Source of the DNA: an uncultured Sphingorhabdus sp.
GTDB taxonomy: Bacteria; Pseudomonadota; Alphaproteobacteria; Sphingomonadales; Sphingomonadaceae
Assembly: GCA_947492905.1 (NCBI GenBank)
Contig: CANLOL010000001.1
Coordinates: 1,218,578-1,282,577, forward strand
DNA length: 64,000 nucleotides
Direction: 5' to 3'
Shown: piece after piece, positions 1 to 64,000 of the stretch
How positions within the stretch are numbered: position 1 is the first letter of the stretch
How the letters are laid out: every line of letters starts with the position of its first letter
Notes under the pieces: model-generated
What the model saw: only the letters and a program-made list of their open reading frames with translations
Databases searched by the model: none
Told to the model about the DNA's origin: nothing
Position numbers and translations under genes: made by a program

Positions 1-419
1 CCTTCATTTATAACATCCCCTACTTTATAACGCTTGCCCTGTTCACCAACATTGTCGGCGATTAATATGTCACCGCGAAGTGATAATATTTCCGCGCGGC
101 TTCGTTCAAAACGCAAATATTGGCGCGGCAAATATAATGTAGAACCAATTTGCAAATGTTTATTATTGCTGATGCCATTATATTTTTGAATAAGGCGATA
201 GGAAATTTCGGGACGAATATATTTATTCTTAATCTCTAGCAATGTGTCGCCAGATTGAATGATATAGGGAATAGCATTTTTCTTAAGATGCGTATTGGCC
301 TGAGCAGGCTGCATCATTGCCAATATTAGCATAGATAAAATGATAAACAGCGCGGGTCTATAACTGGTAAATACCGTTTTTGCTGTCTGTGCCGATTTTA
401 TGTGCTCGATATTATACAT
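1..419 (-). CDS. LysM and FecR-like domain envelope protein (3' part outside window)
   Basis: Partial gene read on the minus strand; its C-terminal part lies beyond the left edge. The start at 419 was chosen because AGGGG sits six bases upstream, whereas the in-frame ATG two codons earlier directly abuts it. The protein opens with a charged segment and a hydrophobic stretch (about residues 22-38) ending near an Ala-rich cleavage site. A LysM-like motif follows at about 50-100 (YIIQSGDTLLEIKNKY, then a YLPR end). After it comes a segment like the beginning of a FecR domain (AEILSLRGDILIADN). LysM binds peptidoglycan, so an exported wall-associated protein is likely. The response-regulator gene upstream on the same strand may be part of the same unit. 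The FecR assignment is weaker because it is cut off. Confidence 0.7.
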   Translation of the reverse strand, partial: MYNIEHIKSAQTAKTVFTSYRPALFIILSMLILAMMQPAQANTHLKKNAIPYIIQSGDTLLEIKNKYIRPEISYRLIQKYNGISNNKHLQIGSTLYLPRQYLRFERSRAEILSLRGDILIADNVGEQGKRYKVGDVINE

Positions 420-569
420 GTTCATCCCCTAAACAATTGCGAACTACATACATCAAAAATCGCAATAACGCACGTTAATATAATGTGCCAATATGAACAG
501 GCTATGAGGTACAAGTAAATATTTGTAATTTCTTACGGTTCAACACTAGTTAAGACCTAATCAAAGACC

Positions 570-1256
570 TTAGTTGAGAGTTTCTAAGCGATACCCATAG
601 CCAAATACAGTGAAGATACGGAAACCATTTTCAGGTTTCAAATTCAGTTTTGATCGAACGCGTGAAATATGCATATCCAAAGTACGCGTGGTTAGAGCCG
701 CATTGGTGCGCCAAATCGTCTCCATGATATAATCACGCGACATTGTGCGATCGCGATTGCGGAACAATAGATCAATTAATTCAAATTCTTTGGCGGTCAG
801 CGTGACTTCTTTATCGTCATACATGACTTTATGTTCAATTCTATCCAGCGTATATTTACCGTAAACAGCCTTTGTTTCAAATGAACCGCTATTGGCGGAA
901 CGGCGCAGCATTGCAGATATACGAGCCGAAATAACATTACGATCTTCTGGTTTCGTAATATAATCATCGGCGCCCGCATTAAGAGCAGCGGTGATATCAT
1001 TTTTGGCCGTGCGGCTGGTCATCATAATGACAGGAGGCGCTTCTTTAATGGCTTCTTGCATCCAATTTAGAACGGCTAACCCATCTTTTTTGGGCATGTT
1101 CCAATCCAATATTACCAAATCAAATGTATCGCGCATCAATCCTTGCGATAGACGTTCTCCATCTGGAAAAGTAACCACAATATGCTCCATTTCTTCTAAT
1201 ATAGAAGTCATGAAATCCAATACATCCTGATGATCATCGGCTAGTGCTACACGCAT
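570..1256 (-). CDS. OmpR/PhoB-family two-component response regulator
   Basis: This 228-residue protein has the usual two-domain layout. The receiver domain spans about 1-120, with the acidic pair D7/D8, the phosphoacceptor D51 in VILDWNMPKKDG, the switch residue T80 and the conserved K102 in YITKP. A winged-helix DNA-binding domain follows (about 130-225), including the LTAKEFELIDLLFRN segment and the C-terminal TVFGYGYRL hairpin typical of PhoB-like regulators. It should bind promoter DNA when phosphorylated. No histidine kinase lies next to it, so the partner kinase is unknown. The LysM/FecR gene lies 150 bases downstream on the same strand and could be a target or co-transcribed. Confidence 0.93.
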   Translation of the reverse strand: MRVALADDHQDVLDFMTSILEEMEHIVVTFPDGERLSQGLMRDTFDLVILDWNMPKKDGLAVLNWMQEAIKEAPPVIMMTSRTAKNDITAALNAGADDYITKPEDRNVISARISAMLRRSANSGSFETKAVYGKYTLDRIEHKVMYDDKEVTLTAKEFELIDLLFRNRDRTMSRDYIMETIWRTNAALTTRTLDMHISRVRSKLNLKPENGFRIFTVFGYGYRLETLN

Positions 1257-1447
1257 TAATAATTCCCACTATTATTATTTCTGATTATGGACAATTACAT
1301 AAATTTTACACATCGAACAATTGTAAAGAAGCTCCAGTTACAAACCTTTACATTTGAACTTAGGTTCATAGTGAACATGATTGTTGTGAATAACTATATT
1401 ATAGGCGCTTAATAGGAGCAGCATATATCTGCTAAAGGCCTGAAATT

Positions 1448-1465
1448 GATACAAAAATTTGTATC
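1448..1465. repeat. Short palindrome beside tRNA-Gln
   Basis: Perfect inverted repeat with arms GATACAAA and TTTGTATC around a two-base centre. It lies just beyond the 3' end of the tRNA on the tRNA's strand. The loop is too small and the stem too AT-rich for a normal intrinsic terminator, so a protein-binding site is equally possible. No function can be assigned. Confidence 0.3.
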
Positions 1466-1475
1466 AAATATTAAA

Positions 1476-1550
1476 TGGCTGGGGTGGCAGGATTCGAACC
1501 TGCGCATGCCGATACCAAAAACCGGTGCCTTACCGCTTGGCTACACCCCA
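1476..1550 (-). tRNA. tRNA-Gln (anticodon TTG)
   Basis: A 75-base tRNA on the minus strand. The acceptor stem TGGGGTG pairs with CACCCCA, the D arm reads AGCCAAGCGGTAAGGC, and the T arm holds GGTTCGAATCC. The anticodon stem is CCGGT/ATCGG with the seven-base loop TTTTGGT, giving anticodon TTG for glutamine. CCA is encoded in the gene. It closely resembles E. coli tRNA-Gln(UUG). Confidence 0.96.
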
Positions 1551-1662
1551 GCAGTCGACTTTACGTCAACGAGAGCGGCTATTATCGAACTTATAGGAAT
1601 AGAGCAATACCCAGTATCGCTTTTTTTGGAATTTTCTCAAAAACTTCAATATTTAGCTATGT

Positions 1663-2742
1663 TTATGCGTCCAATTTTACAGCCCAGCCATAGGGGTCTG
1701 GCCCTGCGCACCTTTGAATATTGGTGATTTGGTCGCGCAATTCAGCGGTTAAGTCGCCAGGCCCGCCATTTCCGATAGTGAAATTACCCTCGCGCGAACA
1801 TATTTGTCCAACGGATGTGACGACGGCCGCCGTTCCGCAAGCAAACACCTCTTTTAAGGCGCCATCATTAGCATCGCTGCGCCATTGATCGATGGAATAG
1901 GGCGCTTCTTTTACATCATAGCCTTTGTCGCGGAGCAATGTGATAATCGAATTACGGGTGATTCCGGGTAAAATTGTTCCTGATAAAGGCGGCGTGATGA
2001 CTGTTTTATCATCGAATAAGAAAAATAAGTTCATACCGCCCAATTCTTCAACCCATTTACGCTCTGCTGCGTCCAAAAATACGACTTGATCGCATCCATT
2101 TTCAATGGCTTCGGCTTGGGCCGATAGGCTAGCCGCATAATTACCGCCGCATTTTGCAGCCCCCGTTCCCCCATTGGCGGCGCGGCTATAATCTTCTGAC
2201 ACCCAAATGCTAATCGCGGGAGAGCCGCTTTTGAAATATCCGCCGGCTGGTGATGCTATGACCATATAGATATATTCTTTGGCAGGACGCACACCCAAAA
2301 ATACCTCGCTCGCGAACATAAAGGGCCGTAAATAGAGCGAACCTCCCTCGATCTGCGGTATCCAATCTTGATCGATTTTGACCAATTGCTTGACCGATTC
2401 CACGAACAAATCTTCGGGTAATAAGGGCATAGCCATGCGCTGTGCAGATTTCTGAAAACGACGAGCATTTTCATCGGGGCGAAATAATGATGCGCCATTT
2501 TCGGTGCGATACGCCTTCATTCCCTCGAAAATTTCTTGGGCATAATGTAATACAGATGTTGCTGGATCAAGGGCGATAGGCGCTCTTGCGGTGATTTGCG
2601 CATCATGCCAGCCTTTATCATCGCTATATTTTATCATCGCCATATGATCGGTGAACACAGTACCAAAACCCGGGTCACGCAAAATATTTTCGCGTTCTTG
2701 TGTCGATACGGGGGACATATTGGGGTGAATGTCAAATTTCAT
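1663..2742 (-). CDS. ilvE: Branched-chain amino acid aminotransferase
   Basis: This 359-residue class IV PLP-dependent aminotransferase carries out the last step of leucine, isoleucine and valine synthesis, or the first step of their breakdown, using glutamate/2-oxoglutarate. It shows the BCAT landmarks: FEGMKAYR near 72, the PLP lysine K197 in GAAKCGGNYAASL, EELGGMNLFF, and TPPLSGTILPGITR near 275. Length and motifs fit the longer, eukaryote-like bacterial BCAT type. It is transcribed away from a MarR regulator, and an 18-bp tandem repeat lies in the shared upstream region. Confidence 0.95.
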   Translation of the reverse strand: MKFDIHPNMSPVSTQERENILRDPGFGTVFTDHMAMIKYSDDKGWHDAQITARAPIALDPATSVLHYAQEIFEGMKAYRTENGASLFRPDENARRFQKSAQRMAMPLLPEDLFVESVKQLVKIDQDWIPQIEGGSLYLRPFMFASEVFLGVRPAKEYIYMVIASPAGGYFKSGSPAISIWVSEDYSRAANGGTGAAKCGGNYAASLSAQAEAIENGCDQVVFLDAAERKWVEELGGMNLFFLFDDKTVITPPLSGTILPGITRNSIITLLRDKGYDVKEAPYSIDQWRSDANDGALKEVFACGTAAVVTSVGQICSREGNFTIGNGGPGDLTAELRDQITNIQRCAGPDPYGWAVKLDA

Positions 2743-2760
2743 TATACTAAAGTCTCACTC

Positions 2761-2796
2761 TATTGGGCGCATACTAACTATTGGGCGCATACTTAC
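2761..2796. repeat. 18-bp tandem direct repeat between ilvE and marR
   Basis: Two adjacent copies of TATTGGGCGCATACTWAC, differing at a single base (2761-2778 and 2779-2796). They lie 19 bases upstream of ilvE and about 55 bases upstream of the divergent MarR-type gene. The position suits an operator for either promoter, but a simple replication-slippage duplication is also possible. Confidence 0.6.
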
Positions 2797-2851
2797 ATTC
2801 TTGCGAATAATGATCTTCTTAACAAGATAGGGTTGCCATTCTCTTACCATC

Positions 2852-3394
2852 ATGGATATATACGTCAACATGGCTGACCCATATAAAATAGAATCACGCG
2901 ATCGCAATGTTTCCATCGGCGCATCTCCGCTCTTTTTGCGCGAAGATGAAATAAGGCGCGGCGCAGAATTATTATATTTTGGTTATACACGTTTGACCGC
3001 GTCTATTGACGAAGGCTTGGCTGAACAGGGTTTGGGTAGGGCGCATCATAGAGCCTTATATTTTATAGCGCGAAAGCCTGATCTGACCGTAGGCGAATTG
3101 CTCAAATTTTTGGCGATAACAAAACAGTCTCTGGGCCGCGTATTAAGCGAACTCACCAATAGAGATTTAATCGAGACGCGACCCGGTGCATCAGATAGAC
3201 GGCAAAAATTATTGCGCCTGACCGAGAGCGGCGCAGCATTAGAGGCGCAGCTATTTGATGATTTGCGCCAAGGTCTATCCAATGCCTATACCAAGGCTGG
3301 ACAAGATAGCGTATCTGGTTTTTGGCGTGTGTTAGAGGGATTAATCCCCGAAGAGGATTTACCAATGATCGCAGCATTGCGCAAATTGGGTTAG
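2852..3394 (+). CDS. MarR-family transcriptional regulator
   Basis: A 180-residue protein with the MarR winged-helix fold. The recognisable segment runs from about residue 45 to 140: helices around GLGRAHHRALYFIARKPDLTVGELLKFLAITKQSLGRVLSELTNRDLIE, then the wing RPGASDRRQKLLRLTESG. MarR proteins are usually dimeric repressors released by a small ligand. A second ATG at 2870 is an equally good start, since neither has a clear ribosome-binding site. It is divergent from ilvE and only eight bases ahead of hisE, so it may be co-transcribed with hisE and the HIT gene. Confidence 0.9.
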   Translation: MDIYVNMADPYKIESRDRNVSIGASPLFLREDEIRRGAELLYFGYTRLTASIDEGLAEQGLGRAHHRALYFIARKPDLTVGELLKFLAITKQSLGRVLSELTNRDLIETRPGASDRRQKLLRLTESGAALEAQLFDDLRQGLSNAYTKAGQDSVSGFWRVLEGLIPEEDLPMIAALRKLG

Positions 3395-3402
3395 AGGACA
3401 TA

Positions 3403-3720
3403 ATGACAGATATTATAGCGACATTAGAAAAGACTATAGCGCAGCGCAGAGAAGCCTCTCCCGATGAGAGCTATGTTGCAAAGCTAGCGAGTAAGGGCCG
3501 GGCTGAGATTGCCAAAAAATTGGGGGAAGAAGCTGTTGAAACGGTGATTGCTTCTATGACAGGATCAAAAGAAGAGATGGTGGCCGAGTCGGCGGATTTA
3601 TTGTTTCACCATTTGATGCTGCTGGCGGATATGGGCATTGACTTCGCCGATGTGTGCGCAGAGCTTGAGAGGCGAGAAGGTGTTTCTGGCATAGTTGAAA
3701 AAGCCAATAGGCCGCAATGA
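3403..3720 (+). CDS. hisE: Phosphoribosyl-ATP diphosphatase
   Basis: A 105-residue all-alpha MazG-like pyrophosphohydrolase that converts phosphoribosyl-ATP to phosphoribosyl-AMP in histidine synthesis. It shows the family core SYVAKL, KKLGEEAVETVIA and AESADLLFHHLMLLA, whose acidic residues bind Mg2+. The start at 3403 is preferred; a longer frame from 3322 would overlap the MarR gene. In related genomes hisE often follows hisF, but here hisBHAF lie about 27 kb away and hisE keeps only its HIT neighbour. Confidence 0.93.
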   Translation: MTDIIATLEKTIAQRREASPDESYVAKLASKGRAEIAKKLGEEAVETVIASMTGSKEEMVAESADLLFHHLMLLADMGIDFADVCAELERREGVSGIVEKANRPQ

Positions 3721-3768
3721 TGGCCTAAGCCAATAGGGATTAAACGGACAGATAATAGGGCAGATAAA

Positions 3769-4149
3769 ATGGCGATTGATCCAACATTAGAATATGATGA
3801 CAATAATATTTTTGCGAAAATATTACGCGGTGAAATTCCCAATAAAACCGTTTATGAAAATGACTATGTCCTTGCTTTTCATGATATAAATCCGCAAGCG
3901 CCGCATCATATCTTGGTTATTCCAAAAGGCGCTTATGTAAGCTGGGACGATTTTTCAGCACGCGGCAGCGATACAGAAATATCGGAATTTGTGCGCGGCG
4001 TGGGGCATGTTGCGCGGCAAGCAGGCATGGTGGAAAGCGGTTATCGCTTATTGGCGAATATTGGCCGCGATGGTCATCAGGAAGTGCCGCATCTACATGT
4101 GCATATTTTTGCAGGAAAACCTCTTGGCCCAATGCTAAATAATGGTTAA
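3769..4149 (+). CDS. HIT-family (HINT-like) nucleotide-binding hydrolase
   Basis: A 126-residue histidine-triad protein. The triad HLHVHIFAG lies near the C terminus and the typical IFAKILRGEIPNK segment near the N terminus. HINT-branch enzymes hydrolyse nucleoside phosphoramidates and release AMP from lysyl-AMP-like substrates; the physiological substrate is unclear. It follows hisE by 48 bases, a gene order common in alphaproteobacteria. Length is normal for the family. Confidence 0.93.
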   Translation: MAIDPTLEYDDNNIFAKILRGEIPNKTVYENDYVLAFHDINPQAPHHILVIPKGAYVSWDDFSARGSDTEISEFVRGVGHVARQAGMVESGYRLLANIGRDGHQEVPHLHVHIFAGKPLGPMLNNG

Positions 4150-4207
4150 ACGTAATTTTGTTACAAAATAATAGTGGTGATACACGCCAGATTTTTGGGA
4201 GAGAGTA

Positions 4208-5620
4208 ATGGTAGCAGTAAAACAAGAAGGCTGGTCATCACGTACCGCCTTTATCTTAGCAGCAGTAGGTGCGGCCGTTGGTCTAGGTAACATATGGCGT
4301 TTTCCAACGCTTGCCGGTGAAAATGGCGGCGGCGCATTTGTACTTATCTATATTGCTTGTGTTGTTTTAATTGGTCTGCCTCTGGTTTTATCCGAAGTTT
4401 TGGTCGGCCGTAATGGCCGAACTGATGCCTATCATAGCGCTGAGAAATTGGCCACGGATTCCAATGTTAGCAAAGGCTGGGCTTCATTTGGCGGTATTGG
4501 GATTAGTGCAGCTTTCCTGATTCTTACGTTTTACAGTGTGGTCGCTGGATGGGTGCTATATTATGTCGGCGTTTTCATCGGTGATTTTTTCGGAAATTTA
4601 ACGTCTGGCGCTCCTTTTGCCGGTGCTTTAGCGGGTGAAACAGATATTCCAAAACGGATGACTGATTTGTTTGCGAATAATACATTATTATTATCCATGC
4701 ATACGATTTTCATGTTTTTGACCATCGCCATTGTTGCGCGCGGCGTGACCGATGGTATTGAAAAAGCGGCAACTTATTTGATGCCAACATTTTTTGTGCT
4801 GCTCGTATGTATCACTATTTATGGTGCTTTTGTGGGTGAATTTGGCAAAGCTATTGCCTTTCTTTTCACGCCTGATTTTTCAAAATTAAGCGCGAGCGTT
4901 GTCAATGAAGCGCTTGGTCAGGCTCTATTTTCCATGAGCGTGGGTAGCGCAGCGCTTATCACCTATGGTGCTTATGTTCCCAACGAAACCAAATTGGCGC
5001 CCACTGCTGGTATGATTGCATTTGCGGATACAGGCGTTGCTATTTTGGCTGGCCTGATGATTTTCCCAATTGTGTTCGCTGTTGGCCTTGATGCAGCGGC
5101 TGGCCCGACATTGGTGTTCCAATCTTTACCAATAGCATTCCAAACAATGCCCGCCGGGTCTTTTGTTGGTTTGCTATTCTTTGTGCTTATTTTCTTTGCA
5201 GCCCTTACTAGCTCGATCTCGCTGCTAGAGGCCGTTGTGGCATGGGCGATTAAGAAATTCCAATGCAGCCGCGCTATTGCGGCATGGGGCGTTGGCGGTG
5301 TAATCTTTTTGGTGGGCGTTGCTTGTGCGCTCTCGCTCAATATATGGAGCGAAGTTCGGATATTAGGGTTTTGGGGTATATTTGCCGATGCCAATATAAT
5401 GGATACGATTGATGGTTTTGTTGGCAAAGTATTGCTGCCCGTAGCGGCCTTAATCACGACCATATTCATTGGCTGGAAAGCGGATAAAAAGTTGGTGGAT
5501 GACCAAACGTCACTAAGCGGTGGTAAATTGGCTTTCTATCGTTTCTTAACGGCATGGATAAGCCCGATTGCGGTTAGCTTGATCCTTATCTTTGGATTAT
5601 TCCCAAGCTTATTAGCGTAA
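4208..5620 (+). CDS. Sodium:neurotransmitter symporter (NSS/SNF) family transporter
   Basis: A 470-residue multi-helix membrane protein. Its N terminus carries the NSS signature GWSSRTAFILAAVGAAVGLGNIWRFP followed by ENGGGAFVLIY, the unwound helix 1 that binds substrate and Na+ in LeuT-like proteins. Further hydrophobic segments continue to the C terminus. Family members import amino acids or similar amines with sodium; the substrate cannot be read from sequence. GGGAGAGAG precedes the ATG. The gene stands alone and converges on the MFS gene. Confidence 0.93.
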   Translation: MVAVKQEGWSSRTAFILAAVGAAVGLGNIWRFPTLAGENGGGAFVLIYIACVVLIGLPLVLSEVLVGRNGRTDAYHSAEKLATDSNVSKGWASFGGIGISAAFLILTFYSVVAGWVLYYVGVFIGDFFGNLTSGAPFAGALAGETDIPKRMTDLFANNTLLLSMHTIFMFLTIAIVARGVTDGIEKAATYLMPTFFVLLVCITIYGAFVGEFGKAIAFLFTPDFSKLSASVVNEALGQALFSMSVGSAALITYGAYVPNETKLAPTAGMIAFADTGVAILAGLMIFPIVFAVGLDAAAGPTLVFQSLPIAFQTMPAGSFVGLLFFVLIFFAALTSSISLLEAVVAWAIKKFQCSRAIAAWGVGGVIFLVGVACALSLNIWSEVRILGFWGIFADANIMDTIDGFVGKVLLPVAALITTIFIGWKADKKLVDDQTSLSGGKLAFYRFLTAWISPIAVSLILIFGLFPSLLA

Positions 5621-5635
5621 AAAACTTAGATTGTT

Positions 5636-6907
5636 TCATCGCCCGCTGGCCATCCCCCTTGGTGGGGGTGCCAGATTGGGGCGGGTGAATAACTTACCTT
5701 TTTCCGCATATAATATCAGCATTAATGCTATCACGCCTGTGGCTGCAAAACCGATGGATACGGGCAGCATAGAGCCATCAAATTGCTGGCCGATTAGCGC
5801 ACCCAATAATGCGCCTATCAATGTGCGCAAAAATGTCTGAAACGAAGATGCAGTGCCGGCCATTGCGCCAAATGGCTGCATGGCGATGGCGCTGAAATTA
5901 GAGGATGTAAATCCGATCATGGCCATATTGATGGTGATGACTATGATAAAAAGCGTCAAAGATTGCGGATAGAAATAGGCCGCCGCAATTTGCAGAAACC
6001 CGCAGAATATGAACATGAATAATGCGCTATGCGATACGCGGCGCGTGCCAAAGCGCATGACAATTTTACTGTTGGTGAAATTGGTCACAGCAATACCTAT
6101 GGCGATTATAGCAAATCCATATATGAAAAAATCCGCAGCATCGAATGTGATGTCAAATATTTGTTGGGCGCTGCTCAAATATCCATAGAGCCCCGCTTGT
6201 GTCATGCCGCTAGCCCCTACATAGGCTGTGGCATGGCCATTAGATGCGACATGTTTCCATGTTTTAGCAATGACATTGGGTTTGATAGGAATGACATTTT
6301 CTGGATCTAATGTCTCGGGCAAGCGGCGCGATATCCAAAAGGCCATCATCAGCGCAATGCCCGATAGTCCAAAGAAAATATAATGCCAGCTAGCCACCCA
6401 TAATATGGCCTGTCCAATGCTTGGCGCAATGATAGGCACTATCATGAATGTCAGAAATATTAGCGACATGCGTTTGGCCATTGCATCGCCTTCAAATTTA
6501 TCGCGTATGATGGATATGACTAGCACGCCCATAGCCGCGCCGCACAATCCTTGGGCTAGCCGAAGCAACAAAAATATCGTGAAATTGGGCGCAAAGCAGC
6601 TGGCTAGGCTGAAAAAGGAAAATAGGCTAATCGTCGTCAGCATGATGGGCTTTCGGCCATAGCGATCGGATAATGGGCCATAGATTATAGCGCCTGCGCC
6701 CATACCAACCAAATATATGCCCACAATATATTGGACTTCATTACCGCCCAAACCAAATGTAGCTTGCAAAGCTGGAAATGCAGGCAGCATCGAATCCAAG
6801 GCCATAGCATTAAGCGCCATAGTCAGCGCCATCATCCATGTTAATTCGATGGGTCCAAGCGAAAAATTATCTGAGGATTCGTGGGATGTTTGCGCGTTCA
6901 TCAACAC
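5636..6907 (-). CDS. MFS multidrug exporter, Bcr/CflA-like
   Basis: A 423-residue major facilitator protein with about twelve hydrophobic segments. Motif A appears as GPLSDRYGRKP after helix 2. The start of helix 1 (LDSMLPAFPALQATFG) and GLCGAAMGVLVISIIRD are typical of the Bcr/CflA drug:proton antiporter branch. It is predicted to sit in the inner membrane and export small toxic compounds by proton antiport. An alternative start lies two codons downstream. It ends 15 bases from the converging NSS gene. Confidence 0.9.
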   Translation of the reverse strand: MLMNAQTSHESSDNFSLGPIELTWMMALTMALNAMALDSMLPAFPALQATFGLGGNEVQYIVGIYLVGMGAGAIIYGPLSDRYGRKPIMLTTISLFSFFSLASCFAPNFTIFLLLRLAQGLCGAAMGVLVISIIRDKFEGDAMAKRMSLIFLTFMIVPIIAPSIGQAILWVASWHYIFFGLSGIALMMAFWISRRLPETLDPENVIPIKPNVIAKTWKHVASNGHATAYVGASGMTQAGLYGYLSSAQQIFDITFDAADFFIYGFAIIAIGIAVTNFTNSKIVMRFGTRRVSHSALFMFIFCGFLQIAAAYFYPQSLTLFIIVITINMAMIGFTSSNFSAIAMQPFGAMAGTASSFQTFLRTLIGALLGALIGQQFDGSMLPVSIGFAATGVIALMLILYAEKGKLFTRPNLAPPPRGMASGR

Positions 6908-7025
6908 CCCATGCGCTTTTCTATTTGGTTTGACTAGGGTAAAGGCTAGATAAATATATTGTCATTGTAGGCTTCTCTATATCGATAGAGTTGCGCGCAC
7001 CGTGCTTAGCTCTTAAATCAAAAGC

Positions 7026-8156
7026 ATGAGCAATGAATCACAGCATGACGATAATCAGGATGATGTCCGCAAAATCATCCATATCGATATGGATGCCTTC
7101 TTTGCCAGCGTAGAACAGCGCGATAATCCCGAATTGCGCGGTAAACCCGTTGCTGTTGGGGGCAGTGCAAAACGCGGCGTGGTGGCTGCTGCTAGCTATG
7201 AAGCGCGTGTATTTGGTGTGAAATCAGCTATGCCATCGGTAACGGCTAAGCGCTTATGCCCAGATTTGATTTTCGTACCGCATAGATTTGATGTTTACCG
7301 CCAAGTATCGCAGCAGATTAGAGCGATATTCGCACAGCATACTGACATGATCGAACCGCTCTCGCTCGATGAGGCTTATCTGGATGTGACAAAGGATAAA
7401 CAAGGCATTGGCAGCGCCATAAAAATAGCCAAAAAAATTCGCGCAGATATTGAATCCGAAACAGGATTAACGGCCAGTGCAGGAATATCTTATAATAAAT
7501 TTATCGCCAAAATAGCGAGCGATCAAAATAAACCAAATGGCATGTGTGTTATTTTGCCAGAGCAAGGCCCGCAATTTGTTGCATCATTGCCTGTGCGCCG
7601 ATTCCATGGTGTAGGCCCGCGCACAGCCGAAAAAATGGCGAAGCTAAATGTGCATAAAGGTGCTGATTTATTGGATAAACCAGAGCATTGGTTTACAGAA
7701 AATTTTGGCAGTTGGGGCGAATATTTATTCTCTGCCGCGCGCGGTATCGACCACCGCAGCGTAAAGGCCAATCGCATTAGAAAATCTATTGGCGGGGAGC
7801 TAACCTATAGCGAGGATAAATGGAGCAATACAGATTTAATCACAGCATTAGAGCGGATTATTGATATTGTTTGGGAGCGCGTAGAAAAGAATGATGCGCA
7901 AGGCCGTACCATAGTGCTGAAAGCGAAATATAGCGATTTTCATCAAATCACCCGATCAAAATCTTTGGAACGCAATATCATTGATAAAGCCGAATTTAGG
8001 GAAATTTCCATGGAAATTTTGGATGGTATTTTACCCACTGAAAAGGGTATTAGATTATTGGGTCTAACGCTGACAAATTTAGAGGGCGTCGCCAAAAAAC
8101 CGATGGTAAAAAATGCTGCTATTGCTGATAATCAAAAAAGTTTTGATTTTTCTTAA
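7026..8156 (+). CDS. dinB: DNA polymerase IV (Y-family translesion polymerase)
   Basis: A 376-residue Y-family polymerase that copies past damaged template bases with low fidelity. Catalytic acidic residues D21 and D23 lie in IHIDMDAFFASVEQRDNP and D114/E115 in PLSLDEAYLDVT; the adjacent FF contains the steric-gate position. A helix-hairpin-helix segment (FHGVGPRTAEKMAKL) and a little-finger domain follow. The C terminus ends QKSFDFS, which resembles a beta-clamp binding motif. It is somewhat longer than E. coli Pol IV. No LexA-type box was identified upstream. Confidence 0.95.
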   Translation: MSNESQHDDNQDDVRKIIHIDMDAFFASVEQRDNPELRGKPVAVGGSAKRGVVAAASYEARVFGVKSAMPSVTAKRLCPDLIFVPHRFDVYRQVSQQIRAIFAQHTDMIEPLSLDEAYLDVTKDKQGIGSAIKIAKKIRADIESETGLTASAGISYNKFIAKIASDQNKPNGMCVILPEQGPQFVASLPVRRFHGVGPRTAEKMAKLNVHKGADLLDKPEHWFTENFGSWGEYLFSAARGIDHRSVKANRIRKSIGGELTYSEDKWSNTDLITALERIIDIVWERVEKNDAQGRTIVLKAKYSDFHQITRSKSLERNIIDKAEFREISMEILDGILPTEKGIRLLGLTLTNLEGVAKKPMVKNAAIADNQKSFDFS

Positions 8157-8187
8157 AATGAGTATTGAAGAATTTATTCATTTATCA

Positions 8188-8200
8188 TAAAACTGTTTTA
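8188..8200. promoter_or_regulatory. Possible TetR operator palindrome
   Basis: Perfect 13-bp palindrome TAAAAC-T-GTTTTA, 22 bases before the TetR-type start codon, followed by a further TAAAAC half-like element. Its location overlaps the expected promoter, as in autoregulated TetR genes. Assignment is by position and symmetry only. Confidence 0.4.
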
Positions 8201-8222
8201 CTAATATAAAACGGAGTATGAA

Positions 8223-8867
8223 ATGGCGCGCCCTCAAACTGACATAGAAGCCGGTCAAAAAATGATATTAGATATTGTTGAACAATTGATCCGCAAACGC
8301 GGCGCCGTTGAAGTGACTCTCCAAGAAATAGCGCGCGAAGCCAATATGTCGCAATCGAATATTTATCGTTTTTTCGAGAATAAGGAAATATTATGGGAGG
8401 CTATTGCTGAAAATTGGTTCAGCGATAAGGTGAAGATAATGGAAGATGTGACAGCATCTGATGTGCCAGTAGAGATAAAATTATATGAATTTTTCGCGCG
8501 TCGTTTCATTTTGATGCGTGAGAGTTTTATGAAAGAGCCCGAACTTTTCCGCAGCTATTGTGAGCTGGGTGACCAACATTATGATGTGGTCATTGGTTAT
8601 GTTGATTTGGGCGATCATTATCTGGCTATGATCATATCAGAGGCTATGGATCATGGTTATTTCAAAGGATTGACGATTGATGCTGCTGTTTCATTTGTGA
8701 ATTTAATGGTGCATCCCTATGTGAATCCAGATGCTCTGATTCAGATGCAGGACAAATTGCCTGTTGAAAAATTAAAGACTATTATATCCGTTATTTTAAC
8801 GGGATTATCAGCGGATTCAGAAGCTCTAAACCATAAAAATAAAGCTGATTTGCATTTGGTATCTTGA
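8223..8867 (+). CDS. TetR/AcrR-family transcriptional regulator
   Basis: A 214-residue protein with a TetR N-terminal helix-turn-helix (about 10-60): ILDIVEQLIRKRGAVEVTLQEIAREANMSQSNIYRFFENKE is the classic pattern. The larger C-terminal part would be the ligand-binding and dimer domain. GGAG lies eight bases before the ATG. It sits directly upstream of a block of acyl-CoA metabolism genes on the same strand, so an acyl-CoA or fatty-acid-responsive repressor is a reasonable inference, though nothing in the ligand domain proves it. Confidence 0.92.
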   Translation: MARPQTDIEAGQKMILDIVEQLIRKRGAVEVTLQEIAREANMSQSNIYRFFENKEILWEAIAENWFSDKVKIMEDVTASDVPVEIKLYEFFARRFILMRESFMKEPELFRSYCELGDQHYDVVIGYVDLGDHYLAMIISEAMDHGYFKGLTIDAAVSFVNLMVHPYVNPDALIQMQDKLPVEKLKTIISVILTGLSADSEALNHKNKADLHLVS

Positions 8868-8908
8868 GTCTATACACCTTTGAAAAGAGGGGTTTTTAGA
8901 TTAGAGAT

Positions 8909-10300
8909 ATGCAATCCAATAGTGACATTGGCTTAAAGCTGAATAGATTATGCAATCGCGTTTTTAATAATAATAGCATAGTTGAAAAACTGCAGCGTCT
9001 CAGCGGCGGTGCCAGTGCGCAAAGCTGGTATTTTGAATATGATAATATTCCCTATATCATGCGGCGCGAAGAAGAAGAAAATCCATTATCGGAGGCTTTA
9101 ACCCTAGAGGTTCAGGCGGATATTATCTCACTAGCGCATGATAAGGGGCTAAAAGTCCCGCAGATCGTTGCTAGAATAGAAAAAAACGATGCGCTGGGGC
9201 ATGGTTTTATCATGCAATATATTGCCGGAGAAGCTCTGCCGCATAAAATTTTTAAGACCTATGAAGATGCTCAATTTTATGATGATTTATTAGAACAATG
9301 CGCTGCGCAATTGGCATCTATCCATAATCTGCCTAAATCCGATCCCATAAAATTAAGGCAAGATAGTCCTAGCGCAATGCTGCATGCGCTGCGCCAAGAT
9401 TATTCAGAATTAGAAGCGAATTTGCCAATATTTGATTGGGCCTTTTTAACCCTAGAACAACAATGTCCAGACGAAGGCGAGCCTGTATTTTTGCATGGTG
9501 ATTTTCGTATGGGGAATTTGCTGATTGATGATGGCGGCATATCCGCTGTGCTCGATTGGGAGCTTTGTCATATTGGCAATGCAGAACAAGATTTGGCCTA
9601 TATGTGTGCACCGTCTTGGCGCTTTGGCCGCTATGAAAAACCGGTAGGTGGATTTGGACAGATTGATGCATTTATTAATGCATATCAAATCAAAAGCGCT
9701 CGGACAATTGATAGGGCCCGGTTTGATTTTTGGCTATCATATTCAACGCTTTGGTGGGGCATAGTATGTCTGAGAATGCTCGATTCATGGCGCACTGGAA
9801 CTGAAAGAACATTAGAGCGCGCCGTCATTGGAACGCGCGTTTCAGAGGTAGAGTTGGACCTTATCTTGCTATTAGAGGGCGATGCTCCTGTTTCTGGGGA
9901 CGTGCTTGAATGGCAATGCCCTAAACATACTCTTAAGGGCAGCGGCGCAACCAAAGTTGGTGAATTAATACGCGCATTATATGAATGGGATGAAGGCGTT
10001 ATCGCCGATGCAAAAGGGCGCGATTTATTCGAAGCGCGGGTGGCCAAAAATGCCCTTTCTATGCTAGAGCGCTCAGCGCAATTTGGTGCTATTTTTGCGC
10101 GTAAACAAAGAGAGCGCATGCAGAACATAGCTAGTCTGTCGGACAAGAATATCGCGCAGCGAGCAGCAAAAGGTGATAGCGAAGTTATCAATCATCTAAG
10201 GCTATACGCGCTAGAGAAAATCACTATCGATCAACCCCATTATGCCGCCGTCAAAGTGGCGCAAAAAAAATGGCAAAACATTCCAAAAGCAAAGGCATAA
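8909..10300 (+). CDS. APH-like phosphotransferase family protein (acyl-CoA dehydrogenase neighbour)
   Basis: A 463-residue protein with an aminoglycoside-phosphotransferase/kinase-like fold: RLSGGASAQSWYFEY near 30, the catalytic loop FLHGDFRMGNLLID near 197, and VLDWELCHIGNAEQDLAY containing the metal-binding D. This pattern matches the ACAD10-type kinases found next to acyl-CoA dehydrogenases. Those are thought to phosphorylate hydroxylated acyl substrates, not antibiotics. About 150 extra C-terminal residues form a helical region. The acyl-CoA dehydrogenase starts one base after its stop, so the two are almost certainly co-transcribed. Confidence 0.85.
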   Translation: MQSNSDIGLKLNRLCNRVFNNNSIVEKLQRLSGGASAQSWYFEYDNIPYIMRREEEENPLSEALTLEVQADIISLAHDKGLKVPQIVARIEKNDALGHGFIMQYIAGEALPHKIFKTYEDAQFYDDLLEQCAAQLASIHNLPKSDPIKLRQDSPSAMLHALRQDYSELEANLPIFDWAFLTLEQQCPDEGEPVFLHGDFRMGNLLIDDGGISAVLDWELCHIGNAEQDLAYMCAPSWRFGRYEKPVGGFGQIDAFINAYQIKSARTIDRARFDFWLSYSTLWWGIVCLRMLDSWRTGTERTLERAVIGTRVSEVELDLILLLEGDAPVSGDVLEWQCPKHTLKGSGATKVGELIRALYEWDEGVIADAKGRDLFEARVAKNALSMLERSAQFGAIFARKQRERMQNIASLSDKNIAQRAAKGDSEVINHLRLYALEKITIDQPHYAAVKVAQKKWQNIPKAKA

Positions 10301-10301
10301 T

Positions 10302-11585
10302 ATGAGCAATTTTTCTATACCCAAAGAGATTGAAGATTATCTGTTAGAGCTTGATATATTTATCGAGGCAAAGATTAAGCCGTTGCAACAGGCCGATGAT
10401 AATATGCGCTTTTTTGACCATAGGCGTGAAAATGAGCGCACCGATTGGGGTAATCAGGGGCTGCCCACCCAAGAATGGGAAGGATTATTGGATCAAATGC
10501 GCATCTTAGCCGATGACGCAGGGCATTACCGCTTTGCTTTGCCGCGCGAATTTGGCGGGCAAGATGGTAATAATCTGGCGATGGCACGGATACGCGAGCA
10601 TCTAGCAGCTAAAGGGCTTGGCCTACACAATGATCTGCAAAATGAAAATTCAATCGTCGGTAATTTGGTGCAACCCTTGATGGTGCGAGACTTTGGCACT
10701 GAAAAACAAAAAGCTGACTATATACCCGCTATGCTCGATGGTGAAATGCGCTGGTCTTTTGGTTTAACCGAAGAAGCGCATGGTTCGGATGCGACATGGA
10801 TGGAAACCACTGCGGTAAAAGAAGTGCGTGACGGCGTTGAAGGGTGGCGCATTAATGGCGAGAAAATGTGGACAACGGGTCTGCACAAAGCAACCCATGT
10901 TATGACCTTTGCCCGTCATAGCGGCAAAGATGGTGATGCACAGGGTATTGGTTGTTTCATTGTGCCGACCGATGCGACTGGATTTGAAGTGGGTGAATAT
11001 TTATGGACATTTAATATGCCCACCGACCATCCGAAATGCACATATAATGATGTTTGGATTCCAGCCGAAGATGTGCTGGGGGATGCTGAATATGGATTGG
11101 CCTGTGCGCAGCATTTTGTTCATGAAAACCGCATAAGACAGGCTGCATCATCCCTTGGCGCGGCGCAATATTGTATTGACCAATCGGTTCAATATGCGCG
11201 CGAGCGCAAGCCCTTTGGCAAGCCATTAGCGGTCAATCAAGCAATCCAATTCCCATTGGTAGAATTATACAGCGAGGCAGCGATGCTGCGCCAATATATA
11301 TACAGCACTGCCGATGCTATGGATCAAATGAGCAAAGTAGATGTTGCGATGCAATTATCGGATCAAATATCCATTTGTAATTATCGCGCCAATCGATTGG
11401 TGTGCAATGCCGCCGATCAAGCGATGCAGGTGCATGGCGGTATAGGCTATAGCCGGCATAAACCCTTTGAGCATATTTATCGGCATCATAGGCGCTATCG
11501 CATTACCGAGGGCGCAGAAGAGATTCAGATGCGCAAAGTGGCGGGGCATTTATTTGGATTTATGGGTCCAAAAAAAACTAAATAA
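10302..11585 (+). CDS. Acyl-CoA dehydrogenase family protein
   Basis: A 427-residue flavoenzyme that should introduce a trans-2 double bond into an acyl-CoA, passing electrons to ETF. It has the family core WSFGLTEEAHGSDATWMET (FAD/substrate binding), KMWTTGLHKATHVM, RIRQAASSLGAAQYCIDQSVQYARERKPFGKPL, and the C-terminal QVHGGIGYSRHKPFEHIYRHHRRYRITEGAEEIQ. The start at 10302 is chosen over an upstream in-frame ATG at 10242 that overlaps the preceding gene. With the APH-like neighbour it resembles the ACAD10/11-type module for unusual or 4-hydroxylated acyl chains. Substrate is inferred only. Confidence 0.92.
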   Translation: MSNFSIPKEIEDYLLELDIFIEAKIKPLQQADDNMRFFDHRRENERTDWGNQGLPTQEWEGLLDQMRILADDAGHYRFALPREFGGQDGNNLAMARIREHLAAKGLGLHNDLQNENSIVGNLVQPLMVRDFGTEKQKADYIPAMLDGEMRWSFGLTEEAHGSDATWMETTAVKEVRDGVEGWRINGEKMWTTGLHKATHVMTFARHSGKDGDAQGIGCFIVPTDATGFEVGEYLWTFNMPTDHPKCTYNDVWIPAEDVLGDAEYGLACAQHFVHENRIRQAASSLGAAQYCIDQSVQYARERKPFGKPLAVNQAIQFPLVELYSEAAMLRQYIYSTADAMDQMSKVDVAMQLSDQISICNYRANRLVCNAADQAMQVHGGIGYSRHKPFEHIYRHHRRYRITEGAEEIQMRKVAGHLFGFMGPKKTK

Positions 11586-11650
11586 GCCAAAATAAAGGCT
11601 AAAAAAATCCCTTGCGTTAGAGATATTTATAATATTATTTTTGCTTGTCG

Positions 11651-11666
11651 TTGACGTAAACGTAAA
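11651..11666. promoter_or_regulatory. LiuR/PsrA-type operator-like site
   Basis: TTGACGTAAACGTAAA contains two ACGT cores spaced as in the sites described for the MerR-family regulator LiuR of branched-chain amino acid and fatty acid catabolism in proteobacteria. It lies about 125 bases before the CoA-transferase gene that begins the CoA-transferase/thiolase/FadJ run. The match is from memory of the motif and was not scored. Confidence 0.4.
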
Positions 11667-11791
11667 TTCCCTTGCCAATCTACGACTCTGCTTATATTAC
11701 TCTCTTTAATTAGGTGATTAAACTGCAACGCTCTTTTTGCCGAAATATGCGGTGGTGCAGGTGTAAATCATTATTTGTAAGTGAGAATGAT

Positions 11792-12949
11792 ATGTCAAAT
11801 TCTGATAAACCGTTAAAAGGCTATACAATATTAGAATTAGCAGGTATCGGTCCTGGCCCTTATGCAGGCCAATTGTTGAGCGATTTAGGAGCGGATGTCA
11901 CCGTTGTAGATCGCGCTCCATCGGGCAATCCCGCTATGGATATGGCAGGGATTGATGCACGCGGCAAAAAATCCATCATCGTTGATATTAAAAGCGCTGA
12001 AGGCGCTGAGATTATCCTCAAACTAGCCGCAAAATCCGATATATTGATAGAAGGTCTGCGCCCTGGTGTGATGGAGAGGCTGGGCCTTGGCCCTGAAGCC
12101 TGTCACGCGCGGAACCCCAAACTTATCTATGGCCGCATGACGGGTTGGGGGCAGGAGGGCCCTTGGTCGAAAATGGCGGGGCATGACATTAATTATATTT
12201 CTATGACAGGCGCGCTCAATGCTATTGGCCCTGCAAACGCGCCGCCGCCGCCGCCGCTCAATATGATTGGTGATTTTGGCGGGGGTAGCATGTTCCTTGT
12301 GACGGGCTTGCTCGCGGCGCTTCTTAAAGCAGAAAAAACGGGGCAGGGTGATATTGTTGATGCATCGATTATTGATGGCACAGCATCCTTAATGAGCTTC
12401 ATTCACGGAATGGCTGGACGCGGCCAATGGCAAGCGCAAAGAGCAGCCAATTTATTGGACGGTGCAGCGCCCTATTATCGCTGTTATGAAACCGCTGATG
12501 GAAAATATATGGCGGTTGGCTGTATCGAAAAGCAATTTTTTACCGAAATGATGGATAGATTGCCGATTGATAAGGATGAATATGGAAAGCAGAATGATTT
12601 TTCCAAATGGTCAGCGCAGCATGAAATGCTGGCTAAAGTTTTTGCAAGTAAAAGCCGTGATGAATGGGAGGCAATATTTGCACTGACCGATGCGTGCGTG
12701 ACACCGGTGCTGAATTATCAAGAAGCAGCTACCCACCCTGTTAATGTGAAAAGGAATGCCTATATTCAAAATGGATCATGGAACCACCCCCAAATGGCAC
12801 CCCGCTTTAGTGGTTCTGCGATATATGATGAATTTACTTTGACCCCCAAAGGAAGTGATGGCCATAAAATTCTCAACGAATTGGGCTATGATGAAAATGA
12901 TATTACAAAACTCGCCGATGCGAATATTGTATCAATTAAGAAGGATTAA
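11792..12949 (+). CDS. CaiB/BaiF class III CoA-transferase family protein (alpha-methylacyl-CoA racemase-like)
   Basis: A 385-residue family III CoA-transferase/racemase. The N terminus GYTILELAGIGPGPYAGQLLSDLGADVTVVDR and the segment GRMTGWGQEGPWSKMAGHDINYI are characteristic, with the catalytic Asp expected in GHDINY. The GQGDIVDASIIDG block also fits. It most resembles the alpha-methylacyl-CoA racemase branch, which epimerises 2-methyl-branched acyl-CoAs before beta-oxidation. The start at 11792 fits family length; a GTG at 11714 would add 26 unlike residues. It is followed after three bases by a thiolase and then a FadJ-type enzyme, suggesting an operon for branched or long-chain acyl-CoA breakdown. 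Confidence 0.9.
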   Translation: MSNSDKPLKGYTILELAGIGPGPYAGQLLSDLGADVTVVDRAPSGNPAMDMAGIDARGKKSIIVDIKSAEGAEIILKLAAKSDILIEGLRPGVMERLGLGPEACHARNPKLIYGRMTGWGQEGPWSKMAGHDINYISMTGALNAIGPANAPPPPPLNMIGDFGGGSMFLVTGLLAALLKAEKTGQGDIVDASIIDGTASLMSFIHGMAGRGQWQAQRAANLLDGAAPYYRCYETADGKYMAVGCIEKQFFTEMMDRLPIDKDEYGKQNDFSKWSAQHEMLAKVFASKSRDEWEAIFALTDACVTPVLNYQEAATHPVNVKRNAYIQNGSWNHPQMAPRFSGSAIYDEFTLTPKGSDGHKILNELGYDENDITKLADANIVSIKKD

Positions 12950-12952
12950 AAC

Positions 12953-14164
12953 ATGACCGAAGCTTATATTTATGACGCAGTGCGCTCTCCGCGCGGTAAA
13001 GGACGCAGCGATGGTTCATTGCATGAAATTACGGCGCTAGAATTATCGTCGCAAGTGCTTGCATCGGTGAATGAGCGTAATGGATTAGAAGGCCATGAAG
13101 TCGAAGATGTTGCCTTTGGTTGCGTATCCCCTGTGGGTGAGCAAGGTGCGGTTATATCACGCAGTGCTGTTTTAGCAGCAGGCTATGCCGAGACAACATC
13201 GGCAATCCAAGTGAATCGTTTTTGTGGCTCTGGCCTAGAAGCAGTGAATATCGCAGCAGCCAAAGTGAAATCAGGTGAAACAGATTTAGCCATAGGCGGC
13301 GGTATCGAATCTATGAGCCGCGTACCAATGGGCAGCGATGGCGCGGGCGGTATGGCTGATCCTAAATTGGCATTCCAAGAATATTTCGTACCCCAAGGTA
13401 TTTCCGCTGATTTAATTGCTAGCAAATATGGCTATAGCCGCGATGATGCAGATGCTTATGCGGTAGAGAGCCAAAAGCGCGCTGCGACGGCTTGGAAAGA
13501 AAATCGTTTTGAAAAATCTATCTTGCCAATCAAAGATGTGATTGGTGAAGTAATTTTAGATCATGATGAATTGATGCGCCCTGATGCAAATATGCAGTCT
13601 TTGGGTTCATTGTCTCCTGCGTTTCAAATGATGGGCGAGGCAATGCCAGGATTTAACGATGTGGCATTATTAAAGCATCCCGATCTTGAGAAAATCAACC
13701 ATGTGCATACGGCTGGTAATAGCTCTGGCATCGTAGATGGAAGCGCGGCTGTATTGCTTGGTAATAAAGAAGCCGGCGATAAATATGATCTAAAACCACG
13801 GGCGCGTATTGTGTCTATGGCCTCAATCGGCAGCGAGCCAACCATCATGCTTACCGGCCCCGAATTTGCCGCTAAAAAGGCATTGGAACGTGCTGGGATG
13901 AGCAATAGCGATATTGATCTATGGGAACTTAATGAAGCTTTTGCATCGGTTGTATTGCGCTTTATGGAAGCCATGAATGTCGATCATAGCGTGATGAATG
14001 TGAACGGCGGCGCGATTGCCATGGGCCACCCATTGGGCGCAACAGGCGCTATGATTTTGGGCACAGTATTGGATGAGCTCGAGCGCACCAATAAACAAAC
14101 CGCGCTTACCACTTTGTGCATTGGCGGCGGCATGGGTATTGCCACCGTTATAGAGCGCGTTTGA
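12953..14164 (+). CDS. Acetyl-CoA C-acyltransferase (thiolase, FadA-like)
   Basis: A 403-residue thiolase that cleaves 3-ketoacyl-CoA to acetyl-CoA and a shortened acyl-CoA. The acyl-enzyme cysteine lies in [15 protein letters not shown], the GH motif is [16 protein letters not shown], and the second active-site cysteine is in [23 protein letters not shown] also matches. Length is normal. It sits three bases after the CoA-transferase gene and 31 bases before the FadJ-like gene, so it should supply the last step of the same beta-oxidation cycle. Confidence 0.95.
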
Positions 14165-14195
14165 GCCCAGCATCAGAGATAATTAGGAATATAAT

Positions 14196-16388
14196 ATGAC
14201 ATATGAAACATTAACCGTTGATATTGATGCTGATGGCATCGCATTGGTGACGATTGATTTGCCGGGCCAATCTATGAATGTTTGGAATGAAGGCTTGATG
14301 GCCGATTTTCCAAAATTTGTGGATGAGCTTATCAGCAATGATGATATTAAAGGCGCGGTGATTGCATCGGGCAAAAAATCTGGTTTCTTGGCGGGTGCTG
14401 ATTTGCGTATGCTAGGCTCTTCCAAAGCTGAAACTATGAAAGAAGCGTTTGAGCAATCTTATGGATTAAACAGCGAATTGCGCCGCATGGAAACGGGCGG
14501 TCATAGCGCCAAAGAATTACTCAAAGGCAGCAAAAGCGCTAAGCCTGTTGCCTGTGCTTTGCACGGTCTTGCGCTAGGCGGCGGTTTAGAATTAGCGCTA
14601 GCCTGTCATTACCGCGTATGCAGCGATAATCCGAAAATTCAGCTTGGCCTTCCTGAGGTTCAAGTAGGTTTGCTCCCTGGCGGCGGTGGAACACAGCGTT
14701 TGCCGCGTCTCTCTGGTCTGCAAGCGGCTGGCATGATGATTATGATGGGGCAGCCCACCAATCCGCAAGCCGCTCTTGCACAAGGTTTTATCAACGAAGT
14801 TGTGCCGCATGACGAAGTCATCGACAAAGCCAAAGCATGGGTGAAAGCCAATCCAAAAGCATCTGCGCCTTGGGATAAAAAAGGGTATAAATTCCCTGGC
14901 GGTGCAGGGTCTATGGATCCGCGCGCTGTGCCTTTATATATGGGCTCTTCTGCGATGGCGCTTAAGCAATCTAAGGGCAATTATGAAGCGGTAAAGGCCA
15001 TTTTATCTTGCCTATATGAAGGTTCAATGTTGCCCATAGACACAGCGCTTCGTGTGGAAAGCAAATATTTCACCAAGCTATTGGCTGGGCCGCAATCTAA
15101 AAATATGATCCGTACATTGTTTGTGAATAAGCAAGCCGCCGAAAAAGGTGCGGCGCGTCCCGAAGGCATTGAAAAAACTGACCTTAAAACCGTAGGCGTT
15201 ATTGGCGGCGGTTTGATGGGATCGGGTATCACCCATGTGACCGCCAAAGGCATGATGGATGTTATCGTGCTGGATCGCAGCATGGAAGATGCGCAAAAGG
15301 CCGTTGATTATAGTCAAAAGATTGTCGACAAAAAAGTCGCACGCGGCAAGATGACTCAAGAGAAAGCGGATGCGTTCATGGCACGTATCAAGCCCACCGA
15401 TAATTATGATGATCTTAAAGATGTGGATTTGATTATCGAAGCTGTATTTGAACGCCCCGATGTAAAAGCTGATGTGATTAAGAAAACCGAAGCGGTTATC
15501 CGCGATGATGTTGTTTTCGCATCGAATACATCGACCTTGCCAATCACTGGTCTAGCGAAACATTCAAAACGTCCCGATCAATTTATCGGTATGCACTTTT
15601 TCTCACCAGTAGAGCGCATGCCGCTCTTGGAAATCATTCCGGGCGAAGAAACAGGCGATAAAGCATTGGCCGTAGCGATTGATTATAACGCCAAAATTCG
15701 CAAAACTCCGATTGTGGTCAGGGATGTTCGCGGTTTCTATACCAATCGCGTATTCCCGCCTTATGCCAATGAAGCTATGCTTATGGTAACCGAAGGCGTG
15801 AAAATGTCGCTCATTGAGAATGCTGCTATTTCTATGGGTATGCCCATCGGGCCGCTCGCCGTTGTCGATGAAACAACATTGAAACTTGGCTATGACATCA
15901 TGCAATCCACCAAAGAAGAAATGGGCGATGCCTATGTTCCTAGTGGCAGCGAAGGCCTCTCTGAATTAATGGTCAAAAAAATTGATCGTCAAGGCCGCCG
16001 CTTTGGTGCTGGTTTTTATGATTATGATGATAAAGGCAATAAAAAGGGCCTATGGCAAGGCATTGGCGAATATTTCCCAATTGCCGATCAGCAACCTAGC
16101 GTTGAAGAGGTCAAAGAGCGTTTGATGTATATTCAATTGATTGCGACCGCTCAATGCTATCATGAAGAGGTTGTTTCTGATCCGCAAAGTGCTGATTTGG
16201 GTGCAATTTTCGGATGGGGTTTTGCGCCTTGGACCGGCGGCCCGATGAGCCATATCGATACTATCGGTGTTGATAATTTCGTGCGCACAGCCGATAGCCT
16301 AGCGCAAAAATATGGCGAACGTTTTAAGCCGCCTATGAGCTTCCGTGAAAAAGCGGATAAAGGTGAGAGCTTTTACAAAGCAGCGTAA
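14196..16388 (+). CDS. fadJ: Bifunctional enoyl-CoA hydratase / 3-hydroxyacyl-CoA dehydrogenase
   Basis: A 730-residue multifunctional beta-oxidation enzyme. The N-terminal crotonase domain (about 1-200) has LAGADLRML and the oxyanion-hole region ALGGGLELALACHYRV with LPEVQVGLLPGGGGTQRLPRL. The NAD-binding domain starts near 330 with VGVIGGGLMGSGI, and the dehydrogenase signature is GMHFFSPVERMPLLEII with the catalytic H. The C-terminal part contains RDVRGFYTNRV. Domain order and length fit FadJ/FadB-type alpha subunits. With the thiolase just upstream it forms the core beta-oxidation pair. A strong terminator follows. Confidence 0.95.
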   Translation: MTYETLTVDIDADGIALVTIDLPGQSMNVWNEGLMADFPKFVDELISNDDIKGAVIASGKKSGFLAGADLRMLGSSKAETMKEAFEQSYGLNSELRRMETGGHSAKELLKGSKSAKPVACALHGLALGGGLELALACHYRVCSDNPKIQLGLPEVQVGLLPGGGGTQRLPRLSGLQAAGMMIMMGQPTNPQAALAQGFINEVVPHDEVIDKAKAWVKANPKASAPWDKKGYKFPGGAGSMDPRAVPLYMGSSAMALKQSKGNYEAVKAILSCLYEGSMLPIDTALRVESKYFTKLLAGPQSKNMIRTLFVNKQAAEKGAARPEGIEKTDLKTVGVIGGGLMGSGITHVTAKGMMDVIVLDRSMEDAQKAVDYSQKIVDKKVARGKMTQEKADAFMARIKPTDNYDDLKDVDLIIEAVFERPDVKADVIKKTEAVIRDDVVFASNTSTLPITGLAKHSKRPDQFIGMHFFSPVERMPLLEIIPGEETGDKALAVAIDYNAKIRKTPIVVRDVRGFYTNRVFPPYANEAMLMVTEGVKMSLIENAAISMGMPIGPLAVVDETTLKLGYDIMQSTKEEMGDAYVPSGSEGLSELMVKKIDRQGRRFGAGFYDYDDKGNKKGLWQGIGEYFPIADQQPSVEEVKERLMYIQLIATAQCYHEEVVSDPQSADLGAIFGWGFAPWTGGPMSHIDTIGVDNFVRTADSLAQKYGERFKPPMSFREKADKGESFYKAA

Positions 16389-16408
16389 AATTGATAATTA
16401 CCAAAGAG

Positions 16409-16435
16409 GGGCGGGAGGAAACTTCCGCCCTTTTT
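16409..16435 (+). terminator. Intrinsic terminator after fadJ
   Basis: GGGCGGGAG, a GAAA loop and CTTCCGCCC form a nine-pair stem with one G-T wobble, directly followed by five T. It lies 20 bases after the fadJ stop and separates it from the converging thiolase-like gene. Confidence 0.9.
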
Positions 16436-16441
16436 ATATTC

Positions 16442-18016
16442 TCAATCAAAAGAAAAGCTATGCACGCCCTTGCCTTGATGGCTGATGTTCACGCTGCGGC
16501 CAATGGCTTGGTCATCGGATAGCCGCTGCATGGCATCCGCCGCATCTTGATTAACCATAGCCGCCACGCGCTGATCATCGGCAGTACGCGCAATGATGCT
16601 CGCGATCGCACCTTTTTTATTGGGCGCGATAGTATAGCTTTCAATTATGGCATCGCCATCATATTCAGCAGCGACTTCGAAAGAGCCTTGCGTATCGGGC
16701 ATCAAATTATAGCGCGTAATATCCCATTGTGTGGGGCGCGTTGAATAAATACCGCAGGCATATTTGCTCATCGCGCCGCCATTTGCACCAACCAATGCAA
16801 AAGCTTTGGGATCGCGGCGCGCGCGTATAACGGCCTCGACAATGGCATGGCTGCTGTAATTATTGCCTGCTCCGCCAAAGAAAGGCAGCCCGCCCGTTAG
16901 CGTAAAACCGCGTTTATCATCATGGCTTAGATTAAAGGCTTCCATGATGGTGAAAACTGGAAAGCTGAAACAGCTATATAGATCCAAATAGCACATATCG
17001 CGCATGCTGAGCGGTGCATCATCATCAACGCCTTGACCCGCGATATTAAAGGCTTCTTGCACCACATTTACTGCACTGGCACAGCCCGATAAATCACTGC
17101 GTTCCATGATGGATGCTTCCTTAGCGCAAGTAACGCCGTGGATATAAACCCATCTATCTTCTGCTATGCCAAGTTCGCGCGCTTTTCCAACCGAAGAGAG
17201 TATGATCGCAGCCCCTTGGTTCACCTGATCGCGCGATACCATATGGCGCAAATAAGGGTGCGAAATCATTCGGTTTGTGTCGCTCATTGTCGCTATTGTG
17301 TCGATGCTTAGTGACTTTGGACTGGCCGAATGTGGGTTGGCCGCTGCTACATCGGTGAAGGGAGCAAATAGCTGGCCAATATCGGATTGATAATCAGCAA
17401 CACTGATGCCCAATTTATGCCGCCGCGCATTATCAAACAATGCATAGCCCGTCACAGGGCCCGTAAATCCATTTTTGAGCAAGGCGCGATCAAATTGACC
17501 CTCTAGGCCATAGCCGCGATCTTCCAAATCACCGTCAATTTCTTCGTTCCAATTGGGTTTTGACCAATCAGGTTTGCCGCCGCTTTTAAGATGGGTGAGC
17601 ATAGTCGATATGGCTTCGGATCCGACTATCGCAGCCAATTCGCTTTTGCCATCTGCTATGTCTTGGGCGAGTTCCCCCACCAATTTTTGTGGGCCTTGAC
17701 CGCCAGTAATTTCCAATATCGCGCGTTTGGGGTTTGCGCCAACCCGATTGCCAATAGAGCGCGGCGGATTATTTGATTTACCAAAGGGCGCGACTGCTAT
17801 TTCAGAGCTAATTTCAAATTGGCGTATCGCAGCGATAGTATCTATTGATGCTGCAAAATCACTGTTGGACTCTGTGCCGCTATCTGCAATGGCTGCTTCA
17901 AGCGCTTTACCCGCCAAATCCATAGGCGATAGCGCTGCATAATCTGTATCCTCGCGCCTCTCGCTCACTTGACCGACGCCAATAATGATTGGAGTGTTAT
18001 CGGGAATATGGCTCAT
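16442..18016 (-). CDS. Thiolase-like protein with extra C-terminal domain
   Basis: A 524-residue protein of the long thiolase-like family often annotated acetyl-CoA acetyltransferase. The N terminus IIIGVGQVSERRED resembles thiolases, and NQGAAIILSSVGKARELGI and GGLPFFGGAGNNYSSHAIVEAV follow the thiolase-like fold. About 120 C-terminal residues (from roughly 400) form the additional domain known in type 1 thiolase-like proteins. A classic thiolase nucleophile motif is not obvious, so catalytic thiolysis is uncertain. AGAGGA lies six bases before the ATG. It is divergent from ribB, sharing an intergenic region with two related palindromes. Confidence 0.8.
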   Translation of the reverse strand: MSHIPDNTPIIIGVGQVSERREDTDYAALSPMDLAGKALEAAIADSGTESNSDFAASIDTIAAIRQFEISSEIAVAPFGKSNNPPRSIGNRVGANPKRAILEITGGQGPQKLVGELAQDIADGKSELAAIVGSEAISTMLTHLKSGGKPDWSKPNWNEEIDGDLEDRGYGLEGQFDRALLKNGFTGPVTGYALFDNARRHKLGISVADYQSDIGQLFAPFTDVAAANPHSASPKSLSIDTIATMSDTNRMISHPYLRHMVSRDQVNQGAAIILSSVGKARELGIAEDRWVYIHGVTCAKEASIMERSDLSGCASAVNVVQEAFNIAGQGVDDDAPLSMRDMCYLDLYSCFSFPVFTIMEAFNLSHDDKRGFTLTGGLPFFGGAGNNYSSHAIVEAVIRARRDPKAFALVGANGGAMSKYACGIYSTRPTQWDITRYNLMPDTQGSFEVAAEYDGDAIIESYTIAPNKKGAIASIIARTADDQRVAAMVNQDAADAMQRLSDDQAIGRSVNISHQGKGVHSFSFD

Positions 18017-18078
18017 AATTCATCCTCTATTTAATAGAGAATCAATGTGTGCCTTCAAAATTTAATCGTCAAGTTAAA

Positions 18079-18096
18079 TTCACATTGGAATGATTT
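18079..18096. promoter_or_regulatory. Imperfect palindrome related to the ribB operator-like site
   Basis: TTCACATT-GG-AATGATTT repeats the pattern of the perfect palindrome found at 18163-18180, with the same spacing but weaker symmetry. It lies 63 bases upstream of the thiolase-like gene. A further half-like AATGTGAT stands at 18142-18149. Together they look like several sites for one regulator. Confidence 0.45.
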
Positions 18097-18157
18097 AATA
18101 TGGCTGTTCAGCCTATTGTTAGGTGATATTATCGTGGATTTAATGTGATTCCTTTAA

Positions 18158-18180
18158 TTGACATCACATTTTAATGTGAT
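18158..18180 (+). promoter_or_regulatory. ribB promoter -35 box with palindromic operator-like spacer
   Basis: TTGACA (18158-18163), a perfect -35 hexamer, is followed by a 17-base spacer that contains most of a perfect palindrome, ATCACATT-TT-AATGTGAT (18163-18180). A -10 box would fall at about 18180-18186, where the sequence is poor (TACTAG/ACTAGA). Transcription would then begin almost at the ATG, giving a very short or absent leader. A protein bound here would block RNA polymerase. Confidence 0.55.
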
Positions 18181-18191
18181 ACTAGAGGCGT

Positions 18192-19514
18192 ATGAGCAAA
18201 ACATTGATAGATCAAATCGTCGATTTAGTCGACAGCGGAAAAACATCCAAAGCGGGCCTTGCGCGCGCCGTGGGATTGCATGCCAATAGCTTGCGTCAAT
18301 TGGGGCAAGAGGATTGGAATCCAACAGCCGACACATTGAGCCGCTTGGAAAAATATCTAGCCAGCAACGGCGGCAGCGTAATGGCGAGCGCCGAAGATAT
18401 TATCAATGAAGCGCGCAATGGCCGTATGTATATTTTGGTTGATGATGAAGATCGCGAAAATGAAGGCGATCTGATTATCCCCGCGCAAATGGCGACCCCC
18501 GATGCAGTGAATTTTATGGCCAAATATGGGCGCGGTCTTATCTGTCTTGCCATGACAAAGGAACGTGTGGACGAGCTTGATCTGAATATGATGAGCCAAA
18601 ATAACCGTGCGCAATATAGCACTGCCTTTACCATTTCTATCGAAGCGCGCGAAGGCGTAACCACGGGGATTAGCGCAGCTGATCGTGCGCGTACCATTGC
18701 GGTCGCCGTTGATAGCAATAAAAATGCAAATGATATTGTGACGCCGGGGCATATTTTCCCTCTACAAGCCAAGGATGGCGGTGTGTTGGTACGCGCTGGG
18801 CATACCGAAGCCGCCGTCGATGTGTCGCGTCTTGCGGGCCTCAATCCATCGGGTGTGATTTGCGAGATTATGAAAGATGATGGCGAGATGGCGCGGCTCG
18901 ATGATTTGATCGAATTTGCCAATACGCATAACATGAAAATCGGTACAATCCGCGATTTAATCGCTTATCGCCTGCGCAATGACCATCTGGCTGAAAAGCG
19001 TATCGAGGCGCGCTTCACTAGCCGTTGGGGAGGCGAATGGAATGCGATAACCTATTTCAATCATGCAACCCAAACCGAACAATTGGTGCTGCAAAAAGGG
19101 CATATTGATCCTGATAATCCAACCTTAGTGCGTATGCATGCTTTATCTGTCTTTGATGATATTTTTGGTCAATGCGAGCGTCCATCGGGGATGCTAGCGG
19201 AATCAATGCGCATCATCGGTGAAGAGGGCCATGGATTGATTGTTATGATACCGCAAACGGGCAGACGCTTTTTATCATCGCAAGTGCAGCGTCTCTTGGG
19301 CCAAAAAGATTCGAGCAAACAAGATGAAGAAAAGCCTTCGTCATCTATGCCCGATCAATTGCGCGATTATGGCGTAGGGGCGCAAATTTTGGCGGACCTT
19401 GGCGTGCAAGATATGGAATTAATCAGCAATAGCAGCCATGAATTGGTGGGGCTTGATGCTTATGGCTTGCGCATAGTGGGACAACGTGCTGTTGAATTGC
19501 ATAATCCTAAATAA
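18192..19514 (+). CDS. ribB: 3,4-dihydroxy-2-butanone-4-phosphate synthase with N-terminal HTH
   Basis: A 440-residue protein in three parts. Residues 1-60 form an XRE-like helix-turn-helix (SKAGLARAVGLHANSLRQL, then WNPTADTLSRLEKYL). Residues about 63-265 are the RibB domain that makes the four-carbon precursor of riboflavin from ribulose 5-phosphate, with the catalytic loop VDDEDRENEGD and the RAGHTEAAVD motif. Residues about 270-440 resemble GTP cyclohydrolase II but lack its zinc-binding cysteine triad, so that half is probably not active. An internal ATG at 18381 could produce a form lacking the HTH. ribH follows 64 bases downstream. Confidence 0.92.
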   Translation: MSKTLIDQIVDLVDSGKTSKAGLARAVGLHANSLRQLGQEDWNPTADTLSRLEKYLASNGGSVMASAEDIINEARNGRMYILVDDEDRENEGDLIIPAQMATPDAVNFMAKYGRGLICLAMTKERVDELDLNMMSQNNRAQYSTAFTISIEAREGVTTGISAADRARTIAVAVDSNKNANDIVTPGHIFPLQAKDGGVLVRAGHTEAAVDVSRLAGLNPSGVICEIMKDDGEMARLDDLIEFANTHNMKIGTIRDLIAYRLRNDHLAEKRIEARFTSRWGGEWNAITYFNHATQTEQLVLQKGHIDPDNPTLVRMHALSVFDDIFGQCERPSGMLAESMRIIGEEGHGLIVMIPQTGRRFLSSQVQRLLGQKDSSKQDEEKPSSSMPDQLRDYGVGAQILADLGVQDMELISNSSHELVGLDAYGLRIVGQRAVELHNPK

Positions 19515-19578
19515 TGTAGGGCTAAATATAGGTATAGGCCTTAATGAATAGGCCAAAACAAAGATATTGGAGACTGAA

Positions 19579-19998
19579 ATGGCGCATTTTTTAATCGTTG
19601 AAGCCCGTTTTTACGACACGCTAAATGATATGTTAATTGGCGGGGCAAAGGCAGCCTTAGAAGCTGCTGGCCATAGCCATGAAGTCATCACTGTTCCTGG
19701 GGCTTTGGAAGTTCCGGGTGCGATCAGCCTTGCCATGGACACGCAAAAATATGATGGTTTTGTAGCGATTGGTGTGGTCATTCGCGGTGAGACCTATCAT
19801 TTCGAAATCGTCTCAAATGAGAGCGCACGGGCTATCATGGCCTTAACGCTGGATGGCGTTGCAATTGGCAATGGTATCATCACCGTTGAAAATGAAGCGC
19901 AAGCCTTGGCGCGTGCCGATGCTGCGCAAAAAGATAAAGGCGGCGAGGCTGCAAAAGCGGCGATAGCAATGTTTGATATGGCGGCTAAGTATCGTTGA
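19579..19998 (+). CDS. ribH: 6,7-dimethyl-8-ribityllumazine synthase
   Basis: A 139-residue lumazine synthase that joins the RibB product to a ribitylamino-pyrimidine in the penultimate step of riboflavin synthesis. The core is typical: [60 protein letters not shown] and [17 protein letters not shown]. The catalytic His lies in GETYHFE. The start at 19579 has GGAG seven bases upstream; a TTG at 19567 overlaps that site and is rejected. Co-transcription with ribB is likely. Confidence 0.95.
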
Positions 19999-20002
19999 TT
20001 AG

Positions 20003-20022
20003 ATAATGCCATAGGGCATTAT
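20003..20022. repeat. Hairpin after ribH
   Basis: Inverted repeat ATAATGCC and GGCATTAT with a four-base loop, starting five bases after the ribH stop. There is no T tract after it, so it is not a standard intrinsic terminator, though it may stabilise the transcript end. Confidence 0.45.
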
Positions 20023-20039
20023 GTGGACATGTGCCTGTT

Positions 20040-20211
20040 ACCCTGAAACAAGTTCAGGGTGACGGTGGGTTGTTCAGCGTGATGGCGGGTTGTTGAGAGT
20101 GACGATTATTGAATATTCTATAACCATCTATCGTCATGCTGAATTTATTTCAGTATAACAGGTTAGAGGCCGCAATCATCCGTCATGCTGAATTTATTTC
20201 AGTATAACAGG
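20040..20211. repeat. Intergenic repeats: CCTGAA hairpin and two 30-bp direct copies
   Basis: At 20040-20060 there is a hairpin ACCCTGAA/TTCAGGGT. Two identical 30-base copies beginning GTCATGCTGAATTTATTTCAG follow at 20133-20162 and 20182-20211. The same family recurs near 25311 and 25454. Each copy has a CTGAA...TTCAG inverted repeat. These are dispersed REP-like elements and no gene is visible among them. Confidence 0.75.
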
Positions 20212-20220
20212 GATAGAATC

Positions 20221-20520
20221 CAAACCTCGTTACTCCCAAGAAAATGGGAGTCCAGAGTGTCAATACTCTTATGTTTTTTCAGTTGCTGGATTCCCGCCTT
20301 CGCGGGAATGACGAAGGAGATGGCGAGAAACTTAAATGACAAGAAACCTAAATGACGAGGGGAGATTACCAACTTTGAAAAACAAACCTCGTCACTCCCA
20401 TGAAAATGGGAGTCCAGAATCTTTTATACCTAAGCTTTATCGCGCACTGGATTCCCGCCTTCGCGGGAATGACGAAGGAGATGGTGAGAGACGTAAATGA
20501 CAAGAAACCTAAATGACGAA
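20221..20520. repeat. Composite ~140-bp repeat present twice in tandem
   Basis: Copy 1 (20221-20360) and copy 2 (20383-20520) share the same order of parts. First comes CAAACCTCGT, then a hairpin ACTCCCA/TGGGAGT, a variable middle, and CTGGATTCCCGCCTTCGCGGGAATGACG-type hairpin sequence (arms ATTCCCGC/GCGGGAAT). Last is a tail containing AAATGACAAGAAACCTAAATGACG. The CCCGC hairpin is a well-known dispersed repeat type in proteobacteria. The variable middle shows the copies have diverged. An open frame over this region is not credible as a gene. Confidence 0.8.
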
Positions 20521-20577
20521 GTGAGCTTGAATTGCACAGATAGCCTGTAATAATTTCAAACAATCTTATAACGCGCA

Positions 20578-20602
20578 TAAAAAAGGCGACCCTAGGGCCG
20601 CC
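20578..20602 (-). terminator. Intrinsic terminator after acnA
   Basis: On the minus strand GGCGGCCC, a two-base turn and GGGTCGCC form an eight-pair stem with one G-T pair, followed by six T. It lies about 28 bases after the acnA stop codon. The plus-strand side also has a short T run, so weak action in both directions is possible. Confidence 0.8.
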
Positions 20603-20629
20603 CTTTTCTTTGTATCATGATAGCGTTTT

Positions 20630-23305
20630 TTAAGCCGCTAATTTCCTCAGCACATATTGCAAGATACCGCCGTTTAGGAAATATTCCATTTCGTTCGCAG
20701 TATCAATGCGGCACAGCGTATTAAAGGTGATGCTAGTGCCATCAGCGCGGGTCATTTCCACTTCGACCACTTGGCGCGGATCAAGCGATGCTACGCCTTT
20801 GATAGAGAAGCTTTCTTCGCCCGTCATATTCAATGTTTTGCGACTTGTACCTTCTTCGAACTGAAGCGGCAGCACGCCCATACCAACTAGGTTGGAACGG
20901 TGAATACGCTCAAAACTCTCAACGATTACGGCTTTTACGCCCAAAAGATTAGTGCCTTTTGCGGCCCAATCGCGCGATGAGCCTGTGCCATATTCTTTGC
21001 CGCCAATGACGACCAATTGCTTGCCATCGGCTTTGTGGCGCATAGCCGCATCGTAAATGGCCATGGTTTCGCCTTGATATTTGGTCATGCCGCCTTCGAC
21101 GCCTGGGACCATTTCATTTTTGATACGGATATTGGCAAATGTGCCGCGCATCATAACTTCATGGTTGCCGCGCCGTGATCCATAGCTGTTGAAATCTGCT
21201 TTGGAAACTTGGTGAGATTTAAGATATTCGCCAGCAGGGGAATCTTCTTTAATCGCACCCGCAGGTGAAATATGATCGGTGGTGATACTGTCGCCGAGCA
21301 AAGCAAGCACTTTCGCATCATTAATATCGCCAACGGCGGCTGGCGCCATTTCCATGCCCTCGAAATAAGGCGGATTAGCGATATAGGTTGAACCTGCACG
21401 CCAAGCGAATGTTGGTGTGCCTTCGACTTTAATGTCTTGCCATGCAGCATCGCCATCATAAACATTGGCATAGCGGCTTTCAAACATTTCGCGGCCAACA
21501 TGCGCCTCGATAGATTCGCGCACTTCGTCATTGGTGGGCCATACATCTTTTAGGAAAATATCTTGCCCATCGCTGCCTTGGCCCAATGGCGTGTTGTAAA
21601 TATCTTCGCGCACTGTGCCTTTTAAGGCATAGGCGACTACCAATGGTGGTGATGCAAGATAATTGGCTTGAACGTCTGGGGATACACGGCCTTCGAAATT
21701 ACGGTTGCCCGATAATACAGAGGCAGCAATCAGACCATGTTCGTTAATCGCTTTGCTAATCGGAGCGGGCAGTGGGCCAGAGTTGCCGATACAGGTGGTA
21801 CAGCCATAGCCAACAAGGTTAAACCCTTGTGCATCCAAATCATCTTGCAAGCCAGCTTTAATCAGATAATCGGTTACCACTTGGCTGCCTGGGGCCAATG
21901 ATGTTTTGACCCAAGGTTTGACAAATAATCCTTTGGCACGCGCTTTGCGAGCAACAAGGCCAGCGGCAATCAGCACCGATGGATTGGATGTGTTGGTACA
22001 GCTTGTGATAGCAGCAATAGCAACATCGCCATCGCCAATGGTGTAATCCGCGCCATCAACGGCGACTTGCTCGCCTTCGGCAGGACGGCCAAATATATCG
22101 ACCAAATCTTTATTATAGCTCTCATCTAGCTCGCTTAAGGCTACGCGATCTTGTGGGCGCTTTGGACCAGCCAATGATGGCACAACGCTGCTCATGTCTA
22201 GCTCTAATGTTTTTGTGAATACAGCCTCTGGTGCATCATCATCACGCCAGAAACCTTGTTCCTTGGCATAGGCTTCGGTAACGGCAATCACTTGCTCATC
22301 ACGGCCTGTTAAGCGCATATAATCTAATGTTTTATCATCAATTGGAAAGAATCCGCATGTTGCGCCATATTCTGGTGCCATGTTTGAAATAGTGGCACGA
22401 TCAGCAAGCGATAATGCAGCAACACCGGTGCCATAAAATTCTACAAAGCGGCCAACAACACCCACTTTACGCAACATCTCAACGCAGGTTAAAACTAGGT
22501 CAGTTGCGGTAATACCCTCGGCCAATTCGCCTGTAAGTTTGAACCCAACCACTTCAGGGATCAGCATGGATACTGGCTGGCCCAGCATCGCAGCTTCAGC
22601 CTCGATACCGCCGACGCCCCAACCCAAAACACCTAGACCATTAATCATGGTGGTGTGGCTGTCGGTGCCAACACATGTATCAGGATAAGCAACCATATCA
22701 CCATTTTGATCGGTGCTAGACCAAACACCGCGCGCGATATTTTCCAAATTCACTTGGTGACAAATACCTGTGCCCGGGGGAACTGCATGGAAATTATCCA
22801 ATGCTTTACTGCCCCATTTTAGAAATTCATAGCGTTCTGCATTACGGTCATATTCTAATGCAACATTATTTTCAAACGCTTGCGCTGTACCAAATTCATC
22901 CACCATCACACTATGGTCAATCACCAAATGCACAGGCACTTGCGGGTTAATTTTTTCGGCATCAGCACCCAAATTATTCATAGCATCGCGCATAGCGGCC
23001 AAATCGACCACGCAAGGAACGCCAGTGAAATCTTGGAGCAAAACGCGCGCAGGGCGATATTGAATTTCCGCATCGCTTTTCGCATTTTTTTGCCAATCAA
23101 CAACGGCCTGTGCATCATCGGTGGTGACGGTCACGCCGTCTTCAAAGCGGAGCATATTTTCAAGAAGCACTTTTAAGGTGAAAGGAAGGCGCGAAATATC
23201 TCCCAATTTTTCAGCAGCTTTTGATAGCGAATAATAAGCGACATTCTGTTCGCCAACTTGCATCTGATTGCGCACATTAAGCGTATCTTGTCCAGTTGTA
23301 GTCAT
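20630..23305 (-). CDS. acnA: Aconitate hydratase A
   Basis: An 891-residue aconitase that interconverts citrate and isocitrate in the TCA cycle using a [4Fe-4S] cluster. The three cluster cysteines are visible in [13 protein letters not shown] and [12 protein letters not shown]. Other landmarks are [35 protein letters not shown] and, near the C terminus, [27 protein letters not shown]. The start at 23305 (MTTTGQD) gives the normal family length and has GGAG upstream; an ATG ten codons earlier is rejected. It is a single-gene unit ending in a clear terminator. Confidence 0.97.
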
Positions 23306-23570
23306 ATGGGAGTGCTCCGTAATAATAGCCAGCAAGCTGTTAAAAGCGCTGGCGGTTGAATCATTGCCCCGTCCCTAGACGATAGCTTGCTCTACTGCAA
23401 TGTTTGGGCGCTCGAATAATGATAGAAATATAGCGAATGGCGCGAATAATCTGAAAAAAAGATCATTATTTTCCGAAAATCGATGTTTTGGCGCATTATT
23501 AACCATTTATTTACCATGTGTGACGATAGTTATTACCAATTCGTAACACTATCCCAATGAGGGCTATACT

Positions 23571-24146
23571 ATGTTTGGTTTATTCGAAAAATTTGAAAAT
23601 AGCAGCGACACAAAATTGCTTCTTACCGGTTTATTCTCTGCTATTTTAATAAGCACTATCGCAATTATTGCATCTTTCGTCATCGTTAGCAGCAAAGCAT
23701 CAGCGCAAGCCGCCGTGCAAAATCAAGTTTCGCTAACCAGTAAATTATTTGTAATTCGCACTGAAACAAATGCAGATGGTGTCGAAAAAGATGTGTTAAA
23801 AACCCCCAATGATGTTGTGGTTATCCCTGGCGATAGGCTAAAATTCATATTATCTTATCGCAATGAAACAGGACAGATAGTAGAGGGATTTAAGGCCACA
23901 AACCCTATGCCGGGGGCTGTTCAATTTTCACAAGTTACCGAAAAATGGGCCGAAGTTTCCATAGATGGTGGTAAAAATTGGGGTAAATTAGAAGATCTTA
24001 CCGTTGAAACCAAATTACCAGACAGCGACACTGTTGCAAAACGCGCCGCTGGTATAGCAGATGTAACGCATGTGCGTTGGGTGTTTGATAAATCAATTGC
24101 GATAAATGAATCGGGTGAATTATCCTTTGAAGGCGTGGTTAAGTAA
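23571..24146 (+). CDS. Secreted or membrane-anchored protein with DUF11-like domain
   Basis: A 191-residue protein of unknown function. A hydrophobic segment at about 20-45, ending in SKASAQA, acts as a signal peptide or anchor. The rest resembles the DUF11/conserved-repeat beta-sandwich found in surface proteins: PGDRLKFILSYRNETGQIVEGFKATNPMP, followed by SIDGGKNWGKLEDLTV and a final ESGELSFEGVVK strand. It is probably periplasmic or surface-exposed. The gene stands alone. A second, longer protein of the same general kind lies at 45946-47028. Confidence 0.75.
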   Translation: MFGLFEKFENSSDTKLLLTGLFSAILISTIAIIASFVIVSSKASAQAAVQNQVSLTSKLFVIRTETNADGVEKDVLKTPNDVVVIPGDRLKFILSYRNETGQIVEGFKATNPMPGAVQFSQVTEKWAEVSIDGGKNWGKLEDLTVETKLPDSDTVAKRAAGIADVTHVRWVFDKSIAINESGELSFEGVVK

Positions 24147-24408
24147 ATAAGTTTAGGACAATATTTTCGTTCAATATTGATTCGTAGACATAGCAAAATC
24201 TCTTGATTCAGCCAATTTCCCTATGGTTTTTAAGAGAATATATTAACCTCTTGCAGTCCAGTGTCTCGCCTTGGCACAGATAGGTAATTTGCACATGTCA
24301 AATCAACATGTTTGGCCTTATTAACCCTTTATTGGGCTAGTAATTTGGTTTTTTTCTTGGCAACCATAGTGTCAATATATTTTAAGTTGTTTATTAAAGG
24401 AGCAATAT

Positions 24409-25185
24409 ATGTCTCTCAAATCAAAAAAGTGGAACGCATTTGTAATGCCAATCGCATTGCTTGCTTTACCATTATCATTAAGTGCATGTGGATCAGATGA
24501 AGCTCCTGCAACAGAAGAATTGGATGCTAATCTAATTGGCAGCGATCCAGAAGCTAATGTCGCTTTGGATGACCGTATCTTGGTCGATCCTGATTTAACC
24601 GATAGCTCTAATAATAATGCTGTTCAAAATGTGAATGGCAGCCAATCTGGTGCGCTTCCTGCGGATAGAGGCTCTAGCGGTGATGCGCTTACCATAGCTG
24701 AAATCAGAGAAGCTCCTGCTTTATCTGCACCGGCCCCTCAAACATTGAGCAAAGAAGAATGCAATAATTGTGGTCAAGGTAGCCAAGGGGCGACTTTGGG
24801 TGCGCGTGCTGAACAACAATCTGTTCAACGCGGCAAAGGCGGCTGTGATGCGAAATTAGAATATGGCGCAGCTTGGGCGAACCGCATGCCACCGGAATTT
24901 CCAGTATATCCACGTGGACGCGTATTAGAAGCAGCTGGCGTAGAGGGAGGTAAATGCGATCTTCGCGTGGTCAGCTTTACTAGCAATGTAGCGCTGAAAA
25001 AAATCGTTGATTATTATTATTCATTGGCGCGTCACACGGGCTATGAAGCTCAATATGTATTGCTCGAAGGCGAGCATACATTGGGCGGTGTTCGTGAAAC
25101 AGATGGCGGTGCTTATGTAATTACCTTTAAAGCCCGTCCTTCGGGCGGTACAGCGGTTGATATTGTTGTCAATAATGGCCGATAA
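24409..25185 (+). CDS. Predicted lipoprotein of unknown function
   Basis: A 258-residue protein with a clear lipoprotein signal: charged start, hydrophobic core and lipobox LSAC with C27. The mature N-terminal half is low-complexity and acidic. A CNNC pair occurs near 119-122. The C-terminal region, about 145-258, is compact (LEYGAAWANRMPPEFPVYPRGRV, IVDYYYSLARHTGYEAQYVLLEGEH) and looks like a small alpha/beta domain shared by sphingomonad envelope proteins. I do not recognise the family. A rho-independent terminator follows 20 bases after the stop. Confidence 0.8.
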   Translation: MSLKSKKWNAFVMPIALLALPLSLSACGSDEAPATEELDANLIGSDPEANVALDDRILVDPDLTDSSNNNAVQNVNGSQSGALPADRGSSGDALTIAEIREAPALSAPAPQTLSKEECNNCGQGSQGATLGARAEQQSVQRGKGGCDAKLEYGAAWANRMPPEFPVYPRGRVLEAAGVEGGKCDLRVVSFTSNVALKKIVDYYYSLARHTGYEAQYVLLEGEHTLGGVRETDGGAYVITFKARPSGGTAVDIVVNNGR

Positions 25186-25204
25186 TCACAAAACCATATA
25201 CTAT

Positions 25205-25233
25205 GAAAAAGGGGCTTTTCAGTCCCTTTTTTT
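25205..25233 (+). terminator. Intrinsic terminator after the lipoprotein gene
   Basis: AAAAAGGG pairs with CCCTTTTT around a ten-base loop, with a T tract running to 25233. The stem is A/T-rich at its base but position and T run are typical. Confidence 0.75.
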
Positions 25234-25310
25234 ATGCGCAAAAAGCAGATTAAGACATAGAATATGATTTGCAAAATAGTGATGATTGGAAAAAGCTTAT
25301 TCCCATCACT

Positions 25311-25515
25311 TCATGCTGAATTTGTTTCAGTATAAAGATTTCTATTGCACTTCCTTTGTTGTCATCCTGAACTAAATTCAGGATGACGGACGTCCAAAAC
25401 ACCATCCACAACACTATCCAAAACACCATCCATAACACTATCCAAAGCACTATCGTCATGCTGAACTTGTTTCAGTATGATGAATATACATAATCGCCAT
25501 ATTAACTTGTTTCAG
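25311..25515. repeat. Cluster of CTGAA/TTCAG-type intergenic repeats
   Basis: Between the lipoprotein gene and crcB lie a TCATGCTGAATTTGTTTCAG copy (25311-25334), a perfect hairpin GTCATCCTGAA/TTCAGGATGAC (25361-25387), a CGTCATGCTGAACTTGTTTCAG copy (25454-25482) and a partial copy near 25504-25515. They belong to the same family as the elements downstream of ribH. No gene is visible in this 400-base gap. Confidence 0.75.
25391..25455. repeat. 12-bp minisatellite
   Basis: About five tandem 12-base units of the form AACACYATCCAM. Units alternate AACACCATCCAC/T and AACACTATCCAA, so the array also reads as 24-base units. It is placed between two REP-like hairpins, so it probably arose by slippage. 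The array is too short and lacks spacers, so it is not CRISPR. Confidence 0.75.
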
Positions 25516-25585
25516 CAAATAAGTTGCGTAAATGGGGTAACAAAAGCTAAGGGCTTAGCATGCAGCTAAGAACAGCCTCAATATT

Positions 25586-25993
25586 ATGACGATAGCATCC
25601 TCATTCATGCCCACTATCTTGGTCATGATAGGTGGCGGCATTGGCGCTGCATTGCGCTATAATTTGGGGCGTTTATTGACGCAATTTAACTTGGGGAATT
25701 GGCCCATTGGCACATTCTCTGCTAATGTAATGGGCGGATTATTGATGGGCATATTGATGGCATTTTTAATGCGCGGTGACATGCAGGCCGATGGCCCAAT
25801 GGAAAATTACCGATTGCTCCTTGGTGTTGGGTTGCTCGGCGGATTTACAACCTTTTCCGCATTCAGCCTAGAGATGGCACTAATGTTAGAGCGCGGCGAA
25901 TGGACGGGTGCAATATTCTATGCCTTAGCCTCGGTGATATTATCTTTATGCGCCCTATTAGCAGGGATGGGCGCAGTGCGGTGGATGTTATGA
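25586..25993 (+). CDS. crcB: Fluoride ion channel CrcB
   Basis: A 135-residue protein with four hydrophobic helices, matching the Fluc/CrcB family that exports toxic fluoride as a dual-topology dimer. Diagnostic segments are GGGIGAALRYNLGR near the N terminus, GTFSANVMGGLLMG, and GLLGGFTTFSAFSLE, which includes the TTFS motif with the Na+ site and pore phenylalanines. An ATG at 25607 is an alternative start. The Rlu-type gene overlaps its stop by four bases. I saw no fluoride riboswitch upstream. Confidence 0.95.
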   Translation: MTIASSFMPTILVMIGGGIGAALRYNLGRLLTQFNLGNWPIGTFSANVMGGLLMGILMAFLMRGDMQADGPMENYRLLLGVGLLGGFTTFSAFSLEMALMLERGEWTGAIFYALASVILSLCALLAGMGAVRWML

Positions 25994-27237
25994 ACGATAA
26001 AAATAGTAAGCCGAGCAAAATTTCGGATGATGTACAGCAATTTGCCGTCGATCAAGACGATGATGGCATCAGATTGGATCGCTGGTTTAAGCGCCATATG
26101 CCGCAGGTTAGTTTTGCTATGGTGTCGCGCTGGTCGCGTACGGGGCAATTGCGCGTAGATGGAAAGCGGGCTGATCCTGGGCTTCGCATTACACCGGGGC
26201 AAATCATCAGAGTCCCACCAATTGAAAAAGATGACAGCAGGCCTGTTCCCAAAAGCCGTATGCCATTGAGTGATGCGCAAATATCCAAAGCATTGGATAT
26301 GGTGATTTATAAAGATAAATCAGCGATAATTATCAATAAACCGCCCGGATTAGCGACTCAAGGCGGCACCAAAATGACGCAGCATGTCGATGGCTTGCTT
26401 GATGCATTATGCTATGAAAATGACCATCGCCCTAAATTGGTGCATCGCCTTGATAAAGATACTTCGGGCGCATTATTATTGGCACGTACGGCGGGCAGTG
26501 CATCGCATTTTTCAAAACATTTTGCTGGGCGTAGCGCCCGTAAAATCTATTGGGCCATTATCATGGGTGTGCCCGATATTGATGATGGTATCATTGATCT
26601 GCCTTTGGGAAAGCAGCCTTCTTCGGGCGGCGAAAAAATGCAAGTGGATGAAGAAAATGGCCAAAGCGCGAAAAGCCGCTATCGCATTATAGAGCGGATT
26701 GGCAATCGCGCTGCTTGGGTAGAATTAACGCCCTATACAGGACGCACGCATCAATTGCGCGTTCATATGGCGGCCATTGGTCATCCGATTGTCGGTGATG
26801 GGAAATATGGCGGCAAGGAATGTTTCTTAACGGGCGAGATTAGCCGTAAAATGCATCTGCATGCGCGGCGCATTCGTATCGCAAATCCTAATGGTGGTAA
26901 GCTGGATGTAAGGGCCGATTTACCCGAACATTTTGCAGCGACTATGGATGCTTTGGGTTTGGTTGCGGCAGAGGGTGATTTGCCCATTGATGAAGGGCGC
27001 GAGCCTATCACTAAGGCGATTAAAAAGAAAATCGCTAAAAACCATAGCAAAACAATGCGCAAAGATCAGCGCGGCGCAAGGCGCTCTAGGGGGGATGGGC
27101 CCAATAGTAAGAAATCTGCTTCCAGAAAAGTTGGCGGAAAAAGAGCTGAGAGAGTTGCAAGCGGTGCTCATAAAGTTGGTGTGAAAAAATCTGGCCCTAA
27201 AAAAGGCAAAGGATCACCCAAGAAAGGCGGCCGTTAA
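25990..27237 (+). CDS. RluA-family pseudouridine synthase with S4 domain and basic tail
   Basis: A 415-residue RNA modification enzyme. An S4 RNA-binding domain occupies about 25-75 (IRLDRWFKRHMPQVSFAMVSRWSR). The RluA-type catalytic domain spans about 100-325, with the nucleophile D155 in VHRLDKDTSGALLLAR and the RTHQLRVHMA motif. It probably modifies 23S rRNA, as RluC does. The last 85 or so residues are very rich in Lys, Arg and Gly, an unusual extension. The ATG overlaps the crcB stop, implying translational coupling. Confidence 0.92.
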   Translation: MNDKNSKPSKISDDVQQFAVDQDDDGIRLDRWFKRHMPQVSFAMVSRWSRTGQLRVDGKRADPGLRITPGQIIRVPPIEKDDSRPVPKSRMPLSDAQISKALDMVIYKDKSAIIINKPPGLATQGGTKMTQHVDGLLDALCYENDHRPKLVHRLDKDTSGALLLARTAGSASHFSKHFAGRSARKIYWAIIMGVPDIDDGIIDLPLGKQPSSGGEKMQVDEENGQSAKSRYRIIERIGNRAAWVELTPYTGRTHQLRVHMAAIGHPIVGDGKYGGKECFLTGEISRKMHLHARRIRIANPNGGKLDVRADLPEHFAATMDALGLVAAEGDLPIDEGREPITKAIKKKIAKNHSKTMRKDQRGARRSRGDGPNSKKSASRKVGGKRAERVASGAHKVGVKKSGPKKGKGSPKKGGR

Positions 27238-27854
27238 TGCATCCTAATTATAATTTTAGATGGCCCGATAAAAATGGCAGCGCCCGCGCAGCTATGGAGG
27301 CTATGATTGCACAAATCGGCTTTGGGATGATCTTTGCAACTACGCCCGATGGCCCAAGAGTTGCGCATGTACCGATATTTTACACGGGCGATGGCGCTAT
27401 TCAATTTCATCTGGCCAATGGCAATGCACTTACTAAGCATTTAGATGGCATGAATGCGCTGTGCGTTATAAATGGCCCCGATAGCTATATTAGCCCTGAT
27501 TGGTACGGTAGCGAGAACCAAGTGCCGACATGGAATTATATGGCGCTTGAATTAGAGGGGCCTGTGCGCACTATGAACCATGAGGGTTTGATGGCGCATT
27601 TGGATGATTTAAGCCGCGTCAATGAAGAGAAATTAGCCGATAAAAAACCATGGACTATGGATAAAATAGATCAAGCACTATTGGGCAAAATGACCAAAGC
27701 CATAACGGGGTTCGAGATGGAAGTGAAAGCATGGCGTGACACATTGAAATTGAACCAAAATAAAAATGATCAAGAGCGTGAAAATGCAGCCACTGCATTA
27801 GAAGAAAATGGTCATTTAGCTATGGCCCATTTGATACGGAATATTGGCAAATGA
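27237..27854 (+). CDS. PaiB-like FMN-binding negative transcriptional regulator family protein
   Basis: A 205-residue protein of the PaiB family, a split-barrel flavin-binding fold. Matching segments are FGMIFATTPDGPRVAHVPI, IQFHLANGNAL, YISPDWYGSENQVPTWNYMAL and the C-terminal ITGFEMEVKAWRDTLKLNQNK. PaiB was named from a Bacillus regulator of proteases and sporulation, but many members are probably FMN or heme-binding enzymes, so its role here is open. The ATG shares a base with the stop of the upstream gene. Confidence 0.88.
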   Translation: MHPNYNFRWPDKNGSARAAMEAMIAQIGFGMIFATTPDGPRVAHVPIFYTGDGAIQFHLANGNALTKHLDGMNALCVINGPDSYISPDWYGSENQVPTWNYMALELEGPVRTMNHEGLMAHLDDLSRVNEEKLADKKPWTMDKIDQALLGKMTKAITGFEMEVKAWRDTLKLNQNKNDQERENAATALEENGHLAMAHLIRNIGK

Positions 27855-28522
27855 GCAATAAATTAGCCCTATTTGATTGCGATGGTACTTTGCTTGATAG
27901 CCAAGCTAATATTTGCATGGCGATGGAGCGGGCTTTTGAATTGATGGGATTAACGCCCCCGCCGCGTCATGAAATACGGCATATAGTTGGGCTTAGCTTA
28001 GTCGAAGCGGCAGCGCATCTTATGCCGCAGGAAAGCGATGCTTTTCACCGCGAATTGGCCGAGCATTATAAACAATCATTTTATGCGATGCGCGGCAATG
28101 GATTGGTGCATGAGCCGCTATATGATGGCATAAAAGATTTGATTATGGCCCTTGATGCATCGGGATGGATGCTTGGTGTGGCCACAGGAAAATCGGATCG
28201 CGGATTGGATCGCGCGCTCACCGAACATGCAATGAAAGACTATTTTATATCGCTGCAAACCGCCGATAGACATCCATCAAAACCGCACCCCTCGATGGTG
28301 CATCAGGCTATGGCAGATAGCGGCAGCGATGCGCGCAGCACGGTTATGATTGGTGATACGAGCTTTGATATGGAAATGGGAAAAGCGGCTGGTTGCTATA
28401 CAATTGGTGTGAATTGGGGCTATCATTCGCTAGAGATATTACAAAGCAGCGGCGCGGATATATGCGTGCATACTATAGATGAATTAAGCGCCGCGTTAGC
28501 AGAATTTGAAGGTGGATTATGA
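27851..28522 (+). CDS. HAD-IA family hydrolase (phosphoglycolate phosphatase-like)
   Basis: A 223-residue haloacid dehalogenase phosphatase. Motif I is FDCDGTLLDSQ with nucleophile D9 and acid D11. Motif II is LGVATGKSDRG, the motif III lysine lies in HPSKPHPSM, and motif IV is VMIGDTSFDMEMGKAAG. An alpha-helical cap at about 15-85 fits the Gph/PpaX group. Substrate is not readable. It overlaps both neighbours by four bases, inside the run from crcB to the ATP12 gene. Confidence 0.92.
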   Translation: MSNKLALFDCDGTLLDSQANICMAMERAFELMGLTPPPRHEIRHIVGLSLVEAAAHLMPQESDAFHRELAEHYKQSFYAMRGNGLVHEPLYDGIKDLIMALDASGWMLGVATGKSDRGLDRALTEHAMKDYFISLQTADRHPSKPHPSMVHQAMADSGSDARSTVMIGDTSFDMEMGKAAGCYTIGVNWGYHSLEILQSSGADICVHTIDELSAALAEFEGGL

Positions 28523-28791
28523 AGGGCAATCAGCAAAAAAATGCCTTAAGCAAATATTTCACTATCGGTATAGTGCGGATTATGGGCATTGCCATTATGG
28601 CGATTGGTTTTGCTATTTTGCTCAATGATTTCATGCAGCTTCCCGATGCTATGGGCTATTTCTTGATATTCATGGGCGGTTTTGAATTCATTGCCATGCC
28701 GATACTTTTGGCGCGTGCATGGAAAACTCCAGAGGATGAAGATACTCCTGATGGAGATAATAAGAAAAATGCAGGCATAGAAAAACAATGA
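28519..28791 (+). CDS. Small two-helix membrane protein
   Basis: A 90-residue protein with two hydrophobic segments (about 15-37 and 45-68) and a hydrophilic acidic tail. It has no motif I recognise. Four-base overlaps with both the HAD gene and the ATP12 gene show it is a real, translationally coupled member of the operon. A role in the inner membrane near ATP synthase assembly is only a guess from its neighbour. Confidence 0.75.
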   Translation: MKGNQQKNALSKYFTIGIVRIMGIAIMAIGFAILLNDFMQLPDAMGYFLIFMGGFEFIAMPILLARAWKTPEDEDTPDGDNKKNAGIEKQ

Positions 28792-29477
28792 AGCGTTTCT
28801 ATAAAGAGGTATCGGTGCATGCTGCCGATGGCGGCTATGCAATATTGCTCGATGGCAAGCCCGTCAAAACGCCTATGCGCCGGGCACTATCGCTGCCCAA
28901 TGCGCATATGGCCGAAGCTGTAAAATCCGAATGGGATGCGCAAGGCGAAGATATTGACCCCGCCTCTATGGTGGTGACGGGATTTGCTAATGCAGCGATT
29001 GACCGCGTAGCCGATGAGCGAGAGACTTTTGTGCAAAATATTGCCGCTTATGGGGAAAGCGATTTACTATGCTATCGCGCCGATAGTCCCGACCCTTTGA
29101 TTGAGCGTCAAATGCGCGAATGGCAGCCTTGGCTGGAATGGACAGAGCAAAATTATGATGCGGCGTTGATTGTCGTGAGCGGGATTATGCATAAAGAGCA
29201 GCCTAAGCAAAGCTTGCTTAATTTGCGCAAAGCGGTTGAAGCTATGAATGATTTCCAGCTATCGGCGATGGCGAAAATGACACATATTTCAGGATCATTG
29301 ATTATGAGCCTAGCGCTCTATGAAGGTAAAACCGAGATTGATGCGATTTGGCCTGCGCTCTGTTTGGATGAGTTGTGGCAAGAGGAGCAATGGGGCGCGG
29401 ATAGTTTTGCGCAAAAGCATCGCGATGATCGCTATGCTGATTTTAAGGCAGCCTTGGATTTTCTGAAATTGGTATGA
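28788..29477 (+). CDS. ATP12-family F1-ATPase assembly chaperone
   Basis: A 229-residue homologue of the mitochondrial ATP12 chaperone, which holds the F1 alpha subunit until it pairs with beta. Conserved stretches are KRFYKEVSVHAADGGYAILLDGKPVKTPMRR near the start, VKSEWDAQGEDIDPASM, DLLCYRADSPDPLIERQMREWQPWLEW and the C-terminal EEQWGADSFAQKHRDDRYADFKAALDFL. The family is restricted largely to alphaproteobacteria and mitochondria, supporting the taxonomic placement. It ends the operon that starts at crcB. Confidence 0.94.
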   Translation: MKRFYKEVSVHAADGGYAILLDGKPVKTPMRRALSLPNAHMAEAVKSEWDAQGEDIDPASMVVTGFANAAIDRVADERETFVQNIAAYGESDLLCYRADSPDPLIERQMREWQPWLEWTEQNYDAALIVVSGIMHKEQPKQSLLNLRKAVEAMNDFQLSAMAKMTHISGSLIMSLALYEGKTEIDAIWPALCLDELWQEEQWGADSFAQKHRDDRYADFKAALDFLKLV

Positions 29478-29518
29478 AATTGCAACGAAAGGGCGAGCGA
29501 TTTACCTTTCCATCAGCT

Positions 29519-30193
29519 TTAATTTTCCATCAGCTTTCTGGCAAAACCGATCAATCCTTTTTGGCGCATGCGTTTCAGACGTTCGGCGGCTAAAATTTTG
29601 GTGATTTTTTCAAAACAAGCCTCAATATCGTCATTGATGAGGACATAGTCATAACCGTCCCAATGACCAATTTCAGATTTAGCCCGCGCCATACGATCGT
29701 TGATGACTTCATGACTATCGGTGCCGCGATTGCGCAATCGATCTTCAAGTTCGGTTATGGATGGCGGCAGGATGAATGTGCGCACAATATCGCTGCCTGC
29801 TTCTTGATATAGCTGCTGCGTTCCTTGCCAATCGATGTCAAAAAGCACATCTTTACCGCTCTCTAGCATAGCCTCAACAGGGGCTTTTGGCGTGCCATAG
29901 CGGTGACCAAAAACTTTGGCCCATTCCAAAAACTCGCCATCTGCAACCATTTGTTTAAAAGTATCTTTATCAACAAAATGATAATCTTTGCCATTGATTT
30001 CGCCGGGACGCGGTGGGCGCGTAGTGGCCGACACGGACAATGAGATATGTTCGTCTGATGCGAGCAATTTACGGGCTAATGTTGATTTTCCAGCGCCCGA
30101 TGGCGACGATAATACGAACAAAAGTCCGCGCCGCTCAAGCTGGATAGAAGAATTTTGATTTTTCGTTTTATTTTCGCTGGCCATATCGACCAT
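29519..30193 (-). CDS. gmk: Guanylate kinase
   Basis: A 224-residue nucleoside monophosphate kinase converting GMP to GDP with ATP. The P-loop is SSPSGAGKSTLARKLL. The GMP-binding region reads SVSATTRPPRPGEINGKDYHFVD, and FLEWAKVFGHRYGTPK and VLFDIDWQGTQQL complete the signature. The first 25 residues are a polar extension compared with short GMKs; a second ATG at 30184 is equally plausible. The gene is transcribed toward the ATP12 gene. Confidence 0.96.
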   Translation of the reverse strand: MVDMASENKTKNQNSSIQLERRGLLFVLSSPSGAGKSTLARKLLASDEHISLSVSATTRPPRPGEINGKDYHFVDKDTFKQMVADGEFLEWAKVFGHRYGTPKAPVEAMLESGKDVLFDIDWQGTQQLYQEAGSDIVRTFILPPSITELEDRLRNRGTDSHEVINDRMARAKSEIGHWDGYDYVLINDDIEACFEKITKILAAERLKRMRQKGLIGFARKLMEN

Positions 30194-30292
30194 TGCCGCA
30201 AAATAGCATTGCTCGTCAACTCTTATGCAGAGCTAATAGATAAAATCATTTAGATAAACCATATTGAAGAAATATAATCGAAAATATCGAAT

Positions 30293-30781
30293 TTAAGATT
30301 TTTTTCCAAAATCTACGCTGACAACATTTGATCCATCTTCTTGCGATGCAGCAATTTCTTCTTCGCTTATTTTATCATCTGCTTCCACGGCTTCAAAGAG
30401 CGTATCTTGGCCATTATCAACGGGAAATTGTAGCGCAAAATCAACCGCTGGATCAACAAAGGCAGTGATGGCGGAATAGGGTATAACCAAATGCGAAGGC
30501 ACTTGCGAGAAAGAGAGGCCTACTTCAAAATGTTCATCGCCAATTTTCAAGTCCCAATATTTATGTTGCAATACAATCGTCATTTCCTCTGGGAAACGCT
30601 CAATCAAAGCTTGTGGGATAGATACACCATCAGCAGTGGTTCGAAATGTGATGTAGAAATGATGGTCGCCTGGCAGGCCCTCGGCCTCTATAGTGCGCAG
30701 CACACGTCCCACAACAGCGCGGAGCACTTCTTGGACAATATCATCATAGGGAATTAGGCTATCTGTAATTTCTTCGCTCAT
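30293..30781 (-). CDS. sspB: SspB-alpha, ClpXP proteolysis adaptor
   Basis: A 162-residue protein matching the alphaproteobacterial SspB family, which delivers ssrA-tagged and some regulatory substrates to ClpXP. The conserved body runs LIPYDDIVQEVLRAVVGRVL, HHFYITFRTTADGVSIP, RFPEEMTIVLQHKYWDL and FEVGLSFSQVPSHLVIPYSAITAFVDPAVDFALQF. An acidic linker and short C-terminal tail follow, the tail being the likely ClpX docking peptide. The ATG at 30781 was chosen over one nine codons upstream because it matches the usual start of the family. Confidence 0.92.
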   Translation of the reverse strand: MSEEITDSLIPYDDIVQEVLRAVVGRVLRTIEAEGLPGDHHFYITFRTTADGVSIPQALIERFPEEMTIVLQHKYWDLKIGDEHFEVGLSFSQVPSHLVIPYSAITAFVDPAVDFALQFPVDNGQDTLFEAVEADDKISEEEIAASQEDGSNVVSVDFGKKS

Positions 30782-30906
30782 GCTGCATAATTGAACGTGC
30801 TTGCACATGAAATCAAGAATTAATGGAGCGGATAGTATAAAAAAATATTATGCGCCGAATATTATGATAAAATGCATATAATATTGCTGCAATAACTTGC
30901 CTAATT

Positions 30907-31533
30907 ATGCCCGCGCTTTATACCGTCCCTATGCGACAAGGACTGATAAAACGTAAAACCAAAGAAACCGATATTTTCATCGAGCTGAACCTTGATGGAA
31001 CTGGCGAATATGATGTGAGCACGGGCATTGGATTTCTCGATCATATGATTGAGCAATTTGCGCGCCATTCATTGATTGATTTGACCTGTAAGATCAAAGG
31101 TGATTTGCATATCGATCAACATCATACGACCGAGGATTGCGGCATCGCCATTGGTCAAGCGATTGACCAAGCATTGGGCGATAAAGCCGGTATTATGCGT
31201 TATGGCAGTGCCTATTCCCCTATGGATGAAACATTGAGCCGCGTTGCCGTTGATATATCGGGACGCCCATTTTTGGTGTGGAATGCTGCTTTTTCTCAAC
31301 CTAGGTTGGGCGAGATGGACACCGAATTATTCGATCATTGGTTCCACAGCGTTGCCGATAATGCGGGTCTGACACTGCATATTGATTTAATCCACGGACG
31401 CAATAATCATCACATAGCAGAGAGTATTTTCAAAGGCTTTGCTCGCGCTATGCGTCAAGCCATTGCCATTGATGATCGTAAGCAAGGCGCTGTTCCCTCT
31501 ACCAAAGGTATGCTGGCGAGCAAAGGCGCCTAA
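30907..31533 (+). CDS. hisB: Imidazoleglycerol-phosphate dehydratase
   Basis: A 208-residue single-function HisB that removes water from imidazole glycerol phosphate in histidine synthesis. The two di-manganese histidine motifs are clear: [14 protein letters not shown] and, in the second half, [20 protein letters not shown], along with [12 protein letters not shown]. An ATG at 30931 is a possible alternative start, which would remove eight residues. It leads the hisB-hisH-hisA-hisF operon. Confidence 0.96.
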
Positions 31534-31538
31534 ACGAT

Positions 31539-32234
31539 ATGACCCAATATGCCGAAAAAATTGCCCTAATAGATTATGGGGCAGGCAATTTGCATAGCGT
31601 TTATAATGCTTTGAAAGCGGCTGGTGCGCAGTCGGTGGAAGTCACCAATGATGCGCATTATGTAGCTGCTGCTGATCGGATAATATTACCCGGTGTCGGC
31701 GCATTTGGCGCTTGTAAAGACGCATTATTCGCCATTGATGGTATGATAGATGCGCTGGAACAAAGAGTGAGAGGCGATGCCATTCCATTTTTGGGGATAT
31801 GCGTTGGGATGCAATTATTAGCAGATCAAGGCGTCGAATATGGAGTCCATGAGGGATTGGGCTGGATTAAAGGCAGTGTGACAGCATTTGAACCTAGCGA
31901 TGCGATCAAAATCCCGCACATGGGATGGAATGAAATTTCTGTATCCAAGCTGCATCCTATTGCAAATGATGGTTTATTATTATCGGGCGAGGCTTATTTT
32001 CTGCACGGTTATAAATTTGATGCAGCTGATGATGCTGATATTATTGCCACCACCGACCATGGCGGCACAGTGACAGCAGCCGTCGGCAAAGATAATATTT
32101 TGGGCGTTCAATTTCATCCAGAGAAAAGCCAGCATTTTGGCATTTCATTTCTGTCGCGCTTTTTGCAATGGCGCACGCATAAAGAAACGCACCCGCATAT
32201 AGAAACGCTCCCGCATATAGAAACGCGTTCATGA
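31539..32234 (+). CDS. hisH: Imidazole glycerol phosphate synthase, glutamine amidotransferase subunit
   Basis: A 231-residue class I glutaminase that feeds ammonia to HisF. The catalytic triad is C88 in FLGICVGMQ and H193/E195 in QFHPEKSQ. PGVGAFGAC and the oxyanion region are present. The last 16 residues (from about 216) come from an 18-bp DNA repeat and read as repeats of ETHPHI/ETLPHI, an extension beyond the usual HisH end. It begins five bases after hisB and is followed by hisA. Confidence 0.95.
   Translation: MTQYAEKIALIDYGAGNLHSVYNALKAAGAQSVEVTNDAHYVAAADRIILPGVGAFGACKDALFAIDGMIDALEQRVRGDAIPFLGICVGMQLLADQGVEYGVHEGLGWIKGSVTAFEPSDAIKIPHMGWNEISVSKLHPIANDGLLLSGEAYFLHGYKFDAADDADIIATTDHGGTVTAAVGKDNILGVQFHPEKSQHFGISFLSRFLQWRTHKETHPHIETLPHIETRS
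32184..32226 (+). repeat. 18-bp in-frame tandem repeat at the 3' end of hisH
   Basis: Two copies of GAAACGCWCCCGCATATA (32184-32201 and 32202-32219) plus a partial third GAAACGC. The unit is divisible by three, so the repeat adds six residues per copy to the HisH C terminus without shifting the frame. Confidence 0.85.
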
Positions 32235-32253
32235 AGATAAGGCATTATAGTTT

Positions 32254-32985
32254 ATGATTATTTTTCCCGCTATAGATTTGAAATCAGGCCAAGTGGTGCG
32301 CCTATCCGAAGGCGATATGGACAGGGCCACCATCTATGCTGATGATCCAGCGGGGCAGGCGCTGCGTTTCCAAGAAGCAGGCGCTGCATTTTTGCATGTG
32401 GTTGATTTGGATGGAGCATTTGCTGGTAAGCCCGAAAATGCCGCAGCTGTGGAGTCGATAATTTCTGCTTTTGATGGGCATATTCAATTGGGCGGCGGCA
32501 TTCGAAATCGCGAGACAGTTGAGCGTTGGTTTGGTCTAGGAGTTTCAAGATTAGTGATAGGTACGGCGGCTCTAAAAGATCCCGATTTTGTCAAAGAAAT
32601 GGCGAAGGAATTTCCGGGCGGTATCGTAGTCGCCGTTGATGCGCGCGATGGTTTTGTCGCAACCGAGGGCTGGGCTGAAAAATCGGATATGCCCGTGGTA
32701 GATTTGGCCCGCCGTTTCGAGGATGCTGGTGTAGCGAGCATATTATTCACTGATGTTGGGCGCGATGGTATGCTCAAAGGATGTAATGTCGATGCTACGG
32801 TTGATCTGGCCCGTCAAGTCGATTTGCCTGTGATTGCTAGCGGCGGCGTAAAAGGCATTGATGATATTCATATATTAAGCCTTCACAGAGAAGATGGCAT
32901 CGAAGGGGTTATCACGGGCCGGGCTTTGTTCGAAGGCAAGCTTGATTTAGCTGCGGCTATTGCCATCGGGGATAAAGTAGCATGA
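32254..32985 (+). CDS. hisA: Phosphoribosylformimino-5-aminoimidazole carboxamide ribotide isomerase
   Basis: A 243-residue (beta/alpha)8 isomerase that opens the ProFAR ribose to PRFAR. The N-terminal catalytic region is [16 protein letters not shown] with the general-base Asp. The second half holds [12 protein letters not shown] with the acid Asp and [12 protein letters not shown] for phosphate binding. It overlaps hisF by four bases, so the two enzymes that act in sequence are translationally coupled. Confidence 0.96.
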
Positions 32986-33758
32986 GCGTTCGTATTCGCG
33001 TCATACCATGTTTGGATGTGGCGGGTGGCCGCGTGGTCAAGGGCGTGAACTTTGTCGATTTGGTGGATGCTGGCGATCCAGTGGAACAAGCCAAAGCCTA
33101 TGACGCAGCGGGCGCGGATGAGTTATGCTTTTTGGATATAACGGCCAGCCATGAAGATCGCGGCACAATATTAGATGTCGTGCGAAGAACAGCAGAAGTT
33201 TGCTTTATGCCGCTTACCGTGGGCGGCGGCGTAAGGAGCGCCGAGGATGCGCGCGCTTTGTTGCTGGCGGGTGCGGATAAAGTAGCGGTTAATAGTGCGG
33301 CGGTTTCCAACCCACAGGTCATAGCCGATATTGCTGAGAGATTTGGTAGCCAATGTATTGTGGCTTCGGTTGATGCAAAACGCTGGTCAGATGGACGCGA
33401 TGGCTGGGAGATATATACCCATGGTGGCCGCAAACCCACTGGCATAGATGCTTTAGAACATGCGCAAAATATGGAAAGATTGGGCGCAGGTGAATTGCTA
33501 GTGACCTCTATGGACCGCGATGGAACAAAGGTAGGCTTTGATGTCGAGCTTACCCGCACGATTGCCGATAATGTTGCTATCCCTGTGATAGCCAGCGGCG
33601 GCGTTGGTCATGTTGATGATTTGGTGCGCGGCGTAACAGAGGGACATGCTAGCGCTGTTCTTGCCGCATCGATTTTCCATTTTGGTGAAGCTAGTATTGC
33701 CGATGCGCATGAAGCTCTGAGAAAAGCGGGCTTACCAGCGCGGCGCGCAGCGCGCTAA
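32982..33758 (+). CDS. hisF: Imidazole glycerol phosphate synthase, cyclase subunit
   Basis: A 258-residue (beta/alpha)8 cyclase which, with HisH, converts PRFAR and ammonia to imidazole glycerol phosphate and AICAR. The catalytic aspartates are D12 in [18 protein letters not shown] and the one in [10 protein letters not shown] near 130. [13 protein letters not shown] and [13 protein letters not shown] give the phosphate sites. Unlike the common arrangement hisE does not follow; the operon ends here at a terminator. Confidence 0.97.
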
Positions 33759-33813
33759 TATTATCCGATTATAATTTTAAAACAAAATAATCCTAATATG
33801 CTTTAGGTATAAA

Positions 33814-33850
33814 AAAACGGAGTATAGAGAGTGAAGCTATACCCCGTTTT
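33814..33850. terminator. Bidirectional terminator between hisF and the sigma/bufferin operon
   Basis: ACGGAGTATAG pairs with CTATACCCCGT with one mismatch. On the plus strand TTTT follows; on the minus strand seven T follow. It is placed between two converging operons and can serve both. Confidence 0.8.
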
Positions 33851-33887
33851 GAATATTATGTGCCTAACTAAATTAAGGCGTATGCAC

Positions 33888-34523
33888 TTACCAGCGGATA
33901 AGGTGCGGTACTACCAAGCGGCCAACAACTGCTGAAGTTCCGATAGCGGCTGTGTACCAAACGCTGATATCCATAACGCTTGTAAATGGGCAGTGGAAAG
34001 AATAAGCGAATGCGCCTAAACCACCCGCTGCTAGGCCTGTAAGCCATCCAGCGCGTTCCAATGATGTTGGTGCGCCTTTACGAAGCCACAATACCATAGG
34101 AATGGCGGTGGCAGATGAAGCCGCTAAACACATTTTGAAGCAATACCAGCCAGTGTTAACCGTTACGGGCATATCTGCTGACATGGTTGAAATAGCAACG
34201 ATAAGAGCAGAGATAGGGAATAATAATGCTGCACCAACAGCCCATACCCAACCTTGGTTACCTTTGCCAACAGATGGCTGAGCCATATGCACTACAGCGC
34301 GAGCCGTTGCAAAGCCGAGCAGCAATAATACACCACCGCGCATCAATGTAATGGGAGCAGGAATACCTGCTGCTAGGTCAGAGCGCAGACCAAGCTGTGA
34401 TACGAATAGCGCAATAAAGGCGACTACTATCACGGCTGGAAGGGCGAGACCCTTGTTAATATTCATAGGTTTAACTGGTGTTAAATCATTCACCAAATCA
34501 TCTATGCTAAAATTCTTTTGCAT
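33888..34523 (-). CDS. nrsF: NrsF-like anti-sigma factor (DUF1109)
   Basis: A 211-residue inner-membrane protein with about six hydrophobic helices, matching DUF1109/NrsF. In Caulobacter NrsF holds the ECF factor SigF at the membrane and releases it in response to heavy metals through two conserved cysteines. Candidate cysteines here lie in the periplasm-facing segments GWYCFKMC and YSFHCPFT. The cytoplasmic N terminus (MQKNFSIDDLVNDLTPVKP) would bind the sigma factor. The start at 34523 follows GAG at good spacing and avoids overlap with the sigma gene. It is the last gene of the bufferin operon. Confidence 0.9.
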   Translation of the reverse strand: MQKNFSIDDLVNDLTPVKPMNINKGLALPAVIVVAFIALFVSQLGLRSDLAAGIPAPITLMRGGVLLLLGFATARAVVHMAQPSVGKGNQGWVWAVGAALLFPISALIVAISTMSADMPVTVNTGWYCFKMCLAASSATAIPMVLWLRKGAPTSLERAGWLTGLAAGGLGAFAYSFHCPFTSVMDISVWYTAAIGTSAVVGRLVVPHLIRW

Positions 34524-34542
34524 TGTTTTACTCACTTTCACT

Positions 34543-35067
34543 CTACTCACTTTCAATCAGTGTCGCTAATTTTTTCAATCCTCTATGGACATTCACTTTT
34601 ACTAGTGACTCTGATTGACCAGTTTTGTCACTTGTCTCGGCTATACTATAGCCTTCAACCTTTACCAATTGGATAACTTCTGCTTGTTTTTCTGGTAGCA
34701 TCGTTAACAATCGGTCTATCGATATTTTTGCACCAACAACATCTTCATGGCCTTCTTCGGCTATATCAAAATCTAGTGTTCCGGCCTGGTGCTTATATGT
34801 TTGGCGTAATTTATCGACCCAACGATAACGAGCAATAGCGGCGATCCATGGCAAATAAGCCCTTGTAGGATCAAAGCTGTCCCGTTTGCGGTGCAGCGAT
34901 ATTAAAGTCTCTTGAATGAGATCATCAATGGCATCATTCGATATTTTATTCGAAAAATATCGGCTCAACCAACGCCCTGTTTGCTCTAAAAGCACAGAGT
35001 AAGACTGTTTGTCTCCACCCTGCGCCCTTATCATCAGGTTCTTTAATGTCTCTTCATTTGCTATCAT
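34543..35067 (-). CDS. sigF: ECF RNA polymerase sigma factor, SigF type
   Basis: A 174-residue extracytoplasmic-function sigma factor. Region 2 lies at about 20-90, with DDLIQETLISLHRKRDSFDPTRAYLPWIAAIARYRWVDKLRQ. Region 4 lies at about 115-170, with LPEKQAEVIQLVKVEGYSIAETSDKTGQSESLVKVNVHRGLKKL. Pairing with a DUF1109 anti-sigma factor matches the ECF16/SigF group of Caulobacter. The gene overlaps doxX by four bases and precedes nrsF. The matching GTAACC-N16-CGAA promoter ahead of bufA1 means it should drive its own operon. Confidence 0.93.
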   Translation of the reverse strand: MIANEETLKNLMIRAQGGDKQSYSVLLEQTGRWLSRYFSNKISNDAIDDLIQETLISLHRKRDSFDPTRAYLPWIAAIARYRWVDKLRQTYKHQAGTLDFDIAEEGHEDVVGAKISIDRLLTMLPEKQAEVIQLVKVEGYSIAETSDKTGQSESLVKVNVHRGLKKLATLIESE

Positions 35068-35510
35068 GGGCGGTTTCTCGTTAATAGTGCATCAAGACTG
35101 ATAACACCGCCACCGCGACTAATCAATATTAATGCTAGGGCTGTCCAAAACATATGAACTGTACCCCATGCTTCAGGAAATACTAAAAATTGAATAACCA
35201 TAGTCATTACAAATAATCCAGAAGCAGCAAAGCGTGTAAATAGCCCAATCACCAATAATATTGGCAGAAAATGCTCAGCATACATTGTTATAGGGGCTAA
35301 TGAAGCTGGCATACCAAATTCATTTTCAAACAATATTGGCTGAATTTCGTTCATTGTAAGCAATGTGCCTTCTTCAACCTTTGTACGAGCAGAACTCCAA
35401 AATGGGAATGCTAGGGCACAACGGACAAATAAAAGTACGAGGGATTCTCCGAACTTACTGGCTAAAAATCCAGTAATTTGGTCATATAGTGCGGTAATTT
35501 TATTCAACAT
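35064..35510 (-). CDS. DoxX-family membrane protein of the bufferin operon
   Basis: A 148-residue protein with four predicted helices and the DoxX layout: FVRCALAFPFWSSARTKVEEGTL near the start, then YAEHFLPILLVIGLFTRFAASGLFVMTMVIQF and WTALALILISRGGGVISLDALL. DoxX proteins are a recurring member of DUF692/DUF2063 bufferin and gig-type metal operons. The molecular role is not settled; quinone or thiol redox work at the membrane has been suggested for the family. It lies 12 bases after bufC and overlaps sigF. Confidence 0.9.
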   Translation of the reverse strand: MLNKITALYDQITGFLASKFGESLVLLFVRCALAFPFWSSARTKVEEGTLLTMNEIQPILFENEFGMPASLAPITMYAEHFLPILLVIGLFTRFAASGLFVMTMVIQFLVFPEAWGTVHMFWTALALILISRGGGVISLDALLTRNRP

Positions 35511-35522
35511 ATTAAATCCTTA

Positions 35523-36263
35523 TTATGTATCCACGCATATCAACGCGCCGGCACCAATGATCGTTAAAAGTGGCTGCAATGGATTGTTCATATCTCCCTG
35601 TTCGGTAGCAATTGCTAAAAGGTTACCCATAGGTGTTTTTAATTCTGATTCTTTCAATAGTTTTGCAGTTATGGCGTCAATTGGCAATAGCTTCACCTCT
35701 GAATCGGGGCGTGTTACCAAGATACTATGCGGATTATCCAATATTTCGCTTAATTCGCTCAATGGCTCAGCAAGATTTGCCTGTAATATTATGATTTGAA
35801 CCGCTGGATGCAGCGCAACATTTTGCGCTGTTAATGTTTCTTCGTCAAATTGCGATAATTGTTCTAATGATAATGGCTCAGCTTCTGCAGCGTTATAACT
35901 ATCTAGCCATGCCCATTCTATGGCGGCCAAATCGGCAATCTCTGGGGCACATGTTGGACGGATAAATTTTTCAAAACCTATGCCCAATTGGCTATTATCA
36001 TGCATTTTAACATGGTCTAGCTCAACATATTCACGGGTTAAATCATTGAAAATATCTTCGCCCATTGCCTCGCGGGTCATTGGGAATGTTTCTTCTAATG
36101 CAATCAAACGCGCATGCGATATTGTGTTGGCATGGGCTTTTAATCCGAGCATCACCCTATCTATAGGGCCATCGAATAAATCGGGATCAAGCGCATTTGG
36201 CCCTTGGTTGATCGTATCAATGAAATTATTTTGGCCGTCTTCAAATATAGATTTAGGCGGCAT
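35523..36263 (-). CDS. bufC: BufC/HvfC-type partner protein (DUF2063)
   Basis: A 246-residue protein. The N-terminal part (about 1-115) is like the DUF2063 domain: a helical region with ALEETFPMTREAMGEDIFNDLTREYVELDHVKMHDNSQLGIGFEKFI. The C-terminal half (LHPAVQIIILQANLAEPLSELSE, then HSILVTRPDSEVKLLPID) fits the peptide-recognition region of the MbnC/HvfC family. Such proteins bind the precursor leader and present it to the DUF692 enzyme. It overlaps bufB by 11 bases, consistent with a stoichiometric complex. Confidence 0.88.
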   Translation of the reverse strand: MPPKSIFEDGQNNFIDTINQGPNALDPDLFDGPIDRVMLGLKAHANTISHARLIALEETFPMTREAMGEDIFNDLTREYVELDHVKMHDNSQLGIGFEKFIRPTCAPEIADLAAIEWAWLDSYNAAEAEPLSLEQLSQFDEETLTAQNVALHPAVQIIILQANLAEPLSELSEILDNPHSILVTRPDSEVKLLPIDAITAKLLKESELKTPMGNLLAIATEQGDMNNPLQPLLTIIGAGALICVDT

Positions 36264-37197
36264 TATGATGGACTCTGGCTTTGCTAAGCGTGCGTTCAGA
36301 AGATTGGTTGGATGCGGATATCATAGCAGAATTATGCGCAATATCTATCACATCGCGGGCTTTTTGCACTTCAGCCATTAAAATATCATAGGATGGAATA
36401 TCAGTATCCCATTCGATCAAAACTGGCTTCGGCCCAGATTTGGATATGAAGCGTTCGAATAATTTCCAAGTGAAGTCGGTAACAGGGCTGCCATGATTAT
36501 CAATGCGCAGCGGGCCGCTATCATGATCTTCTATAGCGTGGCCAGCCAAATGCATTTCGCCAACCCAATCGGGGTTAATAGCATCAATATAGGTTTCGCA
36601 ATCTTCACCGAGATTTTTGCAGGATACTTCGACATTATTGACATCAAAGATGATACCGCAACCGGTTTTGCTAACCATGCGTTCGATAAATTCAATTTCG
36701 CTCATTTCATTGCCCCGATATTCCAAATAGCGTGACGGGTTTTCAATCAACATTGGCCGCTTTAAGCGCGTTTGCACAATATCAATTTGCTTGCAGAAAT
36801 GATCGAGCGATTCTTGCGTGTAAATAACGGGTAATAAATCGGCAAAGCGGTCATGAGCATTGCCGCTAAAGCTAAGATGATCAGAGACGCTCGCGGCGTC
36901 ATAACGTTCGCACAATGATGCGATTTTTTCTAAATCATGCTGGTTTAAACCATCTGCACTGCCCAGCGATAATCCAACCGAGTGAAAGCTGATGGGGTAA
37001 GATTCAGAAATGGCGGCCAACCACTTATGCGGAGGACCACCATCACCGAAATAATTTTGAGGATGTACCTCTAACCAGCCCGCTGGAGCAATATGATCCG
37101 GTTCGTCTTGATCGGAAAGGGAGGGGTGATCAAGTACAGTTTGGAAATGTTCTGGTTTAAGTCCGATACCAACGAGGGGGGGAAGTGTATTAAGCAT
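36253..37197 (-). CDS. bufB: MNIO-family (DUF692) peptide-modifying iron oxidase
   Basis: A 314-residue TIM-barrel enzyme of the multinuclear non-heme iron-dependent oxidase family (MbnB, TglH, ChrH). Visible candidate metal ligands follow the family pattern: H72 in SFHSVGLSLGS, H107 in SDHLSF, E152/N153 in IENPSRYLEY, D185 and N187/N188 in DVNNVEVS, H217 in GEMHLAGH, D233/H235 in RIDNHGSPV and E262. These enzymes use O2 to rebuild cysteines of a partner peptide into copper-binding heterocycles. With a DUF2282 precursor just upstream, BufB function in bufferin maturation is strongly indicated. Confidence 0.93.
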   Translation of the reverse strand: MLNTLPPLVGIGLKPEHFQTVLDHPSLSDQDEPDHIAPAGWLEVHPQNYFGDGGPPHKWLAAISESYPISFHSVGLSLGSADGLNQHDLEKIASLCERYDAASVSDHLSFSGNAHDRFADLLPVIYTQESLDHFCKQIDIVQTRLKRPMLIENPSRYLEYRGNEMSEIEFIERMVSKTGCGIIFDVNNVEVSCKNLGEDCETYIDAINPDWVGEMHLAGHAIEDHDSGPLRIDNHGSPVTDFTWKLFERFISKSGPKPVLIEWDTDIPSYDILMAEVQKARDVIDIAHNSAMISASNQSSERTLSKARVHHNAA

Positions 37198-37258
37198 CGG
37201 AATTATATATCACAGATCATTATATTACCCAAATGGGCGGTTAGAAATCTTCAAAAAT

Positions 37259-37543
37259 TTATTTTTTTGCTACAGGCTTCTTATTGCCTTTGCGAGCTTT
37301 CAAAGAACCACCTTGCTTAACGCATGTGCCTTTGTTTACATATTTCCAAGCATTGCCTTGGTAATCAACAGTTGAAGTACCAGCACATGAAGTACCTGGA
37401 CCAGCTGCACAGTCATTTTTGCCTTTCAAAGAAATGCCATAGCATTTTTCTTTTGAGCTTTGTGCTACTGCTGGGGCTGATGCTAAACCAGCTGCTGCTG
37501 CTAGTGCTGCTGCTGCTGCGGTTGCTTTAATTAAATTGCTCAT
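37259..37543 (-). CDS. bufA1: Bufferin precursor peptide, DUF2282 (BufA1) type
   Basis: A 94-residue precursor. Residues 1-28 form a long Ala-rich signal peptide ending AVAQ, so the product is periplasmic. The mature part carries four cysteines, C34 (EKCYG), C45 (KNDCAAG), C53 ([10 protein letters not shown]) and C74 (NKGTCVKQ), matching the DUF2282 pattern EKC...KNDC...SCAGTS...WK.V.KGTC. In bufferins the middle cysteines are converted by the MNIO enzyme into copper-chelating heterocycles. A lysine-rich tail follows. The start at 37543 has AAAGGA seven bases upstream, better than an ATG two codons earlier. Confidence 0.92.
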
Positions 37544-37624
37544 AATCATATCCTTTGTAATATAATATTTTATTTTAAAAAACTTTGATCGAGAACCAAG
37601 TAGGAGGTTGGTTTCATAATGGAG

Positions 37625-37650
37625 TTCGTGTGAACCCATATATTGGTTAC
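37625..37650 (-). promoter_or_regulatory. SigF (ECF) promoter of the bufferin operon
   Basis: On the minus strand GTAACC (37650-37645) is followed by exactly 16 bases and CGAA (37628-37625). This is the GTAACC-N16-CGAA consensus I recall for Caulobacter SigF. It lies about 80 bases before the bufA1 start. Because sigF and nrsF are the last genes of this operon, the promoter would give positive autoregulation. Confidence 0.8.
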
Positions 37651-37793
37651 GCACCGTGTTAATAATATTTTGCTTATTAACACTACTGTCTGATTCTATT
37701 AAGTTTTAAGATTGAAATACGGTATAACGCTAACCACTGTGAAAACACATAGCATATAATGCTGCTGATTTTCACTGCGTAATATCTAACTGC

Positions 37794-37809
37794 ATCAATC
37801 TTGATTGAT
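37794..37809. promoter_or_regulatory. Unassigned palindrome between bufA1 and groES
   Basis: Inverted repeat ATCAATC-TT-GATTGAT in the roughly 330-base stretch between the SigF promoter and the groES start. It sits about 70 bases upstream of the groES heat-shock promoter. It may be a regulator site for either direction; nothing else is recognisable between 37651 and 37860. Confidence 0.35.
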
Positions 37810-37861
37810 AAAGCCAATCTTAATAAATTTATATTTCTAGATATTTTGCTATCAAGCGGCT

Positions 37862-37888
37862 CTTGAATTTTTATGCAATGTCCATATA
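37862..37888 (+). promoter_or_regulatory. RpoH (sigma-32)-like promoter of groESL
   Basis: CTTGAA, 13 bases, then TCCATATA fits the heat-shock sigma consensus CTTGAA-N13/15-CCCATNTA. It lies immediately ahead of the CIRCE element and about 90 bases before groES. Confidence 0.65.
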
Positions 37889-37894
37889 TGGGCG

Positions 37895-37921
37895 TTAGCA
37901 CTCACCATGGTGGTGTGCTAA
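37895..37921. promoter_or_regulatory. CIRCE operator (HrcA-binding site)
   Basis: TTAGCACTC-N9-GTGTGCTAA, one mismatch from the consensus TTAGCACTC-N9-GAGTGCTAA. It lies 59 bases before groES just after the RpoH-like promoter, so groESL appears to be under both heat-shock sigma activation and HrcA repression. Confidence 0.93.
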
Positions 37922-37979
37922 AATAATTCTATGGCTCTAATATGAGCATAATTTTTAACAGATAAGAGGAAAGCAAGGT

Positions 37980-38267
37980 ATGAAATTTCGTCCATTGCAT
38001 GATCGTGTTCTTGTTCGCCGCGTAGAGGCAGAAGAAAAAACAGCTGGTGGGATCATTATCCCTGATAGCGCACAAGAAAAACCATCAGAAGGTGAAGTCG
38101 TTGCAGCAGGCGCTGGATCAAAAGATGACAGCGGTAAAGTTACTGCGCTTGACGTGAAAGCCGGCGACAAAATTTTGTTCGGCAAATGGTCTGGTACCGA
38201 AGTTAAAGTCGACGGTGAAGATCTATTGATTATGAAAGAAAGCGATATTTTGGGCATAGTCGAATAA
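37980..38267 (+). CDS. groES: Co-chaperonin GroES
   Basis: A 95-residue ten-kilodalton co-chaperonin. [34 protein letters not shown] is the family N terminus with the mobile loop; [29 protein letters not shown] ends it. It caps the GroEL ring. Expression is likely controlled by the upstream CIRCE and RpoH-like promoter. groEL follows after 64 bases. Confidence 0.98.
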
Positions 38268-38307
38268 TTTCGGCCCCAAAAATTTAACTTTCACAATATA
38301 CTATTAA

Positions 38308-39987
<1,680 letters not shown>

Positions 39988-39989
39988 AC

Positions 39990-40031
39990 CCAGAGGCTTA
40001 ATCGCAAAACCCAAAGGCTTAATCGCAAAAC
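39990..40031 (+). repeat. 21-bp tandem repeat after groEL
   Basis: Two 21-base units built on AGGCTTAATCGCAAAAC (17-base cores at 39994-40010 and 40015-40031), immediately after the groEL stop. The CTTAAT-CGCAAAAC part recurs again at 41926 as the left edge of the duplicated terminator. Confidence 0.75.
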
Positions 40032-40070
40032 AAAGAGGGCCGGTGCAGCGATGCACTGGCCTTTTTTATT
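40018..40070 (+). terminator. groEL terminator (copy 1 of a duplicated element)
   Basis: GGCCGGTGCA, loop GCGA, TGCACTGGCC (40038-40061) form a ten-pair stem with one G-T pair, followed by six T. The surrounding 53 bases, from CTTAAT to ATT, recur at 41926-41980 with one inserted base, one substitution and one extra T. Confidence 0.92.
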
Positions 40071-40130
40071 TTATAAGATTAATCAATATTTCTGCAAAAC
40101 AGAGATATTAGATTGATTATGTCAAGCTAT

Positions 40131-40409
40131 CTAGCTTTTAACCTTCTCCAATAGGTCGAGAAGTTCATCAATTTTCTTGCTTTGATCATTCGCATCGTCG
40201 GAATTAATAGCGTCTGTTACGCAAGTAGAGACATGATCTTTTAATATCTGACTTTCAACTCTGACTAGTGCAGCTTTAATGGCTTGCATTTGATTTAATA
40301 TATCAATGCAATAACGCCCATTCTCTATCATGGAAGCCACGCCACGCACTTGCCCTTCTATGCGACTTAATCTGTTCAATTTGTCTTTATGTTTGACATT
40401 AGCTGTCAT
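40131..40409 (-). CDS. csoR: CsoR-type copper-sensing repressor
   Basis: A 92-residue protein of the CsoR/RcnR/FrmR family of all-helical DNA-binding repressors. The N terminus KLNRLSRIEGQVRGVASMIENGRYC is diagnostic. Metal ligands C34, H59 and C63 have exactly the 25- and 4-residue spacing of the Cu(I) triad (C36/H61/C65) of Mycobacterium CsoR, so Cu(I) sensing is favoured over nickel, formaldehyde or persulfide sensing. It is divergent from three secreted or membrane proteins, with a palindromic CsoR-like box between. Confidence 0.9.
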   Translation of the reverse strand: MTANVKHKDKLNRLSRIEGQVRGVASMIENGRYCIDILNQMQAIKAALVRVESQILKDHVSTCVTDAINSDDANDQSKKIDELLDLLEKVKS

Positions 40410-40425
40410 GTGTTATAGCCCTTAA

Positions 40426-40444
40426 TATACCCTATGGGGGTATA
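40426..40444. promoter_or_regulatory. CsoR operator
   Basis: TATACCC-TATGG-GGGTATA, a palindrome with seven-base arms and the G/C tract typical of CsoR boxes. It lies 17 bases upstream of csoR and 45 bases before the divergent gene, so the repressor should control both directions. Confidence 0.8.
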
Positions 40445-40488
40445 GTATTTATGAATTTATCGTTGGTATCTTATCAGATAGGTATGTG

Positions 40489-41136
40489 ATGCAAAATAAT
40501 AAAATTTATCATTATATAATGCTTATTGCATCAATGTGTTTATCCGTTGCTGTTTCTAATAGCGCTTACGCTCAGCAATTAAGCTATCCTGATGGACAAA
40601 CATTGGTCATACAAAATGATGGCCCCGTGCATTCAGCGCAATTTAATTATTCATTACGCGATGATCTGGCTGTTGGAGTGTTCAGTGAATTTGTTGATGG
40701 TCCTGATAGTGTCTTCGTTGGTGGGCAAATCACATATTTATTAAAGCGTGTGGTTGGCGATAAAAGTCAATTTAATGCCATAGTTTCGGGCGGCGCTGGA
40801 CATATTAGCGGGCCTGTAGATGGAGCATCAGGATTTATACAGATTTCAGGCGATTATGCTTCACGCCGTATGTTTACATCCTATGCAATCCGCAGTCGCT
40901 TTACCGAAGGAGCTGAGACTGCATTGCGGCAGACAGCTCGTTTTGGGGTTAGTCCTTTTTTAGCAAAAAGCAAAAAGATACAACCTTTTGTCGCTATTCA
41001 AGTCGATAGATTTGATGGGCCAAACGATCGTTGGCGAGCCACACCATTTGTCCGATTAATAAAAGGAGGTGCTGTGGCTGAATTTGGCGTGAATACCGAC
41101 GGGGGCGTTATGGCAAATTTAGTGTTTTTGTTTTAA
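40489..41136 (+). CDS. Secreted protein, probably an outer-membrane beta-barrel
   Basis: A 215-residue protein with a signal peptide (to about residue 29, ending NSAYAQ). The mature part alternates polar and hydrophobic residues with many glycines and aromatic turns (HSAQFNYSLRDDLAVGVFSEF, FVGGQITYLL, FNAIVSGGAGHISGP, FIQISGDYASRRMFTSYAIRSRF). It ends in F, as outer-membrane barrels often do. I do not recognise the family. The start at 40489 has AGG six bases upstream. It begins the operon controlled by the CsoR box, so a part in metal passage across the outer membrane is inferred. Confidence 0.7.
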   Translation: MQNNKIYHYIMLIASMCLSVAVSNSAYAQQLSYPDGQTLVIQNDGPVHSAQFNYSLRDDLAVGVFSEFVDGPDSVFVGGQITYLLKRVVGDKSQFNAIVSGGAGHISGPVDGASGFIQISGDYASRRMFTSYAIRSRFTEGAETALRQTARFGVSPFLAKSKKIQPFVAIQVDRFDGPNDRWRATPFVRLIKGGAVAEFGVNTDGGVMANLVFLF

Positions 41137-41174
41137 TTTAATAATCGATATTATATAATCAAAGGAATTGAGAA

Positions 41175-41492
41175 ATGAAAAAAATAATCTTGAGCATATT
41201 CATTATGACGGGGTTGGTTGGCAGTCCATTCATACAATCATCAGCAGAAGCACAAACGGCTCCTAAAAGTCAGAACATCACGGTTAAAGTTAAGGGTTTA
41301 TTTTGTGATTTATGCCGCGTGAAAATGCAAAAATCATTCAAGAAAAACAAATCTGTACAGTCAGTTAGTGTAAATCTTGATAGTGGTATTGTAATATTAA
41401 AATTAAAAGCTGGTGGTTCGATTTCTGACGCTACGATCAAAAAAATTGTCACCGATACGGGATATACGCCATTGTCGATTAAACGGTCATAA
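41175..41492 (+). CDS. Periplasmic heavy-metal-associated (HMA) domain protein, MerP-like
   Basis: A 105-residue protein with a signal peptide (MKKIILSIFIMTGLVGS...SSAEAQ) and one HMA ferredoxin-like domain, about 35-103. The metal site is the CxxC of GLFCDLCRVKM; the usual GMxCxxC methionine is replaced by leucine. The C-terminal half (VQSVSVNLDSGIVILKL, then IVTDTGYTPLSI) fits the fold. It should shuttle a soft metal such as Cu(I) or Hg(II) through the periplasm to the adjacent membrane protein. The MerT-like gene begins three bases after its stop. Confidence 0.88.
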   Translation: MKKIILSIFIMTGLVGSPFIQSSAEAQTAPKSQNITVKVKGLFCDLCRVKMQKSFKKNKSVQSVSVNLDSGIVILKLKAGGSISDATIKKIVTDTGYTPLSIKRS

Positions 41493-41494
41493 AT

Positions 41495-41911
41495 GTGAGT
41501 GAGCAAGCTGTAAGAGATTTAGAAAACCAGCCTAATTTCTCTATGCGCGAATTTATTGCGCCCTCATTATCTCTATTCACCAGCGCAGGAACGCTAATAT
41601 GTTGTGCACTGCCAGCTTTGTTCGTAACAATTGGTGCTGGAGCAGCTTTGGCTGGGTTAACCAGTGCATTTCCTGCACTAATTTGGCTTTCTCGTTATAA
41701 AATTTATATATTTATATTCGCCGCTGTGATGCTGGCCATTGCGGGCTATATGCAATGGCGTGCTCGTTATTTACCATGCCCTGCTGATCCATTGCTAGCT
41801 AAGTCCTGCATGCGGATGCGTCGTTTCAGCCTTTGGGTTTATATTATCGCACTTATTTTATATTTGGTAGGGGCATTTTTTGCCTTTCTAGCTCCAAAGT
41901 TATTGGTTTGA
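41495..41911 (+). CDS. MerT-like inner-membrane metal transporter
   Basis: A 138-residue protein with three or four hydrophobic segments. The first helix carries a vicinal cysteine pair in TLICCALPALFVTIGAGAA, the hallmark of MerT-type mercuric transporters. A second pair of cysteines occurs in the loop CPADPLLAKSC. It begins with GTG at 41495. No MerA reductase or MerR is present and the unit is controlled by a CsoR-type box, so copper rather than mercury is the likely cargo. Direction of transport is not readable. Confidence 0.82.
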   Translation: MSEQAVRDLENQPNFSMREFIAPSLSLFTSAGTLICCALPALFVTIGAGAALAGLTSAFPALIWLSRYKIYIFIFAAVMLAIAGYMQWRARYLPCPADPLLAKSCMRMRRFSLWVYIIALILYLVGAFFAFLAPKLLV

Positions 41912-41925
41912 TATTAGGGTATTGT

Positions 41926-41980
41926 CTTAATACGCAAAACAAAGAGGGCCGGTGCAGCAATGCACTGGCCTTTTTTTATT
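41926..41980 (+). terminator. Terminator of the csoR-linked operon (copy 2 of the groEL terminator)
   Basis: GGCCGGTGCA, loop GCAA, TGCACTGGCC (41947-41970) and seven T. The 55-base stretch is nearly identical to 40018-40070 behind groEL, including the non-functional left flank CTTAAT-CGCAAAACAAAGA. The shared flank argues for common descent, not for convergent terminators. Confidence 0.92.
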
Positions 41981-42036
41981 GGATTGCCCTAATTTAATAT
42001 AATGGTTTCGATAATTATGTATAATTGCTTTGCGTG

Positions 42037-42606
42037 CTAATAATTAATAATATTAATATTACTCAATGATCTCATGTCTTTAATTGTTCTTTCAACAAAA
42101 GCATCGTCTTTTTTATCAAATATTTTTGGAACAAATTTTGTTATTACATAAAATGATTTATTCTTATCTAACAGTGCAATAGATTTACAATAGACAATTT
42201 TATCGTAAGGTTTGACCTCGACTATGTAATTTTTTGCAGAATAGTCATTATCATATTGTAATTTTGATATTTGCGGAGGGGGCATTGCAGTCATTGCTTT
42301 TGTATCTTTTTTTAGAATTCTTTGATTTTCTAAATCAAAGGTAAAACTTAAGAATTGATTCCTTATATTTATACCTGCTGCTATATTATCGATATAGATT
42401 GTTCGATTAGATATATTTTCAATCGTTGAGCACAGATTGATCCCACCATCTATTTTTTCAACCTTATCCTTAATTTCAAATTCTTGGATATTTTCACCAT
42501 GCATCACATGCCAAGGCAAATCTATGCTAAGAAACTCTTTATTTTCATCGATTGTTAGCCCCATTAAAATGACTGTGTATAGCATATATATCAGCGAATT
42601 CTCCAT
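42037..42606 (-). CDS. Hypothetical protein in an AT-rich region
   Basis: A 189-residue protein with no recognisable family. A hydrophobic N terminus (SLIYMLYTVILMGLTI) could be a signal or anchor. The remainder is rich in Ile, Asn, Asp and Lys, in line with strongly AT-biased codons compared with flanking genes. Beta-rich stretches such as INLCSTIENISNRTIYIDNIAAG suggest a small secreted sandwich domain. It is one of four same-strand small genes between 42037 and 43841. Confidence 0.55.
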   Translation of the reverse strand: MENSLIYMLYTVILMGLTIDENKEFLSIDLPWHVMHGENIQEFEIKDKVEKIDGGINLCSTIENISNRTIYIDNIAAGINIRNQFLSFTFDLENQRILKKDTKAMTAMPPPQISKLQYDNDYSAKNYIVEVKPYDKIVYCKSIALLDKNKSFYVITKFVPKIFDKKDDAFVERTIKDMRSLSNINIINY

Positions 42607-42691
42607 ATCGATTATACCTTATATATTATGCTATCTATCTAATATCTGGCTATCTAATCTGCCATAATAAGCTTATGAAATTAGGATGAAT

Positions 42692-43216
42692 TTAGTGAGA
42701 TGAAGTAGAACCTTTGCTGCCTCTGCAAATTTCAACAAACTCTGGTTTTGCTATATTTACATCTTTATGGTGTTTTAAAGTAAAGTTCATAAGCCCTAGT
42801 TGTTTGGACCTATTTTCGTAGGTTTCTTCCCAATATAGAACGACTTGCTCTTGATAAATTGCGAAGCTCAACCTTATATCTATTATATCAGCATCTTTAA
42901 TCTCATAATGTAGATTTTGAGATATGATTAATCTATCTTCAGTATCAAAAAACTCAATTTTTTGGCCATTTAATTTGGCTGAATGCCATAATGATTTTGG
43001 GTTTTGCGCGTATATTACTCGATTTTTAATTTTCAAGATATTTTGCATTTTAATCTCTAAATCGTCAGAATTACACAATCCATGCTGTGCAATTTGTGAT
43101 GCAATACCCCTATATTCTCTAGCTTTCTCATGGGAATTTTGTTCATTGGAAGAAAGGCTGCCTGCAGCAGCTAGACTGCAATTGAAGAGGATCATGATTG
43201 AAATAATATTCTTCAT
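42692..43216 (-). CDS. Hypothetical secreted protein in an AT-rich region
   Basis: A 174-residue protein with a plausible signal peptide (MKNIISIMILFNCSLAAAG, cleaved before SLSSNEQ). The rest is mixed alpha/beta with two cysteines (HGLCNSDD and EICRGSKG). I do not recognise it. Codon use is AT-rich like its neighbours on the same strand. Confidence 0.58.
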   Translation of the reverse strand: MKNIISIMILFNCSLAAAGSLSSNEQNSHEKAREYRGIASQIAQHGLCNSDDLEIKMQNILKIKNRVIYAQNPKSLWHSAKLNGQKIEFFDTEDRLIISQNLHYEIKDADIIDIRLSFAIYQEQVVLYWEETYENRSKQLGLMNFTLKHHKDVNIAKPEFVEICRGSKGSTSSH

Positions 43217-43265
43217 TATTTATCCAGTTTGTCATTCAATAAATATATAATTATTTGAACACAGG

Positions 43266-43553
43266 TTAGATTCCATCTTTCCATATAACAACTGCCCAAA
43301 AAAAGGCTAAAAGCCAAGTCAATAACATGCCGGGTAGAATGATAATATACCATCTTTTAAATAAGAATGATGCTAATATTGGTAAAATAACTATTTCAAA
43401 TATGCCTAAGATACGAATATTGCCATCTATCTTTAAACCATAATCTATATAGCTGAGCATTAAAGAAGTTAGAAAGCAAAATACTGTATAGTAAGTGATA
43501 TTCTTAATATTGATATGATTGCTCATTATTTGCTTTTTCAATCTCATCTCCAT
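43266..43553 (-). CDS. Small hypothetical membrane protein
   Basis: A 95-residue protein with about three hydrophobic helices (YYTVFCFLTSLMLSYI, ILGIFEIVILPILASFLF, YIIILPGMLLTWLLAFFWAVVI). No family recognised. An internal ATG at 43523 would remove ten basic residues; the longer form is kept because GAG lies upstream at workable spacing. It belongs to the AT-rich group of unknown genes. Confidence 0.5.
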   Translation of the reverse strand: MEMRLKKQIMSNHINIKNITYYTVFCFLTSLMLSYIDYGLKIDGNIRILGIFEIVILPILASFLFKRWYIIILPGMLLTWLLAFFWAVVIWKDGI

Positions 43554-43601
43554 TCGGCTCGATGCACATGGTTAGCTTCTTATTGTTCTAAACCCTTAAA
43601 A

Positions 43602-43841
43602 TTAAGGAATAATATAGGGCAAAATATTTTCACCATCTGTTAATTCTACATCAGCAGGGCACCATATCTCTATATAATTTGTGCCATTAAATACAAATTC
43701 AGGAAATGAGAAACGGCTATCATCAAACTCGCCTTCAATAAAAACCTTTGTACCAGGTTTAACTACATATAGTTGAAAAAGAGGTTCAATAACTAATTCT
43801 ACATCTTCTTTTGAAGAGTTATGGAATATAAATCGTTTCAT
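43602..43841 (-). CDS. Small hypothetical protein in an AT-rich region
   Basis: A 79-residue soluble protein without signal or membrane segment. Alternating strands (VELVIEPLFQLYVVKPGTKVFIEGEFD, YIEIWCPADVEL) suggest a small beta-sandwich or barrel. The family is not recognised. Small acidic proteins like this are sometimes immunity partners of toxins, but no toxin is visible nearby, so that is speculation. Confidence 0.5.
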   Translation of the reverse strand: MKRFIFHNSSKEDVELVIEPLFQLYVVKPGTKVFIEGEFDDSRFSFPEFVFNGTNYIEIWCPADVELTDGENILPYIIP

Positions 43842-44003
43842 ATATCTTCTCTTAATAGTTAATAACCATGCTATTATACTATATTAGATATATATAGCAT
43901 TTTTCAAAGCGCAATGATGGCTCTTTCTTTTCCTCTCTTTGTATGATTATATCGCATCATTGAAAGAATCATTCGCGTATCTGCGGATATAGAGGAGTAA
44001 GAG

Positions 44004-45836
44004 ATGAAGCATTTTTTAGCTATTTTATTGGCATCGGCCGCCGTAGTAGGTTGCAAGCCTGTTGGTGACAATCCAGAGGCTAGCCAAAATGAAACCGAAG
44101 AATCGGCTAAATTAAACGCTTGGTTTGAAGAGAAGTTTGAAGAGGAATTGGCCTTTAGCCCAATCCGCCAAACATTTTTGGGTATCAAAACCGATTATGG
44201 CAAAATTGATGATATGAGCGCAAAGGCTGCTGATGAACAGCTAGCTTGGCGCCGCGCCGCTGCCGAGGAAATGCAGTCCAAATTTGATTATGATAAATTA
44301 TCCCAAACCGCAAAAATATCATGGGACATGTGGTTGTTCCGCTTAAAACAGGCCGAGGCTGCTGCTAAATTTCGCGATAATGGTTATGTGATGCATCAAT
44401 TTAATGGCGCACAATCTTTCTTGCCAACATTTTTGATTAACAATCATAGCGTCGATAGCGAAGAAGATATGAGCGCTTATATATCGCGCCTTAATGAGAG
44501 CGCGCGTGCTTTGGGACAATTGCTAACCGAGGCGCAAAACACAGCAAAGGCTGGAACGCGCCCGCCCAAATTTGCTTATGATGGGGTGATTGATCAATCG
44601 ACCAAAATCATCACAGGCGTGCCATTTACCGATGGTGAAGATTCCGCTCTATGGAGTGCGACCAAAGAAAAAATTGCGAAATTGGTAAAGGATGGCATCA
44701 TCAATCAAGACCGCGGTGATGCATTAGAAGCTGAGGCGCGCACCGCGTTAGTGGAGAAAATAAAGCCTGCTTATCAATCCATCATTGATTGGTATACACA
44801 AGACTTAGCGAATTTGCCTAAGCCATCTTTTGGGGTGTCAGAGCTGCCCAATGGCAAAGATTTTTATAACGCCCGTTTGTATAATTTCACGACCACCGAT
44901 TTAACGGCTGATGAAATTCATGACATTGGATTGTCAGAGGTTGCCCGTTTAAGAACTGAGATGGAAGCTATTAAAGATCAGGTGAAATTTGAAGGCGATT
45001 TGGATGATTTCTTTGTTTTCATGCGCGAAGATGATCAATTTTATTTCTCTAATGATGATAAGGGCGCGCAAGATTATATTGATGCTGCGACCAAATATAT
45101 CGAAGACTTAAAAAGCAAATTGCCGGATTATTTTGGTGTATTACCAAAAGCCGATTTGGTGGTGAAACGCGTTGAACCTTTCCGTGAACAAGATGGCGCT
45201 GCTCAGCATTATCGCGCTGGCACACCCGACGGTTCAAAACCGGGCACTTATTATGCGCATTTGTCTGATATGCGTGCAATGGCGATACCGCCTCTAGAAG
45301 TGATAGCCTATCACGAAGGCTTGCCCGGACATCATATGCAAATATCGATCGCCCAAGAGCTAGAAGGCATTCCCAAATTCCGCTCAACGGGTGGTTCGAT
45401 TTCTGCCTTTAGTGAGGGTTGGGGGCTTTATTCAGAATTATTGGCCAAAGAGATGGGGGCTTATGAAAACCCTTATTCTGACTTTGGCCGCCTAACCACG
45501 GAAATGTGGCGTTCTATTCGCTTGGTGGTGGATACAGGCCTGCATGCCAAAGGTTGGGATGAAGAAAAAGCAGTGGCCTATTTCTTGGCCAATTCACCCA
45601 TTCCAGAGACAGCAGTGCGCAGCGAAGTGCAGCGTTATTTGGTGCTGCCCGGACAAGCGACGAGCTATAAAATTGGTATGTTGCGGATTTTGGAACTGCG
45701 CAAAAAAGCCGAAGAAGAGCTTGGCGATAAATTTGATATCAGAGGATTTCATGACACAGTCTTAGGCGGCGGTTCGGTTCCGCTTGATATATTGGAAAAG
45801 CAAATCGATCAATGGATTGAGAAAGTAAAAAGCTAA
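44004..45836 (+). CDS. DUF885 family lipoprotein, predicted metallopeptidase-like
   Basis: A 610-residue protein. The N terminus is a lipoprotein signal with lipobox VVGC (C17). The body matches DUF885: PIRQTFLGIKTDYGKIDDMS near the start, the metal motif YHEGLPGHHMQISIAQEL near residue 435 (an HExxH-like arrangement), FRSTGGSISAFSEGWGLYSELLAKEMG and PGQATSYKIGMLRILELR near the end. DUF885 proteins are thought to be zinc-dependent carboxypeptidase-like enzymes of the periplasm; substrates are unknown. It is a single-gene unit with its own terminator. Confidence 0.9.
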   Translation: MKHFLAILLASAAVVGCKPVGDNPEASQNETEESAKLNAWFEEKFEEELAFSPIRQTFLGIKTDYGKIDDMSAKAADEQLAWRRAAAEEMQSKFDYDKLSQTAKISWDMWLFRLKQAEAAAKFRDNGYVMHQFNGAQSFLPTFLINNHSVDSEEDMSAYISRLNESARALGQLLTEAQNTAKAGTRPPKFAYDGVIDQSTKIITGVPFTDGEDSALWSATKEKIAKLVKDGIINQDRGDALEAEARTALVEKIKPAYQSIIDWYTQDLANLPKPSFGVSELPNGKDFYNARLYNFTTTDLTADEIHDIGLSEVARLRTEMEAIKDQVKFEGDLDDFFVFMREDDQFYFSNDDKGAQDYIDAATKYIEDLKSKLPDYFGVLPKADLVVKRVEPFREQDGAAQHYRAGTPDGSKPGTYYAHLSDMRAMAIPPLEVIAYHEGLPGHHMQISIAQELEGIPKFRSTGGSISAFSEGWGLYSELLAKEMGAYENPYSDFGRLTTEMWRSIRLVVDTGLHAKGWDEEKAVAYFLANSPIPETAVRSEVQRYLVLPGQATSYKIGMLRILELRKKAEEELGDKFDIRGFHDTVLGGGSVPLDILEKQIDQWIEKVKS

Positions 45837-45861
45837 GATATAAAATTTGAAAATAAAAAGA

Positions 45862-45889
45862 GGTCGGGATTAATTTTCCGGCCTTTTTT
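45862..45889 (+). terminator. Intrinsic terminator after the DUF885 gene
   Basis: GGTCGGGA and TTCCGGCC pair (two G-T wobbles) around a six-base loop, followed by six T. It lies about 25 bases after the stop codon. Confidence 0.85.
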
Positions 45890-45945
45890 AATTGCTAGTT
45901 AACCAAATAGCGATAATTTGCATTTGTGTAGTAAAGTTTTGGTTC

Positions 45946-47028
45946 ATGTGTTTTATGCCTATATTATCCCCCTCGACTAGTAATTGTCATGATTTGCGCA
46001 TCTATTGGGTGCTGCGTTATGCCACCATAAGCATGTTGTTAATGGCTATATTTGGCAATGTATCGCCGGCCCATGCTCAGCTGCGTGTTGCGGATAATGT
46101 ACGTGAAAATTTCGTGCCGCAGCGTAATGTTAGCAACACCTGCGTTGCTGATGTCAGGGTTGTTTCCGACGGTGATATAGATGCTAATGCTGGTTATTGT
46201 CCATTTGGCGGGCAACGAACGCATCGCATCACGCTCGAATATGATAACCCCAGCGCATTGGAGTCCTTCGACGGGATCATATTATTTGTAAATAGCGGCA
46301 GTATTTTTTCTGATTTAGAATTGTCTATTTTTGATCTTGAGGTCGATTATCTTGATGATAATGGCAATGAAACGCGGCTTCGTATGCGCAATGTCACATT
46401 GCCCGACACATTGAATGCGAATGACCCGCAGACGGTTTTATTCCGTCTTGATGATGGAGAAGGGGATGCCGTAATATTGCGCGGGGTGAGCGAAGTACGC
46501 ATTAGAAATTTGCGTAATAATCTTCAGAATAATGGGGAAATACCGGTCCGCGAGATTCAATTGCGCCAAATTGCATCGCCCGATCCTATGGTTGAATTGG
46601 GCGTAAGCAAAACATCAGAAATTTTTGATCCCGATAATTTAGGACTATTTTCCATTCCAGGTAATGATGTGCTCTATCGCATTAGGGTGAGCAATTTAGC
46701 GGATGCTCCCGATCGTGATACTATAAATATTATCGATATATTCCCTGCCGATTTGGAGTTTTTTAATGGCGATGCCAATGGTGTTTTAGCAGGAACAAAT
46801 GCGATTAATTTCACCGAGTCCAATTCGGGCCTCTCATTTGATATAAATAATGATGCCGCATTTTCGGATTCCAATACAGCACCACAGAATTTTGCGGATT
46901 GTAATTATTCGCCTATCGCTGGATATGATCCCAATGTACGTTTTATATGTTTGCAACCCAAAGGCCAATTCAACGCAGCAAGTCCGCCGCCATTTATCGA
47001 ATTTACGTTTCGAGCGCGTATCAAATAA
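45946..47028 (+). CDS. Secreted protein with DUF11-like domain
   Basis: A 360-residue exported protein. A long basic N region precedes a signal core (TISMLLMAIFGNVSPAHAQ). The start is uncertain among 45946, 45955 and an upstream TTG. After the signal a cysteine-containing domain (VSNTCVADVRVVSDGDIDANAGYCPFGG) is followed by beta-rich sequence. From about residue 225 there is a DUF11-type repeat (VELGVSKTSEIFDPDNLG, PGNDVLYRIRVSNLADAPDRDTINIIDIFPADLEF) ending FIEFTFRARIK. Such domains occur in surface and adhesion proteins. It shares this general design with the protein at 23571-24146. Confidence 0.72.
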   Translation: MCFMPILSPSTSNCHDLRIYWVLRYATISMLLMAIFGNVSPAHAQLRVADNVRENFVPQRNVSNTCVADVRVVSDGDIDANAGYCPFGGQRTHRITLEYDNPSALESFDGIILFVNSGSIFSDLELSIFDLEVDYLDDNGNETRLRMRNVTLPDTLNANDPQTVLFRLDDGEGDAVILRGVSEVRIRNLRNNLQNNGEIPVREIQLRQIASPDPMVELGVSKTSEIFDPDNLGLFSIPGNDVLYRIRVSNLADAPDRDTINIIDIFPADLEFFNGDANGVLAGTNAINFTESNSGLSFDINNDAAFSDSNTAPQNFADCNYSPIAGYDPNVRFICLQPKGQFNAASPPPFIEFTFRARIK

Positions 47029-47046
47029 ACTATGAATGAAGTGCGA

Positions 47047-47334
47047 TTAGTGGATAGTGCCAATTGTAGTTTTGCCAGAGAGCATGATAATCAAACGCTC
47101 AATCTGACGCCAGCGAGCAAAGGAAATATGATTGCCTAAGTTGCGGCTTTTCTCGGCCCGCTCTGCTGCTTCTAAGCTTGCTTCTAAACCATAGTTGGAT
47201 ATTAATTTTTCAGCTTCAAAGACGTCGCGATTTTCAACATAAAGCGGCAGGTGCATAAAACATGGTCCATTATTTGGGGCCCACTGAACAGGCATTTGAG
47301 TGATTTTCAGCGATAGATAATCAAATTTGATCAT
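47047..47334 (-). CDS. Small hypothetical protein
   Basis: A 95-residue soluble protein. The first half has MPVQWAPNNGPCFMHLPLYVENRDVFEAEKLI and the second half is helical, ending ISFARWRQIERLIIML. The ARWRQI-type end resembles small unnamed sphingomonad proteins; no function is known. The start at 47334 is preferred to an upstream ATG at 47367. Confidence 0.55.
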   Translation of the reverse strand: MIKFDYLSLKITQMPVQWAPNNGPCFMHLPLYVENRDVFEAEKLISNYGLEASLEAAERAEKSRNLGNHISFARWRQIERLIIMLSGKTTIGTIH

Positions 47335-47457
47335 GTAATGCTTCGATGTAAATTGGTATATCCACATATGATGGAAAGATTATCAAAACATTTGGTTAAG
47401 CTAAATTTACTATATAAAAATCTTGCACCCATAGCCAATAAGGCGCATTGAAACTCT

Positions 47458-47649
47458 ATGGAAAATGGTAATGAAAGCGGAAGCAAATCAGTCGCAGGCG
47501 GTTTCTTTTTTGCGCTGTGCATATTGATAGGTTTTTTTGTGGGCGCGTTTAATGGACAAACCTCTGCTGGCACAATTGCGGGATTTGTCGCAGGCGGCAT
47601 TATTGCGCTAATTATTTGGATAACGGATCGCAAAAATGATCAGGACTAA
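47458..47649 (+). CDS. Small two-helix membrane protein
   Basis: A 63-residue protein with two hydrophobic, glycine-rich segments (SVAGGFFFALCILIGFFVGAFNG and TIAGFVAGGIIALIIWI) and short charged ends. It resembles small sphingomonad membrane proteins of unknown role. No strong ribosome-binding site is visible. Confidence 0.5.
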   Translation: MENGNESGSKSVAGGFFFALCILIGFFVGAFNGQTSAGTIAGFVAGGIIALIIWITDRKNDQD

Positions 47650-47659
47650 TATCGCTGTA

Positions 47660-48529
47660 TCAGCAATCTTTTAGTGCATAAAATTCCTTGGTTTTCTCCC
47701 ATGCTTCATCGGCATCATCAACAATTTGGAAAAGGTCTAAATCCTTGGTGCTAATCGTGCCTTCCAAAGCCAATTCGTCGAAATTAATCACGCGGTTCCA
47801 AAAATCACTGCCGAATAAGAATATTGGAATAGGGCTCATCTTGCCGGTTTGTATGAGGGTCAATAATTCAAAAAATTCATCGAATGTCCCAAATCCGCCA
47901 GGGAATACGGCCACAGCGCGGGCGCGCAACAAGAAGTGCATTTTGCGCAGGGCGAAATAATGAAATTGAAACGATAAGGATGGGGTCACATATGCATTGG
48001 GCGCTTGTTCAAAAGGCAGCACAATATTAAGACCAATGGATTCTTTATCGGCATCATCAGCACCGCGATTGGCGGCCTCCATAATGGCGGGGCCGCCGCC
48101 CGAACATACAACAAAATGGCGTTTGCCATCGGGCTCATTAATCCCGCACTCGCTGGCTAGGCGGCCTAATTTTCGAGCCTCATCATAATAGCGCGCTTTT
48201 TTCATCAGGCGGTTGGCGATTTCCAAATCGCGTTCGGTTTTGGCAGCATCAATTTTCTTTTGCGCGCTTTCTTTGTCGCCAATCCTTGCAGAGCCGTAAA
48301 TGACAAATGTTGATTCGATATTGGCTTCATCGAGCAACATTTCTGGTTTCAAAAGTTCCAATTGAAAACGCACGGGGCGTAATTCTTCGCGCAATAAAAA
48401 ATCATTATCTTGAAAGGCAAGCCTATAGGCAGGGTCTTGTGTTTGCGGGGTAGAACTTTGTTTTTCAACAAAGTCAATTTCTTGCTGCGCCTTATAAAAG
48501 CGGCGATCTTTTAGGTTTTTTTCAGTCAT
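47660..48529 (-). CDS. LOG-family protein (TIGR00730-like nucleotide 5'-monophosphate phosphoribohydrolase)
   Basis: A 289-residue protein with the LOG signature PGGFGTFDEFFELLTLIQTGK near residue 210. Upstream are VIYGSARIG and VCSGGGPAIMEAANRGA, which form the nucleotide pocket. LOG enzymes release a base from nucleoside monophosphates, making free cytokinins in plants and some bacteria or recycling nucleotides. This member has a roughly 65-residue N-terminal extension relative to the short LOG proteins. It stands alone, transcribed away from serC. Confidence 0.9.
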   Translation of the reverse strand: MTEKNLKDRRFYKAQQEIDFVEKQSSTPQTQDPAYRLAFQDNDFLLREELRPVRFQLELLKPEMLLDEANIESTFVIYGSARIGDKESAQKKIDAAKTERDLEIANRLMKKARYYDEARKLGRLASECGINEPDGKRHFVVCSGGGPAIMEAANRGADDADKESIGLNIVLPFEQAPNAYVTPSLSFQFHYFALRKMHFLLRARAVAVFPGGFGTFDEFFELLTLIQTGKMSPIPIFLFGSDFWNRVINFDELALEGTISTKDLDLFQIVDDADEAWEKTKEFYALKDC

Positions 48530-48670
48530 GCCCTTATCATAGTCTGCTCTGAAAACTTTACCAGATATTCTTAAGCAAAAGATTATGGATAGCTATATTT
48601 GATGATCGATAGGCTCAATCTAATTTCAGATAATATGATTATTATGTTGACCAATTGCGGCACTGCACAT

Positions 48671-48714
48671 AGAGGCGTTGACGGGCCACGCGGTCCCAAC
48701 GCCGCGCGAGCTCT
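48671..48714 (+). ncRNA. serC leader RNA motif
   Basis: The leader of serC folds into a hairpin: GGCGTTG (48674-48680) pairs with CAACGCC (48697-48703). An inner GGGCC/GGTCC helix with loop ACGC follows, and an outer AGAG (48671-48674)/CTCT (48711-48714) closure may form. AAGGAG follows just before the ATG. This matches in place and shape the serC motif described upstream of serC-serA in alphaproteobacteria, a cis-regulatory RNA without an identified ligand. Confidence 0.7.
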
Positions 48715-48732
48715 CTGTAAGGAGAAGCGAAT

Positions 48733-49866
48733 ATGAATAAGTTAACGACACCTGACGTGCGACCTGCGCGTCCACATTTTTCCTCTGGGCCGTGCGCAAA
48801 GCCGCCTACATGGGAAGCCTCTAAATTATCAACCGAATGTTTGGGACGATCACACCGTGCTAAAATTGGCAAGTCGCGCCTAGCGCTCGCCATTGATTTG
48901 CTGCGCGAAGTTTTGCAAGTCCCCGATACCCATCATATCGGCATTGTGCCAGGCAGCGATACTGGCGCTATTGAAATGGCCATGTGGTCAATGCTTGGTG
49001 CGCGTCCTGTTACTATGATGGCGTGGGAGAGCTTTGGTGCTGGTTGGGTTACCGATGTTAACAAACAATTGAAATTAGACGCCAATGTCATGAGCGCTGA
49101 ATATGGTGAAATACCCGATTTATCAGCGGTAGATTTTGATCATGATGTTGTGTTCACATGGAATGGCACGACATCTGGTGCGCGTGTTCCCAATGGCGAT
49201 TGGATTAGTGATGATCGCGCTGGATTAACATTTAACGATGCGACATCAGCTGTATTTGCCTATGAAATGCCGTGGGACAAGTTGGATGTCACCACATTTA
49301 GTTGGCAAAAAGTATTGGGCGGCGAGGGTGCGCATGGCGTTATCATTCTTGGCCCACGTGCTGTTGAGCGTTTAGAGAATTATACACCCGCTTGGCCATT
49401 GCCGAAAATTTTCCGCATGACCAAAGGCGGTGAATTAATCGCTGGTATATTCAAAGGCGAAACCATTAATACACCCTCTATGTTGGCGGTCGAAGATGTG
49501 ATTTTCGCATTGGAATGGGCGCAATCTATTGGCGGTCTAAGCGGCATGATAGCGCGCAGCGATGCTAATGCAGCAGCACTTGATGCCATCGTGCAAGAGC
49601 GGGATTGGCTTGGGCATTTGGCGGCTGATCCGGCAACGCGATCAACCACATCGGTTTGCTTAACGGTTGCTGGTGCGGATATGGCTTTCATTAAATCTAT
49701 GGCGGCATTGCTCGAAGAACAAAAAGCAGCCTATGACATTGCTGGTTATCGCGATGCTCCTGCGGGGTTGCGTATTTGGTGCGGTGCGACAGTAGATAGC
49801 GCTGATATTGAAGCGCTCGGCCCTTGGCTCGATTGGGCCTATGAAACGGCTAAATCCGCTGCTTAA
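48733..49866 (+). CDS. serC: Phosphoserine aminotransferase
   Basis: A 377-residue PLP enzyme that converts 3-phosphohydroxypyruvate and glutamate to phosphoserine. It belongs to the alphaproteobacterial SerC type starting [13 protein letters not shown] and [33 protein letters not shown] and the PLP lysine in [15 protein letters not shown] are evident. AAGGAG sits just upstream of the ATG, directly after the leader RNA. serA follows, separated by a small terminator-like hairpin. Confidence 0.95.
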
Positions 49867-49877
49867 GCTATATGAAT

Positions 49878-49900
49878 ACCCCATGATTTGGGGTGTTTTT
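49878..49900 (+). terminator. Intrinsic terminator between serC and serA
   Basis: ACCCCA, a five-base loop and TGGGGT followed by G and five T, 12 bases after the serC stop. The six-pair stem is short, so it may only reduce read-through into serA. Confidence 0.7.
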
Positions 49901-49979
49901 CACAATATTATATGCACAAAATTAAACGCAAAATAAGGATTATCATCTTCATTTTGCTCATGAGACGAAAGAGAATATT

Positions 49980-51563
49980 ATGACCAAACCTAAAGTTTTA
50001 ATCTCTGATAAAATGGATCCAAAAGCCGCTGAGATATTTGCCGAGCGCGGCTGTGATGTTGATGTCATCACTGGCAAAACACCCGAAGAATTGATGGAAA
50101 TTATCGGCGATTACGAAGGCCTTGCCATTCGTTCTTCTACCAAAGTGACGCCCGAAATATTGGCGGCTGCAAAAAACTTAAAAGTTATCGGCCGCGCAGG
50201 GATAGGCGTTGATAATGTGGATATTCCAGCCGCTTCTTCGCAAGGGGTTGTGGTTATGAATACGCCTTTTGGCAACAGCATCACCACAGCAGAACATGCC
50301 GTTGCAATGATGTTTGCATTGGCACGTCAATTGCCCGTTGCTGATGCCTCTACGCAGCAAGGCAAATGGGAAAAAAGCCGCTTCATGGGCGTAGAATTAA
50401 CGGGTAAAACATTGGGCTTAATCGGTGCAGGTAATATCGGCTCTATCGTTGCTAGCCGCGCATTGGGCCTAAAAATGAAAGTGGTTGCATTTGACCCATT
50501 TTTAACACCTGAGCGTGCTATTGAAATTGGTGTTGAAAAAGCGGACTTAGATGGCGTTTTGGCCAAAGCCGATTTCATCACATTGCATACTCCCTTAACC
50601 GATCAAACACGCAATATTTTATCGGCTGAAAATTTAGCAAAAACCAAAAAAGGCGTTCGTATCATCAACTGTGCACGCGGCGGGTTGATTGACGAAGCAG
50701 CCTTGAAAGATGCTTTAGATAGCGGCCAAGTTGGCGGCGCGGCGCTGGATGTTTTTGAAACAGAGCCTGCAAAAGAATCTCCTTTATTTGGCACAGAGAA
50801 TTTCATCTGCACCCCGCATTTGGGTGCTTCTACTAGCGAAGCGCAAGTGAATGTGGCTATTCAAGTGGCCGAACAAATGGCCGATTATTTGGTCAATGGC
50901 GGCGTAACAAATGCGCTAAATATGCCTAGTCTTTCTGCAGAGGAAGCTCCGAAATTAAAACCTTATATGGCATTGGCTGAGAAATTGGGCAGTATGATCG
51001 GGCAATTGGCATCAGATGATTTGCACAATATCTCTATCGAGGTTGAGGGGGCAGCGGCTGAGCTGAATATTAAGCCGATAACAGGGGCGGTGCTTTCTGG
51101 TTTTATGCGCCGCTATAGCGATACAGTGAATATGGTGAATGCGCCTTATTTGGCCAAAGAGCGCGGTTTGGAAGTCAGCGAAGTTCGTCATGAACGCGAA
51201 GGCACATATCAAACATTGGTGCGCGTTACCGTGCAAACATCCCAAGGTGATCGCAGCGTAGCAGGCACATTATTTGGCAATAATGTTCCGCGCTTGGTTG
51301 AAATGTTTGGCATTAAAATCGAAGCCGATCTTGATGGCCATATGCTATATATTGTCAATGAAGATACGCCCGGTTTTATTGGCCGCGTTGGTACAACATT
51401 GGGCGAAGCAGGCTTGAACATTGGTACATTCCACTTAGGTCGCCGTGTTGCAGGTGGAGAAGCTGTATTATTATTGTCTATGGATGATGTTATCAGCGAA
51501 GATGCTCTAACAGCGGTTCAAGCATTAGACGGCGTTAAAACGGTGAAACATCTTCAATTTTAA
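49980..51563 (+). CDS. serA: D-3-phosphoglycerate dehydrogenase
   Basis: A 527-residue long-form SerA, first step of serine synthesis. The substrate domain holds GLAIRSSTKVT. The NAD-binding domain has GLIGAGNIGSIVASRA, and catalytic residues lie in CARGGLIDE and CTPHLGAST. After about residue 320 there are the extra allosteric substrate-binding domain and a C-terminal ACT domain (MLYIVNEDTPGFIGRVGTTLGEAGLNIGTFHLGR), which usually gives serine feedback inhibition. It follows serC. Confidence 0.97.
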   Translation: MTKPKVLISDKMDPKAAEIFAERGCDVDVITGKTPEELMEIIGDYEGLAIRSSTKVTPEILAAAKNLKVIGRAGIGVDNVDIPAASSQGVVVMNTPFGNSITTAEHAVAMMFALARQLPVADASTQQGKWEKSRFMGVELTGKTLGLIGAGNIGSIVASRALGLKMKVVAFDPFLTPERAIEIGVEKADLDGVLAKADFITLHTPLTDQTRNILSAENLAKTKKGVRIINCARGGLIDEAALKDALDSGQVGGAALDVFETEPAKESPLFGTENFICTPHLGASTSEAQVNVAIQVAEQMADYLVNGGVTNALNMPSLSAEEAPKLKPYMALAEKLGSMIGQLASDDLHNISIEVEGAAAELNIKPITGAVLSGFMRRYSDTVNMVNAPYLAKERGLEVSEVRHEREGTYQTLVRVTVQTSQGDRSVAGTLFGNNVPRLVEMFGIKIEADLDGHMLYIVNEDTPGFIGRVGTTLGEAGLNIGTFHLGRRVAGGEAVLLLSMDDVISEDALTAVQALDGVKTVKHLQF

Positions 51564-51593
51564 CTAATTTATCTTTTGATTGCATATTCTTTG

Positions 51594-51623
51594 GGGGGAA
51601 GCCATAAAACTGTGGTTTCCCCC
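51594..51623 (+). terminator. Terminator-like hairpin after serA
   Basis: GGGGGAAGCCA pairs with TGGTTTCCCCC (eleven pairs, one wobble) around an eight-base loop. The T run after it is interrupted (GTTCATATTTTT), so efficiency is uncertain. Confidence 0.65.
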
Positions 51624-51678
51624 GTTCATATTTTTGGTAAAGAGCGGCTAAGACTCACTAACCGTCAGGTATGAAATC

Positions 51679-52788
51679 ATGACTCAACAAAATATTGATC
51701 TATTGCCAGAGGGCTTTCACGACCGATTGTTCGAGGAAGCTGCTCTTATCTCTCGAAATGCGCGCTCCATGACCGATATTTTGACCGCGCATGGATATAG
51801 GCGCGTAATGCCCGCTATCGCCGAATATGAAAGCAGCTTAATTAGCCGCTTACAAGGCGTAGACCGCAATCATTTGATGCGCTTTACCGATCCTGTTTCT
51901 GGACGCACTATGGCAATGCGCAGCGATATGACATTGCAAGTCGGACGTATTGCCGCAACAAGATTGACCGATATGCCGCGCCCTTTGCGTTTATGTTATC
52001 ATGGTGTGGTGGCAAAATTACGGGTTAATCCGCTGAACCCCAATCGTGAAATGACTCAATTGGGAGCAGAATTAATAGGCAGCGATACTATATCGGCTGT
52101 TTGTGAAATGGTTGCTCTTGCGATAGAGGCTCTAAAATCTGTTGGCGTAAAAGGGATTACTATTGATTTCACTCTGCCCGATTTGGTAAAAACATTGGCG
52201 CAAAAAACATTTCCTCTAGCTGATGATGTTTTGCAAAAAGTCAGCGAACAATTGGATATGAAAGATGCGAGCGCCTTAAAATCACTGGGTGCTGATGATT
52301 ATTTACCCTTGCTTTATGCTACGGGCGAATTTGCCGACGCTATTGAAAAACTATCCGCTATAGATGCAGGCGGTGCATTATCATCGCGCATAGAAGGATT
52401 AAAATCTATCGCGCAGCATATTGCCGATGATGTGCATGTGACGTTGGACCCAACAGAGCGTCATGGTTTTGAATATCAAAGCTGGATAGGATTTACACTT
52501 TATGCTGATAATATCGCAGGGGCGATAGGCAGAGGCGGCACATATCAATTGGATAATGGTGAAGATGCAACCGGCTTTTCACTCTATCCAGATGCGTTAA
52601 ATAATGTTTCGAATGTCATCGAAGAAAGATATTTATTCTTGCCACTGAATCATGATGTTGGCCTTGCAAGCGGGCTGCGCAAAGAAGGCTGGGTTACTGT
52701 TGCTGCGCTAAAAGATAGCGATGATGGAAAAGCCCTTGGGTGCAGCCATTATTTGGATGATCAAACTATAATTGCCTATGCAAGTTGA
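51679..52788 (+). CDS. hisZ: ATP phosphoribosyltransferase regulatory subunit
   Basis: A 369-residue protein of the HisZ family, paralogous to class II histidyl-tRNA synthetase but without aminoacylation. Class II-like motifs are recognisable: the start LLPEGFHDRLFEEAALISRNARSMTDILTAHGYRRVMPAIAEYE, motif 2-like RPLRLCYHGVVAKL and GAELIG. The histidine-specific synthetase loops are missing. It should form the hetero-octamer with short-form HisG, first enzyme of histidine synthesis; hisG is not in this window. Its place between serA and purA is a familiar alphaproteobacterial order. Confidence 0.9.
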   Translation: MTQQNIDLLPEGFHDRLFEEAALISRNARSMTDILTAHGYRRVMPAIAEYESSLISRLQGVDRNHLMRFTDPVSGRTMAMRSDMTLQVGRIAATRLTDMPRPLRLCYHGVVAKLRVNPLNPNREMTQLGAELIGSDTISAVCEMVALAIEALKSVGVKGITIDFTLPDLVKTLAQKTFPLADDVLQKVSEQLDMKDASALKSLGADDYLPLLYATGEFADAIEKLSAIDAGGALSSRIEGLKSIAQHIADDVHVTLDPTERHGFEYQSWIGFTLYADNIAGAIGRGGTYQLDNGEDATGFSLYPDALNNVSNVIEERYLFLPLNHDVGLASGLRKEGWVTVAALKDSDDGKALGCSHYLDDQTIIAYAS

Positions 52789-52926
52789 AGCTTTTGAAAC
52801 TTATCCACCAATCATTCACTGATAAGATAATTATGCTTATTCTATTGCTGGACGAAAGAGCCGCAATTGCTTAGTGAAAATATGTTTGATTTCTATTCGA
52901 TCTAATCACCATAGAAAGGCCTGAAT

Positions 52927-54216
52927 ATGGCAAATGTAACAGTAGTCGGCGCACAATGGGGCGATGAAGGCAAAGGCAAAATCGTTGACTGGCTAGCAAG
53001 CCGTGCCGATGTTGTTGTGCGTTTTCAGGGAGGTCATAATGCAGGACATACGTTGGTGGTTGGCGAAAATGTCTATAAATTATCATTGCTGCCATCGGGC
53101 ATTGTGCGCGGTACATTATCCGCCATTGGCAATGGTGTTGTTTTTGATCCTTGGCATTTTCGCGATGAAGTTGCGAAACTCAAAGGCCAAGGCGTCGATA
53201 TTAATCCGCAAAATTTAATGGTCGCAGAAACATGCCCTATCATATTGCCGATTCACCGCGATTTAGATGCTTTGCGCGAAGATGCGAGCGGTGCGGGTAA
53301 AATCGGTACCACGCGGCGCGGTATTGGCCCAGCTTATGAAGATAAGGTAGGGCGCAGAGCCATTCGCATTTGTGATCTGGCGCATCTGGATGATTTAGAA
53401 GCTCAGCTTGACCGCATCTGCGCGCACCATGATGCATTGCGCAAAGGATTTGGTGAAGCGCCGATTGATCGCAAAAGATTGATTGATGATTTAACCGATA
53501 TTGCGGCTTATGTATTGCCCTTTGCTAAGCCTGTGTGGCGCACGCTCAATCAGGCGAAAAGCGAAGGTAAGCGCATATTATTTGAAGGCGCTCAAGGCGT
53601 ACTGCTCGACATTGATCATGGCACATACCCTTTTGTTACATCTTCCAATGTGATTGCTGGTACGGCATCGGGCGGCAGCGGCGTTGGGCCATCAAGCGTT
53701 GGTTTTGTGCTGGGTATTGTTAAAGCATATACTACCAGAGTGGGTAGCGGCCCATTTCCCACTGAGCAACTGAATGAAGTTGGCCAAGAGCTGGGCGAGC
53801 GCGGTCATGAGTTTGGCGTTGTAACAGGGCGGCAGCGCCGCTGTGGTTGGTTCGATGCAGTGTTAGTGCGGCAAAGCTGCGCAGTGTCGGGTGTATCTGG
53901 TATCGCACTTACCAAAATTGATGTTTTGGATGGGTTCAAGACGATTAAGATTTGCGTTGGTTACCGTGTCGATGGTGTTGATTATGATTATCTGCCGCCG
54001 CATGCTGCTGATCAAGCTAAGGTTGAACCAATTTATGAAGAGATTGATGGTTGGGAAGGCACAACCGCTGGTGCAAGAAGCTGGGCTGATTTGCCTGCGC
54101 AAGCCATTAAATATGTCCGCCGCATAGAAGAGCTTATTGAATGTCCTGTGGCATTGGTTTCAACCTCACCGCAGCGCGATGATACGATTTTGGTACGAGA
54201 TCCATTTGCGGATTAG
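52927..54216 (+). CDS. purA: Adenylosuccinate synthase
   Basis: A 429-residue GTP-dependent enzyme joining IMP and aspartate in AMP synthesis. The P-loop-like [17 protein letters not shown] and [11 protein letters not shown] are intact, as are [14 protein letters not shown] and [23 protein letters not shown]. The C-terminal [14 protein letters not shown] is normal. AGAAAGG precedes the ATG at usual spacing. Immediately after its stop lies a broken 3' end of an unrelated L,D-transpeptidase gene. Confidence 0.97.
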
Positions 54217-54368
54217 GGTCAGAAACCACTAAATCTGCAGGCATGGCTCCAAAATGGGCTGCAATATCTTATGATTGGACGGATGGCTGCATTGCTGTGC
54301 GTAATAGTGAAATTGAGCAATTATGGGAATTGGTTCCCGATGGCGCGCGCATTACTATTCAACCTTAA
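54217..54368 (+). pseudogene. 3' remnant of an L,D-transpeptidase gene
   Basis: The frame ending at the TAA of 54366-54368 reads [20 protein letters not shown], then YDWTDGCIAVRN, then a segment ending ELVPDGARITIQP. This is the C-terminal end of a YkuD/ErfK-type L,D-transpeptidase, including the catalytic cysteine motif DWTDGCIAVRN. Only about 45 codons remain and nothing upstream encodes the rest, because purA occupies that DNA. It looks like the tail of a gene lost by deletion or rearrangement next to purA. The first ATG (54243) would give only 41 residues. Confidence 0.75.
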
Positions 54369-54382
54369 ATTGTTTCGGGCAT

Positions 54383-54441
54383 AAAAAAGGGCGGCTGGAA
54401 TAATCTGCGCATCGGTTTTGCAATGATTATCCGGGCCACCC
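54383..54441 (-). terminator. Intrinsic terminator of the minus-strand gene at 54461
   Basis: A long inverted repeat: GGGCGGC (54389-54395) against GCCACCC with a mismatch, and GGAATAATC (54397-54405) against GATTATCC with one bulge. Six A on the plus strand at 54383-54388 give six T after the hairpin on the minus strand. It lies 20 bases after the stop of the small secreted gene. Confidence 0.7.
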
Positions 54442-54460
54442 AAATTTCTATATTTCTCTT

Positions 54461-54796
54461 TTATGGAGAAGCAGGTGCATCTTCATCGTCACCACCATCA
54501 AGAGCGATAACAATGCCTGCAACAACAGCTGCAGCGGCTAAGATTGGAGCCAATGTTCCAAAAATGCCTTTCTTGCTTGCTTCTTCTACCACTGGCGCTG
54601 GATTCACAGGTGCTTGTTGAACCGGCGGAACTGCTTTTGGCGCAGTTTTACCTGGCAATACACAACCCACAAATGCACTGCCGCACAATGTAGAAACTGC
54701 ATTCGATGTTACCGCTGTATTAGCTTGTACGCCCACTGCATTAGCAATAAGGAACATACTGGCTGCAATAGCAGTAGTTTTGGTTTTAAACCCCAT
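54461..54796 (-). CDS. Small exported protein with C-terminal transmembrane helix
   Basis: A 111-residue protein of unknown function. It has a signal peptide (TTAIAASMFLIANAVGVQA), two cysteines (STLCGSAFVGCVLPG) and a Pro/Val-rich linker (KAVPPVQQAPVNPAPVVEEA). A glycine-free hydrophobic helix (LAPILAAAAVVAGIVIAL) and an acidic tail follow. The start at 54796 has AGGA seven bases upstream, better than an ATG eight codons earlier. Sphingomonads often carry such short exported proteins with a predicted C-terminal anchor. Confidence 0.7.
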   Translation of the reverse strand: MGFKTKTTAIAASMFLIANAVGVQANTAVTSNAVSTLCGSAFVGCVLPGKTAPKAVPPVQQAPVNPAPVVEEASKKGIFGTLAPILAAAAVVAGIVIALDGGDDEDAPASP

Positions 54797-55075
54797 ATTA
54801 TTTTCCTTCTTATCATTCAAACCATCCTAGGCTTTTTATAGAGCACTAGAGAGATTGGATCGTTAAAATATTAATTAACCATCTCTATCTAGAACAATAT
54901 AAGGAGAGGGGTAAAGTAAACAAAAGTAAAGTTATATAAGTTTTATAATTTTATAATGTGTAAAATGATGTAATGTAGAATATACCACTTTTTACAACAC
55001 ATATAAAGATATTTTGCTATTAGGGTTAACGACATTTATTTATTAAGTGGTCTTGTTAAATAAGAAGGGTGAAAT

Positions 55076-55480
55076 ATGAATTATAAATTAGGGCTTATTA
55101 CTATGCTAGGCGCGCCATTATTGGCGATTAGTCCTGCACAAGCACAAGAGCAAACGGGTCAAGAATTAATTGGCCGCACGGTTGATGTGCAATTCGCTAA
55201 TGGTGCGCGCAATAGCGTTGCATTTGGTTCAGGTGGACAAGCGCGTATCACAGCTGCTGATGGTACATTGTCTAATGCAAATTGGTTTGTCAGAGGCAAT
55301 CAATTATGCATGCAAATGGGCTCTATGAGCGAATGTTGGGGTTATACGCAGCGTTTTGAAGCTGGCCGCGCCTTTACCATGTCAAGCACATGCAATGAGA
55401 CATCACAATGGATTGCGCGTTCTGTAAATCCTGCACCTGTAGTCGCTCCACCAGCTGTTGAACAAGGTGAGCGTGGCTAA
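55076..55480 (+). CDS. Small secreted protein of unknown function
   Basis: A 134-residue protein with a signal peptide (LGLITMLGAPLLAISPAQAQ). The mature domain (ELIGRTVDVQFANGARNSVAFGSGGQARIT, then NWFVRGNQLCMQMGSMSECWGYTQRF) has a small beta-rich fold with two or three cysteines. The W.....LC pattern is seen in several small unnamed periplasmic proteins. The C terminus is Pro/Val-rich. It overlaps the following L,D-transpeptidase gene by eight bases, so the two are probably coupled and may act together at the cell wall. Confidence 0.72.
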   Translation: MNYKLGLITMLGAPLLAISPAQAQEQTGQELIGRTVDVQFANGARNSVAFGSGGQARITAADGTLSNANWFVRGNQLCMQMGSMSECWGYTQRFEAGRAFTMSSTCNETSQWIARSVNPAPVVAPPAVEQGERG

Positions 55481-56720
55481 TAACGTGAATATTGCTAAGT
55501 ATTTTTCAGCAATTATAATATTAAGCTCCCTCTGCGTGCAGGGGGAGTTTGCACATGCGCAGGCTAGTGGCGATACAAATATGCATTATATTGATCAGGA
55601 TTTGCATCCTGATTATGCTATCCAAGAAGCTATAGTCTCTGGAACATTCAATGCAGATTTCAAAGCACCGCCGCCCAACTTCATAGAGGCTAGCTTTAAT
55701 AGAGCTTTGCAAGAATATGAAACAACATGGGCTAGATTGCCGCAAGTTAGGCTTGCAAGGGGCAATATAGTGCGAATGGGTGCGCAAGGTCAGCGTATTG
55801 CCAATGTTAACCAGCGCCTTGGATTAAGCGGTTCAGTATTTAATGCCAATCTGTCCAATAGGATTCGCCATTATAGACGCGTCCATGACTTACCAAGCGG
55901 TAATCATATTGATAATATATTGATAGATTCATTGAACCTTGGTGCGGCGCATTATATCAATAAAATTTCAATCAATCTGCACCGAGCATCAGAATTACCA
56001 TCTGATTTGGGTGAAAAATTTGTTCTTGTCGATGTCGCTAATCAGCAGCTTTATATGTACGAAGGCAAAAATTTGGTTAATCAAATGCGCGTCATTGTCG
56101 GCACTGCCGATAATCCCACGCCAATGCTGGCCGGTTATATGCGTTTTTCGGTTATCAACCCCTATTGGAATGTCCCAACGGATTTGACACGAGACAGATA
56201 TGCGCGGCGCATTATCAATGGTGGCGAAAACTATCTAAAGACTCGCCGTTTCGAAGCTTTATCGGGATGGGAAGATGATGCGCGCATATTATCTTATTCT
56301 GAAGTGGACTGGAAGGCCGTTGAATCTGGGCAGCAAAAATTGCGCCTAAGGCAGCGACCAGGGCCTGGTAATGGGATGGGCGATATTAAATTCATGTTCC
56401 CAAACCCTTATGGCGTATATTTGCATGACACGCATAATGAGGCTCCTTTTAAGTTGGATTCGCGCGCGATTAGCGCGGGGTGTGTGCGGCTCGAAAAGCC
56501 ATGGGTGTTGGCCGACTGGCTTTATGGAAAAAGATTGCAAACGCAGGGTCAAAGGCCTGAGCAAATTGTGAATTTAGATGGGAAAACACCTGTTTATATC
56601 AGCTATTTTACCGCCATTCCTAAGAATCTAGGTTTGCCCAATGAAGGGCTGTCCATGCGCAAAGATATTTATGGCCGCGATGCACGGTTAACCAAAGCTT
56701 TGGCATCACCATTTTCATAA
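55473..56720 (+). CDS. L,D-transpeptidase (YcbB-like murein cross-linking enzyme)
   Basis: A 415-residue exported protein. After a signal segment (FSAIIILSSLCVQGEFAHAQ) comes a region with a peptidoglycan-binding-like part (IANVNQRLGLSG, then HYRRVHDLPSGNHIDN). The YkuD catalytic domain spans about 185-385, with FVLVDVANQQLYMYEGKNLV, the histidine in GVYLHDTHNE and the nucleophile in RAISAGCVRLEKPWVLADWLY. It should form 3-3 cross-links in peptidoglycan. The GTG at 55473 is chosen because AAGG lies five bases upstream. Its 3' end overlaps the converging lipoprotein gene by 52 bases. Confidence 0.9.
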   Translation: MANNVNIAKYFSAIIILSSLCVQGEFAHAQASGDTNMHYIDQDLHPDYAIQEAIVSGTFNADFKAPPPNFIEASFNRALQEYETTWARLPQVRLARGNIVRMGAQGQRIANVNQRLGLSGSVFNANLSNRIRHYRRVHDLPSGNHIDNILIDSLNLGAAHYINKISINLHRASELPSDLGEKFVLVDVANQQLYMYEGKNLVNQMRVIVGTADNPTPMLAGYMRFSVINPYWNVPTDLTRDRYARRIINGGENYLKTRRFEALSGWEDDARILSYSEVDWKAVESGQQKLRLRQRPGPGNGMGDIKFMFPNPYGVYLHDTHNEAPFKLDSRAISAGCVRLEKPWVLADWLYGKRLQTQGQRPEQIVNLDGKTPVYISYFTAIPKNLGLPNEGLSMRKDIYGRDARLTKALASPFS

Positions 56721-58348
56721 TAGCGACGCCACGCTTTACTATCATATCCAAAATGCTGCCCTGTCACTGCGGTTAATGTCCCTATCACTTGGGATGTGAA
56801 CCACTTAGGGTCGTCCTTATAGCTTAATCTATCTATAAGCGCTTTCACAGTCGCAGCGTCATTTTGGCCCATATCATTGATAGCTTTAAGAGCAACCAGC
56901 GGCAGCTCTAAATATTTTTCATAGCTATTGGGTTTTGCGGTCCAAGGCTGCTTTAGCAATTGTACAGGAACATTTTTATGACCGCTTTTTGCCATAGCGT
57001 TTATGAGTGTTGCAATGGCAATATCAGAGGCTTTTGTCTGATTATCACCGCCAAATGTTCTGACATGAATATCGGGAATATCGGCTTTTAATCGCTGCGT
57101 AAAGAAACCATCCGGTGCACCATTGCGAACCGCTTGGATCAATAAAATGGATAGAGCATTATTACGGCGGCCTTGATAAGTTTCTTCCGCCGATAAGATT
57201 GCGTCTATTTCATTGCCTAACATATCCCAATCTAGCGCTTCACTCGCATTAGGATATTGCTGTTTCAACTTTGCAGGCGCAATCTTTGCTATATTGGGTG
57301 TATTGCGCGTTCCCCAAATAATGGCTTTTTTATCTTTGCTGCTGCCCGCGACATAAATATTGCCATAAATGATCACAATAGAGAGCGGTGTGCCGCCTTT
57401 AAGGCTTAGATGTTCTTCCCATGCGCCATCGAATGAGAATAACCGCCCATCGGCCGTAACGCTCCATAATCGCTGGCCATCGCTCGCTATATCAGCAAAG
57501 CTGCCCCTTAGGCCAAGGCTCTGAGATGTCTTACCATCGCTTTTCCATATTTCACGATTATCAGCTTTACCTACAATCGCATAAAGAGCATCATTATGGA
57601 CCATAATCTCTCTAATCGGCTTGTTCTTGGGAAAGCTGTTTACACCATCAAAGTTGCGGCCATTCCATTTGACCAATCTTTGCTTTTTTTCATCGCGTAG
57701 GGTGGCATAATATTCACCCTTATATTCGGTCATATAGCGGATACGGGCAATATGACGCCCTTTTGGAACATGGTCATAGGTTTTGCTCCAGCTTATACCG
57801 CCATCGGGCGACAATTGCAGGCCCGCATTACGTGCGCCTGTAACCGCTAACAAATTTCCTTTGTAAACATGCAACTCGCTCGTGTGATACATTAATGCGC
57901 TATCAATGGTATAGGATGCCCAATCCTCGCCATTGGTTGCACTAATCTCACCGGTGCCGCCCGCTAGCAATGCATCCTCATGTGGCCAGTATAAAAGGTC
58001 ATTATATACTAACGGCTCTCCTGCATCTTGGCTGAACAAATTACGCTCTAACCTCTTGTCTCCTGTCAGCGGATCAAGGCTCCATATATCGGATGAATTA
58101 TGGTTGCGATATTTGACCGATGCCGCAAACCATATCCGCCCGCGATAGCCAATCAATCGTGATGCATAGGGCCATGGCCCTATTTCAGCTAAGGGCTGTA
58201 AATTAACGGGCTGCTTGGTCTTTTCAATGCTATCCAATCCAATGATTTGCTCTTTGTTGGTAACATTCCCCGCATTATTTTGAGTCTCTGCGGCATTAGA
58301 ACAAGAAGCAAGCGATATGGCTAGCGTGATTAAAAAGCCTTGTCTCAT
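56669..58348 (-). CDS. Predicted lipoprotein with beta-propeller-like repeats
   Basis: A 559-residue protein with a lipoprotein signal (LITLAISLASCSNA; lipobox LASC). The central part consists of repeated blade-like segments such as GRIWFAASVKYRNHNSSDIWSLDPLTGD, YNDLLYWPHEDALLAGGTGEI, SPDGGISWSKTY and DGRLFSFDGAW, suggesting a propeller related to sialidase or WD-type repeats. The C-terminal 200 residues are helical. No catalytic motif recognised. It is followed four bases overlapping by the symporter gene's start region on the same strand side, and its end overlaps the L,D-transpeptidase gene tail to tail. Confidence 0.68.
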   Translation of the reverse strand: MRQGFLITLAISLASCSNAAETQNNAGNVTNKEQIIGLDSIEKTKQPVNLQPLAEIGPWPYASRLIGYRGRIWFAASVKYRNHNSSDIWSLDPLTGDKRLERNLFSQDAGEPLVYNDLLYWPHEDALLAGGTGEISATNGEDWASYTIDSALMYHTSELHVYKGNLLAVTGARNAGLQLSPDGGISWSKTYDHVPKGRHIARIRYMTEYKGEYYATLRDEKKQRLVKWNGRNFDGVNSFPKNKPIREIMVHNDALYAIVGKADNREIWKSDGKTSQSLGLRGSFADIASDGQRLWSVTADGRLFSFDGAWEEHLSLKGGTPLSIVIIYGNIYVAGSSKDKKAIIWGTRNTPNIAKIAPAKLKQQYPNASEALDWDMLGNEIDAILSAEETYQGRRNNALSILLIQAVRNGAPDGFFTQRLKADIPDIHVRTFGGDNQTKASDIAIATLINAMAKSGHKNVPVQLLKQPWTAKPNSYEKYLELPLVALKAINDMGQNDAATVKALIDRLSYKDDPKWFTSQVIGTLTAVTGQHFGYDSKAWRRYYENGDAKALVNRASRP

Positions 58349-59586
58349 ACATCGTCGGCGCTGATTAATTCTTCCTTGTCTAGCTCGCCCGTCATGCTGG
58401 CTACTGTGACGGCTACGGCGGCATCACCAGAGACGTTCGTGGTGGTGCGCATCATATCCATGATACGATCAACGCCAGCTACAAGTGCAATAGTTTCTAA
58501 TGGTACGCCGACTTGCGGAAATACTAATGCCATCATGATAATGCCTGCGCCAGGGATTCCAGCTGCACCAATTGCAGCTAGTGTAGCTAAAATAGATATT
58601 GTGAAATAATCGGCCCAAGTCAAATCTACACCGAACACTTGTGCGCCGAATAATGTAGCAAGCCCTAAATACATGGCTGTGCCATTCATATTAATGGTCG
58701 CGCCCAAAGATATAACAAAGCTGGATACGCTTTTTGATACGCCCAAATTTCTTTGCGCACATCGCAGTGTGACGGGCAGGGTCGCATTAGATGATGCCGT
58801 AGAATAGCTTACAGCAATTGCATCTGTGATACCGCGAAAGAAGTCGATCGGGGGTATTTTTGCTACAAATTTTATAATGCAGCTATACATCACAATGATG
58901 ATTAATAAGCACCCCAAATAATTTAGACCAACCAGCTTTGCTAAGGCTATTAGCGCATCTGTTCCTAATGTCCCTGCGACCCAAGCCATAAGAGCGAAAA
59001 CACCGAACGGCGTTAATTCCATCACGATCATAGTGACTTTTTGCATCACTATTGCACCGCTATCAAAAATCTTTGCAACAGGCTCGCCTTCTTCTTTGGC
59101 CATTAATATACCAATGCCAATTAGCAGCGCAAAAACTATGAGCGGTAATACGTCCACATTGGCCATTACCTCGACTGGACTTTGCGGAACCAGAGCAATA
59201 ATTCTCTCTGTCCAAGCTAAATCTGTGGGCGGAGGTATATCACCTTTGGATGGAATTTTGTCTGGATCAATGCCAGCGCCTGGTTTTAATAGTGTGCCAA
59301 TCGCTAAACCTAACCAAACGGCAATTTGACCCGTGATGATGAATAATATCATCGCTCTCCCGCCGACCTTGCCAAGCTTACGAATGTCACCAATGGCGGC
59401 AACACCTGAAACTAATGAGAAAAATATAAGTGGAACAACCAGCATTTTTATTGATGCTATAAAGAAAGAGCCGATCCATTTAATTTGTTCTGCATCTGGC
59501 CCCCACCATAAACCCAGAATAACGCCAAGTATCAATGCAGCAATAACGCGCTGCCAAAGGGGGATATTGAACCAAAATGCAAACAT
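58345..59586 (-). CDS. Dicarboxylate/amino acid:cation symporter (DAACS family)
   Basis: A 413-residue transporter of the GltP/DctA family for glutamate or C4-dicarboxylates with Na+ or H+. The serine-rich hairpin 1 SYSTASSNATLPVTLRC, helix 7 motif GATINMNGTAMYLGLA (the NMDGT-type site) and hairpin 2 AAGIPGAGIIMMALVF are present. The substrate helix VAGVDRIMDMMRTTTNVSGDAAVAV follows. Substrate choice between glutamate and dicarboxylates cannot be made from these motifs. The downstream lipoprotein gene overlaps its stop by four bases. Confidence 0.94.
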   Translation of the reverse strand: MFAFWFNIPLWQRVIAALILGVILGLWWGPDAEQIKWIGSFFIASIKMLVVPLIFFSLVSGVAAIGDIRKLGKVGGRAMILFIITGQIAVWLGLAIGTLLKPGAGIDPDKIPSKGDIPPPTDLAWTERIIALVPQSPVEVMANVDVLPLIVFALLIGIGILMAKEEGEPVAKIFDSGAIVMQKVTMIVMELTPFGVFALMAWVAGTLGTDALIALAKLVGLNYLGCLLIIIVMYSCIIKFVAKIPPIDFFRGITDAIAVSYSTASSNATLPVTLRCAQRNLGVSKSVSSFVISLGATINMNGTAMYLGLATLFGAQVFGVDLTWADYFTISILATLAAIGAAGIPGAGIIMMALVFPQVGVPLETIALVAGVDRIMDMMRTTTNVSGDAAVAVTVASMTGELDKEELISADDV

Positions 59587-59710
59587 GAAGTGCCTCTCTT
59601 TATGGGTAAGCGGTGATGCTATGCGAATATTTTTTACAGGGCAATCAAAAAGGCATATACATCAAATTGAGAGCATATTTTGAGTATTGCAGCTTTGATT
59701 AAAAGCAATT

Positions 59711-61003
59711 TTAATAGAGCAATTCGCCAATGGCATGAATGACAAGACCAACCAATCCGCCCACCAATGTCCCATTGATGCGGATGAATTGTAAATCGCT
59801 GCCCACAACATTTTCTATGCGGCTGGTCAGGGTGATAGCTTCCCATCCGCCAATTGTGTCGGATACTAATGTCACAATTTTATCGCCATAATTTTCGGTT
59901 GTGCCAACAATGGCACGTCGCGCAAATCGGTTAATTTGTTTTTTCAAATGCTCATCTTTTTGTAGTGAGCTTCCTAATTTTGTCAAAGCCTCGCCAAATT
60001 TCCCAGCCATGGCAGCATCAGGTTCGCGTGCGGCATTCAGCAATCCTTGCCGCCCTTTTTGCCATAGGCTATCCATCCATTGCGCCATAGCAGGGTTAGC
60101 CAGCAATTCTTTTTTCCAAGCATCTACTTTTTTCTGCATTGTCTTTTGATGTTGCAGATCATGCGCAAGCTTACGAATGCCTTCTTCGCCTTTCTCACGC
60201 AGAGGGTGATCGGGGTCTTGTGCCATATCGGTGAGCAATTTGCTCAGCCCATTGACTATGGCATCGGCCAGCCTGTCATCCAATCCTGTCCAGCGCATGA
60301 TTGTATTGGCGCGTTCCTCGACCATTTTACGGATCATATCTTCATTGCTATTCAGCGTTTTAGAAGCCCATTTCACGACGCTATTTAATATTGGTTTGTG
60401 GCGCCCTTCTTTTATCATCGCTTCCAGCAATTGGCCCAATAATGGTGCAAGATTGATATTCTCTAGCTGCTCGCGCATAGAATCTTTGGCAATTTTTCCT
60501 AGGCGTTCATCATCTAAGGATGCCATTATATCGCCTATCAAGCGCGATGCGCCCATCCGCATCCGGCCTTCGCCGCCATCGGGGCGCATCAAAAATTTAC
60601 CAGCAGCGCCAGCCACATCCATATGCCGAACTTTGCGCGCGACGATCCGTGTGGTGAGAAAATTGCGCCGTAAAAATCCTGCTAATGTCTCGCCAATGCG
60701 ATCTTTATTTTTGGGAATGATGGCGGTGTGCGGTATAGGTATGCCTAAGGGGTGACGAAATAATGCCGTGACTGCAAACCAATCGGCCAATCCGCCCACC
60801 ATGCCAGCCTCTGCAAAGGCGCGCATAAAGCCCCAATGACCAGCATATTGTTTTTCCATATGGTTGCCGATGACAAAGATAATCGCCATTAACACCAGCA
60901 ATGCCGTCGCGATAATCCGCATTTTCTTAAGCTCAACATCGCGCTGTTGATAGCGTAATGCCGATAATTCTTTATGCGATAAGGATGTTATATCTTCAGT
61001 CAC
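59711..61003 (-). CDS. DUF445 family membrane protein
   Basis: A 430-residue protein with one helix near the N terminus (IIATALLVLMAIIFVIGN) and a short one at the C terminus (NGTLVGGLVGLVIHAIGELLY). Between them is a long helical region. The DUF445 signature is evident in EAGMVGGLADWFAVTALFRHPLGIPIPHTAIIPKNKDRIGETLAGFLRRNFLT. Function is unknown; the family is found in the envelope of many bacteria. It is a single gene between the symporter and the RND pump. Confidence 0.92.
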   Translation of the reverse strand: MTEDITSLSHKELSALRYQQRDVELKKMRIIATALLVLMAIIFVIGNHMEKQYAGHWGFMRAFAEAGMVGGLADWFAVTALFRHPLGIPIPHTAIIPKNKDRIGETLAGFLRRNFLTTRIVARKVRHMDVAGAAGKFLMRPDGGEGRMRMGASRLIGDIMASLDDERLGKIAKDSMREQLENINLAPLLGQLLEAMIKEGRHKPILNSVVKWASKTLNSNEDMIRKMVEERANTIMRWTGLDDRLADAIVNGLSKLLTDMAQDPDHPLREKGEEGIRKLAHDLQHQKTMQKKVDAWKKELLANPAMAQWMDSLWQKGRQGLLNAAREPDAAMAGKFGEALTKLGSSLQKDEHLKKQINRFARRAIVGTTENYGDKIVTLVSDTIGGWEAITLTSRIENVVGSDLQFIRINGTLVGGLVGLVIHAIGELLY

Positions 61004-61045
61004 TTATGCTGTTATAGTCTAATAATACGCACTATGCCAAATGCT

Positions 61046-64000
61046 TTATTCAGCAGGTTCTATATTGCCGCCCATTTGTCTTTGTTTATCACTATCGCTA
61101 TCGCCTGGTCTATAAGTTAGCAATTTCTTGCGCAGCCACGGGCCTGTCCGTTTTTCAACACCATCAGCAAGGCTGAAACCAGCGGGTACAATTAACAATG
61201 TTAGCAGCGTTGAAACGATCAATCCGCCAATCACCACAATACCCATTGGCGAACGCCAAGCGCTATCGCCTGATAATGATATAGCGGTTGGCACCATACC
61301 CGCCGTCATGGCTACGGTTGTCATTACAATGGGCTGTGCCCGTTTTTGCCCTGCCTCTATGATAGCGGTATATTTTTCAGTACCACGCGCCATTTCTTCG
61401 ATAGCAAAATCAATAAGCAAGATTGAGTTTTTACTGACAATCCCCAGCAGCATCAGCACGCCGATTAACACGGGCATAGATACCGGTTGGCCAACTGCCC
61501 AAATAAGCGCGATTCCGCCCAACGGTGCCAATGCGAGCGAACACATATTCACAAGCGGTGACATGAGGCGTTTGTAGAGCAATACGAGAACCGCAAAAAC
61601 GGTCAAGACCCCAGAGATAAGCGCGATTAAGAAGCTCTCCGCTAATTCAGCTTGCCATTCCGCATCGCCAAAGGGGCGCGTTGAGATGCCGCTAGGTAGA
61701 TCTTGCATGATAGGTAATTGGTCTATCTGCGAACGTGCTTCGCCCGATGCTACTCCATCGGCCAAATCGGCCCCGATGAAAATACGGCGCGTTTGGTTAT
61801 AGCGCTGAATAGCGGTTGGGCCTGAACCAAAACCGATTTCAGCCACTGTTCCTAACGGTACGGATGCGCCACTGGCCATTTGTACGGGCAGATTATTGAT
61901 TGTGTTTATGTCTTGGCGCGAATCTTCATCCAAGACAACACGAATTGGGATTTGACGATCAGAAAGCGAGAATTTAGCAGTGTTCTGGTCAATCTCGCCC
62001 AATGTTGCAATACGGATAGTTTGACTTAAGGCTGCAGTAGTAACGCCCAATTCAGAGGCCAAATCGCTGCGAGGTGTGATCAAAATTTCTGGACGTTGTA
62101 AATCAGCATTAACGCGCGGAGCTTTAATAGTTTTGAGGCTCTCCATTTGCTCTGCTACTTTTACAGCGGTTTCTTTTAATAGGTCTGAATCCGATCCTGT
62201 GAGCATGATAGAAAGGTCTCTACCTGTTCCATTGCCGCCGCTTTGCGATTGGAAACGAACCCGCGCATCGGGTATTTGCTGTAATTCATCATTCAGGTCT
62301 TTTTCAAATTCCACCGATGTTTTTTCACGATCTTCATTCAATGTCATAAAGATTGTCGCTGCGCCCTCGCGTACATTTTGCAGGGCAATTTTAACTTCGG
62401 GTTGTTCGACCATAATAGCGGTCACTTTGGTCGCAACCTCTTGGGTTTCCTCTAATGTAGTACCAGGAACCATTTCAATTTGAACGCGGCTATTATTCTC
62501 ATTAATGGTTGGTTGGAATTGACTGGGGGTAATGGCGAACAAAACAATGGTAAGAATGAAAGCCCCAAAACCTATGCCCATCATCCAAATTCGATGATCA
62601 AAAATAAGGCTAGCAAGTTTAGTGCCAAAGCCAGTCTTATTATCGCGCCTTCTATTGCGATTGCGATATGCAACCGCTGAATCTGTATTAATTGTCCATT
62701 TCAAAACCTTGGTGTAAAAATCAATCATTGGGCCTTTACCATGTTCCGCATGCCCTTTGGCCTTTAGGAAATAGGCCGCCATCAGCGGTGTTATCATCCG
62801 CGCCACAGCCAAGCTCATGAGCACGGAAATCACAACCGTTATCCCAAAGTTTTTGAAAAACTGTCCTGATATTCCGGGCATTAGTCCAACGGGCAGGAAT
62901 ACGGCAACAATACAAAAAGAAGTCGCCACAACGGCAAGGCCGATTTCATCAGCAGCGTCTATAGAGGCTTGATAGGCGGATTTACCCATACGCATGTGCC
63001 GCACGATATTCTCAATTTCCACAATGGCATCATCGACCAACACCCCCGCGACTAAGCTTAACGCAAGCAATGACAAAAAGTTTAGGTTAAAGCCAAGCAA
63101 ATCCATGAACCAAAATGTTGGAATAGCGGATAGGGGAATAGCAACCGCAGAAATGATCGTCGCGCGCCAATCACGCAGGAAGAAAAATACAATGACCACA
63201 GCCAAAAAAGCACCCTCAATCATCGCCTTCATAGAGCTGCTATATTGGGTTTTGGTATAATCAACCGTGGTAAATAATTTCGTGAATTTGATGCCGGGAT
63301 TGGCTTCTTCTATCTCTGCCAATACCTCTACTGCTTCGTCATACACTGTTACATCAGATGCACCGCGTGCGCGCGAGAAGTTGAAGTTTACAACCTCTTT
63401 GCCGCGTAATGTATTGATGGAACGCCTCTCACCAAAGGAATCAGTAACAGTAGCTATGTCTGATAATTTTACTGTGCTGCCGCCTGCAATTGGGATAGTA
63501 GCCTGAGAAAGTTCAAAGGCGCTATTGCTATTGCCCAATACGCGCACGGATTGACGCGTACCGCCCACTTCGGAGCGTCCACCTGCTGCGTTGATGTTAA
63601 TCTGCCGTAATATATTATTGACTTGGCTGGCCGATACACCCAGCGCCTGCATCTTACTGGGATCTAATATGACACGAATTTCGCGGTCAACGCCGCCACC
63701 GCGATCGACCTCTGCCATCCCATCAATGGCCAATAATCTCTTGGCGATAGTATCATCAACGAACCAGCTTAATTCCTCAATGGTCATATCTGTGGCTTCA
63801 GCAGAGAAAATGCCCAAGAAAGCTCCGCCCGCTATATTCACTTTCGAAATGCGTGGCTCTAATATACCAGCGGGCAGGCTGCCTCTTATTTGATCGACAG
63901 CATTTTTAACTTCGGCTACAGCCTGATCAGCGTCAGTGCCAATTTCAAACTCAATGAAGGAAGAACTGCTGCCTTCGCTTGCGGTTGAGTTAATTGTTTT
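61046..64000 (-). CDS. RND-family efflux transporter permease (5' end outside window)
   Basis: The open frame continues through the right edge; it is not limited to the ATG-like codon at 63841. At least 984 residues are present, lacking only the first part of a roughly 1,060-residue HAE1-type pump such as AcrB. Visible are the porter-domain segments (ISKVNIAGGAFLGIFSAEATDMTIEELSW), the helix 4 motif VAGVLVDDAIVEIENIVRHM with proton-relay aspartates, VVATSFCIVAVFLPVGLMPGISGQFF, and the helix 10-11 region LLGIVSKNSILLIDFAIEEMARG. It should export drugs or lipophilic compounds with an upstream adaptor protein, not seen here. Confidence 0.95.
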   Translation of the reverse strand, partial: KTINSTASEGSSSSFIEFEIGTDADQAVAEVKNAVDQIRGSLPAGILEPRISKVNIAGGAFLGIFSAEATDMTIEELSWFVDDTIAKRLLAIDGMAEVDRGGGVDREIRVILDPSKMQALGVSASQVNNILRQININAAGGRSEVGGTRQSVRVLGNSNSAFELSQATIPIAGGSTVKLSDIATVTDSFGERRSINTLRGKEVVNFNFSRARGASDVTVYDEAVEVLAEIEEANPGIKFTKLFTTVDYTKTQYSSSMKAMIEGAFLAVVIVFFFLRDWRATIISAVAIPLSAIPTFWFMDLLGFNLNFLSLLALSLVAGVLVDDAIVEIENIVRHMRMGKSAYQASIDAADEIGLAVVATSFCIVAVFLPVGLMPGISGQFFKNFGITVVISVLMSLAVARMITPLMAAYFLKAKGHAEHGKGPMIDFYTKVLKWTINTDSAVAYRNRNRRRDNKTGFGTKLASLIFDHRIWMMGIGFGAFILTIVLFAITPSQFQPTINENNSRVQIEMVPGTTLEETQEVATKVTAIMVEQPEVKIALQNVREGAATIFMTLNEDREKTSVEFEKDLNDELQQIPDARVRFQSQSGGNGTGRDLSIMLTGSDSDLLKETAVKVAEQMESLKTIKAPRVNADLQRPEILITPRSDLASELGVTTAALSQTIRIATLGEIDQNTAKFSLSDRQIPIRVVLDEDSRQDINTINNLPVQMASGASVPLGTVAEIGFGSGPTAIQRYNQTRRIFIGADLADGVASGEARSQIDQLPIMQDLPSGISTRPFGDAEWQAELAESFLIALISGVLTVFAVLVLLYKRLMSPLVNMCSLALAPLGGIALIWAVGQPVSMPVLIGVLMLLGIVSKNSILLIDFAIEEMARGTEKYTAIIEAGQKRAQPIVMTTVAMTAGMVPTAISLSGDSAWRSPMGIVVIGGLIVSTLLTLLIVPAGFSLADGVEKRTGPWLRKKLLTYRPGDSDSDKQRQMGGNIEPAE

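Follow-up and report, generated by a model that had tools for sequence, protein, structure and literature searches.

Sigma-F-type motifs before bufA and within bufC in a Buf1-type bufferin operon from a Sphingorhabdus-like sphingomonad

RESULTS

Analysis of a 64,000-nucleotide stretch of DNA from an uncultured Sphingorhabdus sp. (the window) revealed a bufferin operon of the Buf1 type, from a Sphingorhabdus-like sphingomonad; judging from sequence conservation and from relatives, a sigma-F/NrsF circuit very likely controls it from two promoters. Two motifs of the sigma-F type, GTAACC-N16-CGAA, are present, P1 upstream of bufA and P2 inside the coding sequence of bufC, and P2 is conserved beyond the needs of the BufC protein. 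In sphingomonads, the regulator genes look to close the operon behind an apparent second promoter inside bufC; a stress promoter would thus be overlaid on the gene of an enzyme partner, its motif kept base for base in diverged sphingomonads. Both this kind of operon and sigma-F control in Caulobacter were already known; new are the placement of the P1 and P2 motifs and the position of P2 inside bufC. With this operon, the sigma/NrsF-bearing Buf1 (DUF2282) clusters published by Antoine et al. (2025, PMC12452194) share the core of precursor, MNIO, DUF2063 partner, and DoxX, the sigma/NrsF genes, and the four cysteines; in the main text of that paper the word promoter is absent and lipoprotein occurs once, for Buf2.

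Gene content and conserved residues

The ORF list and profile searches gave six genes, bufA-bufB-bufC-doxX-ECF sigma-nrsF, all on the minus strand at 33888-37543 (Table 1), and the Pfam matches of all six gene products exceed the curated cut-offs. This is the order, single strand, and overlapping or closely spaced layout claimed in the original prediction, and the HMM check suggested with it (DUF2282, DUF692, DUF2063, and DUF1109) returned all of the families, DUF1109 being Pfam NrsF. That the bufferin operon includes a sigma/anti-sigma pair of its own is supported by these families and strengthened by the two motifs. Of the predicted span, 33888..37650, the lower limit is the end of nrsF, whereas the upper limit falls at the border of the P1 motif and not at that of a gene. 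A gap of 61 nt separates bufA from bufB, bufB and bufC overlap by 11 nt, bufC and doxX lie 12 nt apart, and doxX overlaps the ECF sigma factor gene by 4 nt; nrsF follows after 19 nt if it starts at ATG 34523, or with an overlap of 14 nt from the alternative TTG at 34556. The likely start of bufA is ATG 37543, a 131-aa GTG ORF up to 37654 being an upstream extension of bufA; the N-terminus of BufA is hydrophobic and, by eye, ends ...APAVAQ.

Table 1. Genes and motifs of the operon, in window coordinates
Feature	Description	Position	Strand	Supporting match or placement
bufA	Buf1/DUF2282 precursor, 94 aa	37259..37543	-	Pfam DUF2282 E 8.6e-24, 83.7 bits, cut-off 22.4
bufB	MNIO maturase	36253..37197	-	Pfam MbnB_TglH_ChrH E 3e-91; NCBIfam MNIO_BufB 323.7 bits, cut-off 310
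bufC	DUF2063 partner	35523..36263	-	Pfam DUF2063 E 5.5e-7, 30.2 bits, cut-off 27.2
doxX		35064..35510	-	Pfam DoxX E 9e-14, 52.3 bits, cut-off 23.6
ECF sigma factor gene	sigF-like	34543..35067	-	Sigma70_r4_2 E 6e-14; Sigma70_r2 E 2.4e-9
nrsF	membrane anti-sigma factor	33888..34523	-	Pfam NrsF E 2.3e-40, 139.1 bits
P1	sigma-F-type motif GTAACC-N16-CGAA	37625..37650	-	107 nt upstream of bufA ATG
P2	sigma-F-type motif GTAACC-N16-CGAA	35601..35626	-	in bufC frame, codons GNLLAIATE; 116 nt before doxX

The locus combines the parts of a Buf1 cluster (a DUF2282 precursor with four cysteines, a BufB-type MNIO, a DUF2063 partner, and DoxX) with those of a sigma-F/NrsF module (an NrsF with two conserved cysteines and the GTAACC-N16-CGAA motif). 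Conservation was scored in alignments of BufA (longest match per locus, at least 70 aa) and BufB (at least 250 aa). The four conserved cysteines predicted for the DUF2282 precursor were borne out by Pfam and by the alignment, three being invariant in 79/79 aligned precursors and the fourth present in 78/79. In BufB, His72, His107, Asp120, Glu152, Asp185, His216, Asp233, His235, and Glu262 are invariant in 79/79; this fits the predicted complete set of candidate iron ligands, as column conservation and not as a residue-by-residue mapping onto a solved MNIO. NrsF Cys139 (numbering from the TTG start) is found in all 38 homologues and Cys189 in 34 of them. The NCBIfam equivalog for BufA2 stayed below its cut-off (33.4 bits versus 60), which bears only on the NCBIfam model, the Pfam DUF2282 cut-off being exceeded; the NCBIfam NrsF equivalog was likewise below (65.9 versus 300), with Pfam NrsF matched. 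PADLOC gave no match for BufB, and a sigma-70 promoter scan of the operon was uninformative (15 found versus 12.7 expected). Genes for an HMA-domain protein and a CsoR-like protein are found near the operon; the latter gene (40131-40409) was rejected as part of the bufferin system, having no relative in other loci (its one match was the window itself).

Conservation of P1 and P2

P2, an exact match to the published motif upstream of doxX-sigF-nrsF, was exact in all 29 sphingomonad operons with bufC and doxX (the window plus 28) and in none of the 48 control BufC loci, i.e., loci not labelled sphingomonad. P1 was exact in 25 of the 29; of the remainder, three deviate from the motif at a single base, and in the fourth (L039) the contig begins within bufA. 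P1 and P2 are both exact in Parasphingorhabdus marina DSM 22363 (L047), a relative that can be cultured. The flanks of these operons have diverged, the 29 forming 26 clusters at 95% identity and 16 at 80%. Two loci stand outside the 29: L045, in which a contig end cuts bufC, and L046, a sphingomonad bufABC locus with a complete bufC and an opposite-strand gene in place of doxX, in which P1 is exact and P2 absent. In L054, a non-sphingomonad locus, the genes have the same order and all run in one direction, and bufC holds no P2.

The motif might be a by-product of the protein, P2 being no promoter and the GNLL..E stretch of BufC being kept for protein function; in favour of this, the stretch belongs to the reading frame, and conservation extends to the N, L, and E residues as such. 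We consider this very improbable, since the codons are nearly fixed where they carry motif bases and vary in the spacer: AAC and GAA are used in 29/29 operons, CTT in 28/29, and GGT in 25/25 Gly rows, the median identity of codons in other conserved bufC columns being 0.60, and two spacer codons are filled by 12 and 18 different triplets. The first residue of the stretch changes (G, R, S, or C) with the GT pair kept, [GSRC]NLL was missing from 12/12 control BufC C termini inspected, and the absence of the motif from the control loci and from L046, where doxX is missing, likewise argues against a by-product. The summed synonymous probability for P2, log10 -51.9, treats related sequences as independent.

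In a second set, drawn from genomes, P2 is exact and identically placed within bufC in 9 of 11 sigF-bearing operons, of which nine one is the same DNA as L043; in G077 the motif lies elsewhere in bufC, and in G108 P1 and P2 each carry a single mismatch. P2 was also exact in both second-set operons that have bufABC-doxX and no sigF downstream (G001 and G095), so P2 may serve doxX first. It is possible, if the less likely reading, that P2 supplies doxX and that its drive of sigF-nrsF is incidental, the sigma factor being set mainly by read-through from P1 or by an unseen basal promoter. L046, lacking doxX and sigF as well as P2, is consistent with this, as is Caulobacter, where doxX is the last gene of the bufferin operon and sigF is transcribed from a separate, partly sigma-F-independent promoter (PMC3511200); against it, doxX and the ECF gene overlap in the window, and P2 transcripts should therefore include sigF-nrsF unless they are terminated.

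Proposed working and known systems

Under the preferred reading, a sigma-F/NrsF circuit acting through both promoters, NrsF would sequester the ECF factor at the inner membrane until copper or thiol-reactive metal stress, sensed by the conserved NrsF cysteines, led to its release; the free sigma factor would then fire P1, giving bufABC-doxX-sigF-nrsF, and P2, giving doxX-sigF-nrsF. BufB and BufC would convert the central cysteines of BufA to thiooxazoles, and the exported peptide would chelate copper in the periplasm. P2 would provide a supply of DoxX, sigma, and anti-sigma factor separate from peptide and maturase, and nrsF, as the last gene, would exert negative feedback. We infer the reading of the motif by sigma-F, the metal signal, the cysteine modification, and the copper binding from relatives, on which the terms metal-triggered and copper in the original prediction also rest. 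Bufferin autoregulation becomes directly testable here, as the motif can be recoded with BufC unchanged, separating the two outputs.

The Caulobacter sigma-F consensus is GTAACC-N16-CGAA (Kohler et al. 2012, PMC3511200), and sigF-nrsF with CC3254-CC3257 shares with the window the six gene families, the promoter consensus, and the two NrsF cysteines (PMC3511200, PMC8224329). In Caulobacter, however, sigF-nrsF is a separate unit with its own promoter, whereas here it closes the bufferin operon, with a second motif within bufC. The Caulobacter regulon is induced by Cr and Cd (PMC3511200) and by Cu (PMC8224329). That the operon buffers another metal (cadmium, chromate, gold, or mercury) and not copper would accord with the response to Cr and Cd, with the further metals discussed in PMC12452194, and with the HMA-domain and CsoR-like genes near the operon; we nevertheless hold it to be unlikely, as the Caulobacter sigF::Tn5 mutant is Cu sensitive, the chromate/Cd sensitivity profile of a sigF mutant is similar (PMC8224329), and Caulobacter Buf1 is stated to chelate Cu (PMC12452194). 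Captophorins (EGKCG-type clusters, HvfABC; PMC13097082) resemble the system in MNIO and DUF2063 partner and, as published traits, in a thiooxazole on cysteine and Cu binding, but have a different precursor family; in the window, NCBIfam HvfB (195.1/360), HvfC (24.7/142), and HvfX (41.1/80) were all below cut-off.

The motif elsewhere in the genome

The original prediction called the system self-contained, which proved too narrow: the exact motif also stands before other genes of the genome, and two more DUF2282 precursors, both with a lipobox, are encoded on a different contig, where neither adjoins an MNIO gene. Of the eight exact N16 sites, seven have an ORF starting on the same strand 52-116 nt downstream. 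The genome-wide motif count, 18, is below that of a reversed-pattern control (67), and only the placement of the matches, not their number, is non-random. With other spacers, 5/5 N15 sites are 34-88 nt before an ORF and 0/5 N17 sites are so placed; in two genomes of the genus in which NrsF has no match, 0/9 N15/N16 sites precede a credible gene. The genome has five Sigma70_r4_2 matches, and another ECF factor could therefore read some of the sites; the N15 sites in particular may be read in this way. Through the motif, a small number of genes outside Caulobacter can be listed as candidates for sigma-F control. Methionine sulfoxide repair belongs to the Caulobacter regulon, through MsrPQ (PMC3511200, PMC8224329), and would do so here through a predicted exported MsrA.

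Lipobox-type precursors

Across the family, 18 lipobox-type four-Cys Buf1 precursors were found in 16 of 149 genomes, by a simple home-made lipobox pattern, not a trained predictor, with missed sequences added by reading; they are probably lipid-anchored. Thirteen of the 18 have no adjoining MNIO gene. An MNIO match is present in all 16 genomes, and in two congeneric genomes without MNIO a tgt-linked relative is minus both central (modifiable) cysteines, the outer ones being kept; because of this distribution and cysteine loss, the sequences favour maturation in trans. Whether an enzyme from another locus modifies stand-alone precursors is a question that PMC12452194 poses as unanswered; lipobox bufferins without an MNIO neighbour bear on it, and this genome, with its single maturase gene, is a place to answer it. 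We give even chances to the view that sphingomonads make a soluble periplasmic bufferin in cis and, from other loci, lipid-anchored Buf1 "lipobufferins" on which the same BufBC acts in trans, the soluble branch being tuned by the bufC-embedded promoter. If so, copper trapping would take place at the membrane as well as in solution, and the one MNIO gene of this genome would serve three precursors.

The orphan precursor pair was rejected as a sigma-F target in this genome: there is no GTAACC-N14-18-CGAA in the surrounding 18-kb stretch and, in the 200 nt upstream of each gene, no N15/N16 site with two or fewer mismatches. Same-genus G137 was rejected as source of the pair, its two DUF2282 genes adjoining MNIO and being without lipobox or AAGPGTSC core. 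Across the family, sigma-F control is, on motif evidence, not general for unlinked four-Cys lipobufferins, because the exact N16 motif is found at only 5 of 13; among the eight others, one (G108) has a two-mismatch site.

Bufferin operon and its relatives

Six genes had been named in the original prediction: a four-cysteine Buf1/DUF2282 precursor (bufA), an MNIO maturase (bufB), its DUF2063 partner (bufC), doxX, sigF and the anti-sigma factor gene nrsF. All six were found in that order on a single strand, each with a Pfam match above the cut-off; the operon is confirmed and of an ordinary kind, and its regulatory detail P2, a motif within bufC, is unusual and well supported. In NCBIfam, bufB is MNIO_BufB (323.7 bits against a cut-off of 310), and matches to the BufA2, HvfC, HvfX and NrsF models fell below their cut-offs in this operon. 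The window is part of contig C1 of a 2.59-Mb genome (G000), in which MNIO and NrsF are matched once each and DUF2282 three times; the nearest BufB relatives (88% and 85% identity over the best segment) are labeled uncultured Sphingomonadaceae and Sphingorhabdus. An inverted repeat with a T run 3' of nrsF, seen by eye and without an entry in the scan list, may mark the operon's end.

Features discussed in the text (window positions unless a contig or fetched stretch is named)
Feature	Position	Strand	Setting
Bufferin operon	33888-37543	minus	bufA-bufB-bufC-doxX-sigF-nrsF
P1, GTAACC-N16-CGAA	37625-37650		107 nt upstream of bufA
P2, same motif	35601-35626		within bufC, 116 nt upstream of doxX
Inverted repeat and T run	~33816-33848	minus	3' of nrsF
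Second metal cluster	40131-41911		2.6 kb from bufA, beyond groESL
Divergent GTAACC-N15-CGAA sites	G000 C1:394722-394833 (stretch L165 ~4723-4834)		between ArsM-like methyltransferase and radical SAM genes
First orphan DUF2282 gene	L104 8581-8934 (both orphans, G000 C2:70207-70933)	minus	adjacent to second orphan
Second orphan DUF2282 gene	L104 8208-8525	minus	adjacent to first orphan

Sigma and NrsF genes are listed among the domains of Buf1 clusters and not of Buf2 clusters (PMC12452194), and Caulobacter sigma-F controls two bufferin-type clusters and a YedY gene via GTAACC-N16-CGAA (PMC3511200), with a regulon induced by copper and a copper-sensitive sigF::Tn5 mutant (PMC8224329); this kind of system was therefore already known. 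Caulobacter sigF-nrsF is a separate unit with a partly sigma-F-independent promoter (PMC3511200).

Among 80 loci retrieved by BufB patterns, and hence a biased sample, we took 30 (L020-L048, L082) as the sphingomonad group. The co-directional six-gene order was present in 28 of these, 26 of which carry groES on the locus as the window does; the exceptions are L045, where a contig end cuts bufC, and L046, which has no doxX. Elsewhere, sigF-nrsF is divergent from bufA in several loci (e.g., L049, L051, L081, L083, and L093) and co-directional in L054, labeled Proteobacteria.

A conserved motif inside bufC

With a spacer of 15 to 17, the motif occurs twice in the 64 kb, both times as N16 and within the bufferin operon, against 0.19 occurrences expected; 1 of 100 shuffles gave two. 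An exact P1 stands before 25 of 29 sphingomonad operons, and another three differ from it at one base; in the remaining case, L039, the contig starts within bufA. P2 is exact in all 29 sphingomonad operons having bufC and doxX and was found in none of the 48 other BufC loci among those retrieved. L046 has an exact P1 and a complete bufC without P2, followed by an opposite-strand gene. The operon flanks of the 29 form 26 clusters at 95% identity and 16 at 80%.

P2 might simply reflect conservation of the BufC protein rather than a promoter, and a single codon is also seen in two other conserved bufC columns (20 rows each). We consider this very improbable, as the motif bases are fixed although synonymous codons are possible in frame (AAC and GAA in 29/29 rows, CTT in 28/29, GGT in all 25 glycine rows), and in the four rows without glycine at the first codon (CGT, AGT, or TGT) the residue varies while GT is kept. 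Median codon identity is 0.60 across the other conserved bufC columns, and the fifth and sixth codons, in the P2 spacer, show 12 and 18 different triplets. The naive probability of the pattern has a log10 of -51.9, a figure that ignores the kinship of the sequences.

What a P2 promoter would serve is a separate matter. A second sample of 17 further MNIO stretches (L135-L151), drawn from genome handles, has sigF-nrsF downstream in the same direction in 11, with the exact motif at the same bufC place in 9 (one, L141, is the same DNA as L043). G077 carries an exact motif elsewhere, 227 nt before the end of bufC; P1 and P2 of G108 each carry one mismatch; and the stretches of G043, G097, G123, and G137 have no exact motif. 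Both motifs are exact in G001 and G095, where doxX is present, sigF is absent, and the next long same-strand open reading frame (ORF) begins ~130 or ~85 nt past doxX. P2 is thus seen with and without sigF and travels with bufC-doxX in the clade, which limits any claim that it exists for autoregulation. These two genomes favor a reading in which P2 serves doxX and the drive of sigF-nrsF is incidental, which we regard as possible but rather unlikely.

Reach of the motif in the genome

The window's genome holds 18 occurrences of the N15-17 pattern, fewer than the 67 of the reversed control. Placement, unlike number, is telling: with a minimum ORF of 70 aa here and 90 aa in comparison genomes, 7 of 8 N16 sites are followed by a same-strand ORF at a distance of 52 to 116 nt (measured to the ATG for bufA) and the eighth lies 223 nt before a GST-like gene, all 5 N15 sites lie 34 to 88 nt before an ORF, and none of the 5 N17 sites is so placed. 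Candidate N16 genes encode an exported MsrA, YaaA, an exported TPR protein, and two exported glycine-rich proteins; candidate N15 genes encode the ArsM-like methyltransferase, the radical SAM protein (weakly similar to ArsS), an M48 peptidase, a YHS lipoprotein, and an outer-membrane barrel protein (export judged by eye). Since the genome has five Sigma70_r4_2 matches, assigning single sites to one sigma factor stays tentative.

Two genomes of the same genus that lack an NrsF match have 9 N15/N16 sites, none of which precedes a credible gene; the sole nearby ORF start belongs to a 108-aa frame antisense to a 494-aa one. In G087, 5 of 14 sites lie 35 to 104 nt before an ORF start, among them again that of an ArsM-like gene, and a sixth is P2. 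This ArsM-like gene has an N16 site instead.

Orphan precursors and their possible maturation in trans

The two orphan DUF2282 genes are set between an amtB-like gene and tgt on contig C2, which has no MNIO match. Their products combine a four-cysteine core with a linker and a lipobox (LAAC-G, LVSC-G), and the core of the first is close to BufA. DUF2282 is matched in 46 of the 149 family genomes, MNIO in 48, and NrsF in 74; at least 26 genomes thus have NrsF without an MNIO match. All 70 DUF2282 places were examined at sequence level, and 19 were unlinked (separated from an MNIO match by >6 kb or by lying on a different contig): 13 four-cysteine lipobox proteins (lipobufferins), four soluble-type proteins (G073, G082 C28, G031, and G123 C22, where the places in G031 and G123 are close to a contig end or lie on a contig of 7.2 kb), and those of G051 and G128. 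With five more inside MNIO clusters (G132, G077, G114, G022, G082 C42), four-cysteine lipobufferins number 18 in 16 genomes, and each of these genomes has an MNIO match, fragmentary in the case of G022. The exact N16 motif lies upstream of 5 of the 13 unlinked lipobufferins (G089, G041, G121, G120, G037) and of none of the other 8.

A tgt signature was present on the fetched stretch in 7 of 11 unlinked-lipobufferin genomes (G000, G087, G108, G023, G089, G001, G095) and was not found in the other 4, on stretches of 2.0 to 2.3 kb. In G051 and G128 (L212, L213), the sole DUF2282 genomes of the family sample without an MNIO match, a lipobox protein also adjoins tgt; it keeps the first and last cysteines and has lost both central ones (in G051, NHGG...GTAR replaces NDC...TSC). 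Outside its genus, the best match of the G051 protein is the second orphan of the window's genome (E 3.4e-16, 45% identity). The central cysteines are those reported as modified in Buf1, the first and last forming a disulfide (PMC12452194). Their loss without MNIO would fit their being kept elsewhere for MNIO acting in trans, and these tgt-linked relatives raise the odds of that reading; as both share one genus, the loss counts as one event. We put the chance that the candidate lipobufferins are modified in trans at about even, as a lead. In the main text of PMC12452194, lipoprotein signals have a single mention, concerning Buf2.

Neighboring and mixed clusters

The second metal cluster has a CsoR/RicR-like repressor gene (Cys-His-Cys pattern by eye) divergent from genes for three products: an exported protein that Pfam does not match, an exported protein with an HMA domain, and a small membrane protein, MerT-like by eye and likewise unmatched in Pfam; the cluster was not found on the relatives' BufB-pattern loci. 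In four loci from family genomes (L105, L108, L112, L121), DUF2282-doxX-sigF-nrsF is divergent from an MNIO gene and from a precursor judged by eye to be Buf2-like, with six cysteines. Buf1 and Buf2 types are combined there next to sigma/NrsF genes, whereas PMC12452194 reports those regulators from Buf1 clusters and not from Buf2 ones.
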